Assembly: GCF_003340495.1 (NCBI RefSeq)
Contig: NZ_QASA01000001.1
Span: 2,976,001-3,040,000 of the forward strand
Length of the DNA stretch: 64,000 nucleotides
Origin: Adhaeribacter pallidiroseus
GTDB taxonomy: Bacteria; Bacteroidota; Bacteroidia; Cytophagales; Hymenobacteraceae
Reading direction: 5' to 3'
Part shown: one piece after another, positions 1-64,000 of the stretch
Numbering within the stretch: position 1 is the first letter of the stretch
How the letters are laid out: each line of letters begins with the position of its first letter
The notes under the pieces: generated by a model
Seen by the model: only the letters and a program-made list of their open reading frames with translations
Databases searched by the model: none
What the model was told of the DNA's origin: nothing
Position numbers and translations under genes: made by a program

Positions 1-898
1 CGTTGTTTTCCGGGTTGCTTTCGTTCTCTTCTTCGCCGGCATCTTGCCGAAGTACCGTATCTGAATCATCCGTAAGCGCATCTAATAACTTATTTACTTC
101 CGTAGCTTTTTCTGTTTCGTTTAATTTCTCGAACGATACCGCTAAGTTGCGCAACGCTCGTTTAATAATGTCCGGATTAGAGCAAGGCTCATAAAAGATA
201 TCGACCGGGTGCAAGTTTAGCTGCAAAATATACGAATCAATATCGGCTTTCGATAAGATTAAGCCTCGGTTATACACATTAATATAAAACTGGTAGCCGT
301 CCTTTTTGTAAGTCAGAATAAATAAGTTCGGCAGATTAACCCCGTAAACCGGCAAGCCTAGCTTTTGCGCCACGGTCAGGTAAATAACGCATAAAGTTAA
401 CGGATTGCCTCTTTGCGTTTCTAGTGCCAGGTGCAGCATGGAATTAGCCGGCGAATGAAAATTTTTAGTGTTAGCCGAAAACTTATAAATGCGGAATAAA
501 ACGTGATTTAAGGCTTTGATTTGGTCGTAAGGATGCATATCTGGTTTAATGTGCAACCAGGCTTCGTAATAAATCTGGTCCAGCGTTTTATTAATTACCG
601 CTAAATCAGCATCTGGGTATTGGTAAGTATTCACTAACCACATGCCCTCGATTAAACTCTGTCCTCCTGTTTTTCGCCAAGTGGCTAATCTACTTAATAA
701 AGATTCATACTGTAGTTTATGAATCAGATCTTCGATTTTTTTCTGTACCTCGGGGTTAATGCTTTCTTCCCAGTGTTCTTCTAAAAAAGGAATTACCGGC
801 TCACCCAGCGATACAATTTTATCTTCTACGTGTACGGATATTTCCTGGTCCTCGTCGTCGAGTAAAGATATTAAAGCTTTTATTTCTTGATTTGTCAC
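1..898 (-). CDS. Transglutaminase-like / SirB1-family protein, 3' end cut by window edge
   Basis: Read on the minus strand from a GTG at 898; an in-frame TAA lies two codons upstream, so no longer start is possible. The 299 visible codons run off the left edge, so the C-terminus is missing. The middle of the protein has the pattern RGNPLTLCVIYL...GLPVYGVNLPNLF, typical of the Transglut_core2 domain found in SirB1-like proteins. The N-terminal third is an acidic helical region. The last visible part is rich in Glu and Asn. Biochemical role of this family is poorly known in Bacteroidota. No signal peptide is visible, so it is probably cytoplasmic. Confidence 0.8.
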   Translation of the reverse strand, partial: MTNQEIKALISLLDDEDQEISVHVEDKIVSLGEPVIPFLEEHWEESINPEVQKKIEDLIHKLQYESLLSRLATWRKTGGQSLIEGMWLVNTYQYPDADLAVINKTLDQIYYEAWLHIKPDMHPYDQIKALNHVLFRIYKFSANTKNFHSPANSMLHLALETQRGNPLTLCVIYLTVAQKLGLPVYGVNLPNLFILTYKKDGYQFYINVYNRGLILSKADIDSYILQLNLHPVDIFYEPCSNPDIIKRALRNLAVSFEKLNETEKATEVNKLLDALTDDSDTVLRQDAGEEENESNPENN

Positions 899-906
899 TC
901 TTTAAT

Positions 907-1085
907 AATTAGAAATTAAAAATTAGAAATCCATTCCATATTGTTTTCTTATTTCTGATTAACACTAACAAAATTACCTGATCCCTGCGTTTCCTTTTTG
1001 CCGCGCTACTTAAAAAGAATTTTCGCTTCTTTCAAACGAAGGAAGGCGTACAAATTTCTAATTTTAAATTTTTAATTTCTAATTT
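907..1085. repeat. Non-coding spacer bounded by AT-rich inverted repeats
   Basis: Positions 907-930 read AATTAGAAATTAAAAATT followed by AGAAAT, and 1053-1085 carry nearly the same string in inverted orientation. About 120 bp of ordinary sequence without an ORF lies between. A related string occurs at 7447-7483. It looks like a short dispersed repeat family; function unknown. Confidence 0.45.
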
Positions 1086-1092
1086 ATTTTCT

Positions 1093-2727
1093 TCAGGTTT
1101 GAATAACACCCACATTAAATGGTTTTTCGATGGGGGCATGGTTGGCCGCCGCAATGCCTAAAGATATTACCTGGCGCGTTTCTAATGGATCAATTATCCC
1201 GTCTACCCACAGACGGGCTGCCGCGTAATACGGCGAGAGTTGTTCGTTGTAGCTAGTAGTAATTTTATCTAATAATTCTTTTTCGGCCGTGGGCGTAATG
1301 GTTTCGCCTTTACTTTTTAATGAAGCTACCTGAATTTGCAATAAAGTATTCGCGGCGGCCGCTCCACTCATTACGGCCATTTGCGCGGTGGGCCAGGCGA
1401 AAATCAATCGCGGATCGTAGGCTTTGCCGCACATGGCGTAGTTGCCAGCCCCGTATGAGTTACCAATGATAATCGTAAACTTAGGTACTACCGAGTTTGC
1501 CATGGCATTTACCATTTTAGCCCCGTCTTTTATAATGCCGCCTTGTTCGGCTTTGCTACCTACCATAAATCCCGATACATCCTGCAGAAAAATCAAAGGT
1601 ATTTTTTTCTGATTACAGTTCATGATAAACCGGGCCGCCTTATCGGCCGAGTCCGAATAAATGACCCCACCCATTTGCAGCTCGCCTTTTTTGGTTTTTA
1701 CCATTTTCCGCTGATTAGCCACAATGCCCACGGCCCAACCGTCAACGCGGGCCAGGCCACAAATTAAAGTTTGCCCGTATAATTCTTTATAAGGTTCAAA
1801 CTCCGAATGATCTACCAGCCGCCGGATGATTTCCAGCATATCGTAGGGCTTCACGCGGTCTGCGGGCAAGTAGCCGTAAATTTCAGCTGGCTTTAATTGC
1901 GGCGGTGCCGGAGTTGTGCGGTTGAAACCGGCTTTTTGGGGCTCGCCTATTTTATCGAAAATATTGCGAATGGCATCTAGACATTCCTGGTCATTTTTAA
2001 ATTTATAATCGGTAACCCCCGAAATTTCGGTGTGGGTAGTGGCACCACCGAGCGTTTCGTTGTCCACCGATTCCCCGATGGCGGCTTTTACCAGGTAAGA
2101 ACCGGCCAGAAAAATAGAACCGGTTTGGTCCACAATCATGGCTTCATCGGACATGATGGGCAAGTAAGCGCCACCCGCCACGCAGCTCCCCATAATCGCC
2201 GAAATTTGAATAATACCCATGGCCGACATTACGGCATTATTCCGGAAAATGCGGCCAAAGTGTTCTTTATCCGGAAATATTTCGTCTTGCAAAGGCAGGT
2301 AAACCCCGGCACTATCTACCAGGTAAATAATAGGCAGTTTGTTTTCCAGAGCAATTTCCTGGGCGCGTAAGTTTTTCTTAGCCGTAATCGGGAACCAGGC
2401 GCCGGCTTTCACGGTAGCATCGTTAGCCACTACCACGCATAAGCGGCCTTTTACGTAGCCCAGCATCACTACTACGCCCCCGCTGGGGCAGCCGCCGTGC
2501 TCCGGGTACATGTTTTCGCCGGCCAAAGCGCCAATTTCTACATATTCGGCACTTTCGTCTAACAAGTATTTAATTCGTTCCCGGGCCGTTAATTTTCCTT
2601 TTGCGCGCTGGGCTTCCAGCCGTTTCGTACCCCCTCCCACATACACGTTTTTCAACTTACTTTTTAGTTGATAGATCTGCTGTTTTAGTACATCTTCATT
2701 TTTATGAAAATCGGTAGTTTGTTCCAT
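1093..2727 (-). CDS. Acyl-CoA carboxylase, carboxyltransferase (beta) subunit, probably methylcrotonyl-CoA type
   Basis: This 544-residue protein is a biotin-dependent carboxyltransferase with the two-domain crotonase-like fold of PccB/MccB proteins. It transfers carboxyl from carboxybiotin to an acyl-CoA in the cytoplasm. The N-half motif FPDKEHFGRIF...MGSCVAGGAYLPIMSDE resembles the MCC beta subunit more than propionyl-CoA carboxylase. The C-half has the QDVSGFMVG and GNSYGAGNYAMCGKAY motifs. Length matches MccB (about 535-560). No biotin carboxylase or biotin carrier gene is adjacent, so the partner must be encoded elsewhere. Substrate (3-methylcrotonyl-CoA, leucine breakdown) is inferred from motif resemblance only. 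Confidence 0.88.
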   Translation of the reverse strand: MEQTTDFHKNEDVLKQQIYQLKSKLKNVYVGGGTKRLEAQRAKGKLTARERIKYLLDESAEYVEIGALAGENMYPEHGGCPSGGVVVMLGYVKGRLCVVVANDATVKAGAWFPITAKKNLRAQEIALENKLPIIYLVDSAGVYLPLQDEIFPDKEHFGRIFRNNAVMSAMGIIQISAIMGSCVAGGAYLPIMSDEAMIVDQTGSIFLAGSYLVKAAIGESVDNETLGGATTHTEISGVTDYKFKNDQECLDAIRNIFDKIGEPQKAGFNRTTPAPPQLKPAEIYGYLPADRVKPYDMLEIIRRLVDHSEFEPYKELYGQTLICGLARVDGWAVGIVANQRKMVKTKKGELQMGGVIYSDSADKAARFIMNCNQKKIPLIFLQDVSGFMVGSKAEQGGIIKDGAKMVNAMANSVVPKFTIIIGNSYGAGNYAMCGKAYDPRLIFAWPTAQMAVMSGAAAANTLLQIQVASLKSKGETITPTAEKELLDKITTSYNEQLSPYYAAARLWVDGIIDPLETRQVISLGIAAANHAPIEKPFNVGVIQT

Positions 2728-2746
2728 CGTAAACGGCTATAGCATA

Positions 2747-2772
2747 AAAAATCCGCCTGGAAGCGGATTTTT
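2747..2772 (-). terminator. Rho-independent terminator after the amidase-MlaD operon
   Basis: Ten-base perfect stem AAAAATCCGC / GCGGATTTTT with loop CTGGAA. T-runs lie on both sides, so it could work in both directions. It sits downstream of the MlaD gene and just upstream of the carboxyltransferase gene. Confidence 0.8.
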
Positions 2773-2892
2773 AAATTTAAGTTTATATTGGAGCAGTATA
2801 TGAGCGGGTAGGTAGATAAAAATTTAAAAAAATGCTCCTGATTAGTTCTTTAGTACATGATTTACTCCTACCTGATGGGCGAAATGGAAAAA

Positions 2893-3906
2893 TTATTTAT
2901 TTTGTACTTCACCCACTACTCCCGTATTTTCAACAGTATTCGCATTCCGCACCTTATCCGCCGATTTTACATTATCTGCTTGCTTCACTTTTGTACCACC
3001 CCCAATTAACGAGAAGTGAACGTAGCGTTTGGGATTAGCTTTTAAATCCTGCAGCAAAGCATTTAAACTTTCGGTAGACGCGTTCATGTTCCGGTACAAA
3101 GAGTCGTCGTTCATAATTTTACCTAAAGTACCGCTATCCTGGTTAAATTTCTTAATCATAGATTGGGCTTCGGCTATGGTGGTGTTTAATTGCCGCACTG
3201 TGGTATTAATAGGAGCTCTTTTTAAAGTATCGGTTATTTGACTCAAATTAGTAGCTAACTGACTAAATTTTTGTTCTGTATTTTTTAAAGAAGAAGTAAG
3301 ATCAGCCACGTTAGTAGTAATGCGGTTAATGTTGCGTTGGTTAGCTACCATTAAATTTTTTACGGCCTCGGTGGTAGCCTGCGTATTTAAGATAGTAGCT
3401 TGAATGCTGCGCTTCGCATCTTCGCCGAAAAAAGCATTTAATTTTAACAAGGTAGAGTCAATAGTACCTAATACCGGCATGGCTTTAGCCGTGAGCATAT
3501 CCGTTATACTTTTTTCAACAAAAGGTGTTAAGGTTTCGCCGCCGGTAAACTGTTTAGTATTAGGCCGTAAGAAAAAGGTGATTGCTTTACCGCCTAATAA
3601 ATCACTGTTCGATAAACTGGCAATCGTAGAGTCGCCAACGGCTATATCTTTATCCACGGAAAGCGTTACCCGGATTTTATTATTCTTATCTTTCAGAATA
3701 TACATATCCTTTACGGTACCTATTTTCACCCCATTTAATACAATAGGAGCAGAAATATTCAATCCATCTACGCTTTCATACTCCACGTAGAAAGTATTAC
3801 TAGAAGAGAATAAATCGCTTCCCCGAAGAAAGGTATAACCAAAATACAGCATTACTATAGCTACAATGCCCAGTAAAGCAACTTTTATTTCTTTAGAAAA
3901 TTTCAC
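2893..3906 (-). CDS. MlaD/MCE-domain protein
   Basis: 337 residues. One N-terminal membrane anchor (residues about 8-27) is followed by an MCE domain (about 37-115) with the features GLNISAPIVLNGVKIGTV and GGKAITFFL. The rest is a long helical, coiled-coil-like region with Asn/Thr-rich segments and a low-complexity C-terminus. MCE proteins such as E. coli MlaD form rings that ferry phospholipids across the periplasm. It lies 20 bp downstream of the amidase gene on the same strand, so they are probably co-transcribed. No MlaE or MlaF permease genes are nearby. Confidence 0.87.
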   Translation of the reverse strand: MKFSKEIKVALLGIVAIVMLYFGYTFLRGSDLFSSSNTFYVEYESVDGLNISAPIVLNGVKIGTVKDMYILKDKNNKIRVTLSVDKDIAVGDSTIASLSNSDLLGGKAITFFLRPNTKQFTGGETLTPFVEKSITDMLTAKAMPVLGTIDSTLLKLNAFFGEDAKRSIQATILNTQATTEAVKNLMVANQRNINRITTNVADLTSSLKNTEQKFSQLATNLSQITDTLKRAPINTTVRQLNTTIAEAQSMIKKFNQDSGTLGKIMNDDSLYRNMNASTESLNALLQDLKANPKRYVHFSLIGGGTKVKQADNVKSADKVRNANTVENTGVVGEVQNK

Positions 3907-3926
3907 GTAGGTTGTTTTAAGTTGAA

Positions 3927-4709
3927 TTAGTTTGTGGCTTCGAGTTCTTGTTTATACTCTTTAAATGCCCGGTATATGCCTGAAGCAATATACGATTGTC
4001 CCGATTTATCGTTGAGATATTTTTCTTCTTCTGGATTTGTTAAAAAACCTGTTTCAATTAACACACTGGGCATGGCTGATTTCCAGAGTACTATTAAGCC
4101 GGCTTGCTTTACGCCGCGGCTTTTGCGGCTCACTTTATTTTCGAACTGGTTTTCGACCATCGAAGCAAAACGCAAGCTATTATCCATGTAAGCGCTTTGC
4201 CGGAGGGATAGTAATATATGACTCTGTGGCGAGTTGGGATCAAAGCCATCGTAGTTTTCTTTATACCCTTCTTCTTTTAAAATTACGGAATTTTCACGTT
4301 TGGCTACTTTCAAGTTTCCTTCGGAAGTATGCAACCCCATCGTGAAAGTTTCGGTGCCAAATGCCCCTGTTGGACCCGAATTACAGTGGATAGAGATAAA
4401 TAGGTCCGCGTTATTTTTGTTAGCAATCCCAGCCCGGTCAATTAGTTCTACGAACACATTAGACTTCCGGGTATAAATTACTTTAACTTCCGGCAAATTT
4501 TCTTCGATTAAGTTACCTACTTGCAGGGCTACTTTTAAAGCTACATCTTTTTCTTTCGAAAACCGACCGCTGCACCCATTATCGTGGGCTCCGTGCCCAG
4601 CATCAATCACTACGGTTCGCACCCGGTTATCCCGGCGAATTAAGTTGGTACTAAATCCAGAAAAAACAAAAATCAGGGCCGGCAACAAAAATAAAACAAT
4701 ATTTCTCAC
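3927..4709 (-). CDS. N-acetylmuramoyl-L-alanine amidase (Amidase_3)
   Basis: 260 residues with an N-terminal signal/anchor segment and a single Amidase_3 domain. The zinc ligands are visible: VVIDAGHGAHD (His), the acidic residue in the SKEKDVAL segment, and SIHCNS (His). The C-terminal catalytic Glu is in VLIETGFLTNPEE. The enzyme cleaves the amide between MurNAc and the stem peptide in the periplasm. First gene of a two-gene unit with the MlaD homologue; divergent from lptD, so this is a small cell-envelope neighbourhood. Confidence 0.92.
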   Translation of the reverse strand: MRNIVLFLLPALIFVFSGFSTNLIRRDNRVRTVVIDAGHGAHDNGCSGRFSKEKDVALKVALQVGNLIEENLPEVKVIYTRKSNVFVELIDRAGIANKNNADLFISIHCNSGPTGAFGTETFTMGLHTSEGNLKVAKRENSVILKEEGYKENYDGFDPNSPQSHILLSLRQSAYMDNSLRFASMVENQFENKVSRKSRGVKQAGLIVLWKSAMPSVLIETGFLTNPEEEKYLNDKSGQSYIASGIYRAFKEYKQELEATN

Positions 4710-4738
4710 GACTTTCGTTACATTAAAACTAATGATCT

Positions 4739-4754
4739 TACCTTTGCAAAAATA
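4739..4754. promoter_or_regulatory. Back-to-back -7 boxes of the divergent amidase and lptD promoters
   Basis: On the plus strand TACCTTTG (4739-4746) fits the Bacteroidota -7 consensus TAnnTTTG. The directly adjoining CAAAAATA (4747-4754) is TATTTTTG on the minus strand. Candidate -33 elements (TTTC-like) lie about 21 bp outward on each side. The two promoters would overlap and probably exclude each other. Confidence 0.55.
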
Positions 4755-4794
4755 TATAAAAAGCTAATTAATTCTGAAACGTTTACCACACATT

Positions 4795-7440
4795 TTGAGG
4801 ATATTCCTAGCTATCGTATTTGCTTTGTCAGGAGTGATAAATGCCTGGGCGCAACAAACGCCCAACCGGACAACTACACCCCAAACGCCGGAAATTTTGG
4901 TGGATACCGCAAAAGTAAAACAAGATTCGATCCAAGGTGATATCACAACCACCATTAAATATACCGCTAAGGATTCTATTGTTTTAAACGTACAAAACCG
5001 GTTGGTTAATATGTACAACGACGCCAGTATTGATTATGGCACCATGTCGTTAAAAGCGCATACTACCCAATTAGATTATAAAACCAACCTGGTGAATGCG
5101 ATTGGCTCCAAAGATTCGACGGGAAAAGCCTTAGGTACACCGCTGTTTAAAGACGACCAGCAAACGTATGAAGCCGAACAGATTAGCTATAATTTCAAAA
5201 CCAAAAAAGGAAAGATCCGGGAGGTGGTAACTAAGCAGGGCGAAGGTTTTCTGCACGCCGAAGTAGTTAAAAAGACCGAAGGCGATGCCATGTACGGGAT
5301 TCATTCGAAGTATACGACCTGCGATTTACCGCACCCGCATTTTTACATTAACTCGAGTAAAATGAAGGCGATACCGGGTAAAAAGATTTTTACCGGGCCA
5401 TTTAATTTAGTTTTTGGCGATATTCCCACTCCCCTGGGTTTTCTGTTTGGTTATTTCCCGACGCCGAAAAAGCGCAGCTCCGGCTTAATTATACCAACTT
5501 TTGGGGAATCGCGGCAACGTGGTTTTTACTTACGCAACGGCGGATATTATTTTGTATTAAACGAGAATATTGATATGCGCTTAACCGGCGATATTTACTC
5601 GCTTGGCAGCTACGGCCTGCAGTTACAGTCGATGTACATTAAACGGTACCGGTACCGGGGTAATATCAGTATGAGTTATAGTTCTAATAAAACGCCGGTA
5701 ACATCCGCCAGCGAGGCCACTATTGGGCCGGGCAACTTTAATCGCATAGAGCCTAAATCTTTTTGGATTAGTGCCAGCCATACGCCTACTACTTTACGCC
5801 CGGGCGGTAAATGGTCGGCCAGTGTAAATGCCGGTACGCAGTTTTATAACCGTCAGAACCGCTTCGATAGCCCAGCCTTGGCGCTTAATAATACGTTTAA
5901 TTCCAGCGTACAGTATCAGTTTGCCAAACCTACCTCACCGTTTACCTTAACGGCCTCGGCTTTGCACAACATGAATACTACCACGGGTGTTCATAATTTC
6001 ACTTTACCCGAAGCCACTTTTGCCGTAAACCGCCAAACACCGTTAAAATGGTTTCAGAAAAAAAGCAGCGGCAGCTGGTTCGAAGATATTGCTTTGAGCT
6101 ATAATGTAAGTGCGCGTAACTTAATATCTACCCAAATTAACAGCAGCACTTTAAGTGGTGTCCCCAATTTAGTGGGAGGTAGTGCTGTGGATACGGTTTT
6201 AAAATTAAATGGTAAAAACTTCCGGCGTATTCTGGCTAATGCTGATTATGGCATTCAGCACTCTTTACCCATTACGATGAACAGCATTCGGCTGTTTAAG
6301 TTTTTTCAGTTATCGCCTGGTTTAAGTTACAACGAGACTTGGTTTTTTAAAAAATTCGATTACAATTATCTGAACAACTTAAACGCTGTGCGGATAGATA
6401 CTACTAACGGGTTTTACCGGGCATATACCTACGCAGCCAATGCCAGTTTAAGTACCCGGGTATACGGTACCTATATTATCAAAGGCAAAAAAATAGAGGC
6501 CATTCGCCACTTGATGACGCCTAATATCAGTTACTCCTATAATCCGGATTTTTCAAAAAAATACACCCGCCAAGTGCAAGTGGGCCGGCGAGATATTGAA
6601 GATAATATTCCGATTCAATATTTACCAATTTACCGGAGTTTATACGGAGTTCCCACTTCTTTCCGGCAGAGCAACATGAACTTTAGCTTAACGAATAACG
6701 TGGAGATGAAAGTAAGAGCTAAATCGGATACCGCTAGTACCTTCGAGAAAGTGAGTTTGATTGATAACCTGGGGATTACTTCGGGGTACAACTTTGCCGC
6801 CGATTCGTTTCAGTTGCAAAATTTTAATATTCAGTTCCGGACTCTTTTGTTTAAAAAATTAAATTTATTCTCGAATGCCGTTTTTGATCCATACAAAATA
6901 ACTAAGGAAGGTCGCCGGTTAAACGAGTATAGTTTAAGTAGCGGCCAATTAGCCCGTTTAGTTAATGCCAACCTGAATATGTCGATGGAATTGAACCCGG
7001 AGGCTTTGAAGAAGGGATCGCAAACCGCACAAGAACAAGCGCCGCGCACCAATCGGCCTTCGCTGGAAACCAATCAGAATCTAGTAGCCGAGTACGTTGA
7101 TTTTAAAATTCCGTGGACTTTAAGTTTAAATTTTACGGCTTCCTATTTTAAAAGTACCTCGTTGCGTGCGGAGGATCAAATATCCAAATCGTTGGGGGTA
7201 GATGGTTCGGTAAACCTTACCGAGAAATGGAAAGTTACTTACAGCACCGGTTATGATTTTCAGTTTAAGCAAATGACGTATACCAGCTTAAACATTTACC
7301 GCGATTTGCACTGCTGGGAAATGAGTATTTCGTGGGTGCCGTTTGGGGAATATCAATCCTACTCCATTAATATTAATGCGCGATCTTCTATCCTGCGCGA
7401 TTTAAAACTTTCGCGTAACCGGGGCATTAACTGGCGCTAG
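4795..7440 (+). CDS. lptD: LPS-assembly outer-membrane protein LptD (Bacteroidota type)
   Basis: 881 residues from a TTG codon, giving a signal peptide that ends in NAWAQ. No ATG occurs before the upstream in-frame stop at 4765; an alternative start at CTG 4774 or ATT 4771 would add a basic KRLPH segment to the signal peptide. An OstA/LptA-like N-domain (about 60-200) is followed by a long C-terminal beta-barrel with many alternating aromatic strands. It also has the conserved GDIPTPLGFLFGYFP region and the CDLPHPHFYI segment. LptD inserts lipopolysaccharide into the outer leaflet together with LptE, which is not in this window. It is longer than E. coli LptD (784 residues), as usual in this phylum. 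Confidence 0.85.
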   Translation: MRIFLAIVFALSGVINAWAQQTPNRTTTPQTPEILVDTAKVKQDSIQGDITTTIKYTAKDSIVLNVQNRLVNMYNDASIDYGTMSLKAHTTQLDYKTNLVNAIGSKDSTGKALGTPLFKDDQQTYEAEQISYNFKTKKGKIREVVTKQGEGFLHAEVVKKTEGDAMYGIHSKYTTCDLPHPHFYINSSKMKAIPGKKIFTGPFNLVFGDIPTPLGFLFGYFPTPKKRSSGLIIPTFGESRQRGFYLRNGGYYFVLNENIDMRLTGDIYSLGSYGLQLQSMYIKRYRYRGNISMSYSSNKTPVTSASEATIGPGNFNRIEPKSFWISASHTPTTLRPGGKWSASVNAGTQFYNRQNRFDSPALALNNTFNSSVQYQFAKPTSPFTLTASALHNMNTTTGVHNFTLPEATFAVNRQTPLKWFQKKSSGSWFEDIALSYNVSARNLISTQINSSTLSGVPNLVGGSAVDTVLKLNGKNFRRILANADYGIQHSLPITMNSIRLFKFFQLSPGLSYNETWFFKKFDYNYLNNLNAVRIDTTNGFYRAYTYAANASLSTRVYGTYIIKGKKIEAIRHLMTPNISYSYNPDFSKKYTRQVQVGRRDIEDNIPIQYLPIYRSLYGVPTSFRQSNMNFSLTNNVEMKVRAKSDTASTFEKVSLIDNLGITSGYNFAADSFQLQNFNIQFRTLLFKKLNLFSNAVFDPYKITKEGRRLNEYSLSSGQLARLVNANLNMSMELNPEALKKGSQTAQEQAPRTNRPSLETNQNLVAEYVDFKIPWTLSLNFTASYFKSTSLRAEDQISKSLGVDGSVNLTEKWKVTYSTGYDFQFKQMTYTSLNIYRDLHCWEMSISWVPFGEYQSYSININARSSILRDLKLSRNRGINWR

Positions 7441-7446
7441 GCCTAT

Positions 7447-7605
7447 TTAAATTAGAAATTATGAATTAGAAATTAAAAATTAAACTTAATATTACGCCTC
7501 TTCTGCTATCCGCGAAAGAGGTTTTTTTTAAGGATAGATTTTTATCAATTAAGAAAGAAGCCCGTATGGCAACTAGCATCTTACGTGATTTATAATTCAT
7601 AATTT
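7447..7605. repeat. AT-rich spacer with short inverted repeats between lptD and panB
   Basis: The stretch starts with AATTAGAAATTATGAATTAG plus further copies of the AATTAGAAATT unit, and ends near 7588-7605 with ATAATTCATAATTTT, the inverted form. It holds no ORF. It is related to the spacer repeat at 907-1085. Confidence 0.4.
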
Positions 7606-7611
7606 TCCCTT

Positions 7612-8430
7612 ATGTCCGTTCATCGAAAAGATATAAAACTTATTACTACGCATCAGTTACAGGCCATGAAAGAACGGGGTGAGAAAATTTCGATGCTTAC
7701 GGCCTACGATTTTTCAATGGCCTCCATTCTGGATGGAGCTGGTATTGATGTGTTACTCGTGGGTGATTCCGCCTCGAATGTTATGGCCGGGCATACCACT
7801 ACCCTACCCATTACCTTAGATCAAATGATCTACCACGCTTCCTCGGTGATTAGAGCGGTAAAACGAGCTTTTGTAGTGGTCGACCTTCCTTTTGGCTCCT
7901 ACCAAGGTAACTCATCGGAGGCATTACGTTCCGCTATTCGGATTATGAAAGAATCCGGTGCCCACGGTATTAAACTGGAAGGTGGCAGTGAGATTAAAGA
8001 TTCTGTAATCCGGATTTTAAGCGCGGGCGTGCCGGTAATGGGCCATTTAGGGTTAACGCCGCAATCTATTTATAAGTTTGGTACCTATACGGTACGTGCC
8101 AAAGAAGAACAAGAAGCTAAAAAGTTACTGGAAGATGCTTTACTGCTCGAAGAAATAGGGTGTTTTGCCTTAGTACTCGAAAAAATACCTTCCGAATTGG
8201 CTCGCCAGGTAGCCGAAGGTTTGCGTATCCCGGTAATTGGCATTGGTGCCGGTCCGGCCGTAGATGGTCAGGTCTTGGTTACGCACGATTTATTAGGCAT
8301 AACCAAAGAATTTAAGCCCCGGTTTTTGCGACGTTACGCCGATTTAAATGACACCATGACAAAAGCCGTTAGCGAATACATAACGGACGTAAAATCACGC
8401 GATTTCCCTAGTCTGGAAGAAGCTTACTAG
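7612..8430 (+). CDS. panB: 3-methyl-2-oxobutanoate hydroxymethyltransferase
   Basis: 272 residues, the usual PanB length. It transfers a hydroxymethyl group from 5,10-methylene-THF to 2-oxoisovalerate, the first step of pantothenate synthesis. Typical signatures are [31 protein letters not shown] (metal and substrate site) and [20 protein letters not shown]. Start ATG 7612 gives the usual N-terminus. Other pantothenate genes are absent, so it is probably monocistronic. Cytoplasmic. Confidence 0.95.
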
Positions 8431-8683
8431 TAGCAGGTTATAAGTTGTAAGTGGCAGGTTGAATTGGTTTAAGGTTAAGAATTTTAAAAATTTAACCAGT
8501 TAAACAAGGTACATGGTTGAATATAAGAAATTTAAAATTCCCAAATACTTAAAACAGCTAAACAGTCATGTATTGCCAGTGGAAAGATTTTTTAATATTC
8601 GCAACATTACCACCCGTATATTTTTAAGCAATCAAATTACTCTGATCAGGTTAAAATTCTGCATTTTTATTTTACATTAAAAA

Positions 8684-9394
8684 GTGGTTGATATTGGGCA
8701 ATTTATAATTTACGAAGATAACCATTTGATTGTAGTTAATAAACCCGCCGGCTTATTAGTACAAGGCGATGAAACTGGTGATGTACCTTTATCCGAATTA
8801 GTAAAACTGTATTTAAAAGAAAAATACCAAAAGCCGGGCAATGTATTCACCGGCGTCGTGCATCGCCTCGACCGGCCGGTTAGTGGCCTTGTTTTACTGG
8901 CCAAAACTTCCAAAGCTTTAGCGCGCATGAATGAGCAGTTTCGAAACAATACTGTTCAAAAAACCTATCTGGCTATAACTAATCATCCGCCCATTCATAC
9001 CCAGGCGCGCTTAATTCATTGGCTCGTTAAAGACGAAAAACGCAATACAACGCAAGCACACGTAAAAGAAGTACCTAACAGTTTGCGGGCTGAGTTAAGT
9101 TATCAGTTCATCCGTCAGGAAGCAGAATTTAGCTTATTACAAGTAAATCCTGTAACCGGCCGGCCCCACCAAATACGGGTGCAGTTAGCCAGCCAAAAAA
9201 GTACTATTGTGGGCGATGTAAAATATGGCGCTCCGGCCTTATTACCAAATAAAAGTATTTGCCTGCATGCCTTTTTTTTAAAATTTCTGCATCCCGTACG
9301 CCACGAACCGGTTTTTGTATCGGCGCTGCCACCTGCTACTTATCCCTGGAATTTGTTCCAACAACAAATAAACCTCCTTGTTTCCAAACCATGA
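8684..9394 (+). CDS. RluA-family RNA pseudouridine synthase
   Basis: 236 residues starting at GTG 8684. The RluA catalytic signature is visible as VVHRLDRPVSGLVLLAKT, with the catalytic Asp in HRLDR, and the C-terminal part has the TGRPHQIRVQLA motif. No N-terminal S4 domain is present, so it is a short, catalytic-core-only member. It isomerises uridine to pseudouridine in rRNA or tRNA; the target cannot be told from sequence. The 253-bp gap between panB and this gene holds no ORF. Confidence 0.9.
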   Translation: MVDIGQFIIYEDNHLIVVNKPAGLLVQGDETGDVPLSELVKLYLKEKYQKPGNVFTGVVHRLDRPVSGLVLLAKTSKALARMNEQFRNNTVQKTYLAITNHPPIHTQARLIHWLVKDEKRNTTQAHVKEVPNSLRAELSYQFIRQEAEFSLLQVNPVTGRPHQIRVQLASQKSTIVGDVKYGAPALLPNKSICLHAFFLKFLHPVRHEPVFVSALPPATYPWNLFQQQINLLVSKP

Positions 9395-9541
9395 ATTTTA
9401 GCAATTTTACGTGAAAAACTTTACTATAATTTCAGAAGTTTAGGCTTGGTGTTGTAGCTTTGTGAACTTAATAGGAACAAAACTGTTTTACACTAAACTC
9501 CATTATTGTAGTTTTCACCTTCAAATATTATTTTATTAAAG

Positions 9542-10276
9542 ATGCCCATCCTTATATTTTTCGTTGCGCACTGGTACTTATCTTTATTTGTTCAAACATT
9601 TTACCTGCACCGGTATGCGGCTCATAAAATGTTCACTATGAATTCTTTCTGGGAAAAATTCTTTTTTTTGCTAACGTATATTGCCCAGGGTTCTTCGTTT
9701 TTATCGCCGCGGGCTTACGCTATTTTGCATCGCATGCACCATGCATTTTCCGATACCGACAAAGATCCGCACTCCCCGCATTTCTCCAATAATGCTTTTA
9801 CCATGATGTGGAAAACCAAAAACATTTACAACAATGTGTTGCATAAACGTGTAGAAGCCGAAGAGCGTTTTGAAGGTAGTTATCCCTTATGGAATGCGAT
9901 TGAAAAAGTTGGTGACACTTACTTATCCCGGATTGGCTGGGGCACTTTATACGTGTTATTTTACATTTCTTTTGCCACCCAATGGTGGATGTACTTGCTG
10001 TTGCCGCTTCACTTTTTAATGGGGCCGATACATGGAGCTATTGTTAATTGGAGTGGTCATAAATACGGTTATCAAAACTTCGACAATAACGATAAATCCC
10101 GCAATTCCCTGTTTTTTGATTTTTTAACCGGCGGGGAGTTATTTCAGAACAATCACCACAAATTACCTAACCGGGTTAATTTTGGCGTAAAATGGTGGGA
10201 AGTAGATCCTACTTATCCGGTAATTTGGGCACTGGATAAATTAAGAATTATTCGCTTAAAAAAAGTACGGGCTTAA
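9542..10276 (+). CDS. Acyl-CoA / fatty-acid desaturase
   Basis: 244 residues, hydrophobic with several membrane segments, and the histidine clusters of the membrane-bound di-iron desaturases: HRYAAH (about 22-27), HRMHH (about 62-66), HGAIVNWSGH and NNHHKLP. The family introduces a cis double bond (usually delta-9) in acyl chains at the membrane. Compact length is normal for bacterial forms. A possible -7 box TAGCTTTG lies at 9455-9462. A strong terminator follows, so it is likely a single-gene unit. Confidence 0.9.
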   Translation: MPILIFFVAHWYLSLFVQTFYLHRYAAHKMFTMNSFWEKFFFLLTYIAQGSSFLSPRAYAILHRMHHAFSDTDKDPHSPHFSNNAFTMMWKTKNIYNNVLHKRVEAEERFEGSYPLWNAIEKVGDTYLSRIGWGTLYVLFYISFATQWWMYLLLPLHFLMGPIHGAIVNWSGHKYGYQNFDNNDKSRNSLFFDFLTGGELFQNNHHKLPNRVNFGVKWWEVDPTYPVIWALDKLRIIRLKKVRA

Positions 10277-10299
10277 CTTTCCGTATTAACTTTATATGC

Positions 10300-10330
10300 A
10301 AAGTCTCTTTATGCTGTATAAAGAGACTTT
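10300..10330 (+). terminator. Rho-independent terminator after the desaturase gene
   Basis: Perfect 13-bp stem (10300-10312 with 10318-10330), loop GCTGT, followed by a run of T. Confidence 0.85.
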
Positions 10331-10397
10331 TTTTATTTTTACTCTTTAGCAAAATAAAAACAAGCTTACCTTTAACTATTTAACTATAAAATAAGGA

Positions 10398-11894
10398 GTG
10401 CCTAAAAATCATCCCCTTTCTCTTGTAGGTTACATTGCAGCCGGTGTCCTTATTTTCACAATACAAACACATTTAATCGGGCAAGCAGGTTTTTTTGATT
10501 ACGATTCGGCCCGCAACTGGCAGATTGTGCAGGAAATTGGGAATGGTCATTTTGAACATTTATTTCAACACGCCAGTCCTACTTTTTTTCTGTTTTATGC
10601 TTGCTTTACGTTTTTTGCGTTAAATTTTCAGTTTTATATTCTGGTTAACTGCTTGTTTAATGTGCTGGCCATTTTGCTCATTGGCCGATTTGTAGCTCTC
10701 CAGGTTAATTTAACAGCCTTCTTTACTTTCCTTCTATTAATATTTACCGGTTTATCGGGCTACTTAGCCATCAATGGCCGCTATTTTACCATAGAAGCAC
10801 CTAGTTTATTCTTGTTTGCTTTTCTTTTACCCCAATATTACAAACGCTTTCGGGAACACAGTTATAGCGCTTTTCTCCAGGTAGCTGGACTTTTAGCAAT
10901 AGGGCTGACAATTAATTATAAGTTTTTGCTGCTGTTGCCAATTGCCCTGGTTTTAGAATATATTTATTTCGACCGAGCTCTGCAGAAAAAACATTTAATT
11001 TACAGCGGGCTGATTCTATTATTGCCGTTTGTTTTTTATGCTGGGATTGCCGCGCTGGTAAACTTACCTTTTTACCGTTTTCCGGCGGTTTACTATACGC
11101 TTATTCATAATTACCAAGTTCCGAATCCAAGTGCCCGAGTTGGTTTTTTAAATGTAGACTTATCCTTTTATTTGCAATACTTCTTACGGTTTGAATCCCC
11201 TTTAGTGGTGGCAGGCCTATTTCTTTTTCCGCTATTATTTCGGCGGCAAATTTTTATACCGTGGCGCAAAACGACCATTCACGTTTGGGGATACTTATTC
11301 TGGATTATCCTGTTATACGTTGCCGGCATGCATTTGCTCCAAAAAGCTCCACGGGGTTTATTTCTGGTATACAGTTTATTATACGCTATTACCTTCGTGA
11401 GCAGCTTGCACTTAATCAGGAATAGAATATTGCTGGTTGGTTTAATTTCAACCAGTATTATTTACCAAGGTTTTGTATTGCAAAAAGAAGTTTTCGCCTA
11501 TGCGAACACTAGTTATCCGTTGGTAGTAAATTATTTACAGCACCGCCACATTACTAAATTAGCCAGCGCCGTTGGTTTAGGAATAACACCCTTTGCCCAA
11601 AAGGCTAACCTCGAAGTAACTTTGGTTTTTAATGAAGCGCAATTGCCTGCTTTAAAAGCACAAGGTTACCGTTATGTGTTGCTCGATGATTATTATCTGG
11701 CCGCTAACATCCTAAATTTTAAAAAAATAGAAAAAATTACTCCGGTTGCAACCTGGTCAGAATCTAGTTTAATGGTGCCCTATTTATACCTAGATCAAAG
11801 TGAATTTACCGGCTTTTCTTACGAGCAAGCTTTACAAGCCAGACAACATGCTGTCCAGGACTCCATTCAATTACGATTAATTCTGATTCCATAA
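10398..11894 (+). CDS. Polytopic membrane protein, possible GT-C-fold glycosyltransferase
   Basis: 498 residues from GTG 10398; an in-frame TAA at 10392 rules out a longer form. About ten hydrophobic segments are visible, then a soluble C-terminal tail of about 120 residues. The first outer loop contains FFDYDSARNW, resembling the acidic first-loop motif of GT-C glycosyltransferases (PMT/ArnT type) that use lipid-linked sugars. The similarity is weak and I cannot name a substrate. It could also be a plain hypothetical membrane protein. Neighbours give no pathway hint. Confidence 0.6.
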   Translation: MPKNHPLSLVGYIAAGVLIFTIQTHLIGQAGFFDYDSARNWQIVQEIGNGHFEHLFQHASPTFFLFYACFTFFALNFQFYILVNCLFNVLAILLIGRFVALQVNLTAFFTFLLLIFTGLSGYLAINGRYFTIEAPSLFLFAFLLPQYYKRFREHSYSAFLQVAGLLAIGLTINYKFLLLLPIALVLEYIYFDRALQKKHLIYSGLILLLPFVFYAGIAALVNLPFYRFPAVYYTLIHNYQVPNPSARVGFLNVDLSFYLQYFLRFESPLVVAGLFLFPLLFRRQIFIPWRKTTIHVWGYLFWIILLYVAGMHLLQKAPRGLFLVYSLLYAITFVSSLHLIRNRILLVGLISTSIIYQGFVLQKEVFAYANTSYPLVVNYLQHRHITKLASAVGLGITPFAQKANLEVTLVFNEAQLPALKAQGYRYVLLDDYYLAANILNFKKIEKITPVATWSESSLMVPYLYLDQSEFTGFSYEQALQARQHAVQDSIQLRLILIP

Positions 11895-12283
11895 TTGTTT
11901 AAATTTAGTTTCAGCATCTGTTCTAAAACAATTAAATAGCTTAAGCAGAGTTTGGTTACTTGGGCTTTACAGTTCAGCAAAAAGTATTGGTTTGCACTTT
12001 CTCGTCCCCTGATAAAACCAAGGATTACAATTCAGCTGGTTATTCAAAATGTAACTATCCTATTGATCGTAAGGCAACTAAAATTTAAAAAATAGTAGAT
12101 AAGTAACAGGACAAAATTAAGTTGATAAAAACCTGAGTTTAAGTATTTGATTATTAATCTATTAACGATCTTACAACGAACAACTAAAAACGACCAACTA
12201 CTTAGTATTACAATTATAGGAATTGATGATCTTTAACTACAGCATTATTTACTGGATGTAATACAATTTTTAAAAAAGTTTCT
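11895..12283. other. Intergenic spacer upstream of rpsP, no gene seen
   Basis: About 390 bp, AT-rich. It contains a degenerate low-complexity stretch near 12170-12200 (CGAACAACTAAAAACGACCAAC). No ORF with coding character, no tRNA-like fold. Confidence 0.5.
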
Positions 12284-12291
12284 TATCTTTG
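12284..12291 (+). promoter_or_regulatory. -7 element of the rpsP promoter
   Basis: TATCTTTG, an exact match to the Bacteroidota TAnnTTTG box, 52 bp before the rpsP ATG. The -33 region is AT-rich with no clear TTTG. Confidence 0.6.
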
Positions 12292-12303
12292 CAACCTCAA
12301 AAA

Positions 12304-12320
12304 GACGGACGGGTTCCGTC
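12304..12320 (+). promoter_or_regulatory. Hairpin in the rpsP 5' leader
   Basis: GACGGA (12304-12309) pairs with TCCGTC (12315-12320) around loop CGGGT, within the short untranslated leader. A second weak TAAC/GTTA stem follows at about 12324-12336. Ribosomal-protein leaders that control their own operon are known in Bacteroidota; assignment to one here is a guess. Confidence 0.35.
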
Positions 12321-12343
12321 GCTTAACAAAACGTTAGTTTATT

Positions 12344-12877
12344 ATGCCTGTTAAAATCAGACTGGCCCGCAGAGGCCGTAAAAAAGCTGCCATGTACGAC
12401 ATTGTGGTGGCAGACTCCAGATCCCCACGTGATGGAAAATTTATCGAAAAATTAGGTACTTACAATCCCAACACCAATCCGGCTTCCATTAATTTCAACC
12501 AGGATAAGGCTTTTACCTGGGTAATGAACGGTGCGCAACCTACCGATACTGTAAAAGCCATGCTTTCGTATACGGGAATATTGTTTAAAAAGCACTTACA
12601 GATTGGAGTAGCTAAAGGCGCTTTAACGCAAGAGCAAGCCGATTCGAAATTCCAGACCTGGAAAGATGAGAAAGAAGCTAAAATTCAGGGCAAGCGCGAA
12701 ACCTTAAACTTGAAAAAATCCGATGCCGCTAAAGCTGCTTTAGACAACGAACGTAAAATTAACGAAGCTCGCGCCGAGGCGCTCCGGAAACGGGCCGCAG
12801 ATGCTGCCAAAGCTGCTGAACCGGCAGCTCCAGCGGAAGACGCTGCCGAAGCACCGGCCGCCGAAGAACAAGCTTAA
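12344..12877 (+). CDS. rpsP: 30S ribosomal protein S16
   Basis: 177 residues. The N-terminal 80 or so form the bS16 core (VKIRLARRGRKKAAMYDIV, SPRDGKFIEKLGTYNP). The remainder is a charged helix ending in an Ala/Glu/Pro-rich tail, a C-terminal extension common in Bacteroidota but longer than E. coli S16 (82 residues). First gene of the rpsP-rimM-trmD-rplS cluster; 15 bp separates it from rimM. Confidence 0.97.
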   Translation: MPVKIRLARRGRKKAAMYDIVVADSRSPRDGKFIEKLGTYNPNTNPASINFNQDKAFTWVMNGAQPTDTVKAMLSYTGILFKKHLQIGVAKGALTQEQADSKFQTWKDEKEAKIQGKRETLNLKKSDAAKAALDNERKINEARAEALRKRAADAAKAAEPAAPAEDAAEAPAAEEQA

Positions 12878-12892
12878 TTTTAATTATCTACC

Positions 12893-13462
12893 ATGAATAT
12901 TGATGCCTGTTACCAATTAGGTTACATCGTCCGGACGCATGGTATTAAGGGCCAGGTAATTGCTTTTTTTGATGTAGATTACCCGGAAGATTACGAAGAA
13001 TTGGAATCAGTTTTCCTGCTTATTAGCGGAAAGCTGGTTCCTTTTTTTATTCAAACCATTGACTCGCAAGCTAAAAACCGGTTTCTAGTTAAATTTGAAG
13101 ATACCGATACTATTGAGCAAGCCGAAAGGTTAAAAGGTATCTCCTTGTACCTGCCCCTAGAATCCTTACCTGACCTGGAAGCAGACCAATTTTATTATCA
13201 TGACTTAATTGGTTATACTATTGTGGATGAAAACTTAGGTAAACTGGGAGTAGTAAAAGAGTTGTTTGAACTTCCGCACCAAGATTTAATGGCTATGGAT
13301 TACCAGGGCGCCGAAGTTTTAATACCCATGCAGGATGAAATCATACTTCGAGCGGAAAAAGATACGCAAACCTTATACGTGAACCTGCCCGAAGGCTTGG
13401 TAGAGGTGTACACTCAGGCTGGTAACAGCAGGGAGGAAGAACCCGACGACGATGCGGTTTGA
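12893..13462 (+). CDS. rimM: Ribosome maturation factor RimM
   Basis: 189 residues. N-terminal RimM domain ([16 protein letters not shown]...) and C-terminal PRC-barrel (about 100-170) with [11 protein letters not shown] and LIPMQDEII. RimM binds S19 in the 30S head and helps 16S rRNA processing. The final acidic codons overlap the start of trmD by 11 bp, pointing to translational coupling. Confidence 0.95.
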
Positions 13463-14126
13463 TATTATTAGTTGCCAGCCCGACTTACTCGATAGCCCTT
13501 TCGGCCATTCTATTTTAAAACGCGCGCAACAAAAAGGCCTGGTAGAAATTTACGTGAATGACTTGCGTAAATATGCCATCAATAAATACGGCCAGATTGA
13601 TGATTACGCTTTTGGTGGGGGCGCTGGCATGGTAATGATGATTGAGCCCATTGCCAAATGCTTAGCCGAATTACAAGCACAGCGCGAATACAATGCCGTT
13701 ATTTACATGACTCCCGACGGAGAAACCTTAACCCAGAATACCGTGAACCGGTTCTCTCTTTTACAAAATATTATAATACTATGCGGGCATTACAAAGGAG
13801 TAGACGAACGGGTTCGCCAGCATTTTATCACGCATGAAATTAGTATTGGTGATTATGTATTATCGGGAGGTGAACTGGGTGCAGCCGTTTTAACCGATGC
13901 TATAATCCGAATTTTACCGGGCGTTTTAAATGATGAATCATCGGCTTTAACCGATTCGTTTCAGGATGGTTTACTGGCCCCGCCGGTTTACACCCGACCG
14001 GCTGATTACAATGGCTGGTCGGTACCTGCCGTTCTGCTTTCCGGTGATACTCCTAAAATAGAACAATGGCGCTTTGAGCAAGCAGTTGCCCGCACCGAAC
14101 AACGCCGTCCGGATTTACTGCATTAA
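13452..14126 (+). CDS. trmD: tRNA (guanine(37)-N1)-methyltransferase
   Basis: 224 residues, normal for TrmD. The SAM-binding trefoil-knot signatures are present: [23 protein letters not shown] and [14 protein letters not shown]. It methylates G37 of tRNAs to prevent +1 frameshifting. The ATG overlaps the rimM stop region (13452-13462). The next gene, rplS, has its own promoter. Confidence 0.97.
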
Positions 14127-14270
14127 TCTATAGTCTACGGTCCACAATCCCTTAAAATATTATTAAACGGCCGAGTTTTCAAAAGTATTTCTGCTATTCA
14201 TTTTCTGATTTTTTAACTTAAAACAGGAACGATTACTGAGTAATACAGTCTACTAACTATCAACTAATTT

Positions 14271-14300
14271 TTTGTTTTTACAAAAAATTTTCTATCTTTG
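14271..14300 (+). promoter_or_regulatory. rplS promoter
   Basis: TTTG (14271-14274), 18-bp spacer, TATCTTTG (14293-14300): a full Bacteroidota sigma-A type promoter 44 bp before the rplS ATG. It shows rplS can be transcribed separately from rpsP-rimM-trmD. Confidence 0.75.
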
Positions 14301-14343
14301 CAGTCCGAATTTTGAAGATACGTTATAATCCATTATAAGAGCC

Positions 14344-14709
14344 ATGAGCCAATTATTAGATCTCATTCAACAAGAATACAATGAAAAGCGCGCCGGTATT
14401 CCTGATTTCGCTGCTGGTGATACCATTAACATTCACGTAAAAATACGGGAAGGTAACAAAGAACGGATTCAGCAGTTTCAAGGAGTTGTGATTCAGCGTA
14501 AGAACCCGAATAGCAATGGTGAAACTTTCACGGTACGTAAAGTATCTAACCAAATTGGTCTGGAACGTATTTTCCCTTTATTATCACCAAACATTGAGAA
14601 AATTGAAGTTATCCGTCGTGGTAAAGTAAGAAGAGCCCGTTTGTATTATCTCCGTGGTCTTTCCGGTAAAGCTTCTAGAATTAAAGAACGTCGTTTTAAA
14701 ACGGCTTAA
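14344..14709 (+). CDS. rplS: 50S ribosomal protein L19
   Basis: 121 residues, standard length. Signature stretches are [28 protein letters not shown] and [24 protein letters not shown]. Last gene of the cluster, behind its own promoter and before a very stable terminator. Confidence 0.97.
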
Positions 14710-14743
14710 TTCTAATTATTTAAAAAATAGCCTTTCATATATT

Positions 14744-14790
14744 AAAAACAGAAGGCGCTGACCAGAAACTGGTTAGCGCCTTCTGTTTTT
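14744..14790 (+). terminator. Rho-independent terminator after rplS
   Basis: A 22-base-pair stem (with one G-U pair) and an AAA loop; the stem base is A5/T5. Very stable and possibly bidirectional. The rest of the gap to 15044 (about 250 bp) shows no gene. Confidence 0.9.
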
Positions 14791-15044
14791 AATTAGATTC
14801 TCTCCAATCTTCTTTTAACTTCTATCTTGAAACGTATTTTAAATATTTTATAATTTGATTAATGTTTACGTACATACAATTAACACAATTTTTCTTTGCA
14901 GTTAGCTACCCACTACAAATTGTAAATAGCAAGTATTTCTTTATACAAAGGGGCTGCTATTTACTATTACGATCATCCATTCCGCAGAAAGAAACAAACA
15001 CAACAAAAACTGGTATATTGGTAATTTAATAGAAAAGTAAAATT

Positions 15045-15704
15045 ATGTCTAACGAAACAGAAATACGGGAAGCTGTAAAATCAGGTGATATTGCGCAGGT
15101 AAAAGCCTTATTATCGAATGAACCAGATTTAATTCATGCAAAAACTGATGACCAGATTTCAGTAGTCTTGTTAGCCACTTACCAGCGGAATCCGCGCTTA
15201 TTAGAAGTGTTACTGGCTCATGACAATTATAAGCTCAGTATATTTGAAGCAGCTGCTTTAGGAGAAAACGACCGGGTTCAGGAATTGCTGAACGAACAAC
15301 CGGAATTACTGCATGCCACTTCCCCGGATGGGTTTAGTCCTTTAGGTTTAGCAAGCTTTTTTGGCCATCTGGATACCGTAAAGTTATTACTAGTAAAAGG
15401 AGCCGCGGTAAATGAACCTTCTAAAAATGCCTGGCAAGTGCATCCATTACACTCCGCAGTAGCATCTCGTAGCCTCGAAACCGTTACTTACTTATTGCAG
15501 CAAGGCGCGGCTATTAACGGCCAGCAACAACACGGTTTTACGCCGCTGCACACCGCTGCCCAACACGGCGATGCGGATATGATTAAATTACTACTGGAAC
15601 ATGGGGCTGATATTAATGCAGTAACGACTGCAGGCGAAACAGCTATGGACATTGCTCTTAAATGCAAGCACACGGAAGCAGTGCAAATGTTTGTAGCCGG
15701 TTAA
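15045..15704 (+). CDS. Ankyrin-repeat protein
   Basis: 219 residues made almost wholly of ankyrin repeats of about 33 residues. Clear units are at about 5-35, 72-105 (DGFSPLGLASFFGHLDTVKLLL), 108-140, 145-175 (GFTPLHTAAQHGDADMIKLLL) and 178-210. No signal peptide or other domain, so it is probably a cytoplasmic protein-binding scaffold. No neighbour suggests a partner. Confidence 0.88.
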   Translation: MSNETEIREAVKSGDIAQVKALLSNEPDLIHAKTDDQISVVLLATYQRNPRLLEVLLAHDNYKLSIFEAAALGENDRVQELLNEQPELLHATSPDGFSPLGLASFFGHLDTVKLLLVKGAAVNEPSKNAWQVHPLHSAVASRSLETVTYLLQQGAAINGQQQHGFTPLHTAAQHGDADMIKLLLEHGADINAVTTAGETAMDIALKCKHTEAVQMFVAG

Positions 15705-15791
15705 TTTTTTAAATTTTTTAAGGTACTAATTACTTCTTGCTAAAAACATTGCCATAGTATTTCTAAGATACAGCAGTTAAGTTACTAAATT

Positions 15792-17921
15792 TTAATGGAA
15801 ACCATAGCGTACCTGTACGCGAACATCTTCCCGCTGGCTCCCCTGCATTTCCTCCAAACCTGAACCTAGGGTTTTCTGGTGGCGGTAATCTGTAGCCGAA
15901 TACTTTAGCCAGAAATTAAGTTTGGCACTGGCTTTAAATTGTACCAGAAGGTAATAATGCGCTCCTACTCCGCTCAAAGCAGGCACGGAGAATGCATACA
16001 ACACATCCCGCTCTATGGTATACTGGCGGTTATCGTAATTATCAGTGTCGAACAAGCCATAACGGGTACTAAACTGCCATTTTTTTAAATTTAGATTAAT
16101 ATCCTGCGCCATAAAATAACCTTGGGTAGTACTGCCTTCAACGATAAAAGAGCTCTGCTGTATCCGCGAACGTAAGTTTAGCTTAGGCGTAGGTGTATAA
16201 TCTAGATATACCAAAAAGCTATGACGAAGGGTTGGGCTCACAAAATCAATCTGTTGATTTACCACTGGTGTATTTCGCCCCTTATTCTCCGTCCGGAATT
16301 GCGCGTATAGTAGAGCTGTTTTAGTTGGTTGGTATTGCAAACGTACTAAACTCTCGGATCCATGAGAAGGAGCATCTACCCGGTATTTTAGCCAAGGAAA
16401 GGTAAAAAGATCGTGATAGGCTGTAATTTCCCAGTGGGAAGCCGGTTTTATCTTTAAACCAAAGTACCAACCTTGCTCATTGTTATTGCGGGTGCTTTCG
16501 CCAAAGGCGTTCCCGTACGCAGAATGAAACTGACGACCGTAATTACGGTAAAGTACGGATGCTTCTACCTGCGCCGACAAACTCGCCAGTATCCCATTTA
16601 CAGTTCCCCAGCCTCCGGTAGAAGAGCGGGCCGTTTCTCCGAAAAAATTTAAATTTTGCCAGCTATAGGCATAGTGCGTTCCGACACTTACAAGCTGCCG
16701 GCCAGTAAACTCAAATTGGTTATACGAGCGTGAGACGGGTTGCCGGGCTGCGCTGTATGTGGTGCGCAGAGCAGTTAAGCCAATTGTAAATGGAGCGTGT
16801 TTAGCCCGGTACAAAAAATTTCCGCCGGTTACGTGTTCCTCTATTCGGTGCTTCGCATTAATTTCGGAAAGGGTCCGGTGAAAGCCTGTGGCTTGAATAG
16901 AAGAAAAAGAATCGTCGGTAGCTCCATCTTCCGTTGCTAAAGTATCCGTGCTACTTTGCAGATTACCATCCAGGTTTTTCTGTGAGTAAAACAACGTTGA
17001 TTCCCAGGAACCCCAGGTATAAGTAACAGCGGCTCCCCGAAAAAAAGCTGCCTCCAACACTGATGAATAAGGTCTGATACCTAAGTTGCTCCGGCGGAGG
17101 GTAGTAATTGTTTCGGCGCCTTTGCCCACGGCGAAACCGCCCGCCAGCAGTAATCCTTGGCCAAACTGCATCTGATAATCGCCTATTGCTAAGGTTTTAA
17201 ACCTACCTTGATTATACAATTGCAGATGCGCGGAGTAAAAATCTAAGCCGTAACGCCGGGTATCCTTATCCCAAATCAACTGTTCACCGGCATCTTTTTC
17301 CGCGGTAAAGCCCACACTAAAATCACGGGCATGGCTGTTACGGTACCGAATGAGGTATTTGTTGGGGGAGCCCTGGTAACGGCTGGCAATTCTACCGGTG
17401 CTACTGGTATCAGCCAAAGTGTATCCCTTTCGTTGCTGCAGCGAACGGTCGTATCGAACTAAGAAATATTGGTTTTCTTCTTGTTGCATGCGGAGCCATA
17501 AAGGCTGTAATTGCGTGAGCAGGTTTCCTGCGGGTATAACCACAAAGGGCAGTAATTTGTAAATAGTAGCTAAATCAAATCCCGGAATAGCTTGTAATTC
17601 ATAAGAACTTAACAAGGGACTGTTTAACCGCATATACTCCAGAAAGTTATTTACCTGCATCGGCGACAAAATAAATAATGATTCTAATTCTTCGCGATTG
17701 GTTTTGTTCAGGTTAATTGGTTGCTGATAGTATTGAAGAAGATTTTCGTAAACATCTTCGTATACCAGGTTGGCATTATCCGGTTGAGTGACAAGTTCCT
17801 GAGCTAATAATTCTAAATTTATAGCAGCACGCGGTACTTCCTGGGCCCATGTAAAAGTACTTGCCAGCCATAAAAAGCTGCCTAATATCAGCCTTAGCCA
17901 CTTGTTGCTGCTTAATTCCAT
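15792..17921 (-). CDS. Helix-hairpin-helix domain plus outer-membrane beta-barrel protein
   Basis: 709 residues with a signal peptide ending in TFTWAQ. Residues about 70-130 form ComEA-like helix-hairpin-helix units (PINLNKTNREELESLFILSP and the following SYELQAIPGFD). The rest is a long aromatic-rich beta-strand region ending in RVQVRYGFH, which looks like an outer-membrane barrel with a terminal aromatic-type strand. The architecture recurs in Bacteroidota, where its role is not established; DNA contact through HhH is only a suggestion. The start overlaps the end of the PorV-like gene by 10 bp, so the two are coupled. Confidence 0.75.
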   Translation of the reverse strand: MELSSNKWLRLILGSFLWLASTFTWAQEVPRAAINLELLAQELVTQPDNANLVYEDVYENLLQYYQQPINLNKTNREELESLFILSPMQVNNFLEYMRLNSPLLSSYELQAIPGFDLATIYKLLPFVVIPAGNLLTQLQPLWLRMQQEENQYFLVRYDRSLQQRKGYTLADTSSTGRIASRYQGSPNKYLIRYRNSHARDFSVGFTAEKDAGEQLIWDKDTRRYGLDFYSAHLQLYNQGRFKTLAIGDYQMQFGQGLLLAGGFAVGKGAETITTLRRSNLGIRPYSSVLEAAFFRGAAVTYTWGSWESTLFYSQKNLDGNLQSSTDTLATEDGATDDSFSSIQATGFHRTLSEINAKHRIEEHVTGGNFLYRAKHAPFTIGLTALRTTYSAARQPVSRSYNQFEFTGRQLVSVGTHYAYSWQNLNFFGETARSSTGGWGTVNGILASLSAQVEASVLYRNYGRQFHSAYGNAFGESTRNNNEQGWYFGLKIKPASHWEITAYHDLFTFPWLKYRVDAPSHGSESLVRLQYQPTKTALLYAQFRTENKGRNTPVVNQQIDFVSPTLRHSFLVYLDYTPTPKLNLRSRIQQSSFIVEGSTTQGYFMAQDINLNLKKWQFSTRYGLFDTDNYDNRQYTIERDVLYAFSVPALSGVGAHYYLLVQFKASAKLNFWLKYSATDYRHQKTLGSGLEEMQGSQREDVRVQVRYGFH

Positions 17922-18733
17922 TTAAAAGATATGGCTAATTGATGGAGATTTCCTAAAACAGATTGGCGGCCAAAACCATAATCCAATTGCAACTGCTTGG
18001 CCTGGAAGCCAGTACCAAACGAAAATTGCTCCGTAGCAGTGGCTACACCGGTCCGTAAGGTGAGTTTTTCAATTAACTTGTACTCCAAGGCTACTTTTAA
18101 ATTAACCGGGTATTCTAAATGCTTTTCGGCTTCGGTTATTACCTGCACTTGCTTAATAGGCTGGTACGATAAGCCGGCCCGCATCACTGTAGGCAGGCGT
18201 TCGTCCTGGTAATCACCGAGTTTTGCTTGATTGATGTTAAAAATGGATGCGCCAAAAACTAAATGCGGAACAACTTCAGACTGACCACCGAATGAAATAG
18301 CAATAACTTTTTTGCTACCTAATTCTTCCAAATGCGTTTGCAACAAATCGGCTTTAATACCTAAATTTACGGTACCCAGGCGGTGAGCAAAACCAATACC
18401 TAAGCGTTGTTCGTTGTACCATTGATCGCCGAATCTGGAACAATCTACCCCAAACGCTCCTGCTTTTTTGGTAGGAAATACGGCTTGCAGACCAACTGTA
18501 GAAAAGGCGGTAATGTTAAACCGGTTCTCAGCGAACACACCTAACTCCAATGCCTTTAATGAGGCAATGCCGGCTACATTGTTACGGACAGCCCAAACAT
18601 CGGTTAAAGTTACGGACGCGCCCGATAATCCAGCGGCACGGGCACCGATAGGAAAAGGTTCATGAGCCGCATAAGTATTAGAAACCCAAAAGAATAAAAT
18701 GAAACAAAAAGTTAACCGGGTAAAAACAACCAT
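17912..18733 (-). CDS. PorV/PorQ-like outer-membrane beta-barrel protein
   Basis: 273 residues with a signal peptide (to about residue 22, NTYAA). The N-terminus of the mature form, PIGARAAGLSGASVTLTD...NNVAGIASL, is the typical opening of the PorV/PorQ/FadL-like small barrels of Bacteroidota. The rest alternates beta strands and ends LHQLAISFKWN. Some relatives serve type IX secretion; this one is not enough alone to assign that role. It precedes and overlaps the HhH-barrel gene by 10 bp, suggesting a two-component envelope unit. Confidence 0.65.
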   Translation of the reverse strand: MVVFTRLTFCFILFFWVSNTYAAHEPFPIGARAAGLSGASVTLTDVWAVRNNVAGIASLKALELGVFAENRFNITAFSTVGLQAVFPTKKAGAFGVDCSRFGDQWYNEQRLGIGFAHRLGTVNLGIKADLLQTHLEELGSKKVIAISFGGQSEVVPHLVFGASIFNINQAKLGDYQDERLPTVMRAGLSYQPIKQVQVITEAEKHLEYPVNLKVALEYKLIEKLTLRTGVATATEQFSFGTGFQAKQLQLDYGFGRQSVLGNLHQLAISFKWN

Positions 18734-18967
18734 ACTGTATTTTTAAATTTTCGCGCAATAGCATACTAATAAGCTTGTTTTTAAACCAGATTAATCTTAA
18801 ATAACACCAACTCCATTGGTGCTAAACATCTGAAGCTGTTTAGACCGCGGTTTTCTTTTATCTGATAAAAAGAGTTGTAATCCAAGAAATACTAATTTTA
18901 CACAAGCTTTAATCGCACGGAGCTGCTTAATTTTTGGTTGTAGAGTTACCAGTTAGATGGGTGAGTT

Positions 18968-19186
18968 ATGAAATTCATGCAGTATTTCTTATTAAGCTTA
19001 GTGTGGGTTTATCAAAAAGTGCTTTCGCCTTTAAAAACACCCAGTTGCCGGTTTACGCCTACTTGTTCCGAGTACGCCGGACTAGCTTTACGCAAACATG
19101 GCTCTATTGTGGGAACTAAATTAGCGGTAAAGCGACTGGTAAAATGCCACCCTTGGGGAGGAAGCGGCTATGACCCTGTTCCGTAA
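18968..19186 (+). CDS. yidD: Membrane protein insertion efficiency factor YidD
   Basis: 72 residues. Strong match to YidD: N-terminal amphipathic helix, then [11 protein letters not shown] and the ending [14 protein letters not shown]. It helps YidC-dependent membrane insertion. In many bacteria it lies in the rnpA-yidC cluster; here it stands alone. The 298 bp after it (19187-19484) hold no supported gene. Confidence 0.93.
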
Positions 19187-19484
19187 CTAAACCTTTGAAT
19201 CAAATTTTAAAATACTACCTGAAATAACCCTAATGTAAATCTAACCCATTCAAAACTAAATATAAACTACCTACCATTTTTTGAAAAAGCAGTTATGCTT
19301 CTGACCTAACAAAAAGTGGTTAATTGGAAGTTTAAACCAGTTCAAAGGTATTTTATCTTATTGCTAGATTCTAGGAATTACAAATTTACTTCCTATCTAA
19401 AACTTCGAAATGTTCAATTCTTTAAAAAGCATAAACCTCATAATTTATCTAATTACAGGTTTATAACAAACAGCAGTCCATTAA

Positions 19485-20345
19485 TTATTTTACCGGATTT
19501 ACATACGTGGGTTTGGTAATAGCCCGGAACAGAATATAAATACCTACGAGAATTAATGGAACGCTTAGAAGTTGTCCGATATTCATGCCAATGGCATTGA
19601 GCAAGTAATCTTCTTTATCTACTTGGTTCTCTTTTAAAAACTCATAAACAAAGCGCAATGAAAATAAGATTACCACAAATAATCCGAACAATAAACCCCG
19701 CGGAGTAAACGACTTTCGACGGTTCCAGAGATAGTATAAAAACAAGAATAATAAGAAGCTGGAAATAGATTCGTATAATTGAGCTGGGTGACGGGGTTGC
19801 AAAGAAGCTTGCACCCCATTGATAATCTCGTGATTTTTTTCAAATTTAAAGGCCCAAGGCAAGGTAGTAGGTTTACCGATAATCTCGGAATTAAACAAAT
19901 TACCTAACCGGATCAAGGCTCCTCCTAAGGCCACAACAATTACAATGCGGTCTAACACCCATAGATAATCAAATTTATATTTTCGGCTGAATAGGTACAA
20001 TGCTAGCAAAATACCAATGGTAGCCCCGTGACTGGCTAAACCGCCTTCCCAAATTTTTAAAATTCGGATCGGATCTCTTAGGTATACTTCGGGCTCATAG
20101 AACAAGCAGTGCCCAAGTCGGGCTCCTAGCACCGTACCCACAATCATGTACAAGGTAATAATATCCACATCTTGCTCGGTACGGCCTTCAGCTTTATAAA
20201 TGTGGGTTAAAATACGTTGTCCGAACACAAAACCCAGCGCAAACAACAATCCGTACCAGCGTAAAGCAAAAAATCCAAAATCAAATATTTCCGGCGATAC
20301 ATTCCAGACGATCGGATTCCAAAGGAAGAGGTTCATGAAAGTCAT
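19485..20345 (-). CDS. lgt: Phosphatidylglycerol-prolipoprotein diacylglyceryl transferase
   Basis: A multi-pass inner-membrane enzyme that attaches diacylglycerol to lipobox cysteines. Family motifs are GGLASHGATIGILLA, LIRLGNLFNSEIIG and HPAQLYE. Start chosen at ATG 20345 (286 residues); a TTG at 20375 would add ten residues of no known family character, and ATG 20336 is also possible. It lies 83 bp downstream of nadE on the same strand. Several lipoproteins in this window would be its substrates. Confidence 0.93.
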   Translation of the reverse strand: MTFMNLFLWNPIVWNVSPEIFDFGFFALRWYGLLFALGFVFGQRILTHIYKAEGRTEQDVDIITLYMIVGTVLGARLGHCLFYEPEVYLRDPIRILKIWEGGLASHGATIGILLALYLFSRKYKFDYLWVLDRIVIVVALGGALIRLGNLFNSEIIGKPTTLPWAFKFEKNHEIINGVQASLQPRHPAQLYESISSFLLFLFLYYLWNRRKSFTPRGLLFGLFVVILFSLRFVYEFLKENQVDKEDYLLNAIGMNIGQLLSVPLILVGIYILFRAITKPTYVNPVK

Positions 20346-20428
20346 AGTAAACAGGTAAGCGCCAAAATTACACAAATTAAGATAATCTTAGCGCTATCTT
20401 TTAAATAAACCGTTATGGTAAAACCAGG

Positions 20429-22300
20429 TTAAAAATCAAGTTCTTCCTGATAACTGCCACTTAAAATTGGAAAGCGCAGCCAACTTCGAGGATCCAGGTT
20501 GTAATCGTCGAGGTGGAAAGAAGGAGCATATCGCTCGCGTTTCCATTGATTACGGGTCCAGAGAGTAAAGAACCGTTTAATGTGCATTTTTAATAAATCA
20601 TCGGGTTCTACGCCGCGCATTTTTTCAAATACTTGCTTAGGCGACAGACGTTCATAAAAGCCCAGCCGCTCAATCTGATTTAGAATTTTGTAGGGCATTA
20701 AATCTTTTTCGTCGGTTTGGGTTTGTTCCGCGGGGCGTAACTCGGCGGTGGGTTGCAGCGCATTCACAAAACGTAAACCAGTATACCCTAACTCCCGTTC
20801 GGCCCACACCAGCCATTGTCGCAAAAAATCTTTATCGATGCCGGCTAAAGGCGAAATACTACCAGCCGTATCGCCATCCATGGTGGCATAGCCCACGGCA
20901 GCTTCGCTTCGGTTAGAAGTAGCCATTAAGAGCGCATTATTTAAATTGGCCAGCATCCAGATAACCGGGGCCCGTACCCGAGCCTGAATATTTTGCAACG
21001 TAATATCGTCGTGTTCCCAGGTCAGTTTCCGTCCGATAGATTTTTCTACTTTTTCAGTATATCCGGCTACTTCGTCGTCAATGAACCAATGGTAAAAAGT
21101 GGCCCCAATAGAGTCAGCTAATCCTTTAGCCGAGTTAAAGGTATCCTCCGAAGAGTTACGCGAGGCTTGATAAGCGGTAACTAATAATCTTTTAGTGGCT
21201 GCTTTTACTTGCTCTATTTCCGACAAATTTTTTAAATTATTAATTTCTTCGGAAGAAAATATATTGAGTTTAGCCGCAAACTCATCCAGCCCAATTTCCA
21301 GTACTGCCCTACGGATCATTTCGGCTACGGCAATAGCGCAAGCGCAGGAATCGGCTCCTCCACTTAACGACAAAACAAAACCTTTGCTCCGGCTTTTGCG
21401 CAGGTAATCAAATAAAGCTAAAGTAATAGCGGAAATAAATTCTTTAATTTCGTCAATCGGGCCTAATTCGGCGATTGTTTCGGCCGGTACTAATGGTTGC
21501 GCAAAATTAACCTCGGCTGATTCTACGTCTACACTTTTAAAACTGAGCAATACGTTTCGGGTAATCAGGTTTCCGTTCTGGGCAATTAAAATCTCGCCGT
21601 CGTAAATCATGCGGCCCGCTTCGTTACCTAATAAGTTTACGTACAAATACGTGCAATTAAACTTTTTAGAAGCATTAAGGACCAGCTTATAGCGCAAATC
21701 GGTTTTGCTCATGGCAAAATGGCTCGCACTGGGGTTGATAATCAAATGTACGCCTTTCGCCAAATGCCGGCTGGCGGGCCGATCGTTATCGGAACGCCAG
21801 GCATCCTCGCAAATTTCAAAGGCAAAGCGTACGCCTTGCTCTTCGTAGATAATATCGCCTATTTGGTATGGATGGCCGTTCTTTTCAAAAGTACGAATCT
21901 CGTTGGCCGGCCACGAAGTAAACCAACGGGGTTCGTAATGCACGCCGTCGTTCGCCAAAAATTGTTTTGCCGTAAAACCGATAATTTCCTGATTCTTAAT
22001 GACGCAGGTAGTATTGTAAATGCGATTATGCAAAGGCAATGGTAAGCCCACACAAACAATAATATCGGTGCACCATTCTTTTACCTCTAGCAACTTTTCG
22101 AACGCCACTTCGGGTAACCACGAACTCAGAAACATATCTTCACAGCCGTAGCCCGTTATGGCTAACTCGGGTAAGCACAGAATCTCTACATGTTGGGCTT
22201 GCGCTTCATTAATGGCATTTTTAATGTTCGTCAGATTATTTTTCCAGTCGAGCGGAGTTTGGTTTAACGCGGCTCCCGCAATTTTGAGGCTAGTCTTCAT
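20429..22300 (-). CDS. nadE: Glutamine-dependent NAD+ synthetase
   Basis: Two-domain enzyme. The N-terminal nitrilase-like glutaminase (about 1-270) has the catalytic Glu in LPELAITGYG and Cys in FEICEDAW. The C-terminal synthetase domain has the ATP P-loop SLSGGADS and the ATSNRSEAAVGY motif. It amidates nicotinic acid adenine dinucleotide to NAD. Start set at ATG 22300 (623 residues), which begins the conserved IAGAALNQTPLDW segment; a GTG at 22324 would add eight residues. Length fits the family. Confidence 0.95.
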   Translation of the reverse strand: MKTSLKIAGAALNQTPLDWKNNLTNIKNAINEAQAQHVEILCLPELAITGYGCEDMFLSSWLPEVAFEKLLEVKEWCTDIIVCVGLPLPLHNRIYNTTCVIKNQEIIGFTAKQFLANDGVHYEPRWFTSWPANEIRTFEKNGHPYQIGDIIYEEQGVRFAFEICEDAWRSDNDRPASRHLAKGVHLIINPSASHFAMSKTDLRYKLVLNASKKFNCTYLYVNLLGNEAGRMIYDGEILIAQNGNLITRNVLLSFKSVDVESAEVNFAQPLVPAETIAELGPIDEIKEFISAITLALFDYLRKSRSKGFVLSLSGGADSCACAIAVAEMIRRAVLEIGLDEFAAKLNIFSSEEINNLKNLSEIEQVKAATKRLLVTAYQASRNSSEDTFNSAKGLADSIGATFYHWFIDDEVAGYTEKVEKSIGRKLTWEHDDITLQNIQARVRAPVIWMLANLNNALLMATSNRSEAAVGYATMDGDTAGSISPLAGIDKDFLRQWLVWAERELGYTGLRFVNALQPTAELRPAEQTQTDEKDLMPYKILNQIERLGFYERLSPKQVFEKMRGVEPDDLLKMHIKRFFTLWTRNQWKRERYAPSFHLDDYNLDPRSWLRFPILSGSYQEELDF

Positions 22301-22747
22301 GTGGTCTTTCAACGAAATATGCACTTAGCAAGTTAGCAGCTGATCTGCTTTAGATTTTTTAAATTTTATAGTGGATTCCATCCCATAAACCCCAAACTTG
22401 GAATTTTGTTAAAGTATCCAGGTTCTTCAACTAAAATTTAAAAAACGAAACAAATAACTACCCTGTTTTTAAATTTTTAAAGTTACCGTAGCTGCAACTT
22501 AAGCCAAAATAATAAAACTTATACTACTTATATGCAATTCTATCAACTAATTAAAAGCAGCTACATTTCGGAACTTTAGATAAGGTATTCTGGGTAAGAG
22601 TCTCTAATCTGCTGTTTTTTAAAAATTAGCAAAATTACACGAACAGAATGAGGAAACAGAAAGGAAATTTTTTGATTCTACTAGAAAAGCGCGGTAATTT
22701 TTAAAACTGAAAGAATGATGGTATTGAACCTCAGCCAATAGGCGCTT
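22301..22747. other. Intergenic spacer between nadE and rnc, no gene seen
   Basis: About 445 bp of AT-rich DNA with two TTTTTAAATTTT tracts (22355-22368 and 22464-22478). No ORF, RNA fold or terminator recognised. Confidence 0.5.
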
Positions 22748-23467
22748 TTATAAGACCTGGAGAGCAGCTAAACCTTTTTCGGCAGCGGCTTGTTCGGCTT
22801 TTTTCTTGGAGTAACCGGTACCTGTAGCAACAGGATTTCCATCAATGGTAACTTCCGACGTAAACTCGGTGGTGCTGCCGGATTGTTTTTGATGGATAAT
22901 ATCGAACCGAACTGTTTTATTCTGCGATTGCGCCCATTCGATTAACTTGGATTTAAAATTTTTGGTGGTGGAAACTAATTCATTTAAATCAAAATGTGGT
23001 TTAATTAATTTATCCAGAATAAAACGCTTGGTTTCTTTGTACCCTTTATCTAAATAAATTGCTCCAACTAAGGCCTCCAGAGCATTGCCGTTAATGGATT
23101 TGTACCGCGCCGAATGACTAGCCTGATCTACTTTTACCAAGGTATTAATGCCAATCCGCAGCGCAATGTGGTTCAGCGATTCGCGGTTAACAATGCGGGA
23201 GCGGATTTCGGTTAAAAAACCCTCGTCTTTGTAAGGAAACTTTTTGTAGAGAAATTCTGCAATAACGGCTCCCAGGATAGAATCACCCAAGAATTCGAGG
23301 CGTTCGTTGGTTTGATGCCTTTCGCTGCCCTGCGGTTTACCAAATGAAGTGTGGGTTAAAGCTAAATGGTACAAGCGCATGTTGCCCGGCGTAACCCCCG
23401 TTACGTTGGTAATGGACTTTTCTAAGTCCCGGTCTTGTCTGAATATTTTGCGAAATAAACCTAACAC
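22748..23467 (-). CDS. rnc: Ribonuclease III
   Basis: About 240 residues. The N-terminal RNase III domain carries the signature NERLEFLGDSILGA with catalytic Glu/Asp; a C-terminal double-stranded-RNA-binding domain ends with KKKAEQAAAEKGLAALQ. It processes rRNA precursors and other duplex RNAs. The start is set at GTG 23467, which gives MLGLFRKIF, the usual family N-terminus, 19 bp after the fabF stop. The longer frame reaching 23536 would overlap fabF by 50 bp and add nothing conserved. Third gene of acpP-fabF-rnc. Confidence 0.93.
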   Translation of the reverse strand: MLGLFRKIFRQDRDLEKSITNVTGVTPGNMRLYHLALTHTSFGKPQGSERHQTNERLEFLGDSILGAVIAEFLYKKFPYKDEGFLTEIRSRIVNRESLNHIALRIGINTLVKVDQASHSARYKSINGNALEALVGAIYLDKGYKETKRFILDKLIKPHFDLNELVSTTKNFKSKLIEWAQSQNKTVRFDIIHQKQSGSTTEFTSEVTIDGNPVATGTGYSKKKAEQAAAEKGLAALQVL

Positions 23468-23486
23468 CAATTTAATCAAACACCTG

Positions 23487-24734
23487 TTATTGTACCTTCC
23501 GGAAAATGACAGAAGTGTTGTGCCCGCCAAACCCAAACGTGTTACTTATTGCCACATTTACCGCACGGGCTTGTGCCGTATTAAAAGTAAAATTTAATTT
23601 TGGATCAATGGTTTCGTCGTCAGTAAAGTGGTTAATGGTAGGTGGTACCATTCCGTGTTGAATGGCCAAAATAGCGGCTACGGCTTCTATGCCCCCCGCG
23701 CCACCGAGTAAATGGCCCGTCATGCTTTTAGTGGAACTAATATTTAAATTATACGCATGTTCTCCAAACACTTTTTGAATAGCCGTAACTTCGGCGCCAT
23801 CGCCTAAAGGCGTACTGGTGCCGTGCGTATTGATATAATCTACCTCTTCGGGGCTAATGTTAGCATCGCGCAAAGCGTTTTGCATCACAAGCACAACCCC
23901 TTCTCCATTCGGGTCGGGGGCGGTTATATGGTAAGCATCCGAAGATAAACCACCACCAATTACTTCGGCGTATATTTTAGCTCCCCGGGCTTTAGCATGC
24001 TCGTAACTTTCGAGTATTAAAGCACCTGAACCTTCGCCCAGTACAAAACCATCCCGATCTTTATCGTAGGGCCGAGAAGCCGTTAAAGGATCGTCGTTTC
24101 GTTCGCTCATGGCTTTTAAGGCGTTAAAGCCCCCAATACCCGATTCGGTAATGGCCGCTTCGGACCCACCCGTAACAATCACGTCGGCCATGCCCAAACG
24201 GATATAATTTAAAGCCGTAACAATCGAATCGGAAGAAGAAGCACAAGCCGAAGTAGTAACAAAATTAGGCCCCCGGAAACCGTTTTTAATAGAAATATTA
24301 CCCGAAGAACTATCGGCAATCATTTTGGGGATAAAGAAGGGATTAAAGCGAGGGCTACCATCGCCACGACCAAACTGAATGGACTCTTCCTGGAAAGTTT
24401 TTAAGCCGCCAATACCAGAGCCCCAAATTACCCCCACCCGGTCGCGGTTTACATTATCCAGAATCCCTGAATCCGCGATGGCTTCGTTGCTGGCAATAAG
24501 AGCAAATTGGGTAAACATATCCATTTTTCGTCCTTCTTTTCGCTCGAAGTAATCATCTGGATTGTAGCCTTTCAGCTCGCAAGCGAATTGCGTTTTAAAC
24601 TTGCTGGCATCAAAGCGGGTAATAGGCGCAGCGCCACTCACGCCAGTAGACAAACCATTCCAGTATTCCGAAACAGTATTGCCAATTGGGGTGAGTGCAC
24701 CGAGTCCTGTTACTACAACTCTCTTAAGCTCCAT
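23487..24734 (-). CDS. fabF: 3-oxoacyl-[ACP] synthase II
   Basis: 415 residues. KAS-II condensing enzyme that elongates acyl-ACP with malonyl-ACP in fatty-acid synthesis. The Cys-His-His triad is visible in TTSACASSSDS, NTHGTSTPLGD and STKSMTGHLLGGAGG. Typical length is about 412. It follows acpP by 69 bp and precedes rnc, the order seen in many Bacteroidota and Proteobacteria. Confidence 0.97.
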   Translation of the reverse strand: MELKRVVVTGLGALTPIGNTVSEYWNGLSTGVSGAAPITRFDASKFKTQFACELKGYNPDDYFERKEGRKMDMFTQFALIASNEAIADSGILDNVNRDRVGVIWGSGIGGLKTFQEESIQFGRGDGSPRFNPFFIPKMIADSSSGNISIKNGFRGPNFVTTSACASSSDSIVTALNYIRLGMADVIVTGGSEAAITESGIGGFNALKAMSERNDDPLTASRPYDKDRDGFVLGEGSGALILESYEHAKARGAKIYAEVIGGGLSSDAYHITAPDPNGEGVVLVMQNALRDANISPEEVDYINTHGTSTPLGDGAEVTAIQKVFGEHAYNLNISSTKSMTGHLLGGAGGIEAVAAILAIQHGMVPPTINHFTDDETIDPKLNFTFNTAQARAVNVAISNTFGFGGHNTSVIFRKVQ

Positions 24735-24803
24735 AAGCGAATGTAGAGGGAGGTAAAAATGGGGAAAATTGAAAAATTTTAATTTAGATCAAAAAGAAAG
24801 GAA

Positions 24804-25040
24804 TTATTTGGCGTGCTCTTCCAGGTAGCTGATAGCCTGGCCTACCGTAGCAATGTTTTCAGCCTGATCGTCCGGAATAGAAACATTGAATTCTTTTTCA
24901 AATTCCATAATAAGTTCTACCGTATCTAAAGAGTCAGCACCTAAATCATTGGTGAAACTTGCTTCGGGGGTAACTTCCGACTCTTCTACTCCTAATTTAT
25001 CAATGATTATTGCTTTTACTTTTTCTGCGATTTCTGACAT
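24804..25040 (-). CDS. acpP: Acyl carrier protein
   Basis: 78 residues from ATG 25040; an ATG 30 bp upstream would add a basic decapeptide not seen in ACPs. The phosphopantetheine attachment site is Ser37 in the motif [10 protein letters not shown]. Acidic helical protein that carries growing acyl chains for FabF and other enzymes. First gene of acpP-fabF-rnc. Confidence 0.97.
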
Positions 25041-25067
25041 TTTCTTAGCTTTTTTTGAAATACTGTG

Positions 25068-25099
25068 CAAATTAATAGATTTAAATAGACAATTTCAAA
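25068..25099 (-). promoter_or_regulatory. Putative acpP promoter
   Basis: On the minus strand TTTG (25099-25096), 20-bp spacer, TTAATTTG (25075-25068), a near match to TAnnTTTG, 28 bp before the acpP ATG. Confidence 0.45.
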
Positions 25100-25214
25100 A
25101 AAAATAATCTTAATAACTTGTGGAAAAAAGTTTTTCCATTTTTCTGGTAAACTATTGTTCTGACTTTTTAATTTTAGTGCCCCGATTATTTGTTTACCTT
25201 GCGCAAAATTACTC

Positions 25215-25643
25215 ATGAAAACACTCTGCCTCGACTTAGACTACGATTACGATTTTGAGCTGTTCGGCCTGGTTTCATCGAGCAGAGAGCATAAATTAGC
25301 CTGGGCGTTAAACAAATACTTACGAATCAGACTAGTGAAACAAAAAGATCTTTATTTTGATTTTTTGAATAAAGGCCGTCTGGTAATTTCTAATTACCTG
25401 CATTGCACCGAATACAGCACTTTCCGGTTATTACGCAATAAATCGGCAGATTTAAGCACTTTAAAAAAACCTTTTTTAGCTCCTGATATAAAAGAGTATG
25501 ATTACTTGCTGCAAATTAACGGCGAAGTACAAGATAACTGGCAGCAGGAATTAAATTCTGTTTTTAAATTGGTGCCGTTAATACAATACGTAAAAAAATT
25601 TGATCCGAATACGCTTAAGTTCAAGGAAAACCTGATGTTTTAA
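25215..25643 (+). CDS. IPExxxVDY-family protein
   Basis: 142 residues. Small Bacteroidota-specific family of unknown function named for a C-terminal motif; here the motif region reads FLAPDIKEYDYLLQI, so the canonical Ile-Pro-Glu is changed to Ala-Pro-Asp and Val to Tyr. The gene ends one base before the pyk ATG, a linkage seen in relatives, and is divergent from acpP. Probably cytoplasmic; no signal peptide. Confidence 0.8.
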   Translation: MKTLCLDLDYDYDFELFGLVSSSREHKLAWALNKYLRIRLVKQKDLYFDFLNKGRLVISNYLHCTEYSTFRLLRNKSADLSTLKKPFLAPDIKEYDYLLQINGEVQDNWQQELNSVFKLVPLIQYVKKFDPNTLKFKENLMF

Positions 25644-25644
25644 T

Positions 25645-27075
25645 ATGGAAATAACCTTTAATAAGACCAGAATTATCGCCACCGTTGGCCCCGCCAGTAA
25701 CCAGTACGACATGTTAAAAGCGCTCGTTATGGAAGGAGTTGACGTTTTTCGTTTGAATTTTTCGCACGGCAAACACAGCGATCATCAACACGTGGTGAGT
25801 ACGGTCCGTCAGATCAACCAGGAACTGGGCACAAATGTTTGTTTGATGCAGGACTTGCAAGGTCCGAAAATTCGCTTGGGCGACGTAGAAAACGGCATGG
25901 TTACGATCCACGCCGGCGATAAAATAAAGTTAGTTTGCGATTATTCCGTGAGTACTGCTACCCGGCTTTCAACCATTTATTTAGAATTAGCCAGGGACGT
26001 AAAACCCGGTGATGCCATTTTAATTGATGATGGTAAGATTGAATTAAAAGTACTGGCTACCGATAACGACAAAGAAGTGGATGTGGAAGTTAAATACGGG
26101 GGGCCGGTAAAACCCCGTAAAGGCATTAACTTACCGGACACTGCCGTATCAGCCCCTTCGCTTACCGACAAGGACGTAGAGGATTTACATTTTGGCCTGG
26201 ATAACGATGTGGAATGGGTAGCGCTGTCGTTTGTGCGCCGGGCCGAAGATATTCACGAAATTAAGCGAATTATCTCGGAACGCGGTAAAAAAACCATGGT
26301 GATCGCTAAAATTGAAAAACCGGAAGCTATCCGGAATATTGATGAGATTATTGCGGTAACCGACGGTATTATGGTGGCTAGAGGCGACCTGGGCGTAGAA
26401 ATTGCGGCTGAAGAAGTACCCATGCTGCAAAAAATGATGATTGATAAGTGTAACAAAGCGGGTAAACCGGTAATAGTAGCTACCCAAATGATGGAAAGCA
26501 TGATTACCAACGCCCGACCTACGCGCGCCGAAACCAACGATGTTGCCAATGCCGTTTTGGACGGAGCGGATGCCGTAATGTTGAGTGCAGAGACTGCTGC
26601 CGGTTCTTACCCCTTAGAAACTGTTCGGAGCATGAGCCGCACACTAGCTTCGGTAGAAGCACAGCCCGGGGTATTTAACAAGGTAATAACCTTGGCACCC
26701 AATGTACAATCATTTTACAGTAAAATGGTAGTAGCAAATGCCTGCGCACTTGCCCGCGATACCAATGCCAAAGCTATTATTTGCATGACGCGTTCGGGAT
26801 ATACGGCTTTTCATATTGCCAAGCACCGGCCTAAAGCAAATATTTTTATTTTTACCGATAACCGGCAACTGCTGCATCAACTAAATTTAGTTTGGGGCAT
26901 TCGAGGGTTCTATTACGAAGGTGAACCAGCTTCGACGGATGAATTAATCACAGATTTCCGCACAGCCTTAACCCAAAACAATTATCTGCAAACTGGTGAC
27001 GTTTACATAAATGTTACGAGTATTCCCGTGCGGGAACGCCGGAGCGCTAACACGATTAAATTAAGCATTGCTTAA
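25645..27075 (+). CDS. pyk: Pyruvate kinase
   Basis: 476 residues, normal length. Converts phosphoenolpyruvate and ADP to pyruvate and ATP. Signatures: TRIIATVGPAS, RLNFSHG, MQDLQGPKIRLG, the active-site segment MVIAKIEKPEAI with the catalytic Lys, and MVARGDLGVE. Separated by one base from the IPExxxVDY gene, so co-transcribed. A terminator follows directly. Confidence 0.97.
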   Translation: MEITFNKTRIIATVGPASNQYDMLKALVMEGVDVFRLNFSHGKHSDHQHVVSTVRQINQELGTNVCLMQDLQGPKIRLGDVENGMVTIHAGDKIKLVCDYSVSTATRLSTIYLELARDVKPGDAILIDDGKIELKVLATDNDKEVDVEVKYGGPVKPRKGINLPDTAVSAPSLTDKDVEDLHFGLDNDVEWVALSFVRRAEDIHEIKRIISERGKKTMVIAKIEKPEAIRNIDEIIAVTDGIMVARGDLGVEIAAEEVPMLQKMMIDKCNKAGKPVIVATQMMESMITNARPTRAETNDVANAVLDGADAVMLSAETAAGSYPLETVRSMSRTLASVEAQPGVFNKVITLAPNVQSFYSKMVVANACALARDTNAKAIICMTRSGYTAFHIAKHRPKANIFIFTDNRQLLHQLNLVWGIRGFYYEGEPASTDELITDFRTALTQNNYLQTGDVYINVTSIPVRERRSANTIKLSIA

Positions 27076-27095
27076 CGCTGGTATAAAATTTAAAA

Positions 27096-27127
27096 ATAAA
27101 GCCCGAACACTCTTGTTCGGGCTTTAT
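27096..27127 (+). terminator. Rho-independent terminator after pyk
   Basis: Perfect 14-bp stem ATAAAGCCCGAACA / TGTTCGGGCTTTAT, loop CTCT, followed by T-rich DNA that merges with a TTTTTTAAATTTTT tract. Confidence 0.85.
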
Positions 27128-27200
27128 TTTTTAAATTTTTGTTTTGCTATTGGGCTTGATTTTGAAAATCACTCTACTAAAACCCAGAATCTACAACATA

Positions 27201-27228
27201 AAAAAAGCCTTACTGGTAGTAAGACTTT
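27201..27228 (-). terminator. Terminator after rpsT
   Basis: Minus-strand stem AAAG-CTTACT / AGTAAG-CTTT with one mismatch, loop ACC, then seven T. It lies 37 bp beyond the rpsT stop. Confidence 0.65.
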
Positions 27229-27264
27229 CTAAATATGTAAAGCTAAATATAAGCGCTTCCGAAA

Positions 27265-27525
27265 TTATGCGGCAGCTAAGGCGTTAATATGTCTGGCTAA
27301 TTTAGACTTGTTATTTGCGGCTTTATTTTTATGAATAATGTTACGCTTCGCTAATTTATCCAGCATCGAAGATACTTTTTTAAACAGCTCTTGAGCTTCG
27401 GCCTGATCCGTAGTTCCTTTTAATTTTTTAATAAAAGTACGGGTAGTTTTTGCCTGATATCTGTTTAATACACGCTTCGCTTCGTTTGATCTTATTCTTT
27501 TTAATGCCGACTTATGGTTAGCCAT
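27265..27525 (-). CDS. rpsT: 30S ribosomal protein S20
   Basis: 86 residues, very basic and helical. Typical start ANHKSALKRIRSNEAKR and C-terminal NIIHKNKAANNKSKLARHI. Monocistronic, with its own promoter and terminator. Confidence 0.96.
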   Translation of the reverse strand: MANHKSALKRIRSNEAKRVLNRYQAKTTRTFIKKLKGTTDQAEAQELFKKVSSMLDKLAKRNIIHKNKAANNKSKLARHINALAAA

Positions 27526-27573
27526 GGTATATTGTTATTATATTATTTCTATTGCCTTTTCTAAATGAGTGGG

Positions 27574-27605
27574 CAAAGATAAAACGATTTTATGTTTATT
27601 CCAAA
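27574..27605 (-). promoter_or_regulatory. rpsT promoter
   Basis: Minus strand TTTG (27605-27602), 20-bp spacer, TATCTTTG (27581-27574): complete Bacteroidota consensus 48 bp before rpsT. Confidence 0.75.
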
Positions 27606-27791
27606 CGTAGAAAAGATTTTTATCACGGACAAGAAGAGGCAAAATTTAAAAATTAATGATTGACAAAACATAGAAATCTAGGTTTTCCCGTTTCAACGAG
27701 AAAGAGTAAATGATAATTGAAGAGGTGGTATGAAACGCTAAAGTTTATTAGTACACCATATACTTTGTGTTATACGTTTTATTGGTATTAT

Positions 27792-28769
27792 ATGCCTGTA
27801 ATTAAAAGCCTTTACCGGGCACCGCTTTATTTTTTTAATGGCCATTTACAAACGATTATGCCGGGTTTATTTCGCGAAGTATCCGAAGTGTATTACCAGC
27901 GCGAACGCATATTTACACCCGATGGTGATTTCCTGGACTTAGACTGGAGTAAGAGTAAAACAGCTACTAAGATATTAGTGATTTTATCGCATGGATTGGA
28001 AGGTGACGCCGGCCGGCCGTATATAAAAGGAATGGTAAAGGCCATGAACCAGGCTGGGTTTGATGCTTTAGCCTGGAACTTTAGAAGTTGTAGCGGCGAA
28101 CCTAATAAATTGCTTCGCTCCTACCACATGGGCGCTACCGAGGATTTACAACTAGTGGTGGAGTATACGCTTGGCACCGGTAACTACCAAGAGTTATATT
28201 TAGTTGGGTTTAGCATGGGTGGCAACATTACTTTAAATTATTTAGGTAAACGCCCGGACCAACTACCCATCGAAATTAAAAAAGCAGCGGTTTTTTCCGT
28301 ACCATGCCACATCAACAGTGCTTCCCGCAAAATGGCGCAACTCGAAAACCGGATTTACATGCAGCGTTTCCTGAAATCCTTACGATTAAAGCTGGCGGCA
28401 AAAGAACCTTTAATGCCCGTTACTATGACCCTGGATAATTATCACAAACTCCGCACCTTCCCGGAATTTGACGAACGGTATACCGCCCCCATTCACGGTT
28501 TCAAAGATGCGCACGAGTATTATACGCAGTGTAGCTCTAAGCAATATTTAAAAAATATTAAAATTCCGACCTTACTCGTAAATGCTCAGAACGACCCGTT
28601 TTTATCGCCGGAGTGCTTTCCAATAGCCGAAGCGGAGGCCAATCCTTATTTTTATTTAGAGATGCCGAAAGATGGTGGACACGTAGGCTTTGTCGAAAAT
28701 TATTCAAAAAATCAATATTATTCCGATCGAAGAGCCGTAGAGTTTTTTACCAAAGGAAACATGGTATAA
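27792..28769 (+). CDS. YheT-type alpha/beta hydrolase
   Basis: 325 residues from ATG 27792, which begins the family's conserved opening (YFFNGHLQTIMP). A TTG start at 27717 would add 25 residues without family character. The nucleophile elbow is GFSMGG (Ser), and the final DGGHVGF supplies the catalytic His. Related to the YheT/ABHD1-3 esterases; substrate unknown. No adjacent functional partner. Confidence 0.85.
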   Translation: MPVIKSLYRAPLYFFNGHLQTIMPGLFREVSEVYYQRERIFTPDGDFLDLDWSKSKTATKILVILSHGLEGDAGRPYIKGMVKAMNQAGFDALAWNFRSCSGEPNKLLRSYHMGATEDLQLVVEYTLGTGNYQELYLVGFSMGGNITLNYLGKRPDQLPIEIKKAAVFSVPCHINSASRKMAQLENRIYMQRFLKSLRLKLAAKEPLMPVTMTLDNYHKLRTFPEFDERYTAPIHGFKDAHEYYTQCSSKQYLKNIKIPTLLVNAQNDPFLSPECFPIAEAEANPYFYLEMPKDGGHVGFVENYSKNQYYSDRRAVEFFTKGNMV

Positions 28770-28838
28770 TTGTTCTTGTTGGTCTTTCAAAAGAAATTTT
28801 TTTAAATTTTTTAATTTAAAGACTCAACAGAGAGCTGT

Positions 28839-29159
28839 TTAACTGGGATTAAGGGCAGCCTGAGCAGGTTTATCCGTTAATGACTGTTCAGCTGTGCGGC
28901 TTACATTTATTTCGGGCAAGTAATCTTGGGCAATGGTCAGAGTAGAATAGAAGGATCTTTTCAGCAAATCCGGACGCGTTTATTCCCCTATTACCGCCGC
29001 TTAAACTAAATGCAAGGCTAAATCTACGAGCCGCAACCGACGTTAGTTTAACCACTCGGGAGTGCCTTTAACGGCCGGCTCTTGCAAATACAATTTTTCT
29101 ACTAAACCATGTGCCTTGTTTATCAAGGCTGGAACTTTATTTTTATCACCGGTTTCCAT
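28839..29159 (-). pseudogene. Decayed small gene with three in-frame TAA codons
   Basis: Starting at ATG 29159 on the minus strand, one frame reads METGDKNKVPALINKAHG... for 38 codons, then meets TAA at 29045-29043, again at 29003-29001 and 28982-28980. It then continues open for 46 codons (PDLLKRSFYSTLTIAQDYLPE...) to a final TAA at 28841-28839. The frame never shifts, and residues between stops look protein-like (LVDLALHLV). This fits a roughly 110-residue gene inactivated by nonsense changes. I do not recognise the family. It lies 13 bp behind the MFS transporter stop. The remaining 70 bp to the YheT gene hold a TTTTTTTAAATTTTTT tract. Confidence 0.5.
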
Positions 29160-29172
29160 TTTTTAAATTTCT

Positions 29173-30549
29173 TTAACGGGTAATCTTTACTTTACTATCG
29201 TGCACGTACAAAACAGAAATGGCAGCGCAAAGCATAAAAATACCAGCCAGTACAATGGCATATATGGCTTGGCCATGGTATAATTCTTTTACAATTATGC
29301 CACTGAAAAGGCCGTTTACAATTTGCGGGAAAGTGATAAAAAAATTAAAAATACCCATGTACACACCCATCTTTTTGGCCGGAATAGAACTGGATAAAAT
29401 CGCGTAGGGCATAGCCAGAATACTGCCCCAAGCTAATCCCACGCCGATCATGGATAAAATCAAATAATCCGGATTTTGAATAAAGAAGATCGATAAAAGA
29501 CCAATGCCACCGGCAGTTAACGAGATAGCATGCGCCATTTTACGACTGGTTACCCGGGCAATAGCCGGCAAAAATAAAGCATAAATGGCCGATACACCGT
29601 TGTAAATACCAAATAAAAATCCTACCCAGTTACCAGCATCCGCAAATTTAGCCGAAGAAGTGTCGCCGGGTGCAACGTGATAGATGTGGTTAGCAATAGC
29701 CGGTAATGAATAAACCCACATTGAAAACAAGGCAAACCAGGAAAAAAACTGCACCAAACCTAATTGCCGCATGGTAATGGGCATTTTTGAAAAATCCGTA
29801 AAAATGGTCAATAAACCTTTCTGCTCCTCTTCTCCTTGCTCATCCGGATGGTATTTAGCGTATTCAGCGGGAGAGTATTCTTTGGTGGTAATTACTGTCC
29901 ATATGATTGTTCCGATCAAGAATACTGCCCCGGTGTAAAAAGAATAAAGTACATTATCCGGTATCTGCCCCGGTGCTGCTGTTTTAGAAATCCCTAAATA
30001 TTCAGCCATTATATATGGAAGTAAGGAACCTACAACAGCCCCTACGCCTATCAAAAAAGTTTGCACCGAAAACCCATCGCTCCGTTGGGCATCCGGTAAG
30101 TTATCGGCTACCAAAGCCCGGAAAGGCTCCATGGCCACGTTAAAAGAAGCATCCATAATCATCAGCATGCCGGCTCCGATTAAAATGGGCGGCAATAAGT
30201 TAGCCAATACGGCGGAATTCGGCATGATGATTAACGCTAAGGCCGATAAAATGGCACCCGATAAGAAGTACGGGCGACGCCGGCCCAAGCGGTTCCAGGT
30301 ACGGTCGCTGTAATGGCCGATGATGGGTTGTACAATCATACCGGTAATAGGGGCCGCCAGCCAGAATAACGATAAATGTTCTACATCGGCTCCGAAGGTT
30401 TGCAGAATGCGGGAGGCGTTCCCATTTTGTAAGGCAAACCCAAACTGAATGCCTAGAAATCCAAAGCTCATGTTAAAGATTTGCCAGAAAGACAAGCGCG
30501 GTTTTTCGAGGGCTGATTGGGAAGAAGCGGATTGAAATACTTGTGCCAT
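29173..30549 (-). CDS. MFS sugar transporter, SLC45-like (probable maltose importer)
   Basis: 458 residues with about twelve membrane segments. The loop motif GHYSDRTWNRLGRRRPYFL is the MFS A-motif in the form typical of the SLC45/GPH-like sucrose-maltose transporters. The long central loop (about 225-245) is charged and cytoplasmic. As last gene of the starch locus it most likely brings maltose or short dextrins across the inner membrane for the GH65 phosphorylase. Substrate is inferred from context. Confidence 0.85.
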   Translation of the reverse strand: MAQVFQSASSQSALEKPRLSFWQIFNMSFGFLGIQFGFALQNGNASRILQTFGADVEHLSLFWLAAPITGMIVQPIIGHYSDRTWNRLGRRRPYFLSGAILSALALIIMPNSAVLANLLPPILIGAGMLMIMDASFNVAMEPFRALVADNLPDAQRSDGFSVQTFLIGVGAVVGSLLPYIMAEYLGISKTAAPGQIPDNVLYSFYTGAVFLIGTIIWTVITTKEYSPAEYAKYHPDEQGEEEQKGLLTIFTDFSKMPITMRQLGLVQFFSWFALFSMWVYSLPAIANHIYHVAPGDTSSAKFADAGNWVGFLFGIYNGVSAIYALFLPAIARVTSRKMAHAISLTAGGIGLLSIFFIQNPDYLILSMIGVGLAWGSILAMPYAILSSSIPAKKMGVYMGIFNFFITFPQIVNGLFSGIIVKELYHGQAIYAIVLAGIFMLCAAISVLYVHDSKVKITR

Positions 30550-30849
30550 ATTTTTTATTTAAGCTAATTCTTTTACCTGAAAATGAGGCATTTATTCAGC
30601 AGAACCTGTTACAAGTAGAACCCATATTTACTGAATTTTTTAAATTTTATATGCCTACGACAATCTTTACAAGGAAGCAGAGAATCATAGACAACAACCA
30701 GTCTCGGAATGAAGTAACATTAAACAGCAATCCGTTAATCGGGATATTGGCTCCTGTACTTAGGCCCCAGTACCCTTTTTTAACTCTAGCCCTTATTTGC
30801 AAAATCAACAATAACTTCCTATAAATTTACCACTAACTTCAGCTAGTAA
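30550..30849. other. Intergenic spacer between the MFS gene and the GH13 lipoprotein gene
   Basis: 300 bp with a TTTTTTAAATTTT tract at 30635-30648. The plus-strand frame across it has no conserved look and is treated as chance. The gap suggests the MFS gene may have its own promoter. Confidence 0.4.
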
Positions 30850-32673
30850 TTAAAACTCCAACAACCAGGCATCAGAAGGTAACACATGTACCGGAATACC
30901 CGCTTGAATATCCGTGATAAAGAAAGAACCCCCGGTAAGTAGATTTTTAAAAATTACGCTTTTTTTATCGGAAACTTGGAGAGTTTGCAATAATTCCTGG
31001 GGCAAATGAATCCTAGTATTCAAGTCCTGATTCCGGTCGAAATTAGCTATTACCAATACTCGTTGTTTGTCGGTAAAGCGGAGATAAGCGTATTGTTTGT
31101 GCGAGAATTCGGGCAGATGAGCTAATTCGTAAAATTTACCTTCCCGGATAACTCTATTACTAGCAACGGTAGTAAGCAATTTCTGGTAAAAAGCTCGCAG
31201 ATTCTGCTGGTTTTCGCTTAATCCTCCCCCATCAAACCGACCGTTATTCATCCATTTCTGATGCTCGGGTACGCCCCAGTAATCAAAGATAGTGGTGCGG
31301 TTGTCTTCGCCCCCGAAACCTTCGTTACCTTTACCGGGTTCCCCTACCTCCTGCCCAAAATAAATCATGACGGGTCCGGAAGACAGGGTAGCCGCAACAA
31401 CCATAGCGGGTTTAGCTAACCATGGATTACCGGCAAAACCAGCCGAGGCAATGCGTTCTTCGTCGTGGTTTTCTAAAAAACGTACCATGCGAGAAGAAAA
31501 GCCTCGGCTTTCCTGGCTCCATACATAAGTAATGTCTTTCACATGACCGTTTGGTTCATCCCGGATTAAGCGTTTCAGACCATCGTATAGACCCACTTTA
31601 TCGTAAAGAAAATCAAATTGGCCGGTAGTAAAGTATTTTTGGTATTCTTGCGGATTATAGGCTTCGGCAATAAAAATTATGTTTGGGTTTACTTTTTTAA
31701 CGGCTGGTATAACCCAGTTCCAGAATTCTACCGGCACCATTTCGGCCATATCGCAGCGGAAGCCATCTACATCCTTTTTTGCCCAAAACACCAGAATATC
31801 CCGCATTTTTTCCCAAACCGGCGGAACCGGGTCGAAATAAGTTTTGCGGTGATCCTGGTAATCTACCCCGTAATTAAGTTTTATTGTTTCGGACCAATCG
31901 TTTAAACTAGGAGTAGCCGAGAACACGTCGTTGCCGGTAGCTTTAGCCGGATTTTCGTCGAACCGGTTGTCTTTTAATGGGCTGGTAAACGCTTCTCCTC
32001 CGGCATTGGTACCCGCCGGCACTACAAACGGCTGACCCGGAATATAATAAAAATCGTTTTGCGGACTAAAAGCTTTTGTTTTATCATCGTTGGTTCCGAA
32101 ATCAACTACTCCGGTTGGTTTAGCATCTGAATTATAAGTACGGGCTACGTGGTTGGGCACAAAGTCAATAATTACTTTTAATTGATGCTGATGCGTGCGC
32201 CGGATTAAGGCTACAAACTCCGTCATCCGGTTTTTAACATCAACGGCTAAATCCGGATCTACATCGTAATAATCTTTTATGGCATAAGGGGAACCAGCTA
32301 TGCCTTTTACTATATCCGGGTCGTCGGGTTTAATGTTGTAAGCCGAATAATCGGTCATGGTGGCGTGTTCGATAACGCCCGTATACCACACGTGAGAGGT
32401 ACCCAAAGCTTTTATTTCGCTTAAGGCTTTATCGGTGATATCATTAAATTTTCCTACGCCGTTTTCATCCCGGGTACCATAGTGTTTATTAGTGGTATTT
32501 TGATTACCAAACAAACGAACCATTATCTGATAGATGATGAATTTATTGTCTTTAACCGGTTCTTCGGTGGTGTATTGCGTATTCATATTTGTTTTCAGCA
32601 CAACTTTAGGAGTACATTCTGCCAGAAGCAGAACAACAACCATTAAACTGCCAATCTGCTTTTTAGTTATCAT
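30850..32673 (-). CDS. GH13 alpha-amylase-family lipoprotein
   Basis: 607 residues. The N-terminal signal ends in LLLAEC, a lipobox, so it should be lipid-anchored. The GH13 barrel carries the nucleophile Asp in GFRCDMAEM, the acid/base Glu in IFIAEAYNP and the third Asp in FLENHDEER. A C-terminal beta domain follows (about 520-607). Likely hydrolyses maltodextrins in the periplasm or at the surface. Ends 20 bp after the GH65 gene in the same direction. Confidence 0.9.
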   Translation of the reverse strand: MITKKQIGSLMVVVLLLAECTPKVVLKTNMNTQYTTEEPVKDNKFIIYQIMVRLFGNQNTTNKHYGTRDENGVGKFNDITDKALSEIKALGTSHVWYTGVIEHATMTDYSAYNIKPDDPDIVKGIAGSPYAIKDYYDVDPDLAVDVKNRMTEFVALIRRTHQHQLKVIIDFVPNHVARTYNSDAKPTGVVDFGTNDDKTKAFSPQNDFYYIPGQPFVVPAGTNAGGEAFTSPLKDNRFDENPAKATGNDVFSATPSLNDWSETIKLNYGVDYQDHRKTYFDPVPPVWEKMRDILVFWAKKDVDGFRCDMAEMVPVEFWNWVIPAVKKVNPNIIFIAEAYNPQEYQKYFTTGQFDFLYDKVGLYDGLKRLIRDEPNGHVKDITYVWSQESRGFSSRMVRFLENHDEERIASAGFAGNPWLAKPAMVVAATLSSGPVMIYFGQEVGEPGKGNEGFGGEDNRTTIFDYWGVPEHQKWMNNGRFDGGGLSENQQNLRAFYQKLLTTVASNRVIREGKFYELAHLPEFSHKQYAYLRFTDKQRVLVIANFDRNQDLNTRIHLPQELLQTLQVSDKKSVIFKNLLTGGSFFITDIQAGIPVHVLPSDAWLLEF

Positions 32674-32693
32674 TCCTGGAAGAAATCCTTCTG

Positions 32694-35015
32694 TTAAGCA
32701 ACATATTCGTGTTCGGCTAAAATTTGCGTTTTTGCCTTTATTTCGTAAACCTTATCATAAACAACTACCGAGATATTTTTATCTGATTGATTTACTAGCT
32801 GTACACCTCCCTTACTTACTTTTATATTTAACAAAACACCTCGGAACCCAATCTTAAAAGAAAAAGAATGCCATTTGGTAGGCAGAAAAGGATTAAAATG
32901 CAGTTGATTATGGCGCACGCGCATCCCACCAAAACCTTCCACCACGCTCATCCAAGTACCAGCCATGGAAGTGATATGGCAACCGTCTTCGGTATCGTTG
33001 TTATAATCATCCAGGTCAAGGCGAGAGGTGCGTAGGTAAAATTGGTAAGCCCGTTCTTCGTCGCCGAGTTTAGCCGCCAAAATGGCGTGTACGCACGGCG
33101 ATAATGAACTTTCGTGCACAGTACGCGGTTCGTAAAAATCAAAATTGCGGCGAATGGTTTCCAAATCAAACCGATCTTCCAGAAAATATAATCCTTGCAA
33201 AACATCGGCTTGTTTAATAAATGGCGAACGCAGAATGCGATCCCAACTCCATTTTTGATTGAGTGGCCGATCAGCAGGTTTTAAGTCTTTTACCAGGATA
33301 TTTTCTTTATCCAGGTAACCTTCCTGCTGCAAGAATATGCCTTTCTCTTCATCTACGGGCAGATACATATTTTGTAAAATATGCTGCCAATTTAGAGGCT
33401 CGTCAATCGTTAGAAAATTTGTTTTTTCCACAACAGCTTCATAATCTCCAATATTATTGTTTCTTACCAAAGCTAATGCCGAGAGGGTATACTCCAGGCA
33501 CCATAGGGCCATGGTGCTGGTGTACCAGTTGTTATTTACGTTGTTTTCGTACTCGTTCGGGCCGGTTACGCCCAGCATAACGTATTGTTGCTTGGCTTCG
33601 CTCCAGTTTACTCGTTGGGCCCAAAACCGGGCAATACCAATTAAAACTTCCAGGCCGTATTCGTTTAAATAAGCAGCATCGCCGGTGTAACGCACGTAAT
33701 TATAGATGGCAAAGGCGATGGCGGCATTTCGGTGAATTTCTTCGAAGGTTATTTCCCACTCGTTATGGCACTCTTCGCCGTTAATAGTTACCATTGGGTA
33801 TAAAGCCGCACCGTTGGTAAAACCTAATTTTTCGGCGTTTTCAATGGCTTTTTGCAGGTGCTTGTACCGGTAAATAAGCAAATTGCGGGTAACCTGCGAA
33901 TCGGCCGTAGCCAGGTAAAACGGTACGCAATAAGCTTCGGTATCCCAGTAAGTAGTGCCGCCGTATTTTTCACCGGTAAAACCTTTCGGGCCAATGTTTA
34001 ACCGGGCATCTTCGCCGGTGTAGGTTTGGTTCAGTTGAAAAATATTAAACCGAATGGCTTGCTGGGCCGCCGCATCGCCTTCAATTACAATATCACTTTC
34101 TTCCCATTTCGCAATCCAGGCCTGCGCTTGTTCCTGCAACATTTGGTCGAAGCCTTTTTTAAATATTTTTTGAATTACTTCTTGGCAATGCTGTAATAGT
34201 TTGTCTTTAGGATAATTCTCAGAAGATAAATTAGCCGCAAATTTAAAAATAGTTATTTCTTCGTGCTGTAGAGCGGCAACGTTAAATTGGCAGGCAACAT
34301 ATTTGTCATTTTGGATAGGTTCCGGTTTTAACTCTACTGGCTGACCATTGTGGTAAACAACAAATTGCATCCCGGTACACACTTCAAAAGCTGTTTTTTT
34401 GGTACGCAAGGTTAGGAAAGCCGAACTGCTGTTTACTTCTTTCGTAACTTCATCCCAGAATTTTTCGTCGTAGTTGGCATCCTGATTTTTAATATCCCCG
34501 TCAATATAAGGAGTAATAGTGAAGTTACCGGAAAAGTTAAGCGGTGTAATGCGGTAACAAATGGCGCCGGCCTCGTCGTCGACGATGCTGCAAAACCGTT
34601 TGGCCATTACTTTTACTTGTTTACCGCTGGGTAACTCGGCGGTAAAGGATCGCTGCAAATAGCCTTCGCGCATGTTTAATACCCGACGAAAATCGGAAAC
34701 TTTAGCTGTATGTAAATCTAGCGTTTCGCCGTCAATTTTTACGTCAATGCCGATCCAGTTGGCAGCATTAAGCACTTTGGCAAAATACTCCGGGTAGCCG
34801 TTTTTCCACCAGCCCACGCGGGTTTTATCGGGGTAATAAACCCCGGCTACGTAATTACCCGGCAACGTTTCGCCGGAGTATGCTTCTTCGAAATTCGCCC
34901 GCTGGCCCATGCGGCCGTTACCCAAACTAAAAATACTTTCAGATATTTTGTTCCGGTGCGGATCAAAACCTTCTTCAATAATATTCCACTCGTTTACCTT
35001 AATGTAATTTTTCAT
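32694..35015 (-). CDS. GH65 family maltose phosphorylase
   Basis: 773 residues, standard for maltose phosphorylase. The N-terminal GH65N beta-sandwich (about 10-270) is followed by an alpha/alpha barrel. The general acid is Glu488 in GVTGPNEYENN. No signal peptide, so cytoplasmic. The enzyme splits maltose with phosphate into glucose and beta-glucose-1-phosphate, which is exactly the substrate of the beta-phosphoglucomutase encoded just upstream. Trehalose or kojibiose phosphorylase activity cannot be excluded by sequence, but the amylase context favours maltose. Confidence 0.92.
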   Translation of the reverse strand: MKNYIKVNEWNIIEEGFDPHRNKISESIFSLGNGRMGQRANFEEAYSGETLPGNYVAGVYYPDKTRVGWWKNGYPEYFAKVLNAANWIGIDVKIDGETLDLHTAKVSDFRRVLNMREGYLQRSFTAELPSGKQVKVMAKRFCSIVDDEAGAICYRITPLNFSGNFTITPYIDGDIKNQDANYDEKFWDEVTKEVNSSSAFLTLRTKKTAFEVCTGMQFVVYHNGQPVELKPEPIQNDKYVACQFNVAALQHEEITIFKFAANLSSENYPKDKLLQHCQEVIQKIFKKGFDQMLQEQAQAWIAKWEESDIVIEGDAAAQQAIRFNIFQLNQTYTGEDARLNIGPKGFTGEKYGGTTYWDTEAYCVPFYLATADSQVTRNLLIYRYKHLQKAIENAEKLGFTNGAALYPMVTINGEECHNEWEITFEEIHRNAAIAFAIYNYVRYTGDAAYLNEYGLEVLIGIARFWAQRVNWSEAKQQYVMLGVTGPNEYENNVNNNWYTSTMALWCLEYTLSALALVRNNNIGDYEAVVEKTNFLTIDEPLNWQHILQNMYLPVDEEKGIFLQQEGYLDKENILVKDLKPADRPLNQKWSWDRILRSPFIKQADVLQGLYFLEDRFDLETIRRNFDFYEPRTVHESSLSPCVHAILAAKLGDEERAYQFYLRTSRLDLDDYNNDTEDGCHITSMAGTWMSVVEGFGGMRVRHNQLHFNPFLPTKWHSFSFKIGFRGVLLNIKVSKGGVQLVNQSDKNISVVVYDKVYEIKAKTQILAEHEYVA

Positions 35016-35165
35016 AACGATGAATTGCTTGCCATAAGACGATTAGATTTTTTAAATTTTATTATATCTAATGGTCTTTAATTGTATATTTTTTAAATTT
35101 TTCGCTTAAAACAGGGCTTACTGCTTTTGGTATTCTGATGGAAGTTAATTAGCTATGGAACTATC

Positions 35166-35207
35166 AACCACCCCCAACTCCTCCTTATCCAAGGCGGGGA
35201 GCTTTTT
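35166..35207 (+). repeat. REP-like palindromic intergenic element
   Basis: The stretch begins AACCACCCCCAACTCC, then CTCCTTATCCAAGG, then CGGGGAGC and six T. An imperfect stem forms around ATCC. C-rich/G-rich elements like this are dispersed in many Bacteroidota genomes. The trailing T-run could also let it end transcription on the plus strand. Confidence 0.45.
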
Positions 35208-35233
35208 TACATTTGCCAGTTACTAAGTACCAT

Positions 35234-35896
35234 TTAGTATTTTTGTACAGAGTTCAATGCCTGCAATTTCTCCAGGGTCATTTCGTGTAATCCGGGAATT
35301 ACCAGATCGGCTGCTGTTAATACATCCGGCGAACCAATGCCTACTACTTTCATACCGCCCGCTTTAGCGGCCTGCACTCCGGCAATAGCATCTTCAAAAA
35401 CAACGCACTCCACCGGGTTTAAACCTAGCGCTTCGGCGCCTTTCAAAAACACTTCGGGGTCAGGTTTCGAAGCGGTTACGTGATTTCCGTCTACGATGGC
35501 GTTAAATAAAGGCAGCAGGCCCACCCGCTCCAGAATAGTAGCTGAATTTTTACTGGCGGAACCAAGCGCGGTTTTTAAGCCGGCAGCTCTGGCTACTTGC
35601 AAAAACTCTTTGGCACCGGGCAAAATCTCCGAAGGCTGCATGCGGTTAATCATTTCCACGTACCATTTGTTTTTGCGGGTAGCTAATTCGGTTTGCTCAG
35701 CGGTAGTTTTAGTTACGTTGCCCCAGCCCAGAATTAACTCTAGCGAGCGTACCCGGCTCACTCCTTTTAACTGTTCGTTTTGGTGCTCGGTAAAATCAAA
35801 CCCCAACTCATTGGCCAGCCGCTTCCAGGCTTGGTAATGATATACCGCCGTATCTACTATTACCCCATCTAAGTCAAAAATACAGGCTTTAATCAT
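35234..35896 (-). CDS. pgmB: Beta-phosphoglucomutase
   Basis: 220 residues from ATG 35896. HAD-superfamily enzyme with the nucleophile and acid Asp residues in CIFDLDGVIVDT, cap motif HYQAWKRLA, LGSASKN (motif II) and SKPDPEVFL/FEDAIAGVQAA (motifs III-IV). It turns beta-glucose-1-phosphate into glucose-6-phosphate. An upstream ATG at 35917 lies inside a dispersed repeat and adds seven non-conserved residues, so the shorter start is preferred. Functional partner of the GH65 enzyme downstream. Confidence 0.93.
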   Translation of the reverse strand: MIKACIFDLDGVIVDTAVYHYQAWKRLANELGFDFTEHQNEQLKGVSRVRSLELILGWGNVTKTTAEQTELATRKNKWYVEMINRMQPSEILPGAKEFLQVARAAGLKTALGSASKNSATILERVGLLPLFNAIVDGNHVTASKPDPEVFLKGAEALGLNPVECVVFEDAIAGVQAAKAGGMKVVGIGSPDVLTAADLVIPGLHEMTLEKLQALNSVQKY

Positions 35897-36014
35897 GCTT
35901 TTTAGTCGATAGTCCATGGTCTACAGTCCACGGCCGGATTTTTTAAATTTTTGCTTTGTTTCGCTTTTAGTTATAAGCGGCAGTAATATATTAAATAATT
36001 TAATTATTACTATA

Positions 36015-37880
36015 TTAATTAACAGCTTTACTAGCTTTTAGCGCCAATATTAAAGTTGTTTTGGCGGGTACTTTTAAATTATCTTTTAAGGATAAGAGTT
36101 CGTCGGTTATAATATTCTGCCCTTGGGTGAAATTGTTTATTTGTTCCTTAAACCTATTTAAAGATAGTGTTTCTTCTTTTTCATTCGTGTTCATGGCTAC
36201 CATTACTGTTTTATCGGCGTTATACCGGAAGTACACGTACATTCCGTTTTCGGGCACGTATTGCATGAGTTTGCCGGTTTGAAGCACTTCATTCTGCTTG
36301 CGGTAGTTCGCTAATTTACGTACGTAATTGAAAACGTCGTTTTCCGGAGCGGTACGGCCAGCGGCGGTAAACTTATTTATTTTATCGCCGGGCCAGCCGC
36401 CTTTAAAATCTTCCCGTACTTTCCCATCCGGATTAGCCAAGTTTTTCATGAGCACTTCGGCACCGTAGTACAATTGCGGAATGCCGCGGGTAGTAAGCAA
36501 CCAGGCAATGGCTGATTTGTATTTGGCTATATCTTCGTTCACGAGCGAATAAAATCGGCTTAAATCGTGATTATCTAAAAAAACCACATTACGGCTAGCA
36601 TCCTGATATTGGTAATCGCTAGCTAAGGTGGTATATAATTTAGTTACGCCATCGTTCCAGCCAAATTTACCGTTCATAGCCTCTATTATGGCCCAATAGG
36701 TTTGAAAATCGGTAACACCGGGTAATTGGGTATCAAAACCGCGGTTAACGGTGTTGCCCTGGGTAAAATAAACCTGATTAGGCACCCCTTGCACCCAGGT
36801 TTCGCCAAAAAAAGTAAACTGCGGATACTCTGCTTTAATGGCTTTCCCCCACTCGGCCATAAAATCAGCATCGTTATACGCATAAGTATCTAACCGGAAG
36901 CCATCCAGACCCGCGTACTCAATCCACCAGATATGGCTTTGAGTAATGTAGTTGCGGACAAATGGATTGTTCTGGTTTATATCGGGCATGTGCGTATCGA
37001 ACCAACCATCGGTCATGCGCTTTTTGTCTTCCGGCGCAGCATAGGGATCAAACAATACCTGATCTTTATAGGAAGTACGGGTAAACTGCGGCCATTCGTG
37101 CACCCAATCGGCCGCTGGCATATCTTTTATGGCCCAGTGCTGGTTGCCAAAGTGGTTATGCACTAAATCTTTAATTACCTTCATGCCGCGTTTATGACAC
37201 GCTTCTACCAGCTTTTTATAGAGTTCGTTGGTACCAAAACGCCGGTCAATTTTATAATTTTCGGTGTTGGCGTAGCCGTGGTAAGAATATTTAGGTTGGT
37301 CGTTTTCCAATACCGGGTTAATCCACAAAGCCGTTACCCCTAAATCCTGCAAATAATCTAAATGGTTGATAATGCCTTGCAAATCGCCGCCGTGCCGGGT
37401 AATTAAAGTATCGCGGTTAAGCGTGGTTTCCTGCATTTCTTTTACCACATCATTGGTTTTATCGCCGTTAGCGAAACGATCCGGCATAATCAGGTACACC
37501 AGATCTTTACTGGTTACCCCTTGAATGCGGTTAGGCGAAGTATCCCGCTGTTTTAATTCGTAGGTGTAAGTAAGCTTTTTAGCACCAACTTTTTCAAAAT
37601 TTATTAAAAATTTACCGGGTGTAGCGGTAGTGGCAATGGTAAGATCAACAAATAAATAATTGGGATTTTGTACTTTGTGCACCTGGGTAAGTTGCACGCC
37701 CGGATAGGCTATGGTTACGGTGCGTTCCGCAATGTTCTTGCCGTGTACGATTAATTGCAATTTAGGATTCTGCATACCGGTCCACCAAAAAGCCGGTTCA
37801 ATGCGTTCTAAAGCGGGAATTTGAGCATAACCGTTTACACCCAAAATCAGCAGGGTAATTGTAAAAAGAACTCGTTTCAT
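36015..37880 (-). CDS. GH13 neopullulanase/cyclomaltodextrinase-like enzyme (SusA-like)
   Basis: 621 residues from ATG 37880, which has AAAGGA six bases upstream; ATG 37886 is the alternative. Signal peptide to about residue 20 (NGYAQ). The N-terminal beta domain (about 25-120, ALERIEPAFWWTGMQNPKLQL) is of the cyclomaltodextrinase-N type. The GH13 barrel has Asp in GFRLDTYAY, Glu in FFGETWVQG and Asp in FLDNHDLSRF. Predicted periplasmic, cutting imported dextrins to maltose and glucose like Bacteroides SusA. Confidence 0.9.
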   Translation of the reverse strand: MKRVLFTITLLILGVNGYAQIPALERIEPAFWWTGMQNPKLQLIVHGKNIAERTVTIAYPGVQLTQVHKVQNPNYLFVDLTIATTATPGKFLINFEKVGAKKLTYTYELKQRDTSPNRIQGVTSKDLVYLIMPDRFANGDKTNDVVKEMQETTLNRDTLITRHGGDLQGIINHLDYLQDLGVTALWINPVLENDQPKYSYHGYANTENYKIDRRFGTNELYKKLVEACHKRGMKVIKDLVHNHFGNQHWAIKDMPAADWVHEWPQFTRTSYKDQVLFDPYAAPEDKKRMTDGWFDTHMPDINQNNPFVRNYITQSHIWWIEYAGLDGFRLDTYAYNDADFMAEWGKAIKAEYPQFTFFGETWVQGVPNQVYFTQGNTVNRGFDTQLPGVTDFQTYWAIIEAMNGKFGWNDGVTKLYTTLASDYQYQDASRNVVFLDNHDLSRFYSLVNEDIAKYKSAIAWLLTTRGIPQLYYGAEVLMKNLANPDGKVREDFKGGWPGDKINKFTAAGRTAPENDVFNYVRKLANYRKQNEVLQTGKLMQYVPENGMYVYFRYNADKTVMVAMNTNEKEETLSLNRFKEQINNFTQGQNIITDELLSLKDNLKVPAKTTLILALKASKAVN

Positions 37881-37928
37881 TAGCATCCTTTAAATTATTA
37901 TATAAACCTGTTCTATGTTTTGTTTAAG

Positions 37929-40736
37929 CTACCACTTTACCAGCTTCTTTACCGCCTGGCTTTTATCTTGCGTGATTTTTAAAAAAAATACTCCGGCGCG
38001 AACCTGTTGCAAAGGAATAATTTGTGACAATAACTGACTTTTTTTAAAAAATACCTGCTCTTGTAGCAAACGACCACTTAAATCGTGCAACGAAATAATT
38101 ACCGGGCCTCGGTAATTATTTTTTAAATTTATAACAGTGGTGGCCTCCGTTGGATTCGGGTATACTTGTAAGCTTTCGTTTAACAGTTCATCAACTACTG
38201 CGGTAACCACCCCCGGCGTACCGCTCCAGGGCACTAAATCAGGTTCGGGCGTGGGTAGTTTAACGGTGGTATAAAGATGGAATTCGCCGGGCTGTAAACT
38301 AATCCGGGCGGTTGGGCTACTTACTTCCAATTCGGCACCGGTAAAGTAATCGTACCATTTACCCTGTATTGGGAAATTAAAGGCAGTAATCTGCGGATGC
38401 ACATCAAAATTACCAATGATATGCACGTTCATGGTAGTATGTTTCAGCGTAATGTACTTAACGAGGCCACTTACGTTTAAAGTAAAATCTTCGGTTTGGA
38501 AAGCTGGTTGGGTCAATTTTAACTTGTTGAGTTCGGCGTATACCCGGTATAATTTCTGGCGATTAGCTTCTTGCTGGTATTCCCACCGGATTGGTTTGGC
38601 TCCCGTACGACCATTTTCGTTAATGGAAACATCGTAACCCAATTCGCCAAATTGCCAGATCAGTTTAGGACCGGGAACGGGCAAGAAGAAAGCTGCGGCT
38701 AGTTTGGCTCTTTCCAAAGCCGTAGATAGTTCCCGGGTATTATAACTGCCCTGGGCCTTGCCATCTTGGCGGACATCGTATACCAGCCGTTCTTCGTCGT
38801 GGCTTTCCAGGTAACCTACTACGTTGGGTTGCTGCCAGCTGCGTTTTTTATACGAAATCCAATCCGGGTTGGCAATATTGCCTTTGGCGGCATCGCGGTA
38901 ATCGTGGTTACTATTTCCCCAAAACAACATCCCGTAATCGGCTAATTCTTTTTCTTCGGGGTTAACGGCAAAATGTTCCAGCAGCACGTAAGCGGTAGAG
39001 TCGTAACTTCGGATTTGGTCGTAAATGCGCTTCCAGATGGCAACGCGGCTGGCATCATAGTTACCCCAGGCACTTACGTTATCGCCGGAATTCTTTTGCG
39101 TAAATCCTTTGGATAAATCGAAGCGGTAACCATCGAATTTGTATTCTTCGAGCCAGTATCGGTTTATGCACTCTACCAAGGTTTTGGTGGCCTCGGCTTC
39201 GTGATTAAAATCAAAAAATACACTAAATGGATGGGTAGCTTGCTGGTTAAAGAACGGATTATCGGCACTGGGTTTGCTGCCGTCCCAGTACATTTTTACG
39301 TACGGGAACTCGTAATCGGCCTGGTTCAGAACCATATCCAGAATTACGGCAATTCCATTTTCGTGGCATTTATCAATAAAAGCTTTCAGGTCGTTTTTGG
39401 TGCCGTAGGCTTTGTCCGGTGCAAAGTAAAAAATAGGATTATAGCCCCAGGAATCGTTCCCCGAAAACTCCATTATGGGCATGAGCTCAATGGCATTTAC
39501 GCCCAAACGCTTCAGGTAAATCAATGTATCGGCGAGGGTTTTATAATTATGGGTAGCCACAAAATCGCGTACCAGGAGTTCGTACACTACTAAGTTTTTG
39601 GAGTTGGGCCGTTGAAAGTTGGCTACTTTCCAGTTGTAAACCGGCTGGTTAGTTTGTAGAACCGAAACAATACCCGTAGCGCCGGCTGGATAGATTTTCA
39701 GGTCCGGGTAATTAGCCGAAGTTAAAAATTTATCATTATTCGGGTCCAGAATTTTATCGGTGTAAGGGTCCGCCACAGCTTGAGTACCGTTTACCAAATA
39801 TTGATAGGCTGTTTCTTTACCAGATTCTAAACCATTTAACTCCAGCCAATACCGGTTACCATCAGGCGTGCGATTTAAAAGGTAGGACGGAGAAGCGGTC
39901 CAGTTGTTGAACTCCCCAATGACGTACACAAAATCTTTAGCCGGTGCAAAAAACGAAAGTATTACCCGATCCGGCCCCAAGTAGTTAATGCCATCTTTTA
40001 TGTTGCTTGGCAATTCGGCAATTTTAGGTCGGGGTTTGACGGTGTAATAGAAAGTATCAGCAGCGGTTTCGGTAGCAGTGGTAGCTTTAAAAATGACTTC
40101 CTGGCGTACACCCGGCTGATTGCCACTGTCTAAAGCATATACCAGCGAATCCTGGTTAGTGGAAGATTGTAAGACTTGATTGTTTTGCTGGAGCGTTAGG
40201 GTAGCTTTAGCCGAGGAATAGCCTTTGATGATAAGGTTCGTATTCGCATTCAGAAAAATTTCGCGTTGTTCTGGTAACCGGAAAGCAGCGTTTAATTTAT
40301 TTGCATACACCGGAATAACAAAGTCTTCGGTTTGGGCACTACCTGCCCCGTTTTTTAAAAGTAAGCCTAATTGCACGGCATTTTTACCAGCCGAAATATT
40401 ATAATACGCGCGGGGACTAATGGTAATTTGCCAGCGGTTACTTCCCAAAAAAGTCATTTTACCGGGAGCAAAGGGTTGGGCAAAATCTGTCTGGCCGGTT
40501 GGTTGCAGTTCAAAGGCATTAGTTGAAGTAGTTCCGGCTCCGGACCATAAGTATACATCATCGGTTTTGCCTATTAAACCGGCCGCCCGGGTGTCTTTGG
40601 CCTGACTCACATCAAATGTTATGTTTACCGGTTGGTCGGTAGTCGGGAAAAGAGGATTAGTAGTTACTGCCTGTCCCAGGAGCATAAAAGCCTGGCTAAG
40701 GCATACCAATAGCATAAAGGTAAATCTTTGCATCAT
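37929..40736 (-). CDS. Secreted GH13 alpha-amylase with CBM48-like domain and T9SS sorting signal
   Basis: 935 residues. Signal peptide to about residue 22. Two N-terminal beta domains precede a CBM48-like region (FVYVIGEFNNWTASPSY). The GH13 barrel has Asp in GYRFDLSKGF, Glu in VLLEHFAVNPEE and Asp in YLESHDEERL. The last 80 residues form a type A T9SS C-terminal domain (SLQVYPNPTEATTVINL ... KKLVKW). The enzyme should therefore be exported across the outer membrane by type IX secretion and act on starch outside the cell, taking the place SusG has in Bacteroides. Confidence 0.92.
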   Translation of the reverse strand: MMQRFTFMLLVCLSQAFMLLGQAVTTNPLFPTTDQPVNITFDVSQAKDTRAAGLIGKTDDVYLWSGAGTTSTNAFELQPTGQTDFAQPFAPGKMTFLGSNRWQITISPRAYYNISAGKNAVQLGLLLKNGAGSAQTEDFVIPVYANKLNAAFRLPEQREIFLNANTNLIIKGYSSAKATLTLQQNNQVLQSSTNQDSLVYALDSGNQPGVRQEVIFKATTATETAADTFYYTVKPRPKIAELPSNIKDGINYLGPDRVILSFFAPAKDFVYVIGEFNNWTASPSYLLNRTPDGNRYWLELNGLESGKETAYQYLVNGTQAVADPYTDKILDPNNDKFLTSANYPDLKIYPAGATGIVSVLQTNQPVYNWKVANFQRPNSKNLVVYELLVRDFVATHNYKTLADTLIYLKRLGVNAIELMPIMEFSGNDSWGYNPIFYFAPDKAYGTKNDLKAFIDKCHENGIAVILDMVLNQADYEFPYVKMYWDGSKPSADNPFFNQQATHPFSVFFDFNHEAEATKTLVECINRYWLEEYKFDGYRFDLSKGFTQKNSGDNVSAWGNYDASRVAIWKRIYDQIRSYDSTAYVLLEHFAVNPEEKELADYGMLFWGNSNHDYRDAAKGNIANPDWISYKKRSWQQPNVVGYLESHDEERLVYDVRQDGKAQGSYNTRELSTALERAKLAAAFFLPVPGPKLIWQFGELGYDVSINENGRTGAKPIRWEYQQEANRQKLYRVYAELNKLKLTQPAFQTEDFTLNVSGLVKYITLKHTTMNVHIIGNFDVHPQITAFNFPIQGKWYDYFTGAELEVSSPTARISLQPGEFHLYTTVKLPTPEPDLVPWSGTPGVVTAVVDELLNESLQVYPNPTEATTVINLKNNYRGPVIISLHDLSGRLLQEQVFFKKSQLLSQIIPLQQVRAGVFFLKITQDKSQAVKKLVKW

Positions 40737-40967
40737 GCAGGCAGATTTTTTAAAAATTTTACAATGGAAGGAGCTACTTTGGCTTCGGCTAAGTATAAAC
40801 CAGAAAAATACCAGGCGCCTTTCAGACTTTAAAGAATGTAAATACTAATTCACCCTTCAGGACTGGTGTCGGATTTAAAAACAAGGGAGTCCAGGCCGGG
40901 TAGCAGTGTACGTAAACATAACCTGCCGCCCGTCTGAAGCTCGGCTTAGTAGTAATATTTTAAAAAC

Positions 40968-42059
40968 TTAGGGTTGCTTCACTAACAGGTAGTATCCCGT
41001 GAGGTCGTTGAAATAGATTTGGTATTTACCGGCTAATACCGCAATGTTTGGGCCATCTCGTTTCCCTTTATCATAAGTGCGCGCTTTGGTGGCGTCCGAG
41101 TCAGCTCCCCAGTTTACGCTCCAGCCTTCGGCAATCCGGAATTTCATTTCGGTATCTTCGGCAAAAGTGTATTCCGTTGTCCAGATATGGGGATTTAAGG
41201 TAGACTTGGTCATGGGAGCAATGTTTTCCCAATTAGTAAACGGTCCGATAATCCCAACAGAGGCGTACATATCGCCAGTAGCTTCGAAAGGGTCTATGGT
41301 AATAGTATTGCTGCGTAAATTTAATTTTACGGTGTAATAGCCGTTGGCCGGAATACTAAAAGAAGATGGATCTGGGTCGGAATCGGTAGCCCTAAAAACC
41401 AAATCGCCGGTGCTGCTGGCTCCCCACTGCGGCGCCCATTTACCTAAATAACCCAAAATTTTAAAAGGGCCAGCTTTAAAGTTACCGGTATAGGTATACA
41501 CAAACGGGTCGGCTTCGTCGCGGAACATGGCCGAAGCCTTGGCATTGTCCCAGCCGTTTTCGGTAGCATCGCCTACTAAGAATACCGTTGGATACTCCGG
41601 CTCGGATAAAAAAGGTGTAATGGCCAGAGTAATTATATTAGAAGAAGATGCCGCATATTGGTCAGATATCCGGGCGGTAACCCGTACTTCTACCTCGCTT
41701 ACCGCAAATCCGGGTAATTCCATTTCCGTGGCAATGTTGTTTAACGCGCTAACGGTATAGGTTTTTGAAAAAGCATTCCCAATTTCTTCGGTTTTAGCGG
41801 TAGCAAAGTTATCGCCTTTCTTACCGAATTGCAGGGAATATTTTACCGCGGCATCGTAGCCGTAATCAGCTGCCTTCCACGAGAATGTAACTGCATCTTT
41901 GCTTTTATCTTCTTCGGATAATACAATGTTGGATTGAGAAGCAGAAAGGGAGGCCGTTGCTCCCGGAGAAACAATCACTTTGTCCTCGTCTTTTTCGCAA
42001 CCAAACGCTATAAAGGCTAAGGTGCAAAGAGTAATATATTTTTTAAAGATTGATTTCAT
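40968..42059 (-). CDS. susE: SusE/SusF-type starch-binding outer-membrane lipoprotein
   Basis: 363 residues from ATG 42059 (ATG 42068 is an alternative). The signal ends AFIAFGCEKD, a lipobox. A SusE N-terminal Ig-like domain (about 25-135, TFSWKAADYGYDAAVKYSLQF) is followed by two starch-binding domains with VFLVGDATENGWD and YASVGIIGPFTNWE. It binds starch at the cell surface. It stands after susD in the usual order. Confidence 0.88.
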   Translation of the reverse strand: MKSIFKKYITLCTLAFIAFGCEKDEDKVIVSPGATASLSASQSNIVLSEEDKSKDAVTFSWKAADYGYDAAVKYSLQFGKKGDNFATAKTEEIGNAFSKTYTVSALNNIATEMELPGFAVSEVEVRVTARISDQYAASSSNIITLAITPFLSEPEYPTVFLVGDATENGWDNAKASAMFRDEADPFVYTYTGNFKAGPFKILGYLGKWAPQWGASSTGDLVFRATDSDPDPSSFSIPANGYYTVKLNLRSNTITIDPFEATGDMYASVGIIGPFTNWENIAPMTKSTLNPHIWTTEYTFAEDTEMKFRIAEGWSVNWGADSDATKARTYDKGKRDGPNIAVLAGKYQIYFNDLTGYYLLVKQP

Positions 42060-42132
42060 ACAATACATATTATAAGTTATACTGAATAAAAGAAGGAGCG
42101 CCCTGCTTAACAGAAGCTTGTCTCTTTTTTGT

Positions 42133-43725
42133 TTAGTAGCCGGTATTTTGTACCAGGTTGGGGTTAGCCGTTAAATCAGAGGTAGGTAGCGGATACAATA
42201 CGCGAAATGCATCTACGGCCCGGCCTTCTTTCACGCCGCCTTTCCACGGCCATACATAATTACCGCTCACAAATTGGCCATAACGTATCAAATCGGTTCT
42301 CCGGTGACCTTCCCACTTTAATTCGCGAGCCCGTTCATCCAGTATAAAATCGAGGTTTAAGTTAGCCGCTGTAATGTTACCGGAAGTATTACCATAAGCT
42401 CTTTGACGTAATTGGTTTATGTATTGCAAGGCGGTTGCCGCATCGCCGCCGGTACCGCCGCGCAACACCGCTTCCGCGTACATCAAGTACACATCAGCTA
42501 ACCGGAACATGGGGTAGTCGTTATCGGTGTGGGTACCGGATGGGTCGGAACCGGCCTGACCCGCGGCGTTTACATTCCGGTATTTGGTAATAGAATAACC
42601 TTCGGTGAAAGTAGCAATATCGTTAATTTCTAAATTCTGTCCATTGCTGTAGAACATGGCACGCTTATCTTGAGTACCCGTAGCATCCGGGAACAGGGTT
42701 ACAATGTTTTTGGTAGTGCGTAAACCGCCCCAGCCGCCATTCACGCCAAATTCGGCCGCATTCATATTACCCCCAATCGGAGCGTGCACCAGAAAGGTAG
42801 TTCCCCCCCAGGTTTTCGTTTTCTGGCCATCAAAAGCCACCCGGAATATAATTTCGTTGGAAGTATTATTATCGGCTAAAAATAACTTGCGGTATTCCGA
42901 ATCGAGGGTGTAACCAGCTCCAATTATTTTATTAGCGTAAGTAATGGCATCGGTATAACGTTGTTGTCCGGTATATACTTCCGCGTTTAAGTACAATTTG
43001 GTTAACACCATCCAGGCCGTAGCTTGGTCCGCGCGGGCAAATTCGTTCTGACGAGCCGGTACTAATTCGGTTTCCAGAGCCTTCAGTTCTGATTCAACGT
43101 AAGCAAATAAATCTTTGCGGCTCATTTGCGGCGGAAAAAAAGCACCTACTTTATCGATTTCGGTTACAAAAGGAACGTTGCCAAACAAATCCAGGGCGTG
43201 CCAGTAACTCATGGCTCGTAATAACCGCACTTCGGCCCGGTAATTTTTAGCTTCTTGTAAATTATTGCCGGTGATGTTCCGTCCGCTGAGTTTTTCATCG
43301 GACGTTTCGCGGATAAATTCATTACAAATAGAGATTTGGTAATAAATCCGGTCGTACATCATCCGGATGTATTCGTTATTCGAAGTCCAGTCCATGTCGT
43401 GAATATCGAAGATGGTGCCGTCGTTCCAGGCGATTACGGCCTCATCGGTTGATAATTCCTGCAACTGCCAGTAAGCACGAATGTAGTTGGATTTACCTTC
43501 GTCAAAACCACTCACGTCCGCTAATCCATCCGGCCCTTTTTGGCCGGTTACCGCGTAGCCCGCGTATAATTTGGCTAAAACCGATTTGTAGTTCGTAAAA
43601 TCATTGTACAGGCTGGCCGAAGTAAGTTCATACTTAGGGGTTAGCTCCAGGTCGTTGGTGCAGGCGGGCAAGGTGCAGGCCAGTATGCCGGTAAACAGGA
43701 TGCTTTTTATATAATTTGTTTTCAT
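42133..43725 (-). CDS. susD: RagB/SusD-family starch-binding lipoprotein
   Basis: 530 residues. Lipobox LPACTND at the end of the signal peptide. SusD_RagB TPR-rich fold with the conserved YRAEVRLLRAMSYWHALDLFGNVP segment and the C-terminal LDFILDERARELKWEGHRRTDL...G motif. It forms the lid of the SusC channel. Separated from susC by 19 bp. Confidence 0.94.
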   Translation of the reverse strand: MKTNYIKSILFTGILACTLPACTNDLELTPKYELTSASLYNDFTNYKSVLAKLYAGYAVTGQKGPDGLADVSGFDEGKSNYIRAYWQLQELSTDEAVIAWNDGTIFDIHDMDWTSNNEYIRMMYDRIYYQISICNEFIRETSDEKLSGRNITGNNLQEAKNYRAEVRLLRAMSYWHALDLFGNVPFVTEIDKVGAFFPPQMSRKDLFAYVESELKALETELVPARQNEFARADQATAWMVLTKLYLNAEVYTGQQRYTDAITYANKIIGAGYTLDSEYRKLFLADNNTSNEIIFRVAFDGQKTKTWGGTTFLVHAPIGGNMNAAEFGVNGGWGGLRTTKNIVTLFPDATGTQDKRAMFYSNGQNLEINDIATFTEGYSITKYRNVNAAGQAGSDPSGTHTDNDYPMFRLADVYLMYAEAVLRGGTGGDAATALQYINQLRQRAYGNTSGNITAANLNLDFILDERARELKWEGHRRTDLIRYGQFVSGNYVWPWKGGVKEGRAVDAFRVLYPLPTSDLTANPNLVQNTGY

Positions 43726-43744
43726 TTTTTTTGCTTATTCTAAA

Positions 43745-46700
43745 TTAAAAATCAAGGTTTAGGCCTAGCGAGAAAGTGCGGGGCCGCGGGTAATAATTAT
43801 TATCAATACCGCCACCAATGTTGTTGTTATTAAACTGCGATTCCGGATCTAAACCCGAATAATTGGTAATAACAAACACATTTTGCGCCGTAGCTGATAC
43901 CCGCAGATTTACTTTCTGCTGGATGATTTTACCAAAATTATAGCTCACGTTAATGTTATCCAGGCGCAGGAAAGAAGCATTCTCGATGTAATAATCCGAG
44001 AAGAACTGGTTGTTGGTGAAATTGGTCTGCAACACATCCGTAACCATATTGGATAAATAAGTACTGTTGGCGATGCTCCGGTAAGTACCATTATTCGACC
44101 GCACGTTGTTGTACATGTAGTTGCCTAAATTGGCCCGTAGAACTACCCCGGCGGTCCAATTTTTTACGGTTACGTTGGAATTAAAGCCTAAGAAAACTTT
44201 GGGTTGCGGCGATTTGTAGCGATATAAATCTTGTTCGTTAATTATACCGTCCTCGTTTAAATCCACGTAAGCACCTTCGATGGGCTTGTTGTTTTGATCG
44301 TAAACCTGCTTGTAGGTGTAAAAAGTATAAGGTGCATACCCTACCGAGTGGATTTGTAGCATATTACCGGTACCTCCGGCGATAGCTCCCCGCGCCAGAC
44401 CGGGTGAAGAAGGATTGCTAACGTTACTAAGTTTCGTAATTTTGCTCTGGTTGTAAGTACCATTTACCCCGAAAGTCCAGGTAAAATTATCTTTGGTTAT
44501 TGGAGAAAAGTTTAAGGCAATTTCTACTCCTTCGTTTTGCAGGTTACCCACGTTGGTGAATATCTGGTTGGTCAAATTAGTACCCGCGGCCGGGGCAATC
44601 TGCGAAATTAAATCTTCCGTTTTCTTAAAATAATAATCGACAGTACCCGCTACTTTGCCTCGGAATAAACCAAAATCTAAGCCGGCATTGTACGCTTTGG
44701 TTTCTTCCCACTTAATGTTCTCGTCGTAACCGGCGGGGCGTAAGGTTAAATAATACTGGTCTCCGAAAGGATAGGTAGCCGTGCCTTCGCTGTAGCGATA
44801 ACGCGCCAAGTAAGGATAATTATCATCCAATAATTCTTGCTGACCGGTAATACCGTAGCCCAAGCGTACTTTTAAATCGGTAAAGAAATTACTGCCTTGC
44901 AAAAAGGGTTCTTCAACCAAACGCCAGGCTAAAGCTACCGACGGGAAAGTACCCCATTTGTTATTCGGTCCGAAAGCCGAAGAAGCATCGCGGCGCAAAT
45001 TGGCAGTTACTAAATACCGGTCTTTAAAGGAGTAGTTTAATCGGCCGAAGAAGGCCAGTAAGGTTTTTTCGGTTTCGAAAGGAAAAGCCGCAGCGGGCGT
45101 TAAGGTATCACCGGCGGCATTTAAACCCGCATAGCTGGGTTCGTGACGCAGGAAATTCTGGTAGGAATAACCGCCCATTACTTCTATTCTACTTTGAATA
45201 GCCGTTAACTCTTTCGTATAATTCAGGTAAAAATCCAGCAACCTGTTATCTTTTTCCTGCGAGTATTGGGTACGGTTACCGCCTTGGTTAAAAACGCCGG
45301 CTAAGGTGATGGGCTCCGAAGTAGAACCTTCGCCCCGCACAATATCATAACCTAAATTTAAGTTAGCCCGCAACTCCGGTAAAAAATGGAAACGGTAATC
45401 GAACTGGAGGTTACCAATGCTTCTTTTCACCTCCCCTACATCTTGTCTTTGTTCCAGGGTACTCAATGGGTTGCGGGGAGCCACGGTATTAGGCCGGCCG
45501 GAAGCATCGAGCCATTCGAAATACCCCCCGTATTTGGTTTCGCTCACGTTAACAGGTTGGGTAGGATCAAAGGCTACCGCTGAGCCAATAGCGCCTTCGC
45601 TGGAAAAGCGGCTTTTAGAAATAGTACCTTTTACGTTTAAGTTAACGGTCAGGTGTTCGTCCAGGAAAGTAGGGTTTAAACTTAAAGCTATTGAATTGCG
45701 CTTTAAATTAGACGTTCTAATAATTCCATCTTGATCTAAATGCCCCAGGGATAAGCGATAAGGAAGGGATTTGTAAGAACCGGTGAAACTCAGGTTATTA
45801 TCGGTGCTAAACGCTTTTTGAAAAATCTGGTCTTGCCAGTTGGTATTAGCGTTACCCAGTAAAGCTTTCTGCGCTTCGGTACCTCTTTCGTTTACTACTG
45901 CCCGGAACTGATCGGCTGATAATACATCGATAGTATTCCGGACCTGCGAATAAGAACCTAAGGAACTAAAGCCGATGGTTAATTTATCGCCGGCTTTGCC
46001 TTTTTTGGTAGTAATGATAATTACCCCGTTCGAAGCCCGCGAACCGTAAATGGCCGTAGCCGAGGCATCTTTTAAAATATTAAAAGAGGCGATATCGTTC
46101 GGATTTACCAAACTGAGTGGGTTGGGCGCTCCGGAAATTTTATCGTTATCTACCGGTACCCCGTCGATTACAATCAGCGGGTCGTTATTGGCGTTGAGCG
46201 AAGCCCCACCCCGAATCCGGATTTGCGAACCGGAACCGGGCGCTCCCCCGTTGGTAGTGATTTGTACGCCGGGTACTTTACCCACGATTAACTGCTCGGG
46301 CGTATTTACGTTACCCGGATTAAAATCTTTCGCCGATACGGCCGCAACCGAACCGGTTAAATCGCTTTTCTTCTGGGTACCGTAACCCACCACTACTACT
46401 TCTTCTAAAGCTTTAGCATCGTCGGTGAGAGTAATGTTTAGGTTGCCTGGCCCCGTATAGGCTTTTTCCTGAGTAGTATAACCAATAAAAGAAAAAACCA
46501 GCGAACCACCTGCTTCCGGAACAGAGATAGAATAGGAACCATCTACGTCAGTAGCGGTACCATTAGAAGTACCTTTTTGCAGCACCGTTACTCCCGGTAT
46601 AGCTTCGCCGGCGGGCGTCACTACTTTTCCGGTAATGGTCCAGGCTATAGGGCGGACTACCGCAGGTTTGGAGGTAAAATGGGGGGCACTGAAAGCAGGC

Positions 46701-46768
46701 TGGCCTAAGGCCAGCAACATGAATAAAAAGCAACTTTTACGCTGCCACTGAAAGATAAAGTTCTTCAT
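43745..46768 (-). CDS. susC: SusC/RagA-family TonB-dependent transporter
   Basis: 1007 residues. Signal peptide to about residue 27. CarboxypepD_reg-like domain (about 45-125, ITGKVVTPAGEAIPGVTVLQKG), a TonB box region EEVVVVGYGTQKK, a plug domain (about 130-245, with DASATAIYGSRASNGVIIITTKKG) and a 22-strand barrel ending FSLGLNLDF. It imports maltodextrins across the outer membrane together with SusD. The 5' side faces a 1-kb gap carrying putative LacI operators. Confidence 0.95.
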   Translation of the reverse strand: MKNFIFQWQRKSCFLFMLLALGQPAFSAPHFTSKPAVVRPIAWTITGKVVTPAGEAIPGVTVLQKGTSNGTATDVDGSYSISVPEAGGSLVFSFIGYTTQEKAYTGPGNLNITLTDDAKALEEVVVVGYGTQKKSDLTGSVAAVSAKDFNPGNVNTPEQLIVGKVPGVQITTNGGAPGSGSQIRIRGGASLNANNDPLIVIDGVPVDNDKISGAPNPLSLVNPNDIASFNILKDASATAIYGSRASNGVIIITTKKGKAGDKLTIGFSSLGSYSQVRNTIDVLSADQFRAVVNERGTEAQKALLGNANTNWQDQIFQKAFSTDNNLSFTGSYKSLPYRLSLGHLDQDGIIRTSNLKRNSIALSLNPTFLDEHLTVNLNVKGTISKSRFSSEGAIGSAVAFDPTQPVNVSETKYGGYFEWLDASGRPNTVAPRNPLSTLEQRQDVGEVKRSIGNLQFDYRFHFLPELRANLNLGYDIVRGEGSTSEPITLAGVFNQGGNRTQYSQEKDNRLLDFYLNYTKELTAIQSRIEVMGGYSYQNFLRHEPSYAGLNAAGDTLTPAAAFPFETEKTLLAFFGRLNYSFKDRYLVTANLRRDASSAFGPNNKWGTFPSVALAWRLVEEPFLQGSNFFTDLKVRLGYGITGQQELLDDNYPYLARYRYSEGTATYPFGDQYYLTLRPAGYDENIKWEETKAYNAGLDFGLFRGKVAGTVDYYFKKTEDLISQIAPAAGTNLTNQIFTNVGNLQNEGVEIALNFSPITKDNFTWTFGVNGTYNQSKITKLSNVSNPSSPGLARGAIAGGTGNMLQIHSVGYAPYTFYTYKQVYDQNNKPIEGAYVDLNEDGIINEQDLYRYKSPQPKVFLGFNSNVTVKNWTAGVVLRANLGNYMYNNVRSNNGTYRSIANSTYLSNMVTDVLQTNFTNNQFFSDYYIENASFLRLDNINVSYNFGKIIQQKVNLRVSATAQNVFVITNYSGLDPESQFNNNNIGGGIDNNYYPRPRTFSLGLNLDF

Positions 46769-47346
46769 ACATGATCTGAAATTTGGTAGAAAATTAGAAA
46801 TAGAAATAAATTAAAGTTTACTGACCAGTAAAGGCTCACCGATACCCAAAAACGGGCTAAAAAAAGACCAGGTGCATTGGCTAGAATGTGTGTGAAAGCA
46901 ATAACTCTGGCTAACCTCATTAAAAATTTAAAAAATTGGTCTAATCCGGCAACTCCGTTCTAAAAATAAGCTTTTTCAAAGCATTAATTTTACTACTAAA
47001 AGGAATGTAAAGCCGCAACTTTTGGGAGAAATCATCCTTTTAAAAAAACAAACACATATAAAACCTTTTAAAATATAATCATTCTAATAAATCAAACTTT
47101 AAATAAGCTCCTAATAACCTTGTTTTTACATCAATTTCAAGAGGCTTTCTCACATTTCCAAATTCAAGCTTAAAATTTTTAAAAAATACCACTGTTACCA
47201 AAGTAGAATTACCTTTATTAACCACTATTTATTTTAAAATACTTGGCGTAATTTAATCTTATTTATTTCATTTTTAACTACTTACCTTAAATAATACGAG
47301 GTTAAAATTAAATTTTTCCTTCTCGAAAATAATTTAAATGATTTAT
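46769..47346. other. Long leader/spacer upstream of susC
   Basis: About 580 bp, very AT-rich, without an ORF of coding character. No exact TAnnTTTG box was found pointing to susC; a near match TATTTTCG occurs on the minus strand next to the GGGAACGTTCCC site. The susC transcript may have a long untranslated leader, or the promoter is unusual. Confidence 0.4.
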
Positions 47347-47358
47347 GGGAACGTTCCC
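47347..47358. promoter_or_regulatory. Putative LacI-family operator
   Basis: GGGAACGTTCCC is a perfect 12-bp palindrome centred on CG, the classic operator form of LacI-family regulators. It lies 588 bp before the susC start. Confidence 0.65.
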
Positions 47359-47394
47359 GAAATGATACGTTAAATACCTTATTTAAACCAAAAC

Positions 47395-47463
47395 CAATAT
47401 GTTCCGGGAACGATGCCAGGACTTGAATTTTTCCAGGTTTGGCATCGTTCCCGGAACATATTG
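47395..47463. promoter_or_regulatory. 24-nt perfect inverted repeat carrying two operator-like sites
   Basis: Left arm 47395-47418 and right arm 47440-47463 are exact reverse complements with a 21-nt centre. Each arm contains the palindromic GTTCC-G-GGAAC core and a GGGAACGATGCC string matching nine of twelve bases of the palindrome at 47347. It is either a pair of operators for a looping LacI-type regulator or a transcribed hairpin. Confidence 0.6.
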
Positions 47464-47794
47464 TAACTAAAACAATATTTAGGATTATTTTTATTTTATC
47501 TGTTTTAATCCTTTTTATTAAAATAAGAATTTCTATATAAATTTTTTAAATTTTCAAGAGATTCATTGCGCCATTTTTAATAAAACAGATCAATTTATGA
47601 ATTTGATTTTTAGCTACTTAAAAGGTTTGGAATAAAGCTTTTCAATAAGCAACTTGTTCAAAAAATTATTAAAGATGATTTTAAACCTTTATTCTTAAAA
47701 TAGGAAGCTAGCTGCAGATTGTTATAGCAACACACAACAGGAAGCCATAGCCTGTACTGCGAGGGTGGTTAATGGATTAAATTAATAGAAACGT
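47464..47794. other. Spacer between the operator repeat and the 3' end of lacI
   Basis: About 330 bp, AT-rich, with a TTTTTTAAATTTT tract at about 47541-47553. No gene seen; no clear terminator for the lacI-type gene. Confidence 0.4.
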
Positions 47795-48808
47795 TTACTT
47801 GGCGGTAGACTGGCGTTTAATTAACTTAGATTGCAACACAATATGTTCCATGGGCGCTTGCTCTATACCATTTTCAATCGATTGAAACAACAACGTAGCG
47901 GCTTGGTAGCCCATAGCAAAGGCTGGTTGCGAAATAGTGGATAAGGAAGGATTCAGGAGAGGAGCAATTTCTAAGCTAGAAAAACTGATTATTTTTAAAT
48001 CTTGGGGTATGGCAATACCGGCATCGTGGCAAACGTAATAACTGGCAATAGCCAGGCGCTCTACGGCGGCAAAAGCCCCATTAGGCTTCCATTTTTTAAA
48101 AGCTTGGTTTAAAATCCGGTAGTTTTTTTGGGGATCGTTGCTGCAATCTATTACGAGTTCGTCGCGGTACGGCAGGCGGTGTTTCTGCAAAGCATCTTGG
48201 TAACCCTGCATGCGCATTTTACCAATCGATAAGTTTTTGTGAATCACTAAAAAAGCAATCCGGTCGCAGCCACTTTTAATTAGGTGCTCGGTAGCGGCAA
48301 AACTGCTTTCGTAATCGTTGCTGGTTACCCGGGGCGCTTCAATATCTTCGTAAATGCGATCGAAGAAAACCAAGGGGATATTTTTGCTTTTAAGCCGGTG
48401 CAAATAACGGTGCTCACTCGCCGATTCGCCGGAAACCGACATAATAATGCCATCGGCCCGGCCGTTGTGCAAATCGTTAATAAAGGCTACTTCTTTCTCG
48501 TATTTATCGTAAGTAAGGTAAATTAAAATATGATAGCCTTTTTCGCTGGCTACCTGCTCTAAACCGTTTATAGCCTGCAGAAAAAAATTATTGGCTAACT
48601 CCGGTACAATAACCGCAATGGTTTTACTTTTCCGTTCGCGTAAATTGCTGGCGTAATGGTTGGGCTGGTAATTAAGCTCCCGGGCCATAGCCAAAATCCG
48701 TTCCTTGGTTTCTTTATTAATATCGCTGTTGTTCCGGAAGGCCCGCGAAACGGTAGAAGTAGATAAATTAAGAGCTTTGGCTAATTGCTTGATATTAATG
48801 GATTCCAT
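47795..48808 (-). CDS. LacI-family transcriptional regulator of the starch locus
   Basis: 337 residues from ATG 48808 (ATG 48814 adds two). The N-terminal helix-turn-helix reads INIKQLAKALNLSTSTVSRAF, followed by the hinge helix region (PNHYASNLRERKS). The rest is a periplasmic-binding-protein-like sensor domain (about 60-335) with VIVPELANNFF and ADGIIMSV. Probably represses or activates the adjacent sus genes in response to maltose or a related sugar. This replaces the SusR-type regulator of Bacteroides. A hairpin (CCGGTA / TACCGG, 48825-48840) lies in its own leader. Confidence 0.92.
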   Translation of the reverse strand: MESINIKQLAKALNLSTSTVSRAFRNNSDINKETKERILAMARELNYQPNHYASNLRERKSKTIAVIVPELANNFFLQAINGLEQVASEKGYHILIYLTYDKYEKEVAFINDLHNGRADGIIMSVSGESASEHRYLHRLKSKNIPLVFFDRIYEDIEAPRVTSNDYESSFAATEHLIKSGCDRIAFLVIHKNLSIGKMRMQGYQDALQKHRLPYRDELVIDCSNDPQKNYRILNQAFKKWKPNGAFAAVERLAIASYYVCHDAGIAIPQDLKIISFSSLEIAPLLNPSLSTISQPAFAMGYQAATLLFQSIENGIEQAPMEHIVLQSKLIKRQSTAK

Positions 48809-49090
48809 GTACATTTTCCGGCTGCCGGTAAAAATACCGGAAGAAATGTTTTTCGCAAATTAAACTTTATCAACGCGGGCAATTTAAGTTTGCCAAGCAG
48901 GTAAACTCGCAGGAAATCCGGGCATTTTTAAATTTCGGAAGCTTCAGGAAAAATAATCAGCTGGTTATTTGCAGCCGCGGTCTTGAAATTTCAAAAAAAC
49001 TTTTTCCCGGAGGATTGTTGCTGAATAATCAGTACAAGGTTCTTCAGGTTCCTACCCCTTATAACCATATTCTAACACCGGAAATAATCT

Positions 49091-49579
49091 TTAGTGTAAA
49101 GATGCGGTTGAGTTACTGGCTACCCGGACGTACTTTTCAATGTTTTCGCGGTTTATGCCGGAACTTTCAATTTTCTCGATACCCCGTTGGGTAAGCGTGT
49201 CGTTTTTAATGGTGATCGCAAACGGAAAATCGTGTCCTTCCCAGGCCCGGTCGGAGCAGTACTCCAGGTGTTCGGTGTAGGTATCACCGGCAAAGGTGTA
49301 ACTCCCCCCTCCTGCTGCAAAAACCGCCGCAGAATCCTTGCCTTTTTTTAAATCGTGCTGCAAGAATGAAAAATGGGTATCGTTGATTATTTTAATAAAA
49401 GCAATATTCTTGGTGTAATCGGTTACCGTAGTATCACCTTTTTCGATCAGAGTTCCGGTTACGAGTTGCCAGGTTCCTACCATAGGCTTAGAAGCTGGGA
49501 GTGTTTTAAGTTCAGCGGTATTTTTGGCGCAAGAAATAAGCAACGGACATACGAGCAAGCACAAGTTTTTTAACAGCAT
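49091..49579 (-). CDS. Small lipocalin-like lipoprotein
   Basis: 162 residues from ATG 49579, which places the lipobox LLISCAKN correctly after the hydrophobic stretch. The 5'-extended frame to 49651 adds 24 residues with no signal character. The mature part MVGTWQLVTGTLIEKGD... and ...IKIINDTHFSFLQHD is beta-rich and resembles the lipocalin-like DUF4488 group. Function unknown. It lies upstream of lacI on the same strand, with 282 bp between. Confidence 0.65.
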   Translation of the reverse strand: MLLKNLCLLVCPLLISCAKNTAELKTLPASKPMVGTWQLVTGTLIEKGDTTVTDYTKNIAFIKIINDTHFSFLQHDLKKGKDSAAVFAAGGGSYTFAGDTYTEHLEYCSDRAWEGHDFPFAITIKNDTLTQRGIEKIESSGINRENIEKYVRVASNSTASLH

Positions 49580-49651
49580 GAGTGGGTAGTAAGCAGAAGA
49601 TGAATAATGGATATTTTGGCGTAAAATAAGGGAATTAACGCAAACATTCAA

Positions 49652-50383
49652 CCGGTTCTTTTATTATAAAACCAGCTCTGTTTTAATTTAAAATTTAATG
49701 GCGAACCAACAATAATTCTATTGTTTGCAGAGCTTCGATTAAATAACATCCGGATTGCAGCGAAAGCAAGCCCTGGTACTGCTTAAGGTGAACCACGTAC
49801 CGGTAATCCCACTTGTTATTCTAAAAATCAGGCAAATGCTAAGGCAACAATGAGGGAACTCTTTGCTTAGATAGTGTTTACAAGTAATTTTCGGCATAGC
49901 CATTGGTACGTATAGCCATACATGCACTAGTCGAAAGATTTAGCCGCAAGGTGAAATAACAGTTTCCTCCATCAAACACCTAAATTATTATTTTTTCTCC
50001 AGTCCGTCCCAAAACTATTACAGTATCCATTCATCTAAATTTCTTTTTGCCTTTATCATTTAGATAAAGAACGCATTGAATTTTATACTTTCTAAATTCT
50101 TTAAATTGATTTATATTCATCTAAAGCAATCTCCTGCTTTTCCATAAAATCTAGAAATCTTATTCGTTCTTGTTCACTTTTGTTTTGAACGGCTGTTTTT
50201 AAAATTTTGCTCATTTAGTTTGGATTGGGGTAGCACTTTCAAAATAAACAGACCTACTTTTTTATCTTTGCCCCTTTGTTGAACAATAACCTGGCTGCTT
50301 AGGCATTTAGCTGTACAACAGAAATTATGTTTTCATTACTACTGCCGTAAGAAAATGAGGCTGTCTATTAAGATCTAATCTTG
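49652..50383. other. Long intergenic region with a possible gene remnant and an orphan promoter
   Basis: About 730 bp. It holds a possible 37-residue minus-strand ORF (50101-50214) and a TATCTTTG box (50263-50270) pointing right although no plus-strand gene follows for more than 1 kb. The frames covering 49739-49927 have no coding look. Confidence 0.4.
50101..50214 (-). CDS. Possible very small ORF or gene fragment
   Basis: ATG at 50214 opens 37 codons: MSKILKTAVQNKSEQERI..., then FLDFMEKQEIALDEYKSI, ending at TAA 50103-50101. Charged and helical. Beyond the stop, other frames keep some protein-like sequence, which suggests a frame-disrupted remnant. No family recognised. Confidence 0.25.
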   Translation of the reverse strand: MSKILKTAVQNKSEQERIRFLDFMEKQEIALDEYKSI

Positions 50384-51340
50384 TTAAGACTTAACTAATT
50401 TTTCCTTTTTGATAGTAATCAGCAAAATGCCGCTTAATACCACGCCGGTTCCGATTAATTGTACCAATGAAACGGTTTCGCCTAAAAACAAAAAAGCCAG
50501 CAAAATAGTGGATATCGGACCCACGCTACCAATAATGGCGGCGTTTCCCGCTCCAACCAGCCGGATTCCTTCGGCAATTAGGTACGACGGAACCACTGTA
50601 GCCACAATGGCCATTAAGACGCTATAACCGTATACCGCCGGTGCGTAATTTAATAACTGGGCTCCACCGTGATTAATCAGGTAGTGGCTAAATACCCCAA
50701 GCGCCGCCACCGACATAGCATACGAATTAAACCGCACCGACCCAAATCGGGGAATAAGAATGCCGCTTCCCATTAAATAAAGGGCATACGTAACCGCACT
50801 GGCAAAAACCAACAAACCGCCTTTTAACAAATGTTTACTATTTTGTACTTCTACATCGCCGAGAAGCACCAGCAATACGCCGGAGTACGTGAGGGCTAAA
50901 GCAAGGTATTGACTTTGCGTGATTTTTTTACCTAAAAACACCCGGGAGAACACAACCACCAAAGTTGGGTAAACAAATAAAATCAGGCGTTCCAAACCAG
51001 CCGTAATGTATTGCAGACCCATAAAATCGAATAAACTGGCCAGATAGTAGCCCATTAATCCGTAAAACGCTAATAAGAGGTAATTTTTAACACTAACCGG
51101 CACCGCCGGCACTTCTTTATGGCGCGAAAAAAAAGCAATTAACAGAAAAAATGGCAGTGAAAACAACATACGTAAAGCCAACAACGAAACCGAATCGATG
51201 TGGTACTGGTAAGCTAATTTCACAATTACGGCTTTCGAAGAAAAACAAACTGCTCCTAATAAAACAATGAGCGCCCCGGCTAACTGCTTGCTATCAAGCT
51301 TGGTCTTAACGGGTTTATTTAACGTCAGGGGAGTTTTCAT
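50384..51340 (-). CDS. EamA-family (DMT) permease
   Basis: 318 residues with ten hydrophobic segments arranged as two EamA halves (about 22-150 and 165-310). Typical features are GAVCFSSKAVIVKL at the start and GSVGPISTILLAFLFLGETVS near the end of the second half. Inner-membrane metabolite exporter of unknown substrate. Single gene. Confidence 0.9.
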   Translation of the reverse strand: MKTPLTLNKPVKTKLDSKQLAGALIVLLGAVCFSSKAVIVKLAYQYHIDSVSLLALRMLFSLPFFLLIAFFSRHKEVPAVPVSVKNYLLLAFYGLMGYYLASLFDFMGLQYITAGLERLILFVYPTLVVVFSRVFLGKKITQSQYLALALTYSGVLLVLLGDVEVQNSKHLLKGGLLVFASAVTYALYLMGSGILIPRFGSVRFNSYAMSVAALGVFSHYLINHGGAQLLNYAPAVYGYSVLMAIVATVVPSYLIAEGIRLVGAGNAAIIGSVGPISTILLAFLFLGETVSLVQLIGTGVVLSGILLITIKKEKLVKS

Positions 51341-51619
51341 CGTATTACAAAAAGAGTAAAGAATTTAAAAAATCGGGGTGTGTAAATGTAAGCAGCCGGG
51401 CTGGTAACTCCAACCTCGCCCTCCAGGCAACCATCCGGTGGAAGCCTAAGCTGGTGCGTATCAATTTAAGTGGCTGAACTTTGTAATGGCAGAATGAAAA
51501 CTTTGCTAACCTGCCTTTCCCGAAAAAGAAAACGAATTAATAACCTTCCGGAGCCGGAAGAGTTAAATGAAAAGATATACGACCTTTATCTACTAAAAAC
51601 CCTAAGTCAGTTATAATAT

Positions 51620-52873
51620 ATGAAAAAAATGAATAAGCTTTTATTGGTTAGTTTACTACTGATGTTTGGTTTTCTGGCCATTTTGGAAGCCCGCCAGAAT
51701 AAGCAAAGTGCCTCCGGGGCTTTGTTCCGGGTAAAAAACCCCGGTAATGCTATTCCTAAAGATAAAGCCGCGGCTAATGTGCAATTAAAAGTAGCATTTC
51801 CAAATCTTACTTTTGAGATGCCGGTGGAGTTTGTGAGTCCTGACGATGGTACCAATCGGAACTTTGTGATTGCCCAGGAAGGGGTGATTCACGTGTTTCC
51901 GAATAACCCCGGCGTAAAAACCACTCAGAAATTTTTAGATATCACGAGCAAAGTGGTAAGTGGCGGCGAACGCGGTTTGCTGGGCCTAGCTTTTCATCCG
52001 GAATTTAAAAAAAATGGTTATTTCTACGTGAACTACACCCGGGGTAAAGATTTAGAAACGGCCATTTCCCGGTTTCAGGTAAGTAAAAGTAACCCTAACC
52101 AGGCCGACCCAGCTTCGGAAGTGGTATTGCTGACTTATGAGCAACCATTTAGTAATCACAACGGCGGCAAAGTAGCTTTCGGCAACGATGGTTATTTGTA
52201 CATTGCGGCCGGCGATGGCGGCAGCGGCGGCGACCCGCACAACAACGGCCAGAATAAAGCCAGCTTACTGGGTAAAATTTTGCGGATAGACGTGAACAAA
52301 CCCGCGGGTAATTTAAAATATTCCATTCCGGCTGATAATCCGTTTAAAGGCAATAAAGAAGGCTTCCGGGAAGAAATTTACGCCTACGGCTTGCGCAACC
52401 CCTGGCGGTTTAGCTTTGATAAAACTACCGGTAATTTATGGGCCGGCGATGTTGGTCAGAATAAAATTGAAGAAGTAGATATTGTAAAAAACGGTCAGAA
52501 TTACGGCTGGCGCGTAATGGAAGCCAACGAGTGTTTCAAACCCGAAGACTGCGACAAAACGGGTTACGCCTTACCGGTGCATTCGTATCAGCAGGGCATG
52601 GACACGGGTAAATCTATAACCGGCGGGCACGTATACCGCGGCAAAAAACTAGCGGCTCTCAAAGGCAAATACATTTACGGCGATTACGTAACCGGCAACA
52701 TCTGGACGTTAACTCCCCAGGCGAATGGAAAATACGAAAATGCGGCTTTAATGAAATTAGACGGTAACATTTCTTCGTTCGGCGAAGATGCCAATAATGA
52801 ATTATACGTGTGCTCGTACGGTGATGGTAAAATTTACACCTTTACCGCAGTTAATGCCCAAGCTGCTAAATAA
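51620..52873 (+). CDS. PQQ-dependent sugar dehydrogenase (soluble GDH/aldose type)
   Basis: 417 residues. Signal peptide or anchor in the first 25 residues (ATG 51629 is an alternative start). Six-bladed GSDH propeller with GGERGLLGLAFHPEF, HNGGKVAFGNDGYLYIAAGDGG and YAYGLRNPWRFSFD, all typical of the family that oxidises aldoses to lactones using PQQ. Periplasmic. It faces a convergent SMP-30/gluconolactonase lipoprotein gene, so the two could act in sequence. No PQQ synthesis genes are present here, so the cofactor must come from elsewhere. Confidence 0.85.
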   Translation: MKKMNKLLLVSLLLMFGFLAILEARQNKQSASGALFRVKNPGNAIPKDKAAANVQLKVAFPNLTFEMPVEFVSPDDGTNRNFVIAQEGVIHVFPNNPGVKTTQKFLDITSKVVSGGERGLLGLAFHPEFKKNGYFYVNYTRGKDLETAISRFQVSKSNPNQADPASEVVLLTYEQPFSNHNGGKVAFGNDGYLYIAAGDGGSGGDPHNNGQNKASLLGKILRIDVNKPAGNLKYSIPADNPFKGNKEGFREEIYAYGLRNPWRFSFDKTTGNLWAGDVGQNKIEEVDIVKNGQNYGWRVMEANECFKPEDCDKTGYALPVHSYQQGMDTGKSITGGHVYRGKKLAALKGKYIYGDYVTGNIWTLTPQANGKYENAALMKLDGNISSFGEDANNELYVCSYGDGKIYTFTAVNAQAAK

Positions 52874-52898
52874 AATGGGCAAATACCCCCTTAAACAC

Positions 52899-52927
52899 AG
52901 GAGTCGCCGATCAGCGACTCCTTTTTT
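52899..52927 (+). terminator. Rho-independent terminator after the sugar dehydrogenase gene
   Basis: Stem AGGAGTCGC / GCGACTCCT with loop CGATCA, followed by six T. Confidence 0.88.
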
Positions 52928-53053
52928 ATGACGTTACAGTAAGTTTTTTAAATTTCAAGGCCTTTACCGAATTATCCTATCTAATCAGATGAGATGGTTT
53001 TCCTTATTACTTCAGGCGATAACGTCTTGTCAGTACCAGTTCTAATAACTTTA

Positions 53054-54109
53054 TTACTTGATTTTCACCCGCATTAAATACATGTGCGCCGTGATGTACA
53101 ACACACTTTGGTCGGGGTTAAAGGCGCAGTTTGCGGTGGATTGCCCGGTTTTGATAGTACCGAGATGTTTGCCTTCCGGCGAAAAAATTAAAACACCGCC
53201 GGGACCGGTGGCAAACAAAACGCCGTTCTGGGCAACTTTTAAGCCATCCGGATTGCCCGGTTCTTTTTGCAGCATGGCGGTAGCGTCGAAAAATACCCGG
53301 CCGTTGGCGATACTGCCATCGGGCTGCACATCATAAGCCATCCAAATAGCGCGCTTCGGATCGGAATTAGCGATATACAACGTTTTTTCGTCCGGCGAAA
53401 AAGCCAGTCCGTTGGGGCGGCTCAGTTCTTTGGTTAATAAATGCACGGTTCCGTCAGGAGTTACCCGGTAAACGCCTTGGTACGGCAGTTCTTTGGCCGG
53501 ATCGTCCATGTTTTTTTCTAAGCCGTACGGCGGATCGGTAAAGTATAAATCCCCGTTACTTTTGTAAACCGCATCATTCGGACTATTCAGTTTTTTTCCT
53601 TCGTAGCGGTCAGCAATAGTGAAAAACTTGGGAACCGGAGCATCTAACGGGGCATCCAGGCGGGCCATGCGCCGGTCGCCGTGCTGGCAAAGCACCAGGC
53701 GGCCTTCTTTATCTAAAATTAAACCATTGGAGCCCACTTCGCCCCCGCGCGGAATGGTGCCGGTATAACCCGATGGTTTTAGATACACTTCTAAGCCGGA
53801 TTTTTCGGTCCACTGGTAGATCGTGTTGGGCGGTATGTCACAAAATATTAGCTTATTCTCCTGAGGTAACCATAACGGACCTTCCGACCAGGTAAATCCT
53901 TTGGCCAGAATTTCAATTTTGGCACCCGGTTTAATTATCTGGTCCAGAGCATTATCAAACTTTTCAATGGTTCCGGTGGTGGTAATTGGTGTTTGCGACA
54001 TAGGGGTAGCACTGGTTGGAGGGATAGTGGCGGCTTTCTCGCGTTGTTGGCACGAGAAGGTTAAACCCGTGAATAAGAATACTACTACAATATAAGTTAC
54101 AGTTCGCAA
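53054..54109 (-). CDS. SMP-30/gluconolactonase-family lipoprotein
   Basis: 351 residues from a TTG start (an in-frame TAA lies four codons upstream, so no ATG is available). The signal ends GLTFSCQQ, a lipobox. After a Thr/Pro-rich linker the SGL propeller runs from about 60 to the end. It has ILAKGFTWSEGPLWLP (metal-binding Glu), KLNSPNDAVYKSNGDLYFTDPPYG and LSRPNGLAFSPDEK (Asn/Asp ligands). Members hydrolyse sugar lactones. It is convergent with the PQQ sugar dehydrogenase and may open the lactone made there. Confidence 0.87.
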   Translation of the reverse strand: MRTVTYIVVVFLFTGLTFSCQQREKAATIPPTSATPMSQTPITTTGTIEKFDNALDQIIKPGAKIEILAKGFTWSEGPLWLPQENKLIFCDIPPNTIYQWTEKSGLEVYLKPSGYTGTIPRGGEVGSNGLILDKEGRLVLCQHGDRRMARLDAPLDAPVPKFFTIADRYEGKKLNSPNDAVYKSNGDLYFTDPPYGLEKNMDDPAKELPYQGVYRVTPDGTVHLLTKELSRPNGLAFSPDEKTLYIANSDPKRAIWMAYDVQPDGSIANGRVFFDATAMLQKEPGNPDGLKVAQNGVLFATGPGGVLIFSPEGKHLGTIKTGQSTANCAFNPDQSVLYITAHMYLMRVKIK

Positions 54110-54990
54110 GGTGTTAGCTATTTAGGGTAGAGCGATAGATCGTTTTTTAAAATTTCACTTTCTACTAAGCCGTTGCCAAAGCAAGGGCAGCGCCGGGTAG
54201 AACAAGCGCTACTTTCATTTTCTACTTGCCATCACTTTCTAAAATAAAAACAAGCAAAGTATTCTATAAAACAATAACCGGATAAGAAAGCTGAGTAATA
54301 ATAAGGATTTCTGGATTAACATGCTGTGCTAAGTTTCCGGAAGACCTGAAAAATAACGTGTTGCCATGTATTCTGGGTTATGATTAATTTCATTAAAGTA
54401 CCAACCTGATTTCTCTGGCTTGCATTTAGGAAGCTTTCAAAACCGAGATTTAAAATTTAAATTCTGAAAATTAAAAAAATTGGTTTATCGAATGAGAACC
54501 AGCAAAACTAGGGAGTACTACGTATTTCATCACCGCTAATTGCCTACTAACTTTACAGAACAAAAGGTTTAGTTACAAAATGAAATTGGAATAATAGCAA
54601 TAGTAATTAATTATATAGAATTATTAAAAGAAAAAATAGTTTTATAACGGCAACCTATTTTTATATTTCTTATATTTGATTTTGTAGTGACAATCCTAAG
54701 ACTGGGTGTCCTTGATTATTCTAGTTGCAAATCCTTTTTTATTACAAGTTATTCCTAATACTTTTTAGACCTATAAGCCCGGTCTATTAGGTTAATACAT
54801 ACTTGTTGCATCCCGTATTTGGTTGTTGTACTCCGTTATTTAAATGCTTTTCCAGGAGTATTTATTAGGTGATATAGCTTTTTACAATAAAATACATGCT
54901 GCGCTGAGTGCCATTCTACCCGCTTGCCCGGACTTCTTTGCCGGGAGTTGGTTGTTACAACATTTCACTTTTACTAACTAAACCCAATCT
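54110..54990. other. Long intergenic region before the GloVer-repeat gene
   Basis: About 880 bp, AT-rich. A candidate -7 box TATATTTG sits at 54671-54678 without a clear -33 partner, which would leave a leader of about 300 nt. No ORF with coding character and no recognised RNA. Confidence 0.4.
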
Positions 54991-57072
54991 ATGCAGACAC
55001 ATTTAAACAAACCCATTTTTTTAAATTTTACGACCCGGTACGCCGTACCCCGACTGGTTTTTACTAATCGTTATAGCCAAAAATCCCGGCTAACAGCTGT
55101 GGCTATTCTTAGCTTGTACTGGCTGTTGGCCGCTTTTGGGCCCGCTTACGCCCAGGAAGAATTAGTAGGACTTACCTCCAACGGCGGCCCCCAGGGAAAA
55201 GGCACTTTATTTTCAATGAAAACTACCGGCGCTAATTACTCCATTATTAAAGGCTTTGCCGACTGGGGTAAAAATCCGGAAGGAAGTTTAACCAAAGGCA
55301 GCGATGGTAATTTTTACGGCCTTACTTCGCTCGGCGGCACGTATAATTACGGAACCGTTTTTAAAATTACGCCGTCCGGGGCCGTTACGGTTTTGCATCA
55401 ATTTGATCTTAATACCACCGGTGGGTATCCCAAGGGCAGTTTAGTAAAGGGTGCCGATGGCAACCTTTACGGCATGACCAGTTCGGGTAGCCCCAATAGT
55501 TACGGCAACATTTTTAAAATTTCGCCGGCGGGTGTTTTCACCATCATCAAAAACTTTAACAGTCCTACTGACGGTGGCCGGCCCAACGGTCATTTGATCA
55601 TTGCGAAAGATGGCAATTTTTACGGTACCACTTACAGCGGCGGAGCGTATGGCTACGGCACTATTTTTAAGTTAACCCCGGGCGGTACTTTCACCGTGTT
55701 AAAATCTTTTGATTACACCAACGATGGTGGTAATTCTTACGGGAGCCTGGTACAAGGAAAAGACGATAGTTTTTACGGCATGACGTACTGGGGTGGAACC
55801 TACAAATTCGGCACTATCTATAAAATAACGCCGGCCGGTAAATTTACGGTGCTACGGCATTTACAGACCGAAGACGGCATTTATCCGCAAGGCAACAACT
55901 TAGTATCGGCCACCGATGGCCATTTGTATGGCACGCTGCCCCGCGGAGGAGCTAATTACGTAGGCACAATTTTTAAAATTACCACCAGCGGTTCTTTTAA
56001 CGTCATTCATCATTTAGAGAATAAACAAGGCAGCAACCCTATTGGTAGTTTAGTACAAGGCCCTGATGGCGCTTTATACGGTATGGGCTATTACGGCGGC
56101 GCTAACGGCGATGGCTCGGTTTTTAAAATTACAACCAAAGGCACGCTTTCTGTTTTATATTCTTTTACCAAAATCAATGACGGCGCCCATCCGAACGGCA
56201 CTTTGTTTCGCCACAACGACGGTAATTTTTACGGGATGACCTTTGAAGGTGGTAAAAACTTGTTCGGTACTATCTTTAAAATAACCCCCACTGGCACCTT
56301 TACGGTACTCAACAGTTTGAACGGCGGCTCTACGGGCAACGCACCCCAGGAAAGTGTTATTCTGGCGAAAGATGGAGCATACTATGGTACTACCCGCGAA
56401 GGAGGCATCTATAATCAAGGGACCATTTTTAAAGTATGCGGCGGCATTTACACGGTACTCCGGTCATTAAATAAAAACACCGACGGCAGTGAACCGCTGG
56501 GCAGCCTGGTGCAGGGTACCGATGGTAATTTTTACGGAACAACCTCTCAAGGGGGTGCCACCGGAGCAGGTACTATTTTTAAAATTACTCCCGGCGGATC
56601 CTATACCGTATTACGTCATTTAAAAACCGCCGAGGGCAGCAATCCGCAAGGTGGTTTAACCCAAGGCAAAGACGGTAACTTTTACGGCCTGGCTCAATAT
56701 GGCGGAGCTCAGAACGGCGGCACTATTTTTAAAATAACACCTGCTGGTGCATTTACTATTCTGTGGAATTTAGAAGCCACCGCCGATGGTCGCTACCCGG
56801 CCGGTAATTTAGTGCAAGGCGCCGATGGCCACTTTTATGGCACCACCAGTACCAGCGGCATGTATAATTACGGCACTATTTTTAAAATTTCGCCCACCGG
56901 AGCCTTTAAAGTATTACGCCATTTGCAGATTATTGCCGACGGAAGTTCCCCGCTGGGTAGCCTTACTTTGGGCAAAGACGGTAACCTCTACGGTACCACT
57001 AGTTCCGGGGCAGCAGTTCTTACGACGGCGCCATTTTTAAAATTACACCAACCGGCAGTTATTCCGTATTAA
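54991..57072 (+). CDS. GloVer-repeat surface protein, N-terminal part (frameshifted)
   Basis: 693 codons. Signal region to about residue 55, ending AYAQ. Then twelve tandem repeats of about 50 residues, each containing GTIFKITPxG and DGNFYGTT-like strings: the GloVer repeat of choice-of-anchor proteins, probably a beta-propeller or fibre. At the G-run 57007-57010 the frame changes and ends in a short false tail (…FLKLHQPAVIPY). Adding one G would restore GGSSSYDGAIFKITPTG and join this frame to the next CDS, giving one protein of about 1192 residues. Real mutation, phase variation or assembly error are all possible. Confidence 0.75.
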   Translation: MQTHLNKPIFLNFTTRYAVPRLVFTNRYSQKSRLTAVAILSLYWLLAAFGPAYAQEELVGLTSNGGPQGKGTLFSMKTTGANYSIIKGFADWGKNPEGSLTKGSDGNFYGLTSLGGTYNYGTVFKITPSGAVTVLHQFDLNTTGGYPKGSLVKGADGNLYGMTSSGSPNSYGNIFKISPAGVFTIIKNFNSPTDGGRPNGHLIIAKDGNFYGTTYSGGAYGYGTIFKLTPGGTFTVLKSFDYTNDGGNSYGSLVQGKDDSFYGMTYWGGTYKFGTIYKITPAGKFTVLRHLQTEDGIYPQGNNLVSATDGHLYGTLPRGGANYVGTIFKITTSGSFNVIHHLENKQGSNPIGSLVQGPDGALYGMGYYGGANGDGSVFKITTKGTLSVLYSFTKINDGAHPNGTLFRHNDGNFYGMTFEGGKNLFGTIFKITPTGTFTVLNSLNGGSTGNAPQESVILAKDGAYYGTTREGGIYNQGTIFKVCGGIYTVLRSLNKNTDGSEPLGSLVQGTDGNFYGTTSQGGATGAGTIFKITPGGSYTVLRHLKTAEGSNPQGGLTQGKDGNFYGLAQYGGAQNGGTIFKITPAGAFTILWNLEATADGRYPAGNLVQGADGHFYGTTSTSGMYNYGTIFKISPTGAFKVLRHLQIIADGSSPLGSLTLGKDGNLYGTTSSGAAVLTTAPFLKLHQPAVIPY

Positions 57073-57149
57073 AACGTTTATCGGGTGATATTGATGGCCA
57101 AACCCCCACCGGCAATCTGGTTCAAGCTTCCGATGGGAATTTTTACGGA

Positions 57150-58568
57150 ATGACCAGCAAGGGTGGTAAAAACAGAGCAGGTACTTTGTTCCGGATTACC
57201 ACGGGAGGTAAGTTTAGTGTGCTGCGTCATTTTAATTTAATTACGGATGGAGGTACGCCGCTGGGCAGCTTAATCGTGCAAAAGGCTAATCCGTTGGTGG
57301 CTAATCCTCAAAACCTGACTACCGTTGAAGATAATCCGAAAACATTAACTCTAACGGGCTCCGGCGGCGAGCCACTTACCTTTACCATAAAAACACAACC
57401 TAAAAACGGTACCATAACCGGTTCCGGAGCTACCCGCACCTACAAGCCTAAAGCTAATTTTACCGGCAAAGATACCTTTACGTTTACCGTAAGTGTTGGC
57501 TGCCTCGTTTCGGCACCCGCTACGGTAACCGTTACTGTTAGTCCGGTAAACGATGCCCCGGTTTTAGCCACCATCAGCAATAAAACCGTAGTGCTGGGTT
57601 CCACTGTAAATTTCACGGCTACGGCTACCGATCCGGATGCCGGCCAGACCAAAACCTTTTCATTAGTAGGCGCTCCGGCGGGGGCCCGCATTAATGCTAC
57701 CACGGGTGTTTTCAACTGGAAGCCGGCGGCTGTTGGCAGTACTGCTTTTAAAATTAAAGTTACCGATAACGGCTCGCCGGCTTTGTCCGATGAACAAGCG
57801 CTTATGGTTACTGTTACGAATACCGAGAATATGGTGCGCTTAAATACCGGTGGAGCCGCCGTAGCCACCTCGCTCGGCCATTTTGCGGCCGATGCTTATT
57901 TCAGCGGGGTTACGGGTATCTCAACCACTACTTCCGCCATTGAGGGTACTACTGACGATGCCTTGTACCAGGACAATCGGCGGGCTGCTACGAACGGCGG
58001 CAGCTTTAGCTATCATATTCCGGTTACCAACGGCAACTACCAGGTAAAGCTGCACTTTGCCGAAACCTTCTATACCACGGCTGGTTTGCGTAAATTTAAC
58101 GTCAGCGGCGAAGGTACCGCCTGGTTAACAAACTACGACATTGTAGCGGTGGCCGGTAGTTCTAAAAAAGCCGTGATCGCCAGTAAAAACATTCTGGTAA
58201 CGGATGGAGAATTAAACCTGATTTTTGTATCGGTGGTCGATAAAGCTTGTGTATCGGCGATTGAAGTAGTGCCCGCGGGAGCTGCCGATGCTTTTGCCAC
58301 CGGCTCCAAAGTTGAAACTAAAGCTTTGATAGTTAGCAAAATATACCCGAATCCGGCGGTAAATTCGTTGCACCTAACTTTGAGCGAATCAGCGGCGGTA
58401 TTTACCGGCACCATCACCGACAGCAAAGGCTACACCGTTAAAACCTTGCACGAACCGGTGCAAGCCAGTCAGGTAGAAGTAAATGTGGAATCGTTGCAGC
58501 CCGGCTTATATCAACTTCACGTCCAAACTTCGGCTGGCATCCAGATTTACCGATTTGTAAAACGCTAA
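57150..58568 (+). CDS. GloVer-repeat surface protein, C-terminal part: Ig-like, malectin and T9SS domains
   Basis: 472 residues from the first ATG after the frameshift; the natural frame extends left to about 57010 and holds repeats 13 and 14. Then follow an Ig-like domain (about 50-130, ending VTVSPVNDAP), a He_PIG-type Ig domain (about 135-220), a malectin domain (about 225-375, VRLNTGGAAVATSLGHFAAD and KLHFAETFY) and a T9SS type A tail (ISKIYPNPAVNSLHLTL ... YRFVKR). Without the N-terminal part it has no signal peptide and should not be exported. Malectin modules bind carbohydrate, so the intact protein was likely a secreted glycan-binding or adhesive protein. Confidence 0.75.
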   Translation: MTSKGGKNRAGTLFRITTGGKFSVLRHFNLITDGGTPLGSLIVQKANPLVANPQNLTTVEDNPKTLTLTGSGGEPLTFTIKTQPKNGTITGSGATRTYKPKANFTGKDTFTFTVSVGCLVSAPATVTVTVSPVNDAPVLATISNKTVVLGSTVNFTATATDPDAGQTKTFSLVGAPAGARINATTGVFNWKPAAVGSTAFKIKVTDNGSPALSDEQALMVTVTNTENMVRLNTGGAAVATSLGHFAADAYFSGVTGISTTTSAIEGTTDDALYQDNRRAATNGGSFSYHIPVTNGNYQVKLHFAETFYTTAGLRKFNVSGEGTAWLTNYDIVAVAGSSKKAVIASKNILVTDGELNLIFVSVVDKACVSAIEVVPAGAADAFATGSKVETKALIVSKIYPNPAVNSLHLTLSESAAVFTGTITDSKGYTVKTLHEPVQASQVEVNVESLQPGLYQLHVQTSAGIQIYRFVKR

Positions 58569-58574
58569 GCTAAT

Positions 58575-58622
58575 CCTTAACAAAAGCGGAACATCGGGTT
58601 TGATGTTTCGCTTTTGTTAAGG
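58575..58622 (+). terminator. Terminator after the GloVer/malectin gene
   Basis: A 21-bp stem (58575-58595 with 58602-58622; one G-U pair) and loop GGGTTT. Its base is rich in A and T on both strands, so it may be bidirectional. Confidence 0.8.
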
Positions 58623-58625
58623 CTT

Positions 58626-58727
58626 TTAGCATCTTATTTTACGCACGAGGGCACCATCCATGGCTATTGAAATGCGGTAGTCTTTATACTTATATTTAGC
58701 CATCCAATATTTTTTATAATTTCCCAT
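58626..58727 (-). CDS. Possible very small ORF
   Basis: ATG 58727 opens 33 codons (MGNYKKYWMAKYKYKDYRIS ...) to TAA at 58628-58626; the same frame is open for more than 40 further codons upstream without an ATG. Basic and aromatic. It could be a short gene using a TTG start (58751), a gene remnant, or chance. Confidence 0.2.
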   Translation of the reverse strand: MGNYKKYWMAKYKYKDYRISIAMDGALVRKIRC

Positions 58728-58915
58728 AGCCAGGTTAGGGTTACTAGTCAAGGCAATTAAGCACGAGCTATAAAGCCTCCTGTAATTAGTAGTGTTCAGC
58801 CAGCCTACTAAAATTTTAAAAAAGAAACAACCGCTACGATTGTTTAAGTAACCCCGTTACCTAAATTCTTAAAAAGCGATGTATGATTACGCATCCGGGC
58901 TAATCTCTATGGCAA

Positions 58916-59344
58916 CTAACTAATGGCAAATTTTTCGGTTAATAATTGGTTTACCTTATCGGCGGTTAAAGGCTTTACGATATAAGGTGCCGCAAACGCT
59001 GCCGCCCGAATGGTATCCTGCGGATGCGAGGATGTGGATAGCATGGCGACAACCGTACCTTGCTTTAAGTCGTGGCTGAGTTCCTGGTGGTAAATTTCCA
59101 GAAATTCAAAACCATCCAACATGGGCATGTTTACGTCTAGCAATATCAGATCGGGTTTAAAGTACGTTGGATCTGCCTGATCATAGTCCTCTCGATTAAG
59201 TTTATGAAGGTAATCCAAGGCGTATTGTCCATTCGAAAAAACCCGGATATTTTCGGTTATCTCCATCCGGTTTAATAAACGATGATTCAGGAAATTGCTG
59301 GTTTCGTTATCATCAATCAATAAAACGCCTTTTAGTTTTCGCAT
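58916..59344 (-). CDS. Single-domain response regulator (Rcp1/CheY-like)
   Basis: 142 residues consisting only of a receiver domain. Acidic pocket Asp11-Asp12, phosphoacceptor Asp70 in LILLDVNMPMLDG, Thr/Ser in AMLSTSS and Lys in YIVKPL are all present. No output domain, so it probably relays phosphate or acts through protein contact. It lies 11 bp behind the ethylene-receptor-like histidine kinase and is surely its cognate partner. Confidence 0.92.
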   Translation of the reverse strand: MRKLKGVLLIDDNETSNFLNHRLLNRMEITENIRVFSNGQYALDYLHKLNREDYDQADPTYFKPDLILLDVNMPMLDGFEFLEIYHQELSHDLKQGTVVAMLSTSSHPQDTIRAAAFAAPYIVKPLTADKVNQLLTEKFAIS

Positions 59345-59355
59345 ATGTTTACTTT

Positions 59356-60624
59356 CTATGACTTATTCGGGAAGTAAGCCCGGAAGGTAGAGCCTTCTCC
59401 GGGGGTGCTGCCCACTTCTATCTTACCTTGGTTGAAATCCATAATTCTTTTCACGATAAATAAACCTACTCCGCTGCCCTCCACATCGTCGCGTAACCGT
59501 TTAAATAAAGAAAATATTTTTTTTTCGTGTTTAGGCAAGTCTATACCTATACCGTTGTCGGTTACCGTTACTACCACATAATTATTAACGGCAGCACTGG
59601 TTACGCTAACCACGGGCAATCGATCCGGCGACCGGTACTTAATCGCGTTACTTACCAAATTGTACAGCACGCTTTTTAAATTTTTACGCGAAAACCAAAC
59701 TTTAGGGTTGGCGGTAAAATCGGTATGAACTACTGCGCCGGATTGTTGGATGACTTCGGCCAGACTAGCAGTGACTTCATCTAAAATAGTGGCGAAAGAA
59801 ATAAACTCGTGCTCTTCTTCCGTGTCTTTTTGAATTTTACTTACCTGAGTTAAGTCGTTGATGGTGCGGTGCATCTGGTGGATAGAATACTCCAACTTGC
59901 CAAAAACCTGGGAAATATCAGGATCTACACCCGGTAATTCTTCTTTTAAAACAGTTATTAAACCTTCGGCGTTGATAACCGGCGATTTTAAATCGTGCGA
60001 GGCGCAATAAACAAAATTATCCAGGTCGGCATTAATGCGTATTAACTCCCCGTTTTTAACAATCAGGTTTTTTTCCACTTTTTTTCTAAATTCTACTTCT
60101 TTTTCTAATTCCCGGTTAACCCGAATTAATTGAGCAGTGCGTTGGTTTACGCGGTTTTCCAATTCATCATTTGCCTGCCGCAACGCCGCCTCGGCTTTAT
60201 GTCTTTCTTTCATTTGCAACAGCAACTCCGAGTTGGCCATGGCCAGCGTATCGGCACTAGGAATAAGCAGTATTTTGGGCAATGACCGCAGTAAAATAAA
60301 CGCTGTGCCTAAAGACAAAAGTCCGGTTACTACCTTTACTAAACTAGCTATATCATAAACCGGGTCCCAAACCGTCCAGATATCCAGTAAATGCGTAGTG
60401 CCACAAGCCAGTATAAACATCCCGAATAAAATGAATACGTGCTTTTGCACTAAATATTTCCGCTTTTGAGCCAGGTAAAAAAGCATAAACGGGATTGAAA
60501 AATAAGCTATTCCCGTTAAAGCATCGCCCACCACGGTTGGCCACAATATAGCTTTATTCCATTGGTAACAATGGCCATGCGGCATAAAAGTACTGGTATC
60601 AACCAAATTGAATAATTGTTTCAT
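59356..60624 (-). CDS. Sensor histidine kinase with ethylene-receptor-like membrane domain
   Basis: 422 residues. Three membrane helices (about 28-50, 60-83, 92-115) match the ethylene-binding domain of plant ETR1. Asp34, Tyr41, Ile44, Pro45, Ile71, Cys74 and His78 correspond to ETR1 D25, Y32, I35, P36, I62, C65 and H69, all at offset +9; Cys and His are the copper ligands (FILACGTTHL). A coiled coil follows (about 130-200), without a GAF domain. Next come a HisKA H-box with His210 (FVYCASHDLKSPV) and a HATPase_c domain with YNLVSNAIKY, DNGIGI and GSGVGLFIV. Relatives occur in cyanobacteria and other bacteria; ethylene binding here is inference. Confidence 0.88.
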   Translation of the reverse strand: MKQLFNLVDTSTFMPHGHCYQWNKAILWPTVVGDALTGIAYFSIPFMLFYLAQKRKYLVQKHVFILFGMFILACGTTHLLDIWTVWDPVYDIASLVKVVTGLLSLGTAFILLRSLPKILLIPSADTLAMANSELLLQMKERHKAEAALRQANDELENRVNQRTAQLIRVNRELEKEVEFRKKVEKNLIVKNGELIRINADLDNFVYCASHDLKSPVINAEGLITVLKEELPGVDPDISQVFGKLEYSIHQMHRTINDLTQVSKIQKDTEEEHEFISFATILDEVTASLAEVIQQSGAVVHTDFTANPKVWFSRKNLKSVLYNLVSNAIKYRSPDRLPVVSVTSAAVNNYVVVTVTDNGIGIDLPKHEKKIFSLFKRLRDDVEGSGVGLFIVKRIMDFNQGKIEVGSTPGEGSTFRAYFPNKS

Positions 60625-60971
60625 AGAGTGTTTTAGATTTCAAAAAAGATAATGTACCCTCTTGCGTATTCTTTTCCGATCAGGTAAACACCAGCTGTAA
60701 AAGTTAATATAACTTTAATGATACGTAATGCATTATTGGTAATTGGCTCTGATGGCACTTAAGTGTTTTTTTTACTGGTTAACTTAACAAAATCTTAAAT
60801 TGGGTAATTAATTATGCAATTTTGCATAGTCACCAGATATTGTTAACGCTCACCGCAAAAGAAGCGCAACTTAAAATCACTATTAGTAAACAAGATCTGA
60901 ATTATGCTTTTATAAATTCAAAATTCCAGTATTTATTAAAATGGATAATGCTTTACAGAATTGTTTTAAAC
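60625..60971. other. Intergenic spacer upstream of the sensor kinase gene
   Basis: About 350 bp. On the minus strand TATCTTTTTTG (60651-60641), close to the -7 consensus, stands 17 bp before the kinase ATG. No gene or RNA fold seen in the remainder. Confidence 0.4.
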
Positions 60972-60973
60972 AA

Positions 60974-61007
60974 AAAAGCACTCCCGTACTAACCCAGAAG
61001 TGCTTTT
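60974..61007 (-). terminator. Terminator after the cysteine-synthase-family gene
   Basis: Stem AAAAGCACT / AGTGCTTTT with a 16-nt loop; on the minus strand it continues into a run of T. It lies 22 bp after the stop codon. Confidence 0.75.
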
Positions 61008-61028
61008 ACTTAACGTGTTTGCCGATTT

Positions 61029-62009
61029 CTAATCTAAGTATCCTTGCTCGCGCATCCATTCGTCATTATATATTTTAGCTAAGTATCGAGTGCCGTGGTC
61101 CGGTAAAATCACGACTAAAATATCCGCTTCGGTTAAGTTTTCGCGGGCGTATTCCAAAGCGCCATACACCGCCGAACCGCACGACCAACCCACGAACAAA
61201 CCTTCTTCTTTGGCTAAACGCCGGGTCATTACGGCACCGTCTTTATCGGTAACTTTTATAAACTGGTCGATTAAATTAAAATCAACGTTTTTAGGTAAAA
61301 TATCTTCGCCAATTCCTTCGGTTTTGTAGGGATAAATTTCGTTTTCGTCGAAGATACCGGTTTCCTTGTATTTTTTAAAAACAGAGCCGTACGTATCAAT
61401 ACCAATTGATTTTACTGCCGGATTTTGCTCTTTTAAGTATTTGGCAATGCCGCAAATAGTACCCCCGGTACCTACACCGGTAGCCAAACACGTTATTTTA
61501 CCATTGGTTTGTTCCCAGATCTCCGGTCCGGTCGTTTCGTAATGCGCCGCCGTGTTTGATAAATTATCGTATTGGTTTGGGTAAAAAGAATTAGGAATTT
61601 CGCGGTTTAAACGCTTGGCTACCGAGTAGTACGAACGCTCGTCTTCGGGGGCTACGTTGGTGGGACAAACAATAACCTCGGCGCCAACGGCCCGTAAAAT
61701 ATCCATTTTTTCTTTGCTCTGCTTATCGGTGAGCGTAAAAATGCATTTATAACCCCGACCGATAGCGGCCAAAGCCAATCCCATACCGGTATTGCCCGAG
61801 GTACCTTCAATAATGGTTCCGCCGGGTTGCAGCAGACCAGCTTTTTCCGCATCCTCAATCATTTTAAGAGCCATGCGGTCTTTAACCGAATTACCCGGAT
61901 TAAAATATTCTACTTTAGCCAGCACGGTAGCCTGAATACCTGCGGTTACTTTATTTAGCTTTACTAAGGGTGTCCGGCCAATTGCTTCAGAAATATGATT
62001 TAAATACAT
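61029..62009 (-). CDS. PLP-dependent cysteine synthase / cystathionine beta-synthase family enzyme
   Basis: 326 residues, fold-type II PLP enzyme. The PLP lysine is in NPGNSVKDRMA, the substrate loop is EGTSGNTGMGLA, and the phosphate-binding Gly loop is TGVGTGGTICG. The segment APEDERSYYSVAKRLN and the SFYPNQYDNLSN motif are closer to the catalytic core of cystathionine beta-synthase than to CysK, but no CBS regulatory domain follows. It makes either cysteine from O-acetylserine or cystathionine from serine and homocysteine; I cannot decide. Cytoplasmic. Confidence 0.85.
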   Translation of the reverse strand: MYLNHISEAIGRTPLVKLNKVTAGIQATVLAKVEYFNPGNSVKDRMALKMIEDAEKAGLLQPGGTIIEGTSGNTGMGLALAAIGRGYKCIFTLTDKQSKEKMDILRAVGAEVIVCPTNVAPEDERSYYSVAKRLNREIPNSFYPNQYDNLSNTAAHYETTGPEIWEQTNGKITCLATGVGTGGTICGIAKYLKEQNPAVKSIGIDTYGSVFKKYKETGIFDENEIYPYKTEGIGEDILPKNVDFNLIDQFIKVTDKDGAVMTRRLAKEEGLFVGWSCGSAVYGALEYARENLTEADILVVILPDHGTRYLAKIYNDEWMREQGYLD

Positions 62010-62071
62010 GAAATGCTTTTTATCAGAATGAAAATCAGGTAATACCTGGTTTATAATTTTTTATTACTTTA

Positions 62072-62079
62072 CAAAAGTA
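62072..62079 (-). promoter_or_regulatory. -7 element of the cysteine-synthase-family gene
   Basis: TACTTTTG on the minus strand matches TAnnTTTG, 63 bp before the ATG. No clear -33 element. Confidence 0.45.
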
Positions 62080-62275
62080 AGCTAATTATTTAAGAATTAA
62101 TGAACAGCAAGCAAGGTTAGTTCTTTTACTTCTTACGGACCTCGTCTAATAAAATTTAAAATTTTACCGATAGGTTGAGTTCCTGATGCGGCAGGGAATC
62201 TTTCATTTTAATTTTTATTTGATATTGCGCTTTCCTTCGAGCCGGTTAAATTTATCCGGTAAAAACTTATTTCTG

Positions 62276-62306
62276 TTTGGAGCAGACTTAAAAAAAACTA
62301 TTTTTG
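62276..62306 (+). promoter_or_regulatory. sucD promoter
   Basis: TTTG (62276-62279), 19-bp spacer, TATTTTTG (62299-62306), 50 bp before the chosen sucD ATG. It lies inside the 5'-extended reading frame, which supports the shorter start. Confidence 0.7.
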
Positions 62307-62356
62307 CAGCACCTATTGCAGCACACCCCATACCTTTTAATATTAAACTTACTAAC

Positions 62357-63247
62357 ATGAGTGTTTTAGTAAATAAAGATTCAAGAGTAATTGTCCAGGG
62401 CTTTACCGGCTCCGAAGGTTCGTTTCATGCCCAGCAAATGATTGAATACGGCACGAACGTAGTAGGCGGGGTAACCCCGGGGAAAGGCGGCAGCACCCAC
62501 CTGGATCGGCCTGTTTTTAATACGGTGGTTGATGCCGTGCGCGAAACCGGGGCCAACGTAACCATTATTTTTGTACCCCCGGCGTTTGCCGCTGATGCGA
62601 TTATGGAAGCCGCCGATGCCGGCATTAGCGTGATTGTTACCATCACCGAAGGTATTCCAACCAAAGACATGATATTTGTGAAGGAGTATATCAGCCATAA
62701 ACCTTTAACCTTAATTGGTCCGAATTGCCCCGGCGTAATTACTCCCGGCGAAGCCAAAGTGGGCATTATGCCGGGCTTTGTTTTTGCTCCCGGTCGCATT
62801 GGTATAGTGTCTAAATCAGGTACGTTAACGTACGAAGCCGCCGACCAGATTGTAAAAGCGGGTTTAGGTATTTCCACGGCAATTGGCATTGGCGGTGACC
62901 CCATTATTGGTACGCCTACCAAAAACGCGGTAGAACTATTAATGAACGACCCCGATACCGACGCCATTGTCATGATTGGCGAAATTGGCGGCAACTACGA
63001 AGCCATGGCCTCGCAGTATATCAAAGAAACCGGTAACAAAAAACCAGTGGTAGGCTTTATCGCGGGTCAAACGGCCCCGAAAGGTCGCCGGATGGGCCAC
63101 GCGGGCGCTATTATTGGCGGAGCAGACGACACAGCCGAAGCGAAAATGCGGATTATGCAGGAGTGCGGCATTCACGTGGTAAAATCGCCGGCCAACATTG
63201 GGGAAACCATGGCCAAAGTTTTAAAAGGCGAAACAATTGAAGCGTAA
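62357..63247 (+). CDS. sucD: Succinyl-CoA synthetase alpha subunit
   Basis: 296 residues from ATG 62357, the normal SucD size. The frame is open to 62186, but that extension crosses the promoter. Rossmann CoA-binding domain with [19 protein letters not shown] and [12 protein letters not shown]; the phosphorylated His is in [11 protein letters not shown]. Catalyses succinyl-CoA to succinate with nucleotide triphosphate formation in the TCA cycle. SucC, the partner, is not adjacent. Confidence 0.95.
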
Positions 63248-63257
63248 ATCAGATAAT

Positions 63258-63462
63258 TAACGTGCGTTCGAGAAAAGCCCTTAACAACATAAAAACATCC
63301 CTGAATTAGCCAAAAAGATAAAACGACTGTGTTTCCCGTCTATTAGAGTCATTCTGGAAGAATCTAACCCGTAAGTAACCGGTTAGATTCTTCCAGAATG
63401 ACTCTAATACAGAAGATTAGCTAATATTTCAGGTAGGGTTTGCTTATCTCAAACGCACGTTA
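63258..63462. repeat. Fold-back (MITE-like) palindromic element
   Basis: Core: a perfect 29-bp inverted repeat (63341-63369 with 63381-63409) around an 11-nt loop. Outer arms: TAACGTGCGTTCGAGA (63258-63273) against TCTCAAACGCACGTTA (63447-63462), one mismatch. Between them CCTGAA-TTAGC on the left matches GCTAATATTTCAGG on the right with a 3-nt insertion. The whole 205 bp therefore folds on itself. No ORF inside and no T-run at its end. Origin as a small mobile element is inference. Confidence 0.6.
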
Positions 63463-63500
63463 TTTAGTATCTAGATTTTAGACGCTAGACTTACTTTTTT

Positions 63501-63532
63501 AAAAAAGAGATGCTTTAGGGCATCTCTTTTTT
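63501..63532 (+). terminator. Rho-independent terminator between the fold-back element and dps
   Basis: Stem AAAAAAGAGATGC / GCATCTCTTTTTT, loop TTTAGG, with further T. It could end transcription from sucD. Confidence 0.85.
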
Positions 63533-63644
63533 TGTGTTTTGCTCCGCTAAGAAAATTTTTCGGAAAAGTTTTCTTAAACCTTAAAGGGTATTTGCAGGTT
63601 TAAAACGTACGTAAGAAAGAACAACTAAGTAATTCTATAAAACT

Positions 63645-64000
63645 ATGCAAGACTTAACCGTAACCGGCCTGGAGAAAAAGAGCAATCAGGAACTGGCTAC
63701 CAAGCTAAACGAACTCCTGGCCAACTATCATATTTATTACCAAAATGTACGTGGCTTTCACTGGAACATTAAAGGCAGTAATTTTTTTCAGTTGCACGCC
63801 AAGTTTGAGGAATTGTATACCAATGCCCTCACCCGCATTGATGAAATAGCCGAACGCATCTTAACTCTGGGTTATACACCCTTACACAGCTTTTCAGAAT
63901 TTATCGGTAATTCCTCCATTAAAGAAACGCATAATCTGACTTCCGACCGCGAAACCGTAGGAACTACTATTGAAAATATTACTTTATTAATTAAACTGGA
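63645..64000 (+). CDS. dps: Dps-family ferritin-like DNA-protecting protein, 3' end cut by window edge
   Basis: 118 complete codons from ATG 63645, cut off at the window edge (full Dps proteins are about 155-165). Ferroxidase-site residues are in place: His39 (FHWN), His51, Asp66 and Glu70 (RIDEIAER), with the same spacing as E. coli H51, H63, D78 and E82. It oxidises Fe(II) with peroxide and stores iron in a dodecameric shell, protecting DNA under stress. The N-terminus is short, so the DNA-binding tail may be missing. Confidence 0.93.
   Translation, partial: MQDLTVTGLEKKSNQELATKLNELLANYHIYYQNVRGFHWNIKGSNFFQLHAKFEELYTNALTRIDEIAERILTLGYTPLHSFSEFIGNSSIKETHNLTSDRETVGTTIENITLLIKL

Follow-up and report, generated by a model that had tools for sequence, protein, structure and literature searches.

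A probable Cu(I)-dependent ethylene-sensing kinase and an adjacent single-receiver regulator in Adhaeribacter pallidiroseus

Results

The kinase gene and its neighbors

The window, i.e., the whole 64,000-nucleotide stretch of Adhaeribacter pallidiroseus DNA that was analyzed (contig NZ_QASA01000001.1, positions 2,976,001 to 3,040,000), contains a gene for a 422-aa ethylene-receptor-like sensor histidine kinase, whose open reading frame was checked and found at the position and on the minus strand given in the original prediction (Table 1). The kinase gene and a gene for a single-receiver response regulator lie downstream of a cysteine-synthase-like gene, and the gap from the stop codon of the kinase to the start of the receiver gene is 11 bases. 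The receiver retains D11, D12, D70, S103, and K124. A pattern scan found 4 terminator-like hairpins, a weak signal compared to the 2.7 found in shuffled sequences; two of them border the genes at this locus.

Table 1. Features of the kinase locus, with positions in the window
Feature	Position	Strand	Basis
Cysteine-synthase-like PALP-family gene, fixed neighbor	61029..62009	-	Pfam PALP E 9.9e-74; 200/204 family genomes
Terminator-like hairpin between cysteine-synthase-like gene and kinase	60974..61007	-	Pattern scan, weak
Ethylene-receptor-like sensor histidine kinase	59356..60624	-	Pfam ETR1_N, HisKA, HATPase_c; full-length AlphaFold2 pLDDT 89.2
Extracytoplasmic P15-H16-G17-H18-C19-x2-W22 motif, residues 15-22	60559..60582	-	Conservation before TM1
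TM1, residues 24-54, with D34, Y41, I44, P45	60463..60555	-	AlphaFold2 helix; ETR1 columns
TM2, residues 61-86, with I71 and predicted Cu(I) ligands C74, H78	60367..60444	-	AlphaFold2 helix; ETR1 columns
TM3, residues 90-119, with K97 (ETR1 K91)	60268..60357	-	AlphaFold2 helix; ETR1 column
Signaling helix, residues 124-200, continuous with first HisKA helix	60025..60255	-	AlphaFold2 helix 124-229
HisKA domain, residues 202-265, phospho-acceptor H210 at 59995-59997	59830..60021	-	Pfam; H-box alignment
HATPase_c catalytic domain, residues 314-420	59365..59685	-	Pfam; N, G1, F, G2 boxes
Single-receiver response regulator, 142 aa	58916..59344	-	Pfam Response_reg E 2e-13; phosphorylation residues kept
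Terminator-like hairpin past response regulator	58825..58845	-	Pattern scan, weak

When the sensor region was scored against profiles, a check that the original prediction had proposed, the Pfam model ETR1_N (PF25487) matched residues 26-119 with 108.3 bits (E 2.4e-31; curated cut-off 27 bits). This was the single ETR1_N match in the genome, and none of 14 control genomes had one. HisKA scored 27.7 bits against a cut-off of 26.9, and HATPase_c scored 78.5 bits. As had been predicted for GAF, the Pfam scan detected neither a GAF nor a PAS domain in the 422-aa protein. The motifs SH210DLK, N326, DNGIGI, FSLFKRL, and GSGVGL are all present; thus, the kinase is intact in its H, N, G1, F, and G2 boxes, as had been anticipated, and with a receiver carrying the acceptor Asp the parts of a two-component system are complete in the window. 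In the full-length AlphaFold2 model (39 sequences, pLDDT 89.2, pTM 0.56), one unbroken helix, residues 124-229, runs from just past TM3 through H210, and no separate domain is therefore predicted between sensor and kinase.

Elsewhere in the window, two open reading frames on the plus strand, 54991-57072 and 57150-58568, the latter with malectin, Ig-like, and Por secretion-tail domains, correspond to a single open reading frame in a close relative (G397; L247, 4397-7972). The window copy looks broken between 57072 and 57150, either naturally or by sequencing error.

The sensor domain keeps the ethylene-binding residues of ETR1

The seven ethylene-binding residues listed in the original prediction were compared column by column with plant ETR1. 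D34, Y41, I44, P45, I71, C74, and H78 align to ETR1 D25, Y32, I35, P36, I62, C65, and H69, confirming the constant offset of +9 that had been claimed, and K97 of TM3 falls in the column of ETR1 K91 at an offset of +6. One study reports that ETR1 needs these seven residues to bind ethylene and gives a predicted contact between D25 and K91 (PMC11819568).

The AlphaFold2 model of the sensor, built with 75 aligned sequences, has a mean pLDDT of 91.8 and is composed of three helices (Table 1), in agreement with the three-helix membrane domain initially proposed. On a helical wheel, C74 and H78 stand at i and i+4 of one helix and, with I71, fall inside a 60-degree arc of TM2, while D34, Y41, I44, and P45 span 100 degrees of TM1; this clustering is suggestive only, since the arc tests were not significant (p 0.087 and 0.085). 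Conservation was one-sided on TM1, TM2, and TM3 (p 0.003, 0.006, and 0.0004, respectively). In a set of 11 family relatives that carry the copper pair, the window included, the sensor was better conserved than the kinase (0.615 versus 0.538; difference 0.007 to 0.149, an interval obtained by bootstrap over columns from sequence pairs that are not independent). Within the structure collections searched, a sequence search for a solved relative of the sensor gave one chance match (E 1.6), and a fold search gave no match at E ≤0.001. Altogether, the ETR1_N match and the seven residues in register make it well supported that the window kinase belongs to the ethylene-receptor sensor family, as first suggested.

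An extracytoplasmic cysteine motif accompanies the predicted copper site

Immediately before TM1 lies the motif H16-G17-H18-C19-x2-W22, which was absent from the original description. P15, H16, G17, C19, and W22 are invariant in the 75 aligned sequences, a set that includes loci found via a pattern containing this motif. The plant-type N-terminal CxC (Cys 4 and 6) is not found in the window protein, which has one Cys, C19, before TM1; residues 4 and 6 of ETR1 form inter-chain disulfides (PMC6586836), whereas the window has HGHCxxW.

A motif-blind sample was drawn with a model that begins after the N-terminal motif. Of its 142 distinct copies, 114 carry both C74 and H78, and the full set of seven residues is found in 81. 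Cys at the motif position was present in 106 of 111 copies with the copper pair; over 137 rows, 106 had both Cys and pair, 21 had neither, and 5 and 5 had one only. This count left out 5 of the 142 rows with too little upstream sequence, the loci from the motif-holding pattern, and three plasmid loci. On a tree, 4 supported independent contrasts were found, and over 200 pairings an average of 2.0 went the same way and 0.0 the opposite way, with one opposite contrast in a few single pairings; because there were just 4 such pairs, the association was not significant. We regard the extracytoplasmic Cys tracking the copper site as a lead and not a result.

By their sequence before TM1, the 114 copper-pair copies comprise 83 with HGxCxx(W/F), 20 with RWxCGxW, 5 with another Cys, and 6 with none. 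An Azospirillum brasilense copy (L148), 525 residues long when counted from the first Met, has HGVCLFW and begins with the amino acids that the published AzoEtr1 primer encodes (PMC11819568). The motif HGxCYLW, in five spellings, was not found in the text of the literature searched. As a guess, HGxCxxW may be a copper-loading site of bacterial ethylene receptors. In two Bacteroidota genomes (L005 and L007), ETR1_N lies at least 500 residues into a 1567-aa open frame that is without the N-terminal Cys motif.

Distribution of the ETR1_N domain

ETR1_N exceeded the Pfam cut-off in 21 of 395 Bacteroidota genomes, in 34 of 204 genomes of the same bacterial family, in 15 of 395 of the same class, in 36 of 117 cyanobacterial genomes (the phylum of a Calothrix locus), in 23 of 299 Pseudomonadota (that of a Pseudomonas locus), and in 6 of 96 genomes in the phylum of a Verrucomicrobiia locus, each count including its center genome, positive by choice. 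These counts accord with the earlier statement that such domains are known in cyanobacteria and some other bacteria. Within the genus, 4 of 8 genomes, one of them (G400) just 78% complete, are without the domain; the function is therefore dispensable. The sampled loci are not exhaustive, consisting of best matches and 20 hand-chosen weaker or second copies; ten loci without a match to the sensor profile (L059-L065, L164, L218, and L236), whose Pfam scores lie between about 20 and 32 bits and of which three exceed the Pfam cut-off, were left out of later counts.

Bacterial ethylene receptors were known before, and the window gene adds another of that kind. Putative receptors have been noted in other bacterial phyla (PMC11819568), and the main text of that paper does not contain the word stem Bacteroid-. 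Among the papers listed, none on such a receptor in Bacteroidota was found by title or abstract opening, in a search whose scope mostly excluded subscription papers, which fits the view that a role in this group is little studied.

Variable presence of the kinase at a syntenic locus where the receiver is mostly retained

The cysteine-synthase-like gene occurs in 200 of 204 family genomes at E 1e-100 or better. The ETR1_N kinase adjoins it in all 4 copy-bearing genomes of the genus, in 2/2 of group g172, in 15/15 of the sister genus g173, and in 3/6 of Pontibacter, where two further copies (G538 and G550) are located elsewhere and a third (G564) was left out of the position check. Seven copies occur in g2 and g175; none of the 5 with both positions listed is adjacent to the cysteine-synthase-like gene. 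The family's 27 kinase copies formed one supported group in a quick tree.

We then compared 70 loci around the cysteine-synthase-like gene, 30 from a gene search that included the window's own and 40 chosen by hand; the set excludes the three Pontibacter genomes whose kinase occupies this place. The kinase was present in 15 (truncated in G403), the receiver stood without a kinase in 52, neither gene was found in 2, and in one, from Pontibacter (L311), the receiver was preceded by a broken remnant of the kinase's ATP-binding end. Thus, the receiver is independent of this sensor and must have other inputs. Its five phosphorylation residues (Asp, Asp, Asp, Ser/Thr, and Lys) were conserved at every one of the 53 loci lacking an intact kinase, as they were beside intact kinases (6/6), those with His changed to Arg (5/5), and the one with Asn (1/1). 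Across all phyla, an adjacent receiver was found for just 31 of the 105 ETR1_N kinases for which sufficient downstream DNA was available, so adjacency is common and not the rule; 14 had an internal receiver. The original prediction of a CheY-like partner therefore requires qualification: the receiver adjoins the kinase in the window, but its presence at 52 loci without a kinase makes a dedicated pairing uncertain.

The remnant shows that the kinase was lost in Pontibacter. For the other receiver-only relatives, the kinase may never have been present or may have been gained repeatedly at the same place, and both stand as alternatives to loss. Such varied states of one syntenic place were not seen described within the literature searched (titles and abstract openings).

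Altered orthologues in a sister genus and in Adhaeribacter soli

In the sister genus g173, the orthologue is kept in 15 of 16 genomes, and these copies form one clade nested among the family's 27 rows, which are themselves a clade (quick tree with SH-aLRT 100 and 99). All 15 sensors have Gly or Ala for C74, Ala or Ser for P45, and Ala or Gly for I71, and 13 have Glu for D34; H78 is retained throughout, and none has a Cys before TM1. The phospho-acceptor is Arg in 15/15, including one row (L241) scored as Ala, taken as misaligned, in which direct alignment gave Arg; the N, G1, F, and G2 boxes are retained. Among these copies, the kinase is more conserved than the sensor (0.717 versus 0.540; bootstrap interval over columns excluding zero, again from sequence pairs that are not independent). 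So well kept a kinase part argues against simple decay.

In A. soli (G402; L035/L090), the sensor is intact and the phospho-acceptor His is Asn, and a relative of A. soli (G403) has an open frame of 218 residues only. Outside g173 and A. soli, His was present in 80 of 80 scored rows, with H-box scoring covering 97 of 234 rows. In DivL-type pseudo-kinases, the H-box His is replaced and the ATP-binding boxes are retained; the g173 orthologue resembles them at these sites and differs in its sensor. No description of g173 losing both its input and its output chemistry was seen within the literature searched.

Discussion

The nearest proven counterpart of the window kinase is AzoEtr1 of Azospirillum, the first 130 residues of which, with the same seven residues, bind ethylene, and which has a receiver gene just downstream (PMC11819568). 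Like AzoEtr1/AzoRR-etr1 of A. brasilense, the window pair combines the seven residues and the Lys, the HGxC motif, a histidine kinase, and a downstream single-receiver regulator, with 44-46% identity to the listed Azospirillum rows in the sensor region; unlike the window kinase, AzoEtr1 carries a PAS domain that separates its sensor from its kinase (PMC11819568). The resemblance to plant ETR1 lies in the three-helix copper/ethylene domain, with copper predicted in the window, and in the seven residues in register; ETR1 has a GAF domain, whereas the window protein has no GAF and a complete kinase instead.

SynEtr1 (Slr1212) of Synechocystis is larger than the window protein, which consists of sensor, helix, and kinase only. 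SynEtr1 has an ethylene-binding sensor and signals by phosphotransfer to a response regulator, and it also senses light (PMC11819568); the parts for such a circuit are present in the sequences of the window proteins. Ethylene inhibits the kinase activity of ETR1, and indirect evidence suggests that SynEtr1 behaves likewise (PMC11819568). Cu(I) is the cofactor of the receptor family (PMC6586836).

Because the AzoEtr1 sensor with the same seven residues binds ethylene, Cu(I)-dependent ethylene sensing is the best reading of the window kinase. Considering its family membership, residues, gene order, and conservation, together with structural models and analogy to characterized receptors, we think it probable that the window pair is a Cu(I)-dependent ethylene sensor kinase in a minimal bacterial two-component switch, beside its single-receiver regulator. 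The three helices would hold Cu(I) between C74 and H78 of TM2, with D34 and Y41 of TM1 nearby, and ethylene or a very similar small olefin would coordinate the copper. Binding may be relayed via a D34-K97 contact and TM3 into the helix that reaches H210, altering autophosphorylation. If ETR1 and SynEtr1 are a guide, ethylene would more likely lower than raise kinase activity. Phosphate would then pass to the receiver encoded next door, which, having no output domain, must act through protein contacts. The A. soli orthologue, with Asn for the phospho-acceptor in a protein whose sensor is intact, counts against an ethylene switch. Two partial matches to ACC deaminase (TIGR01274) in the genome, at 41 bits each, lie far below the cut-off of 392, and 6 of 14 control genomes also match below it; hence, this profile gives no independent sign of ethylene-related biology in the genome.

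That Cu(I) itself is the signal, entering through periplasmic ligands H16, H18, and C19 with ethylene irrelevant, seems unlikely. The co-occurrence of the extracytoplasmic Cys with the copper pair and the role of Cu(I) as the family cofactor (PMC6586836) would suit such a copper sensor, but the former is not significant on the tree, D34, Y41, I44, P45, and I71, relevant to ethylene binding in ETR1, are also kept, as is the complete set of seven in over half of the motif-blind copies, and Pfam found no copper-handling domain among five locus proteins scanned. Somewhat less likely still is that the same copper site senses another small ligand (a different alkene, CO, or similar) or redox or membrane state. 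Ethylene and similar copper ligands cannot be separated by sequence, and Leu replaces the first Ile of the site in 4 of the 11 family relatives with the copper pair; the window copy, however, retains this Ile, and ethylene binding has been shown for the homologues AzoEtr1 and SynEtr1 (PMC11819568).

We give very little weight to the possibility of a decaying locus in which the window copy is a functionally idle leftover. The many loci with a receiver and no kinase, the two with neither gene, the Pontibacter remnant, the truncated copy in G403, and the phospho-acceptor His lost in A. soli and in every sister-genus copy would all be expected of decay, but every motif is intact in the window, and the sensor is the better-conserved part among the 11 copper-type relatives. 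Ethylene sensing through Cu(I) thus remains our preferred reading. More tentatively, and with some doubt, an ancestral ethylene/Cu(I) switch may feed a receiver that is kept with or without it; the g173 orthologue, minus copper ligand, Pro, Cys motif, and phospho-His, would then be a conserved pseudo-receptor that continues to control this receiver in a different way. This change loosely parallels the situation in plants, where receptor signaling is for the most part independent of His kinase activity (PMC11819568).

If ethylene is bound, gas-hormone sensing would extend to Bacteroidota in about the simplest architecture, i.e., sensor, helix, and kinase, and the protein would be a convenient system for tracing the path from bound ethylene to the kinase. 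Natural negative controls are offered by the syntenic orthologues that lack the copper ligand and the phospho-His. With the switch kept, missing, or rebuilt at the same genomic place in close relatives, the family therefore provides a good natural test set.
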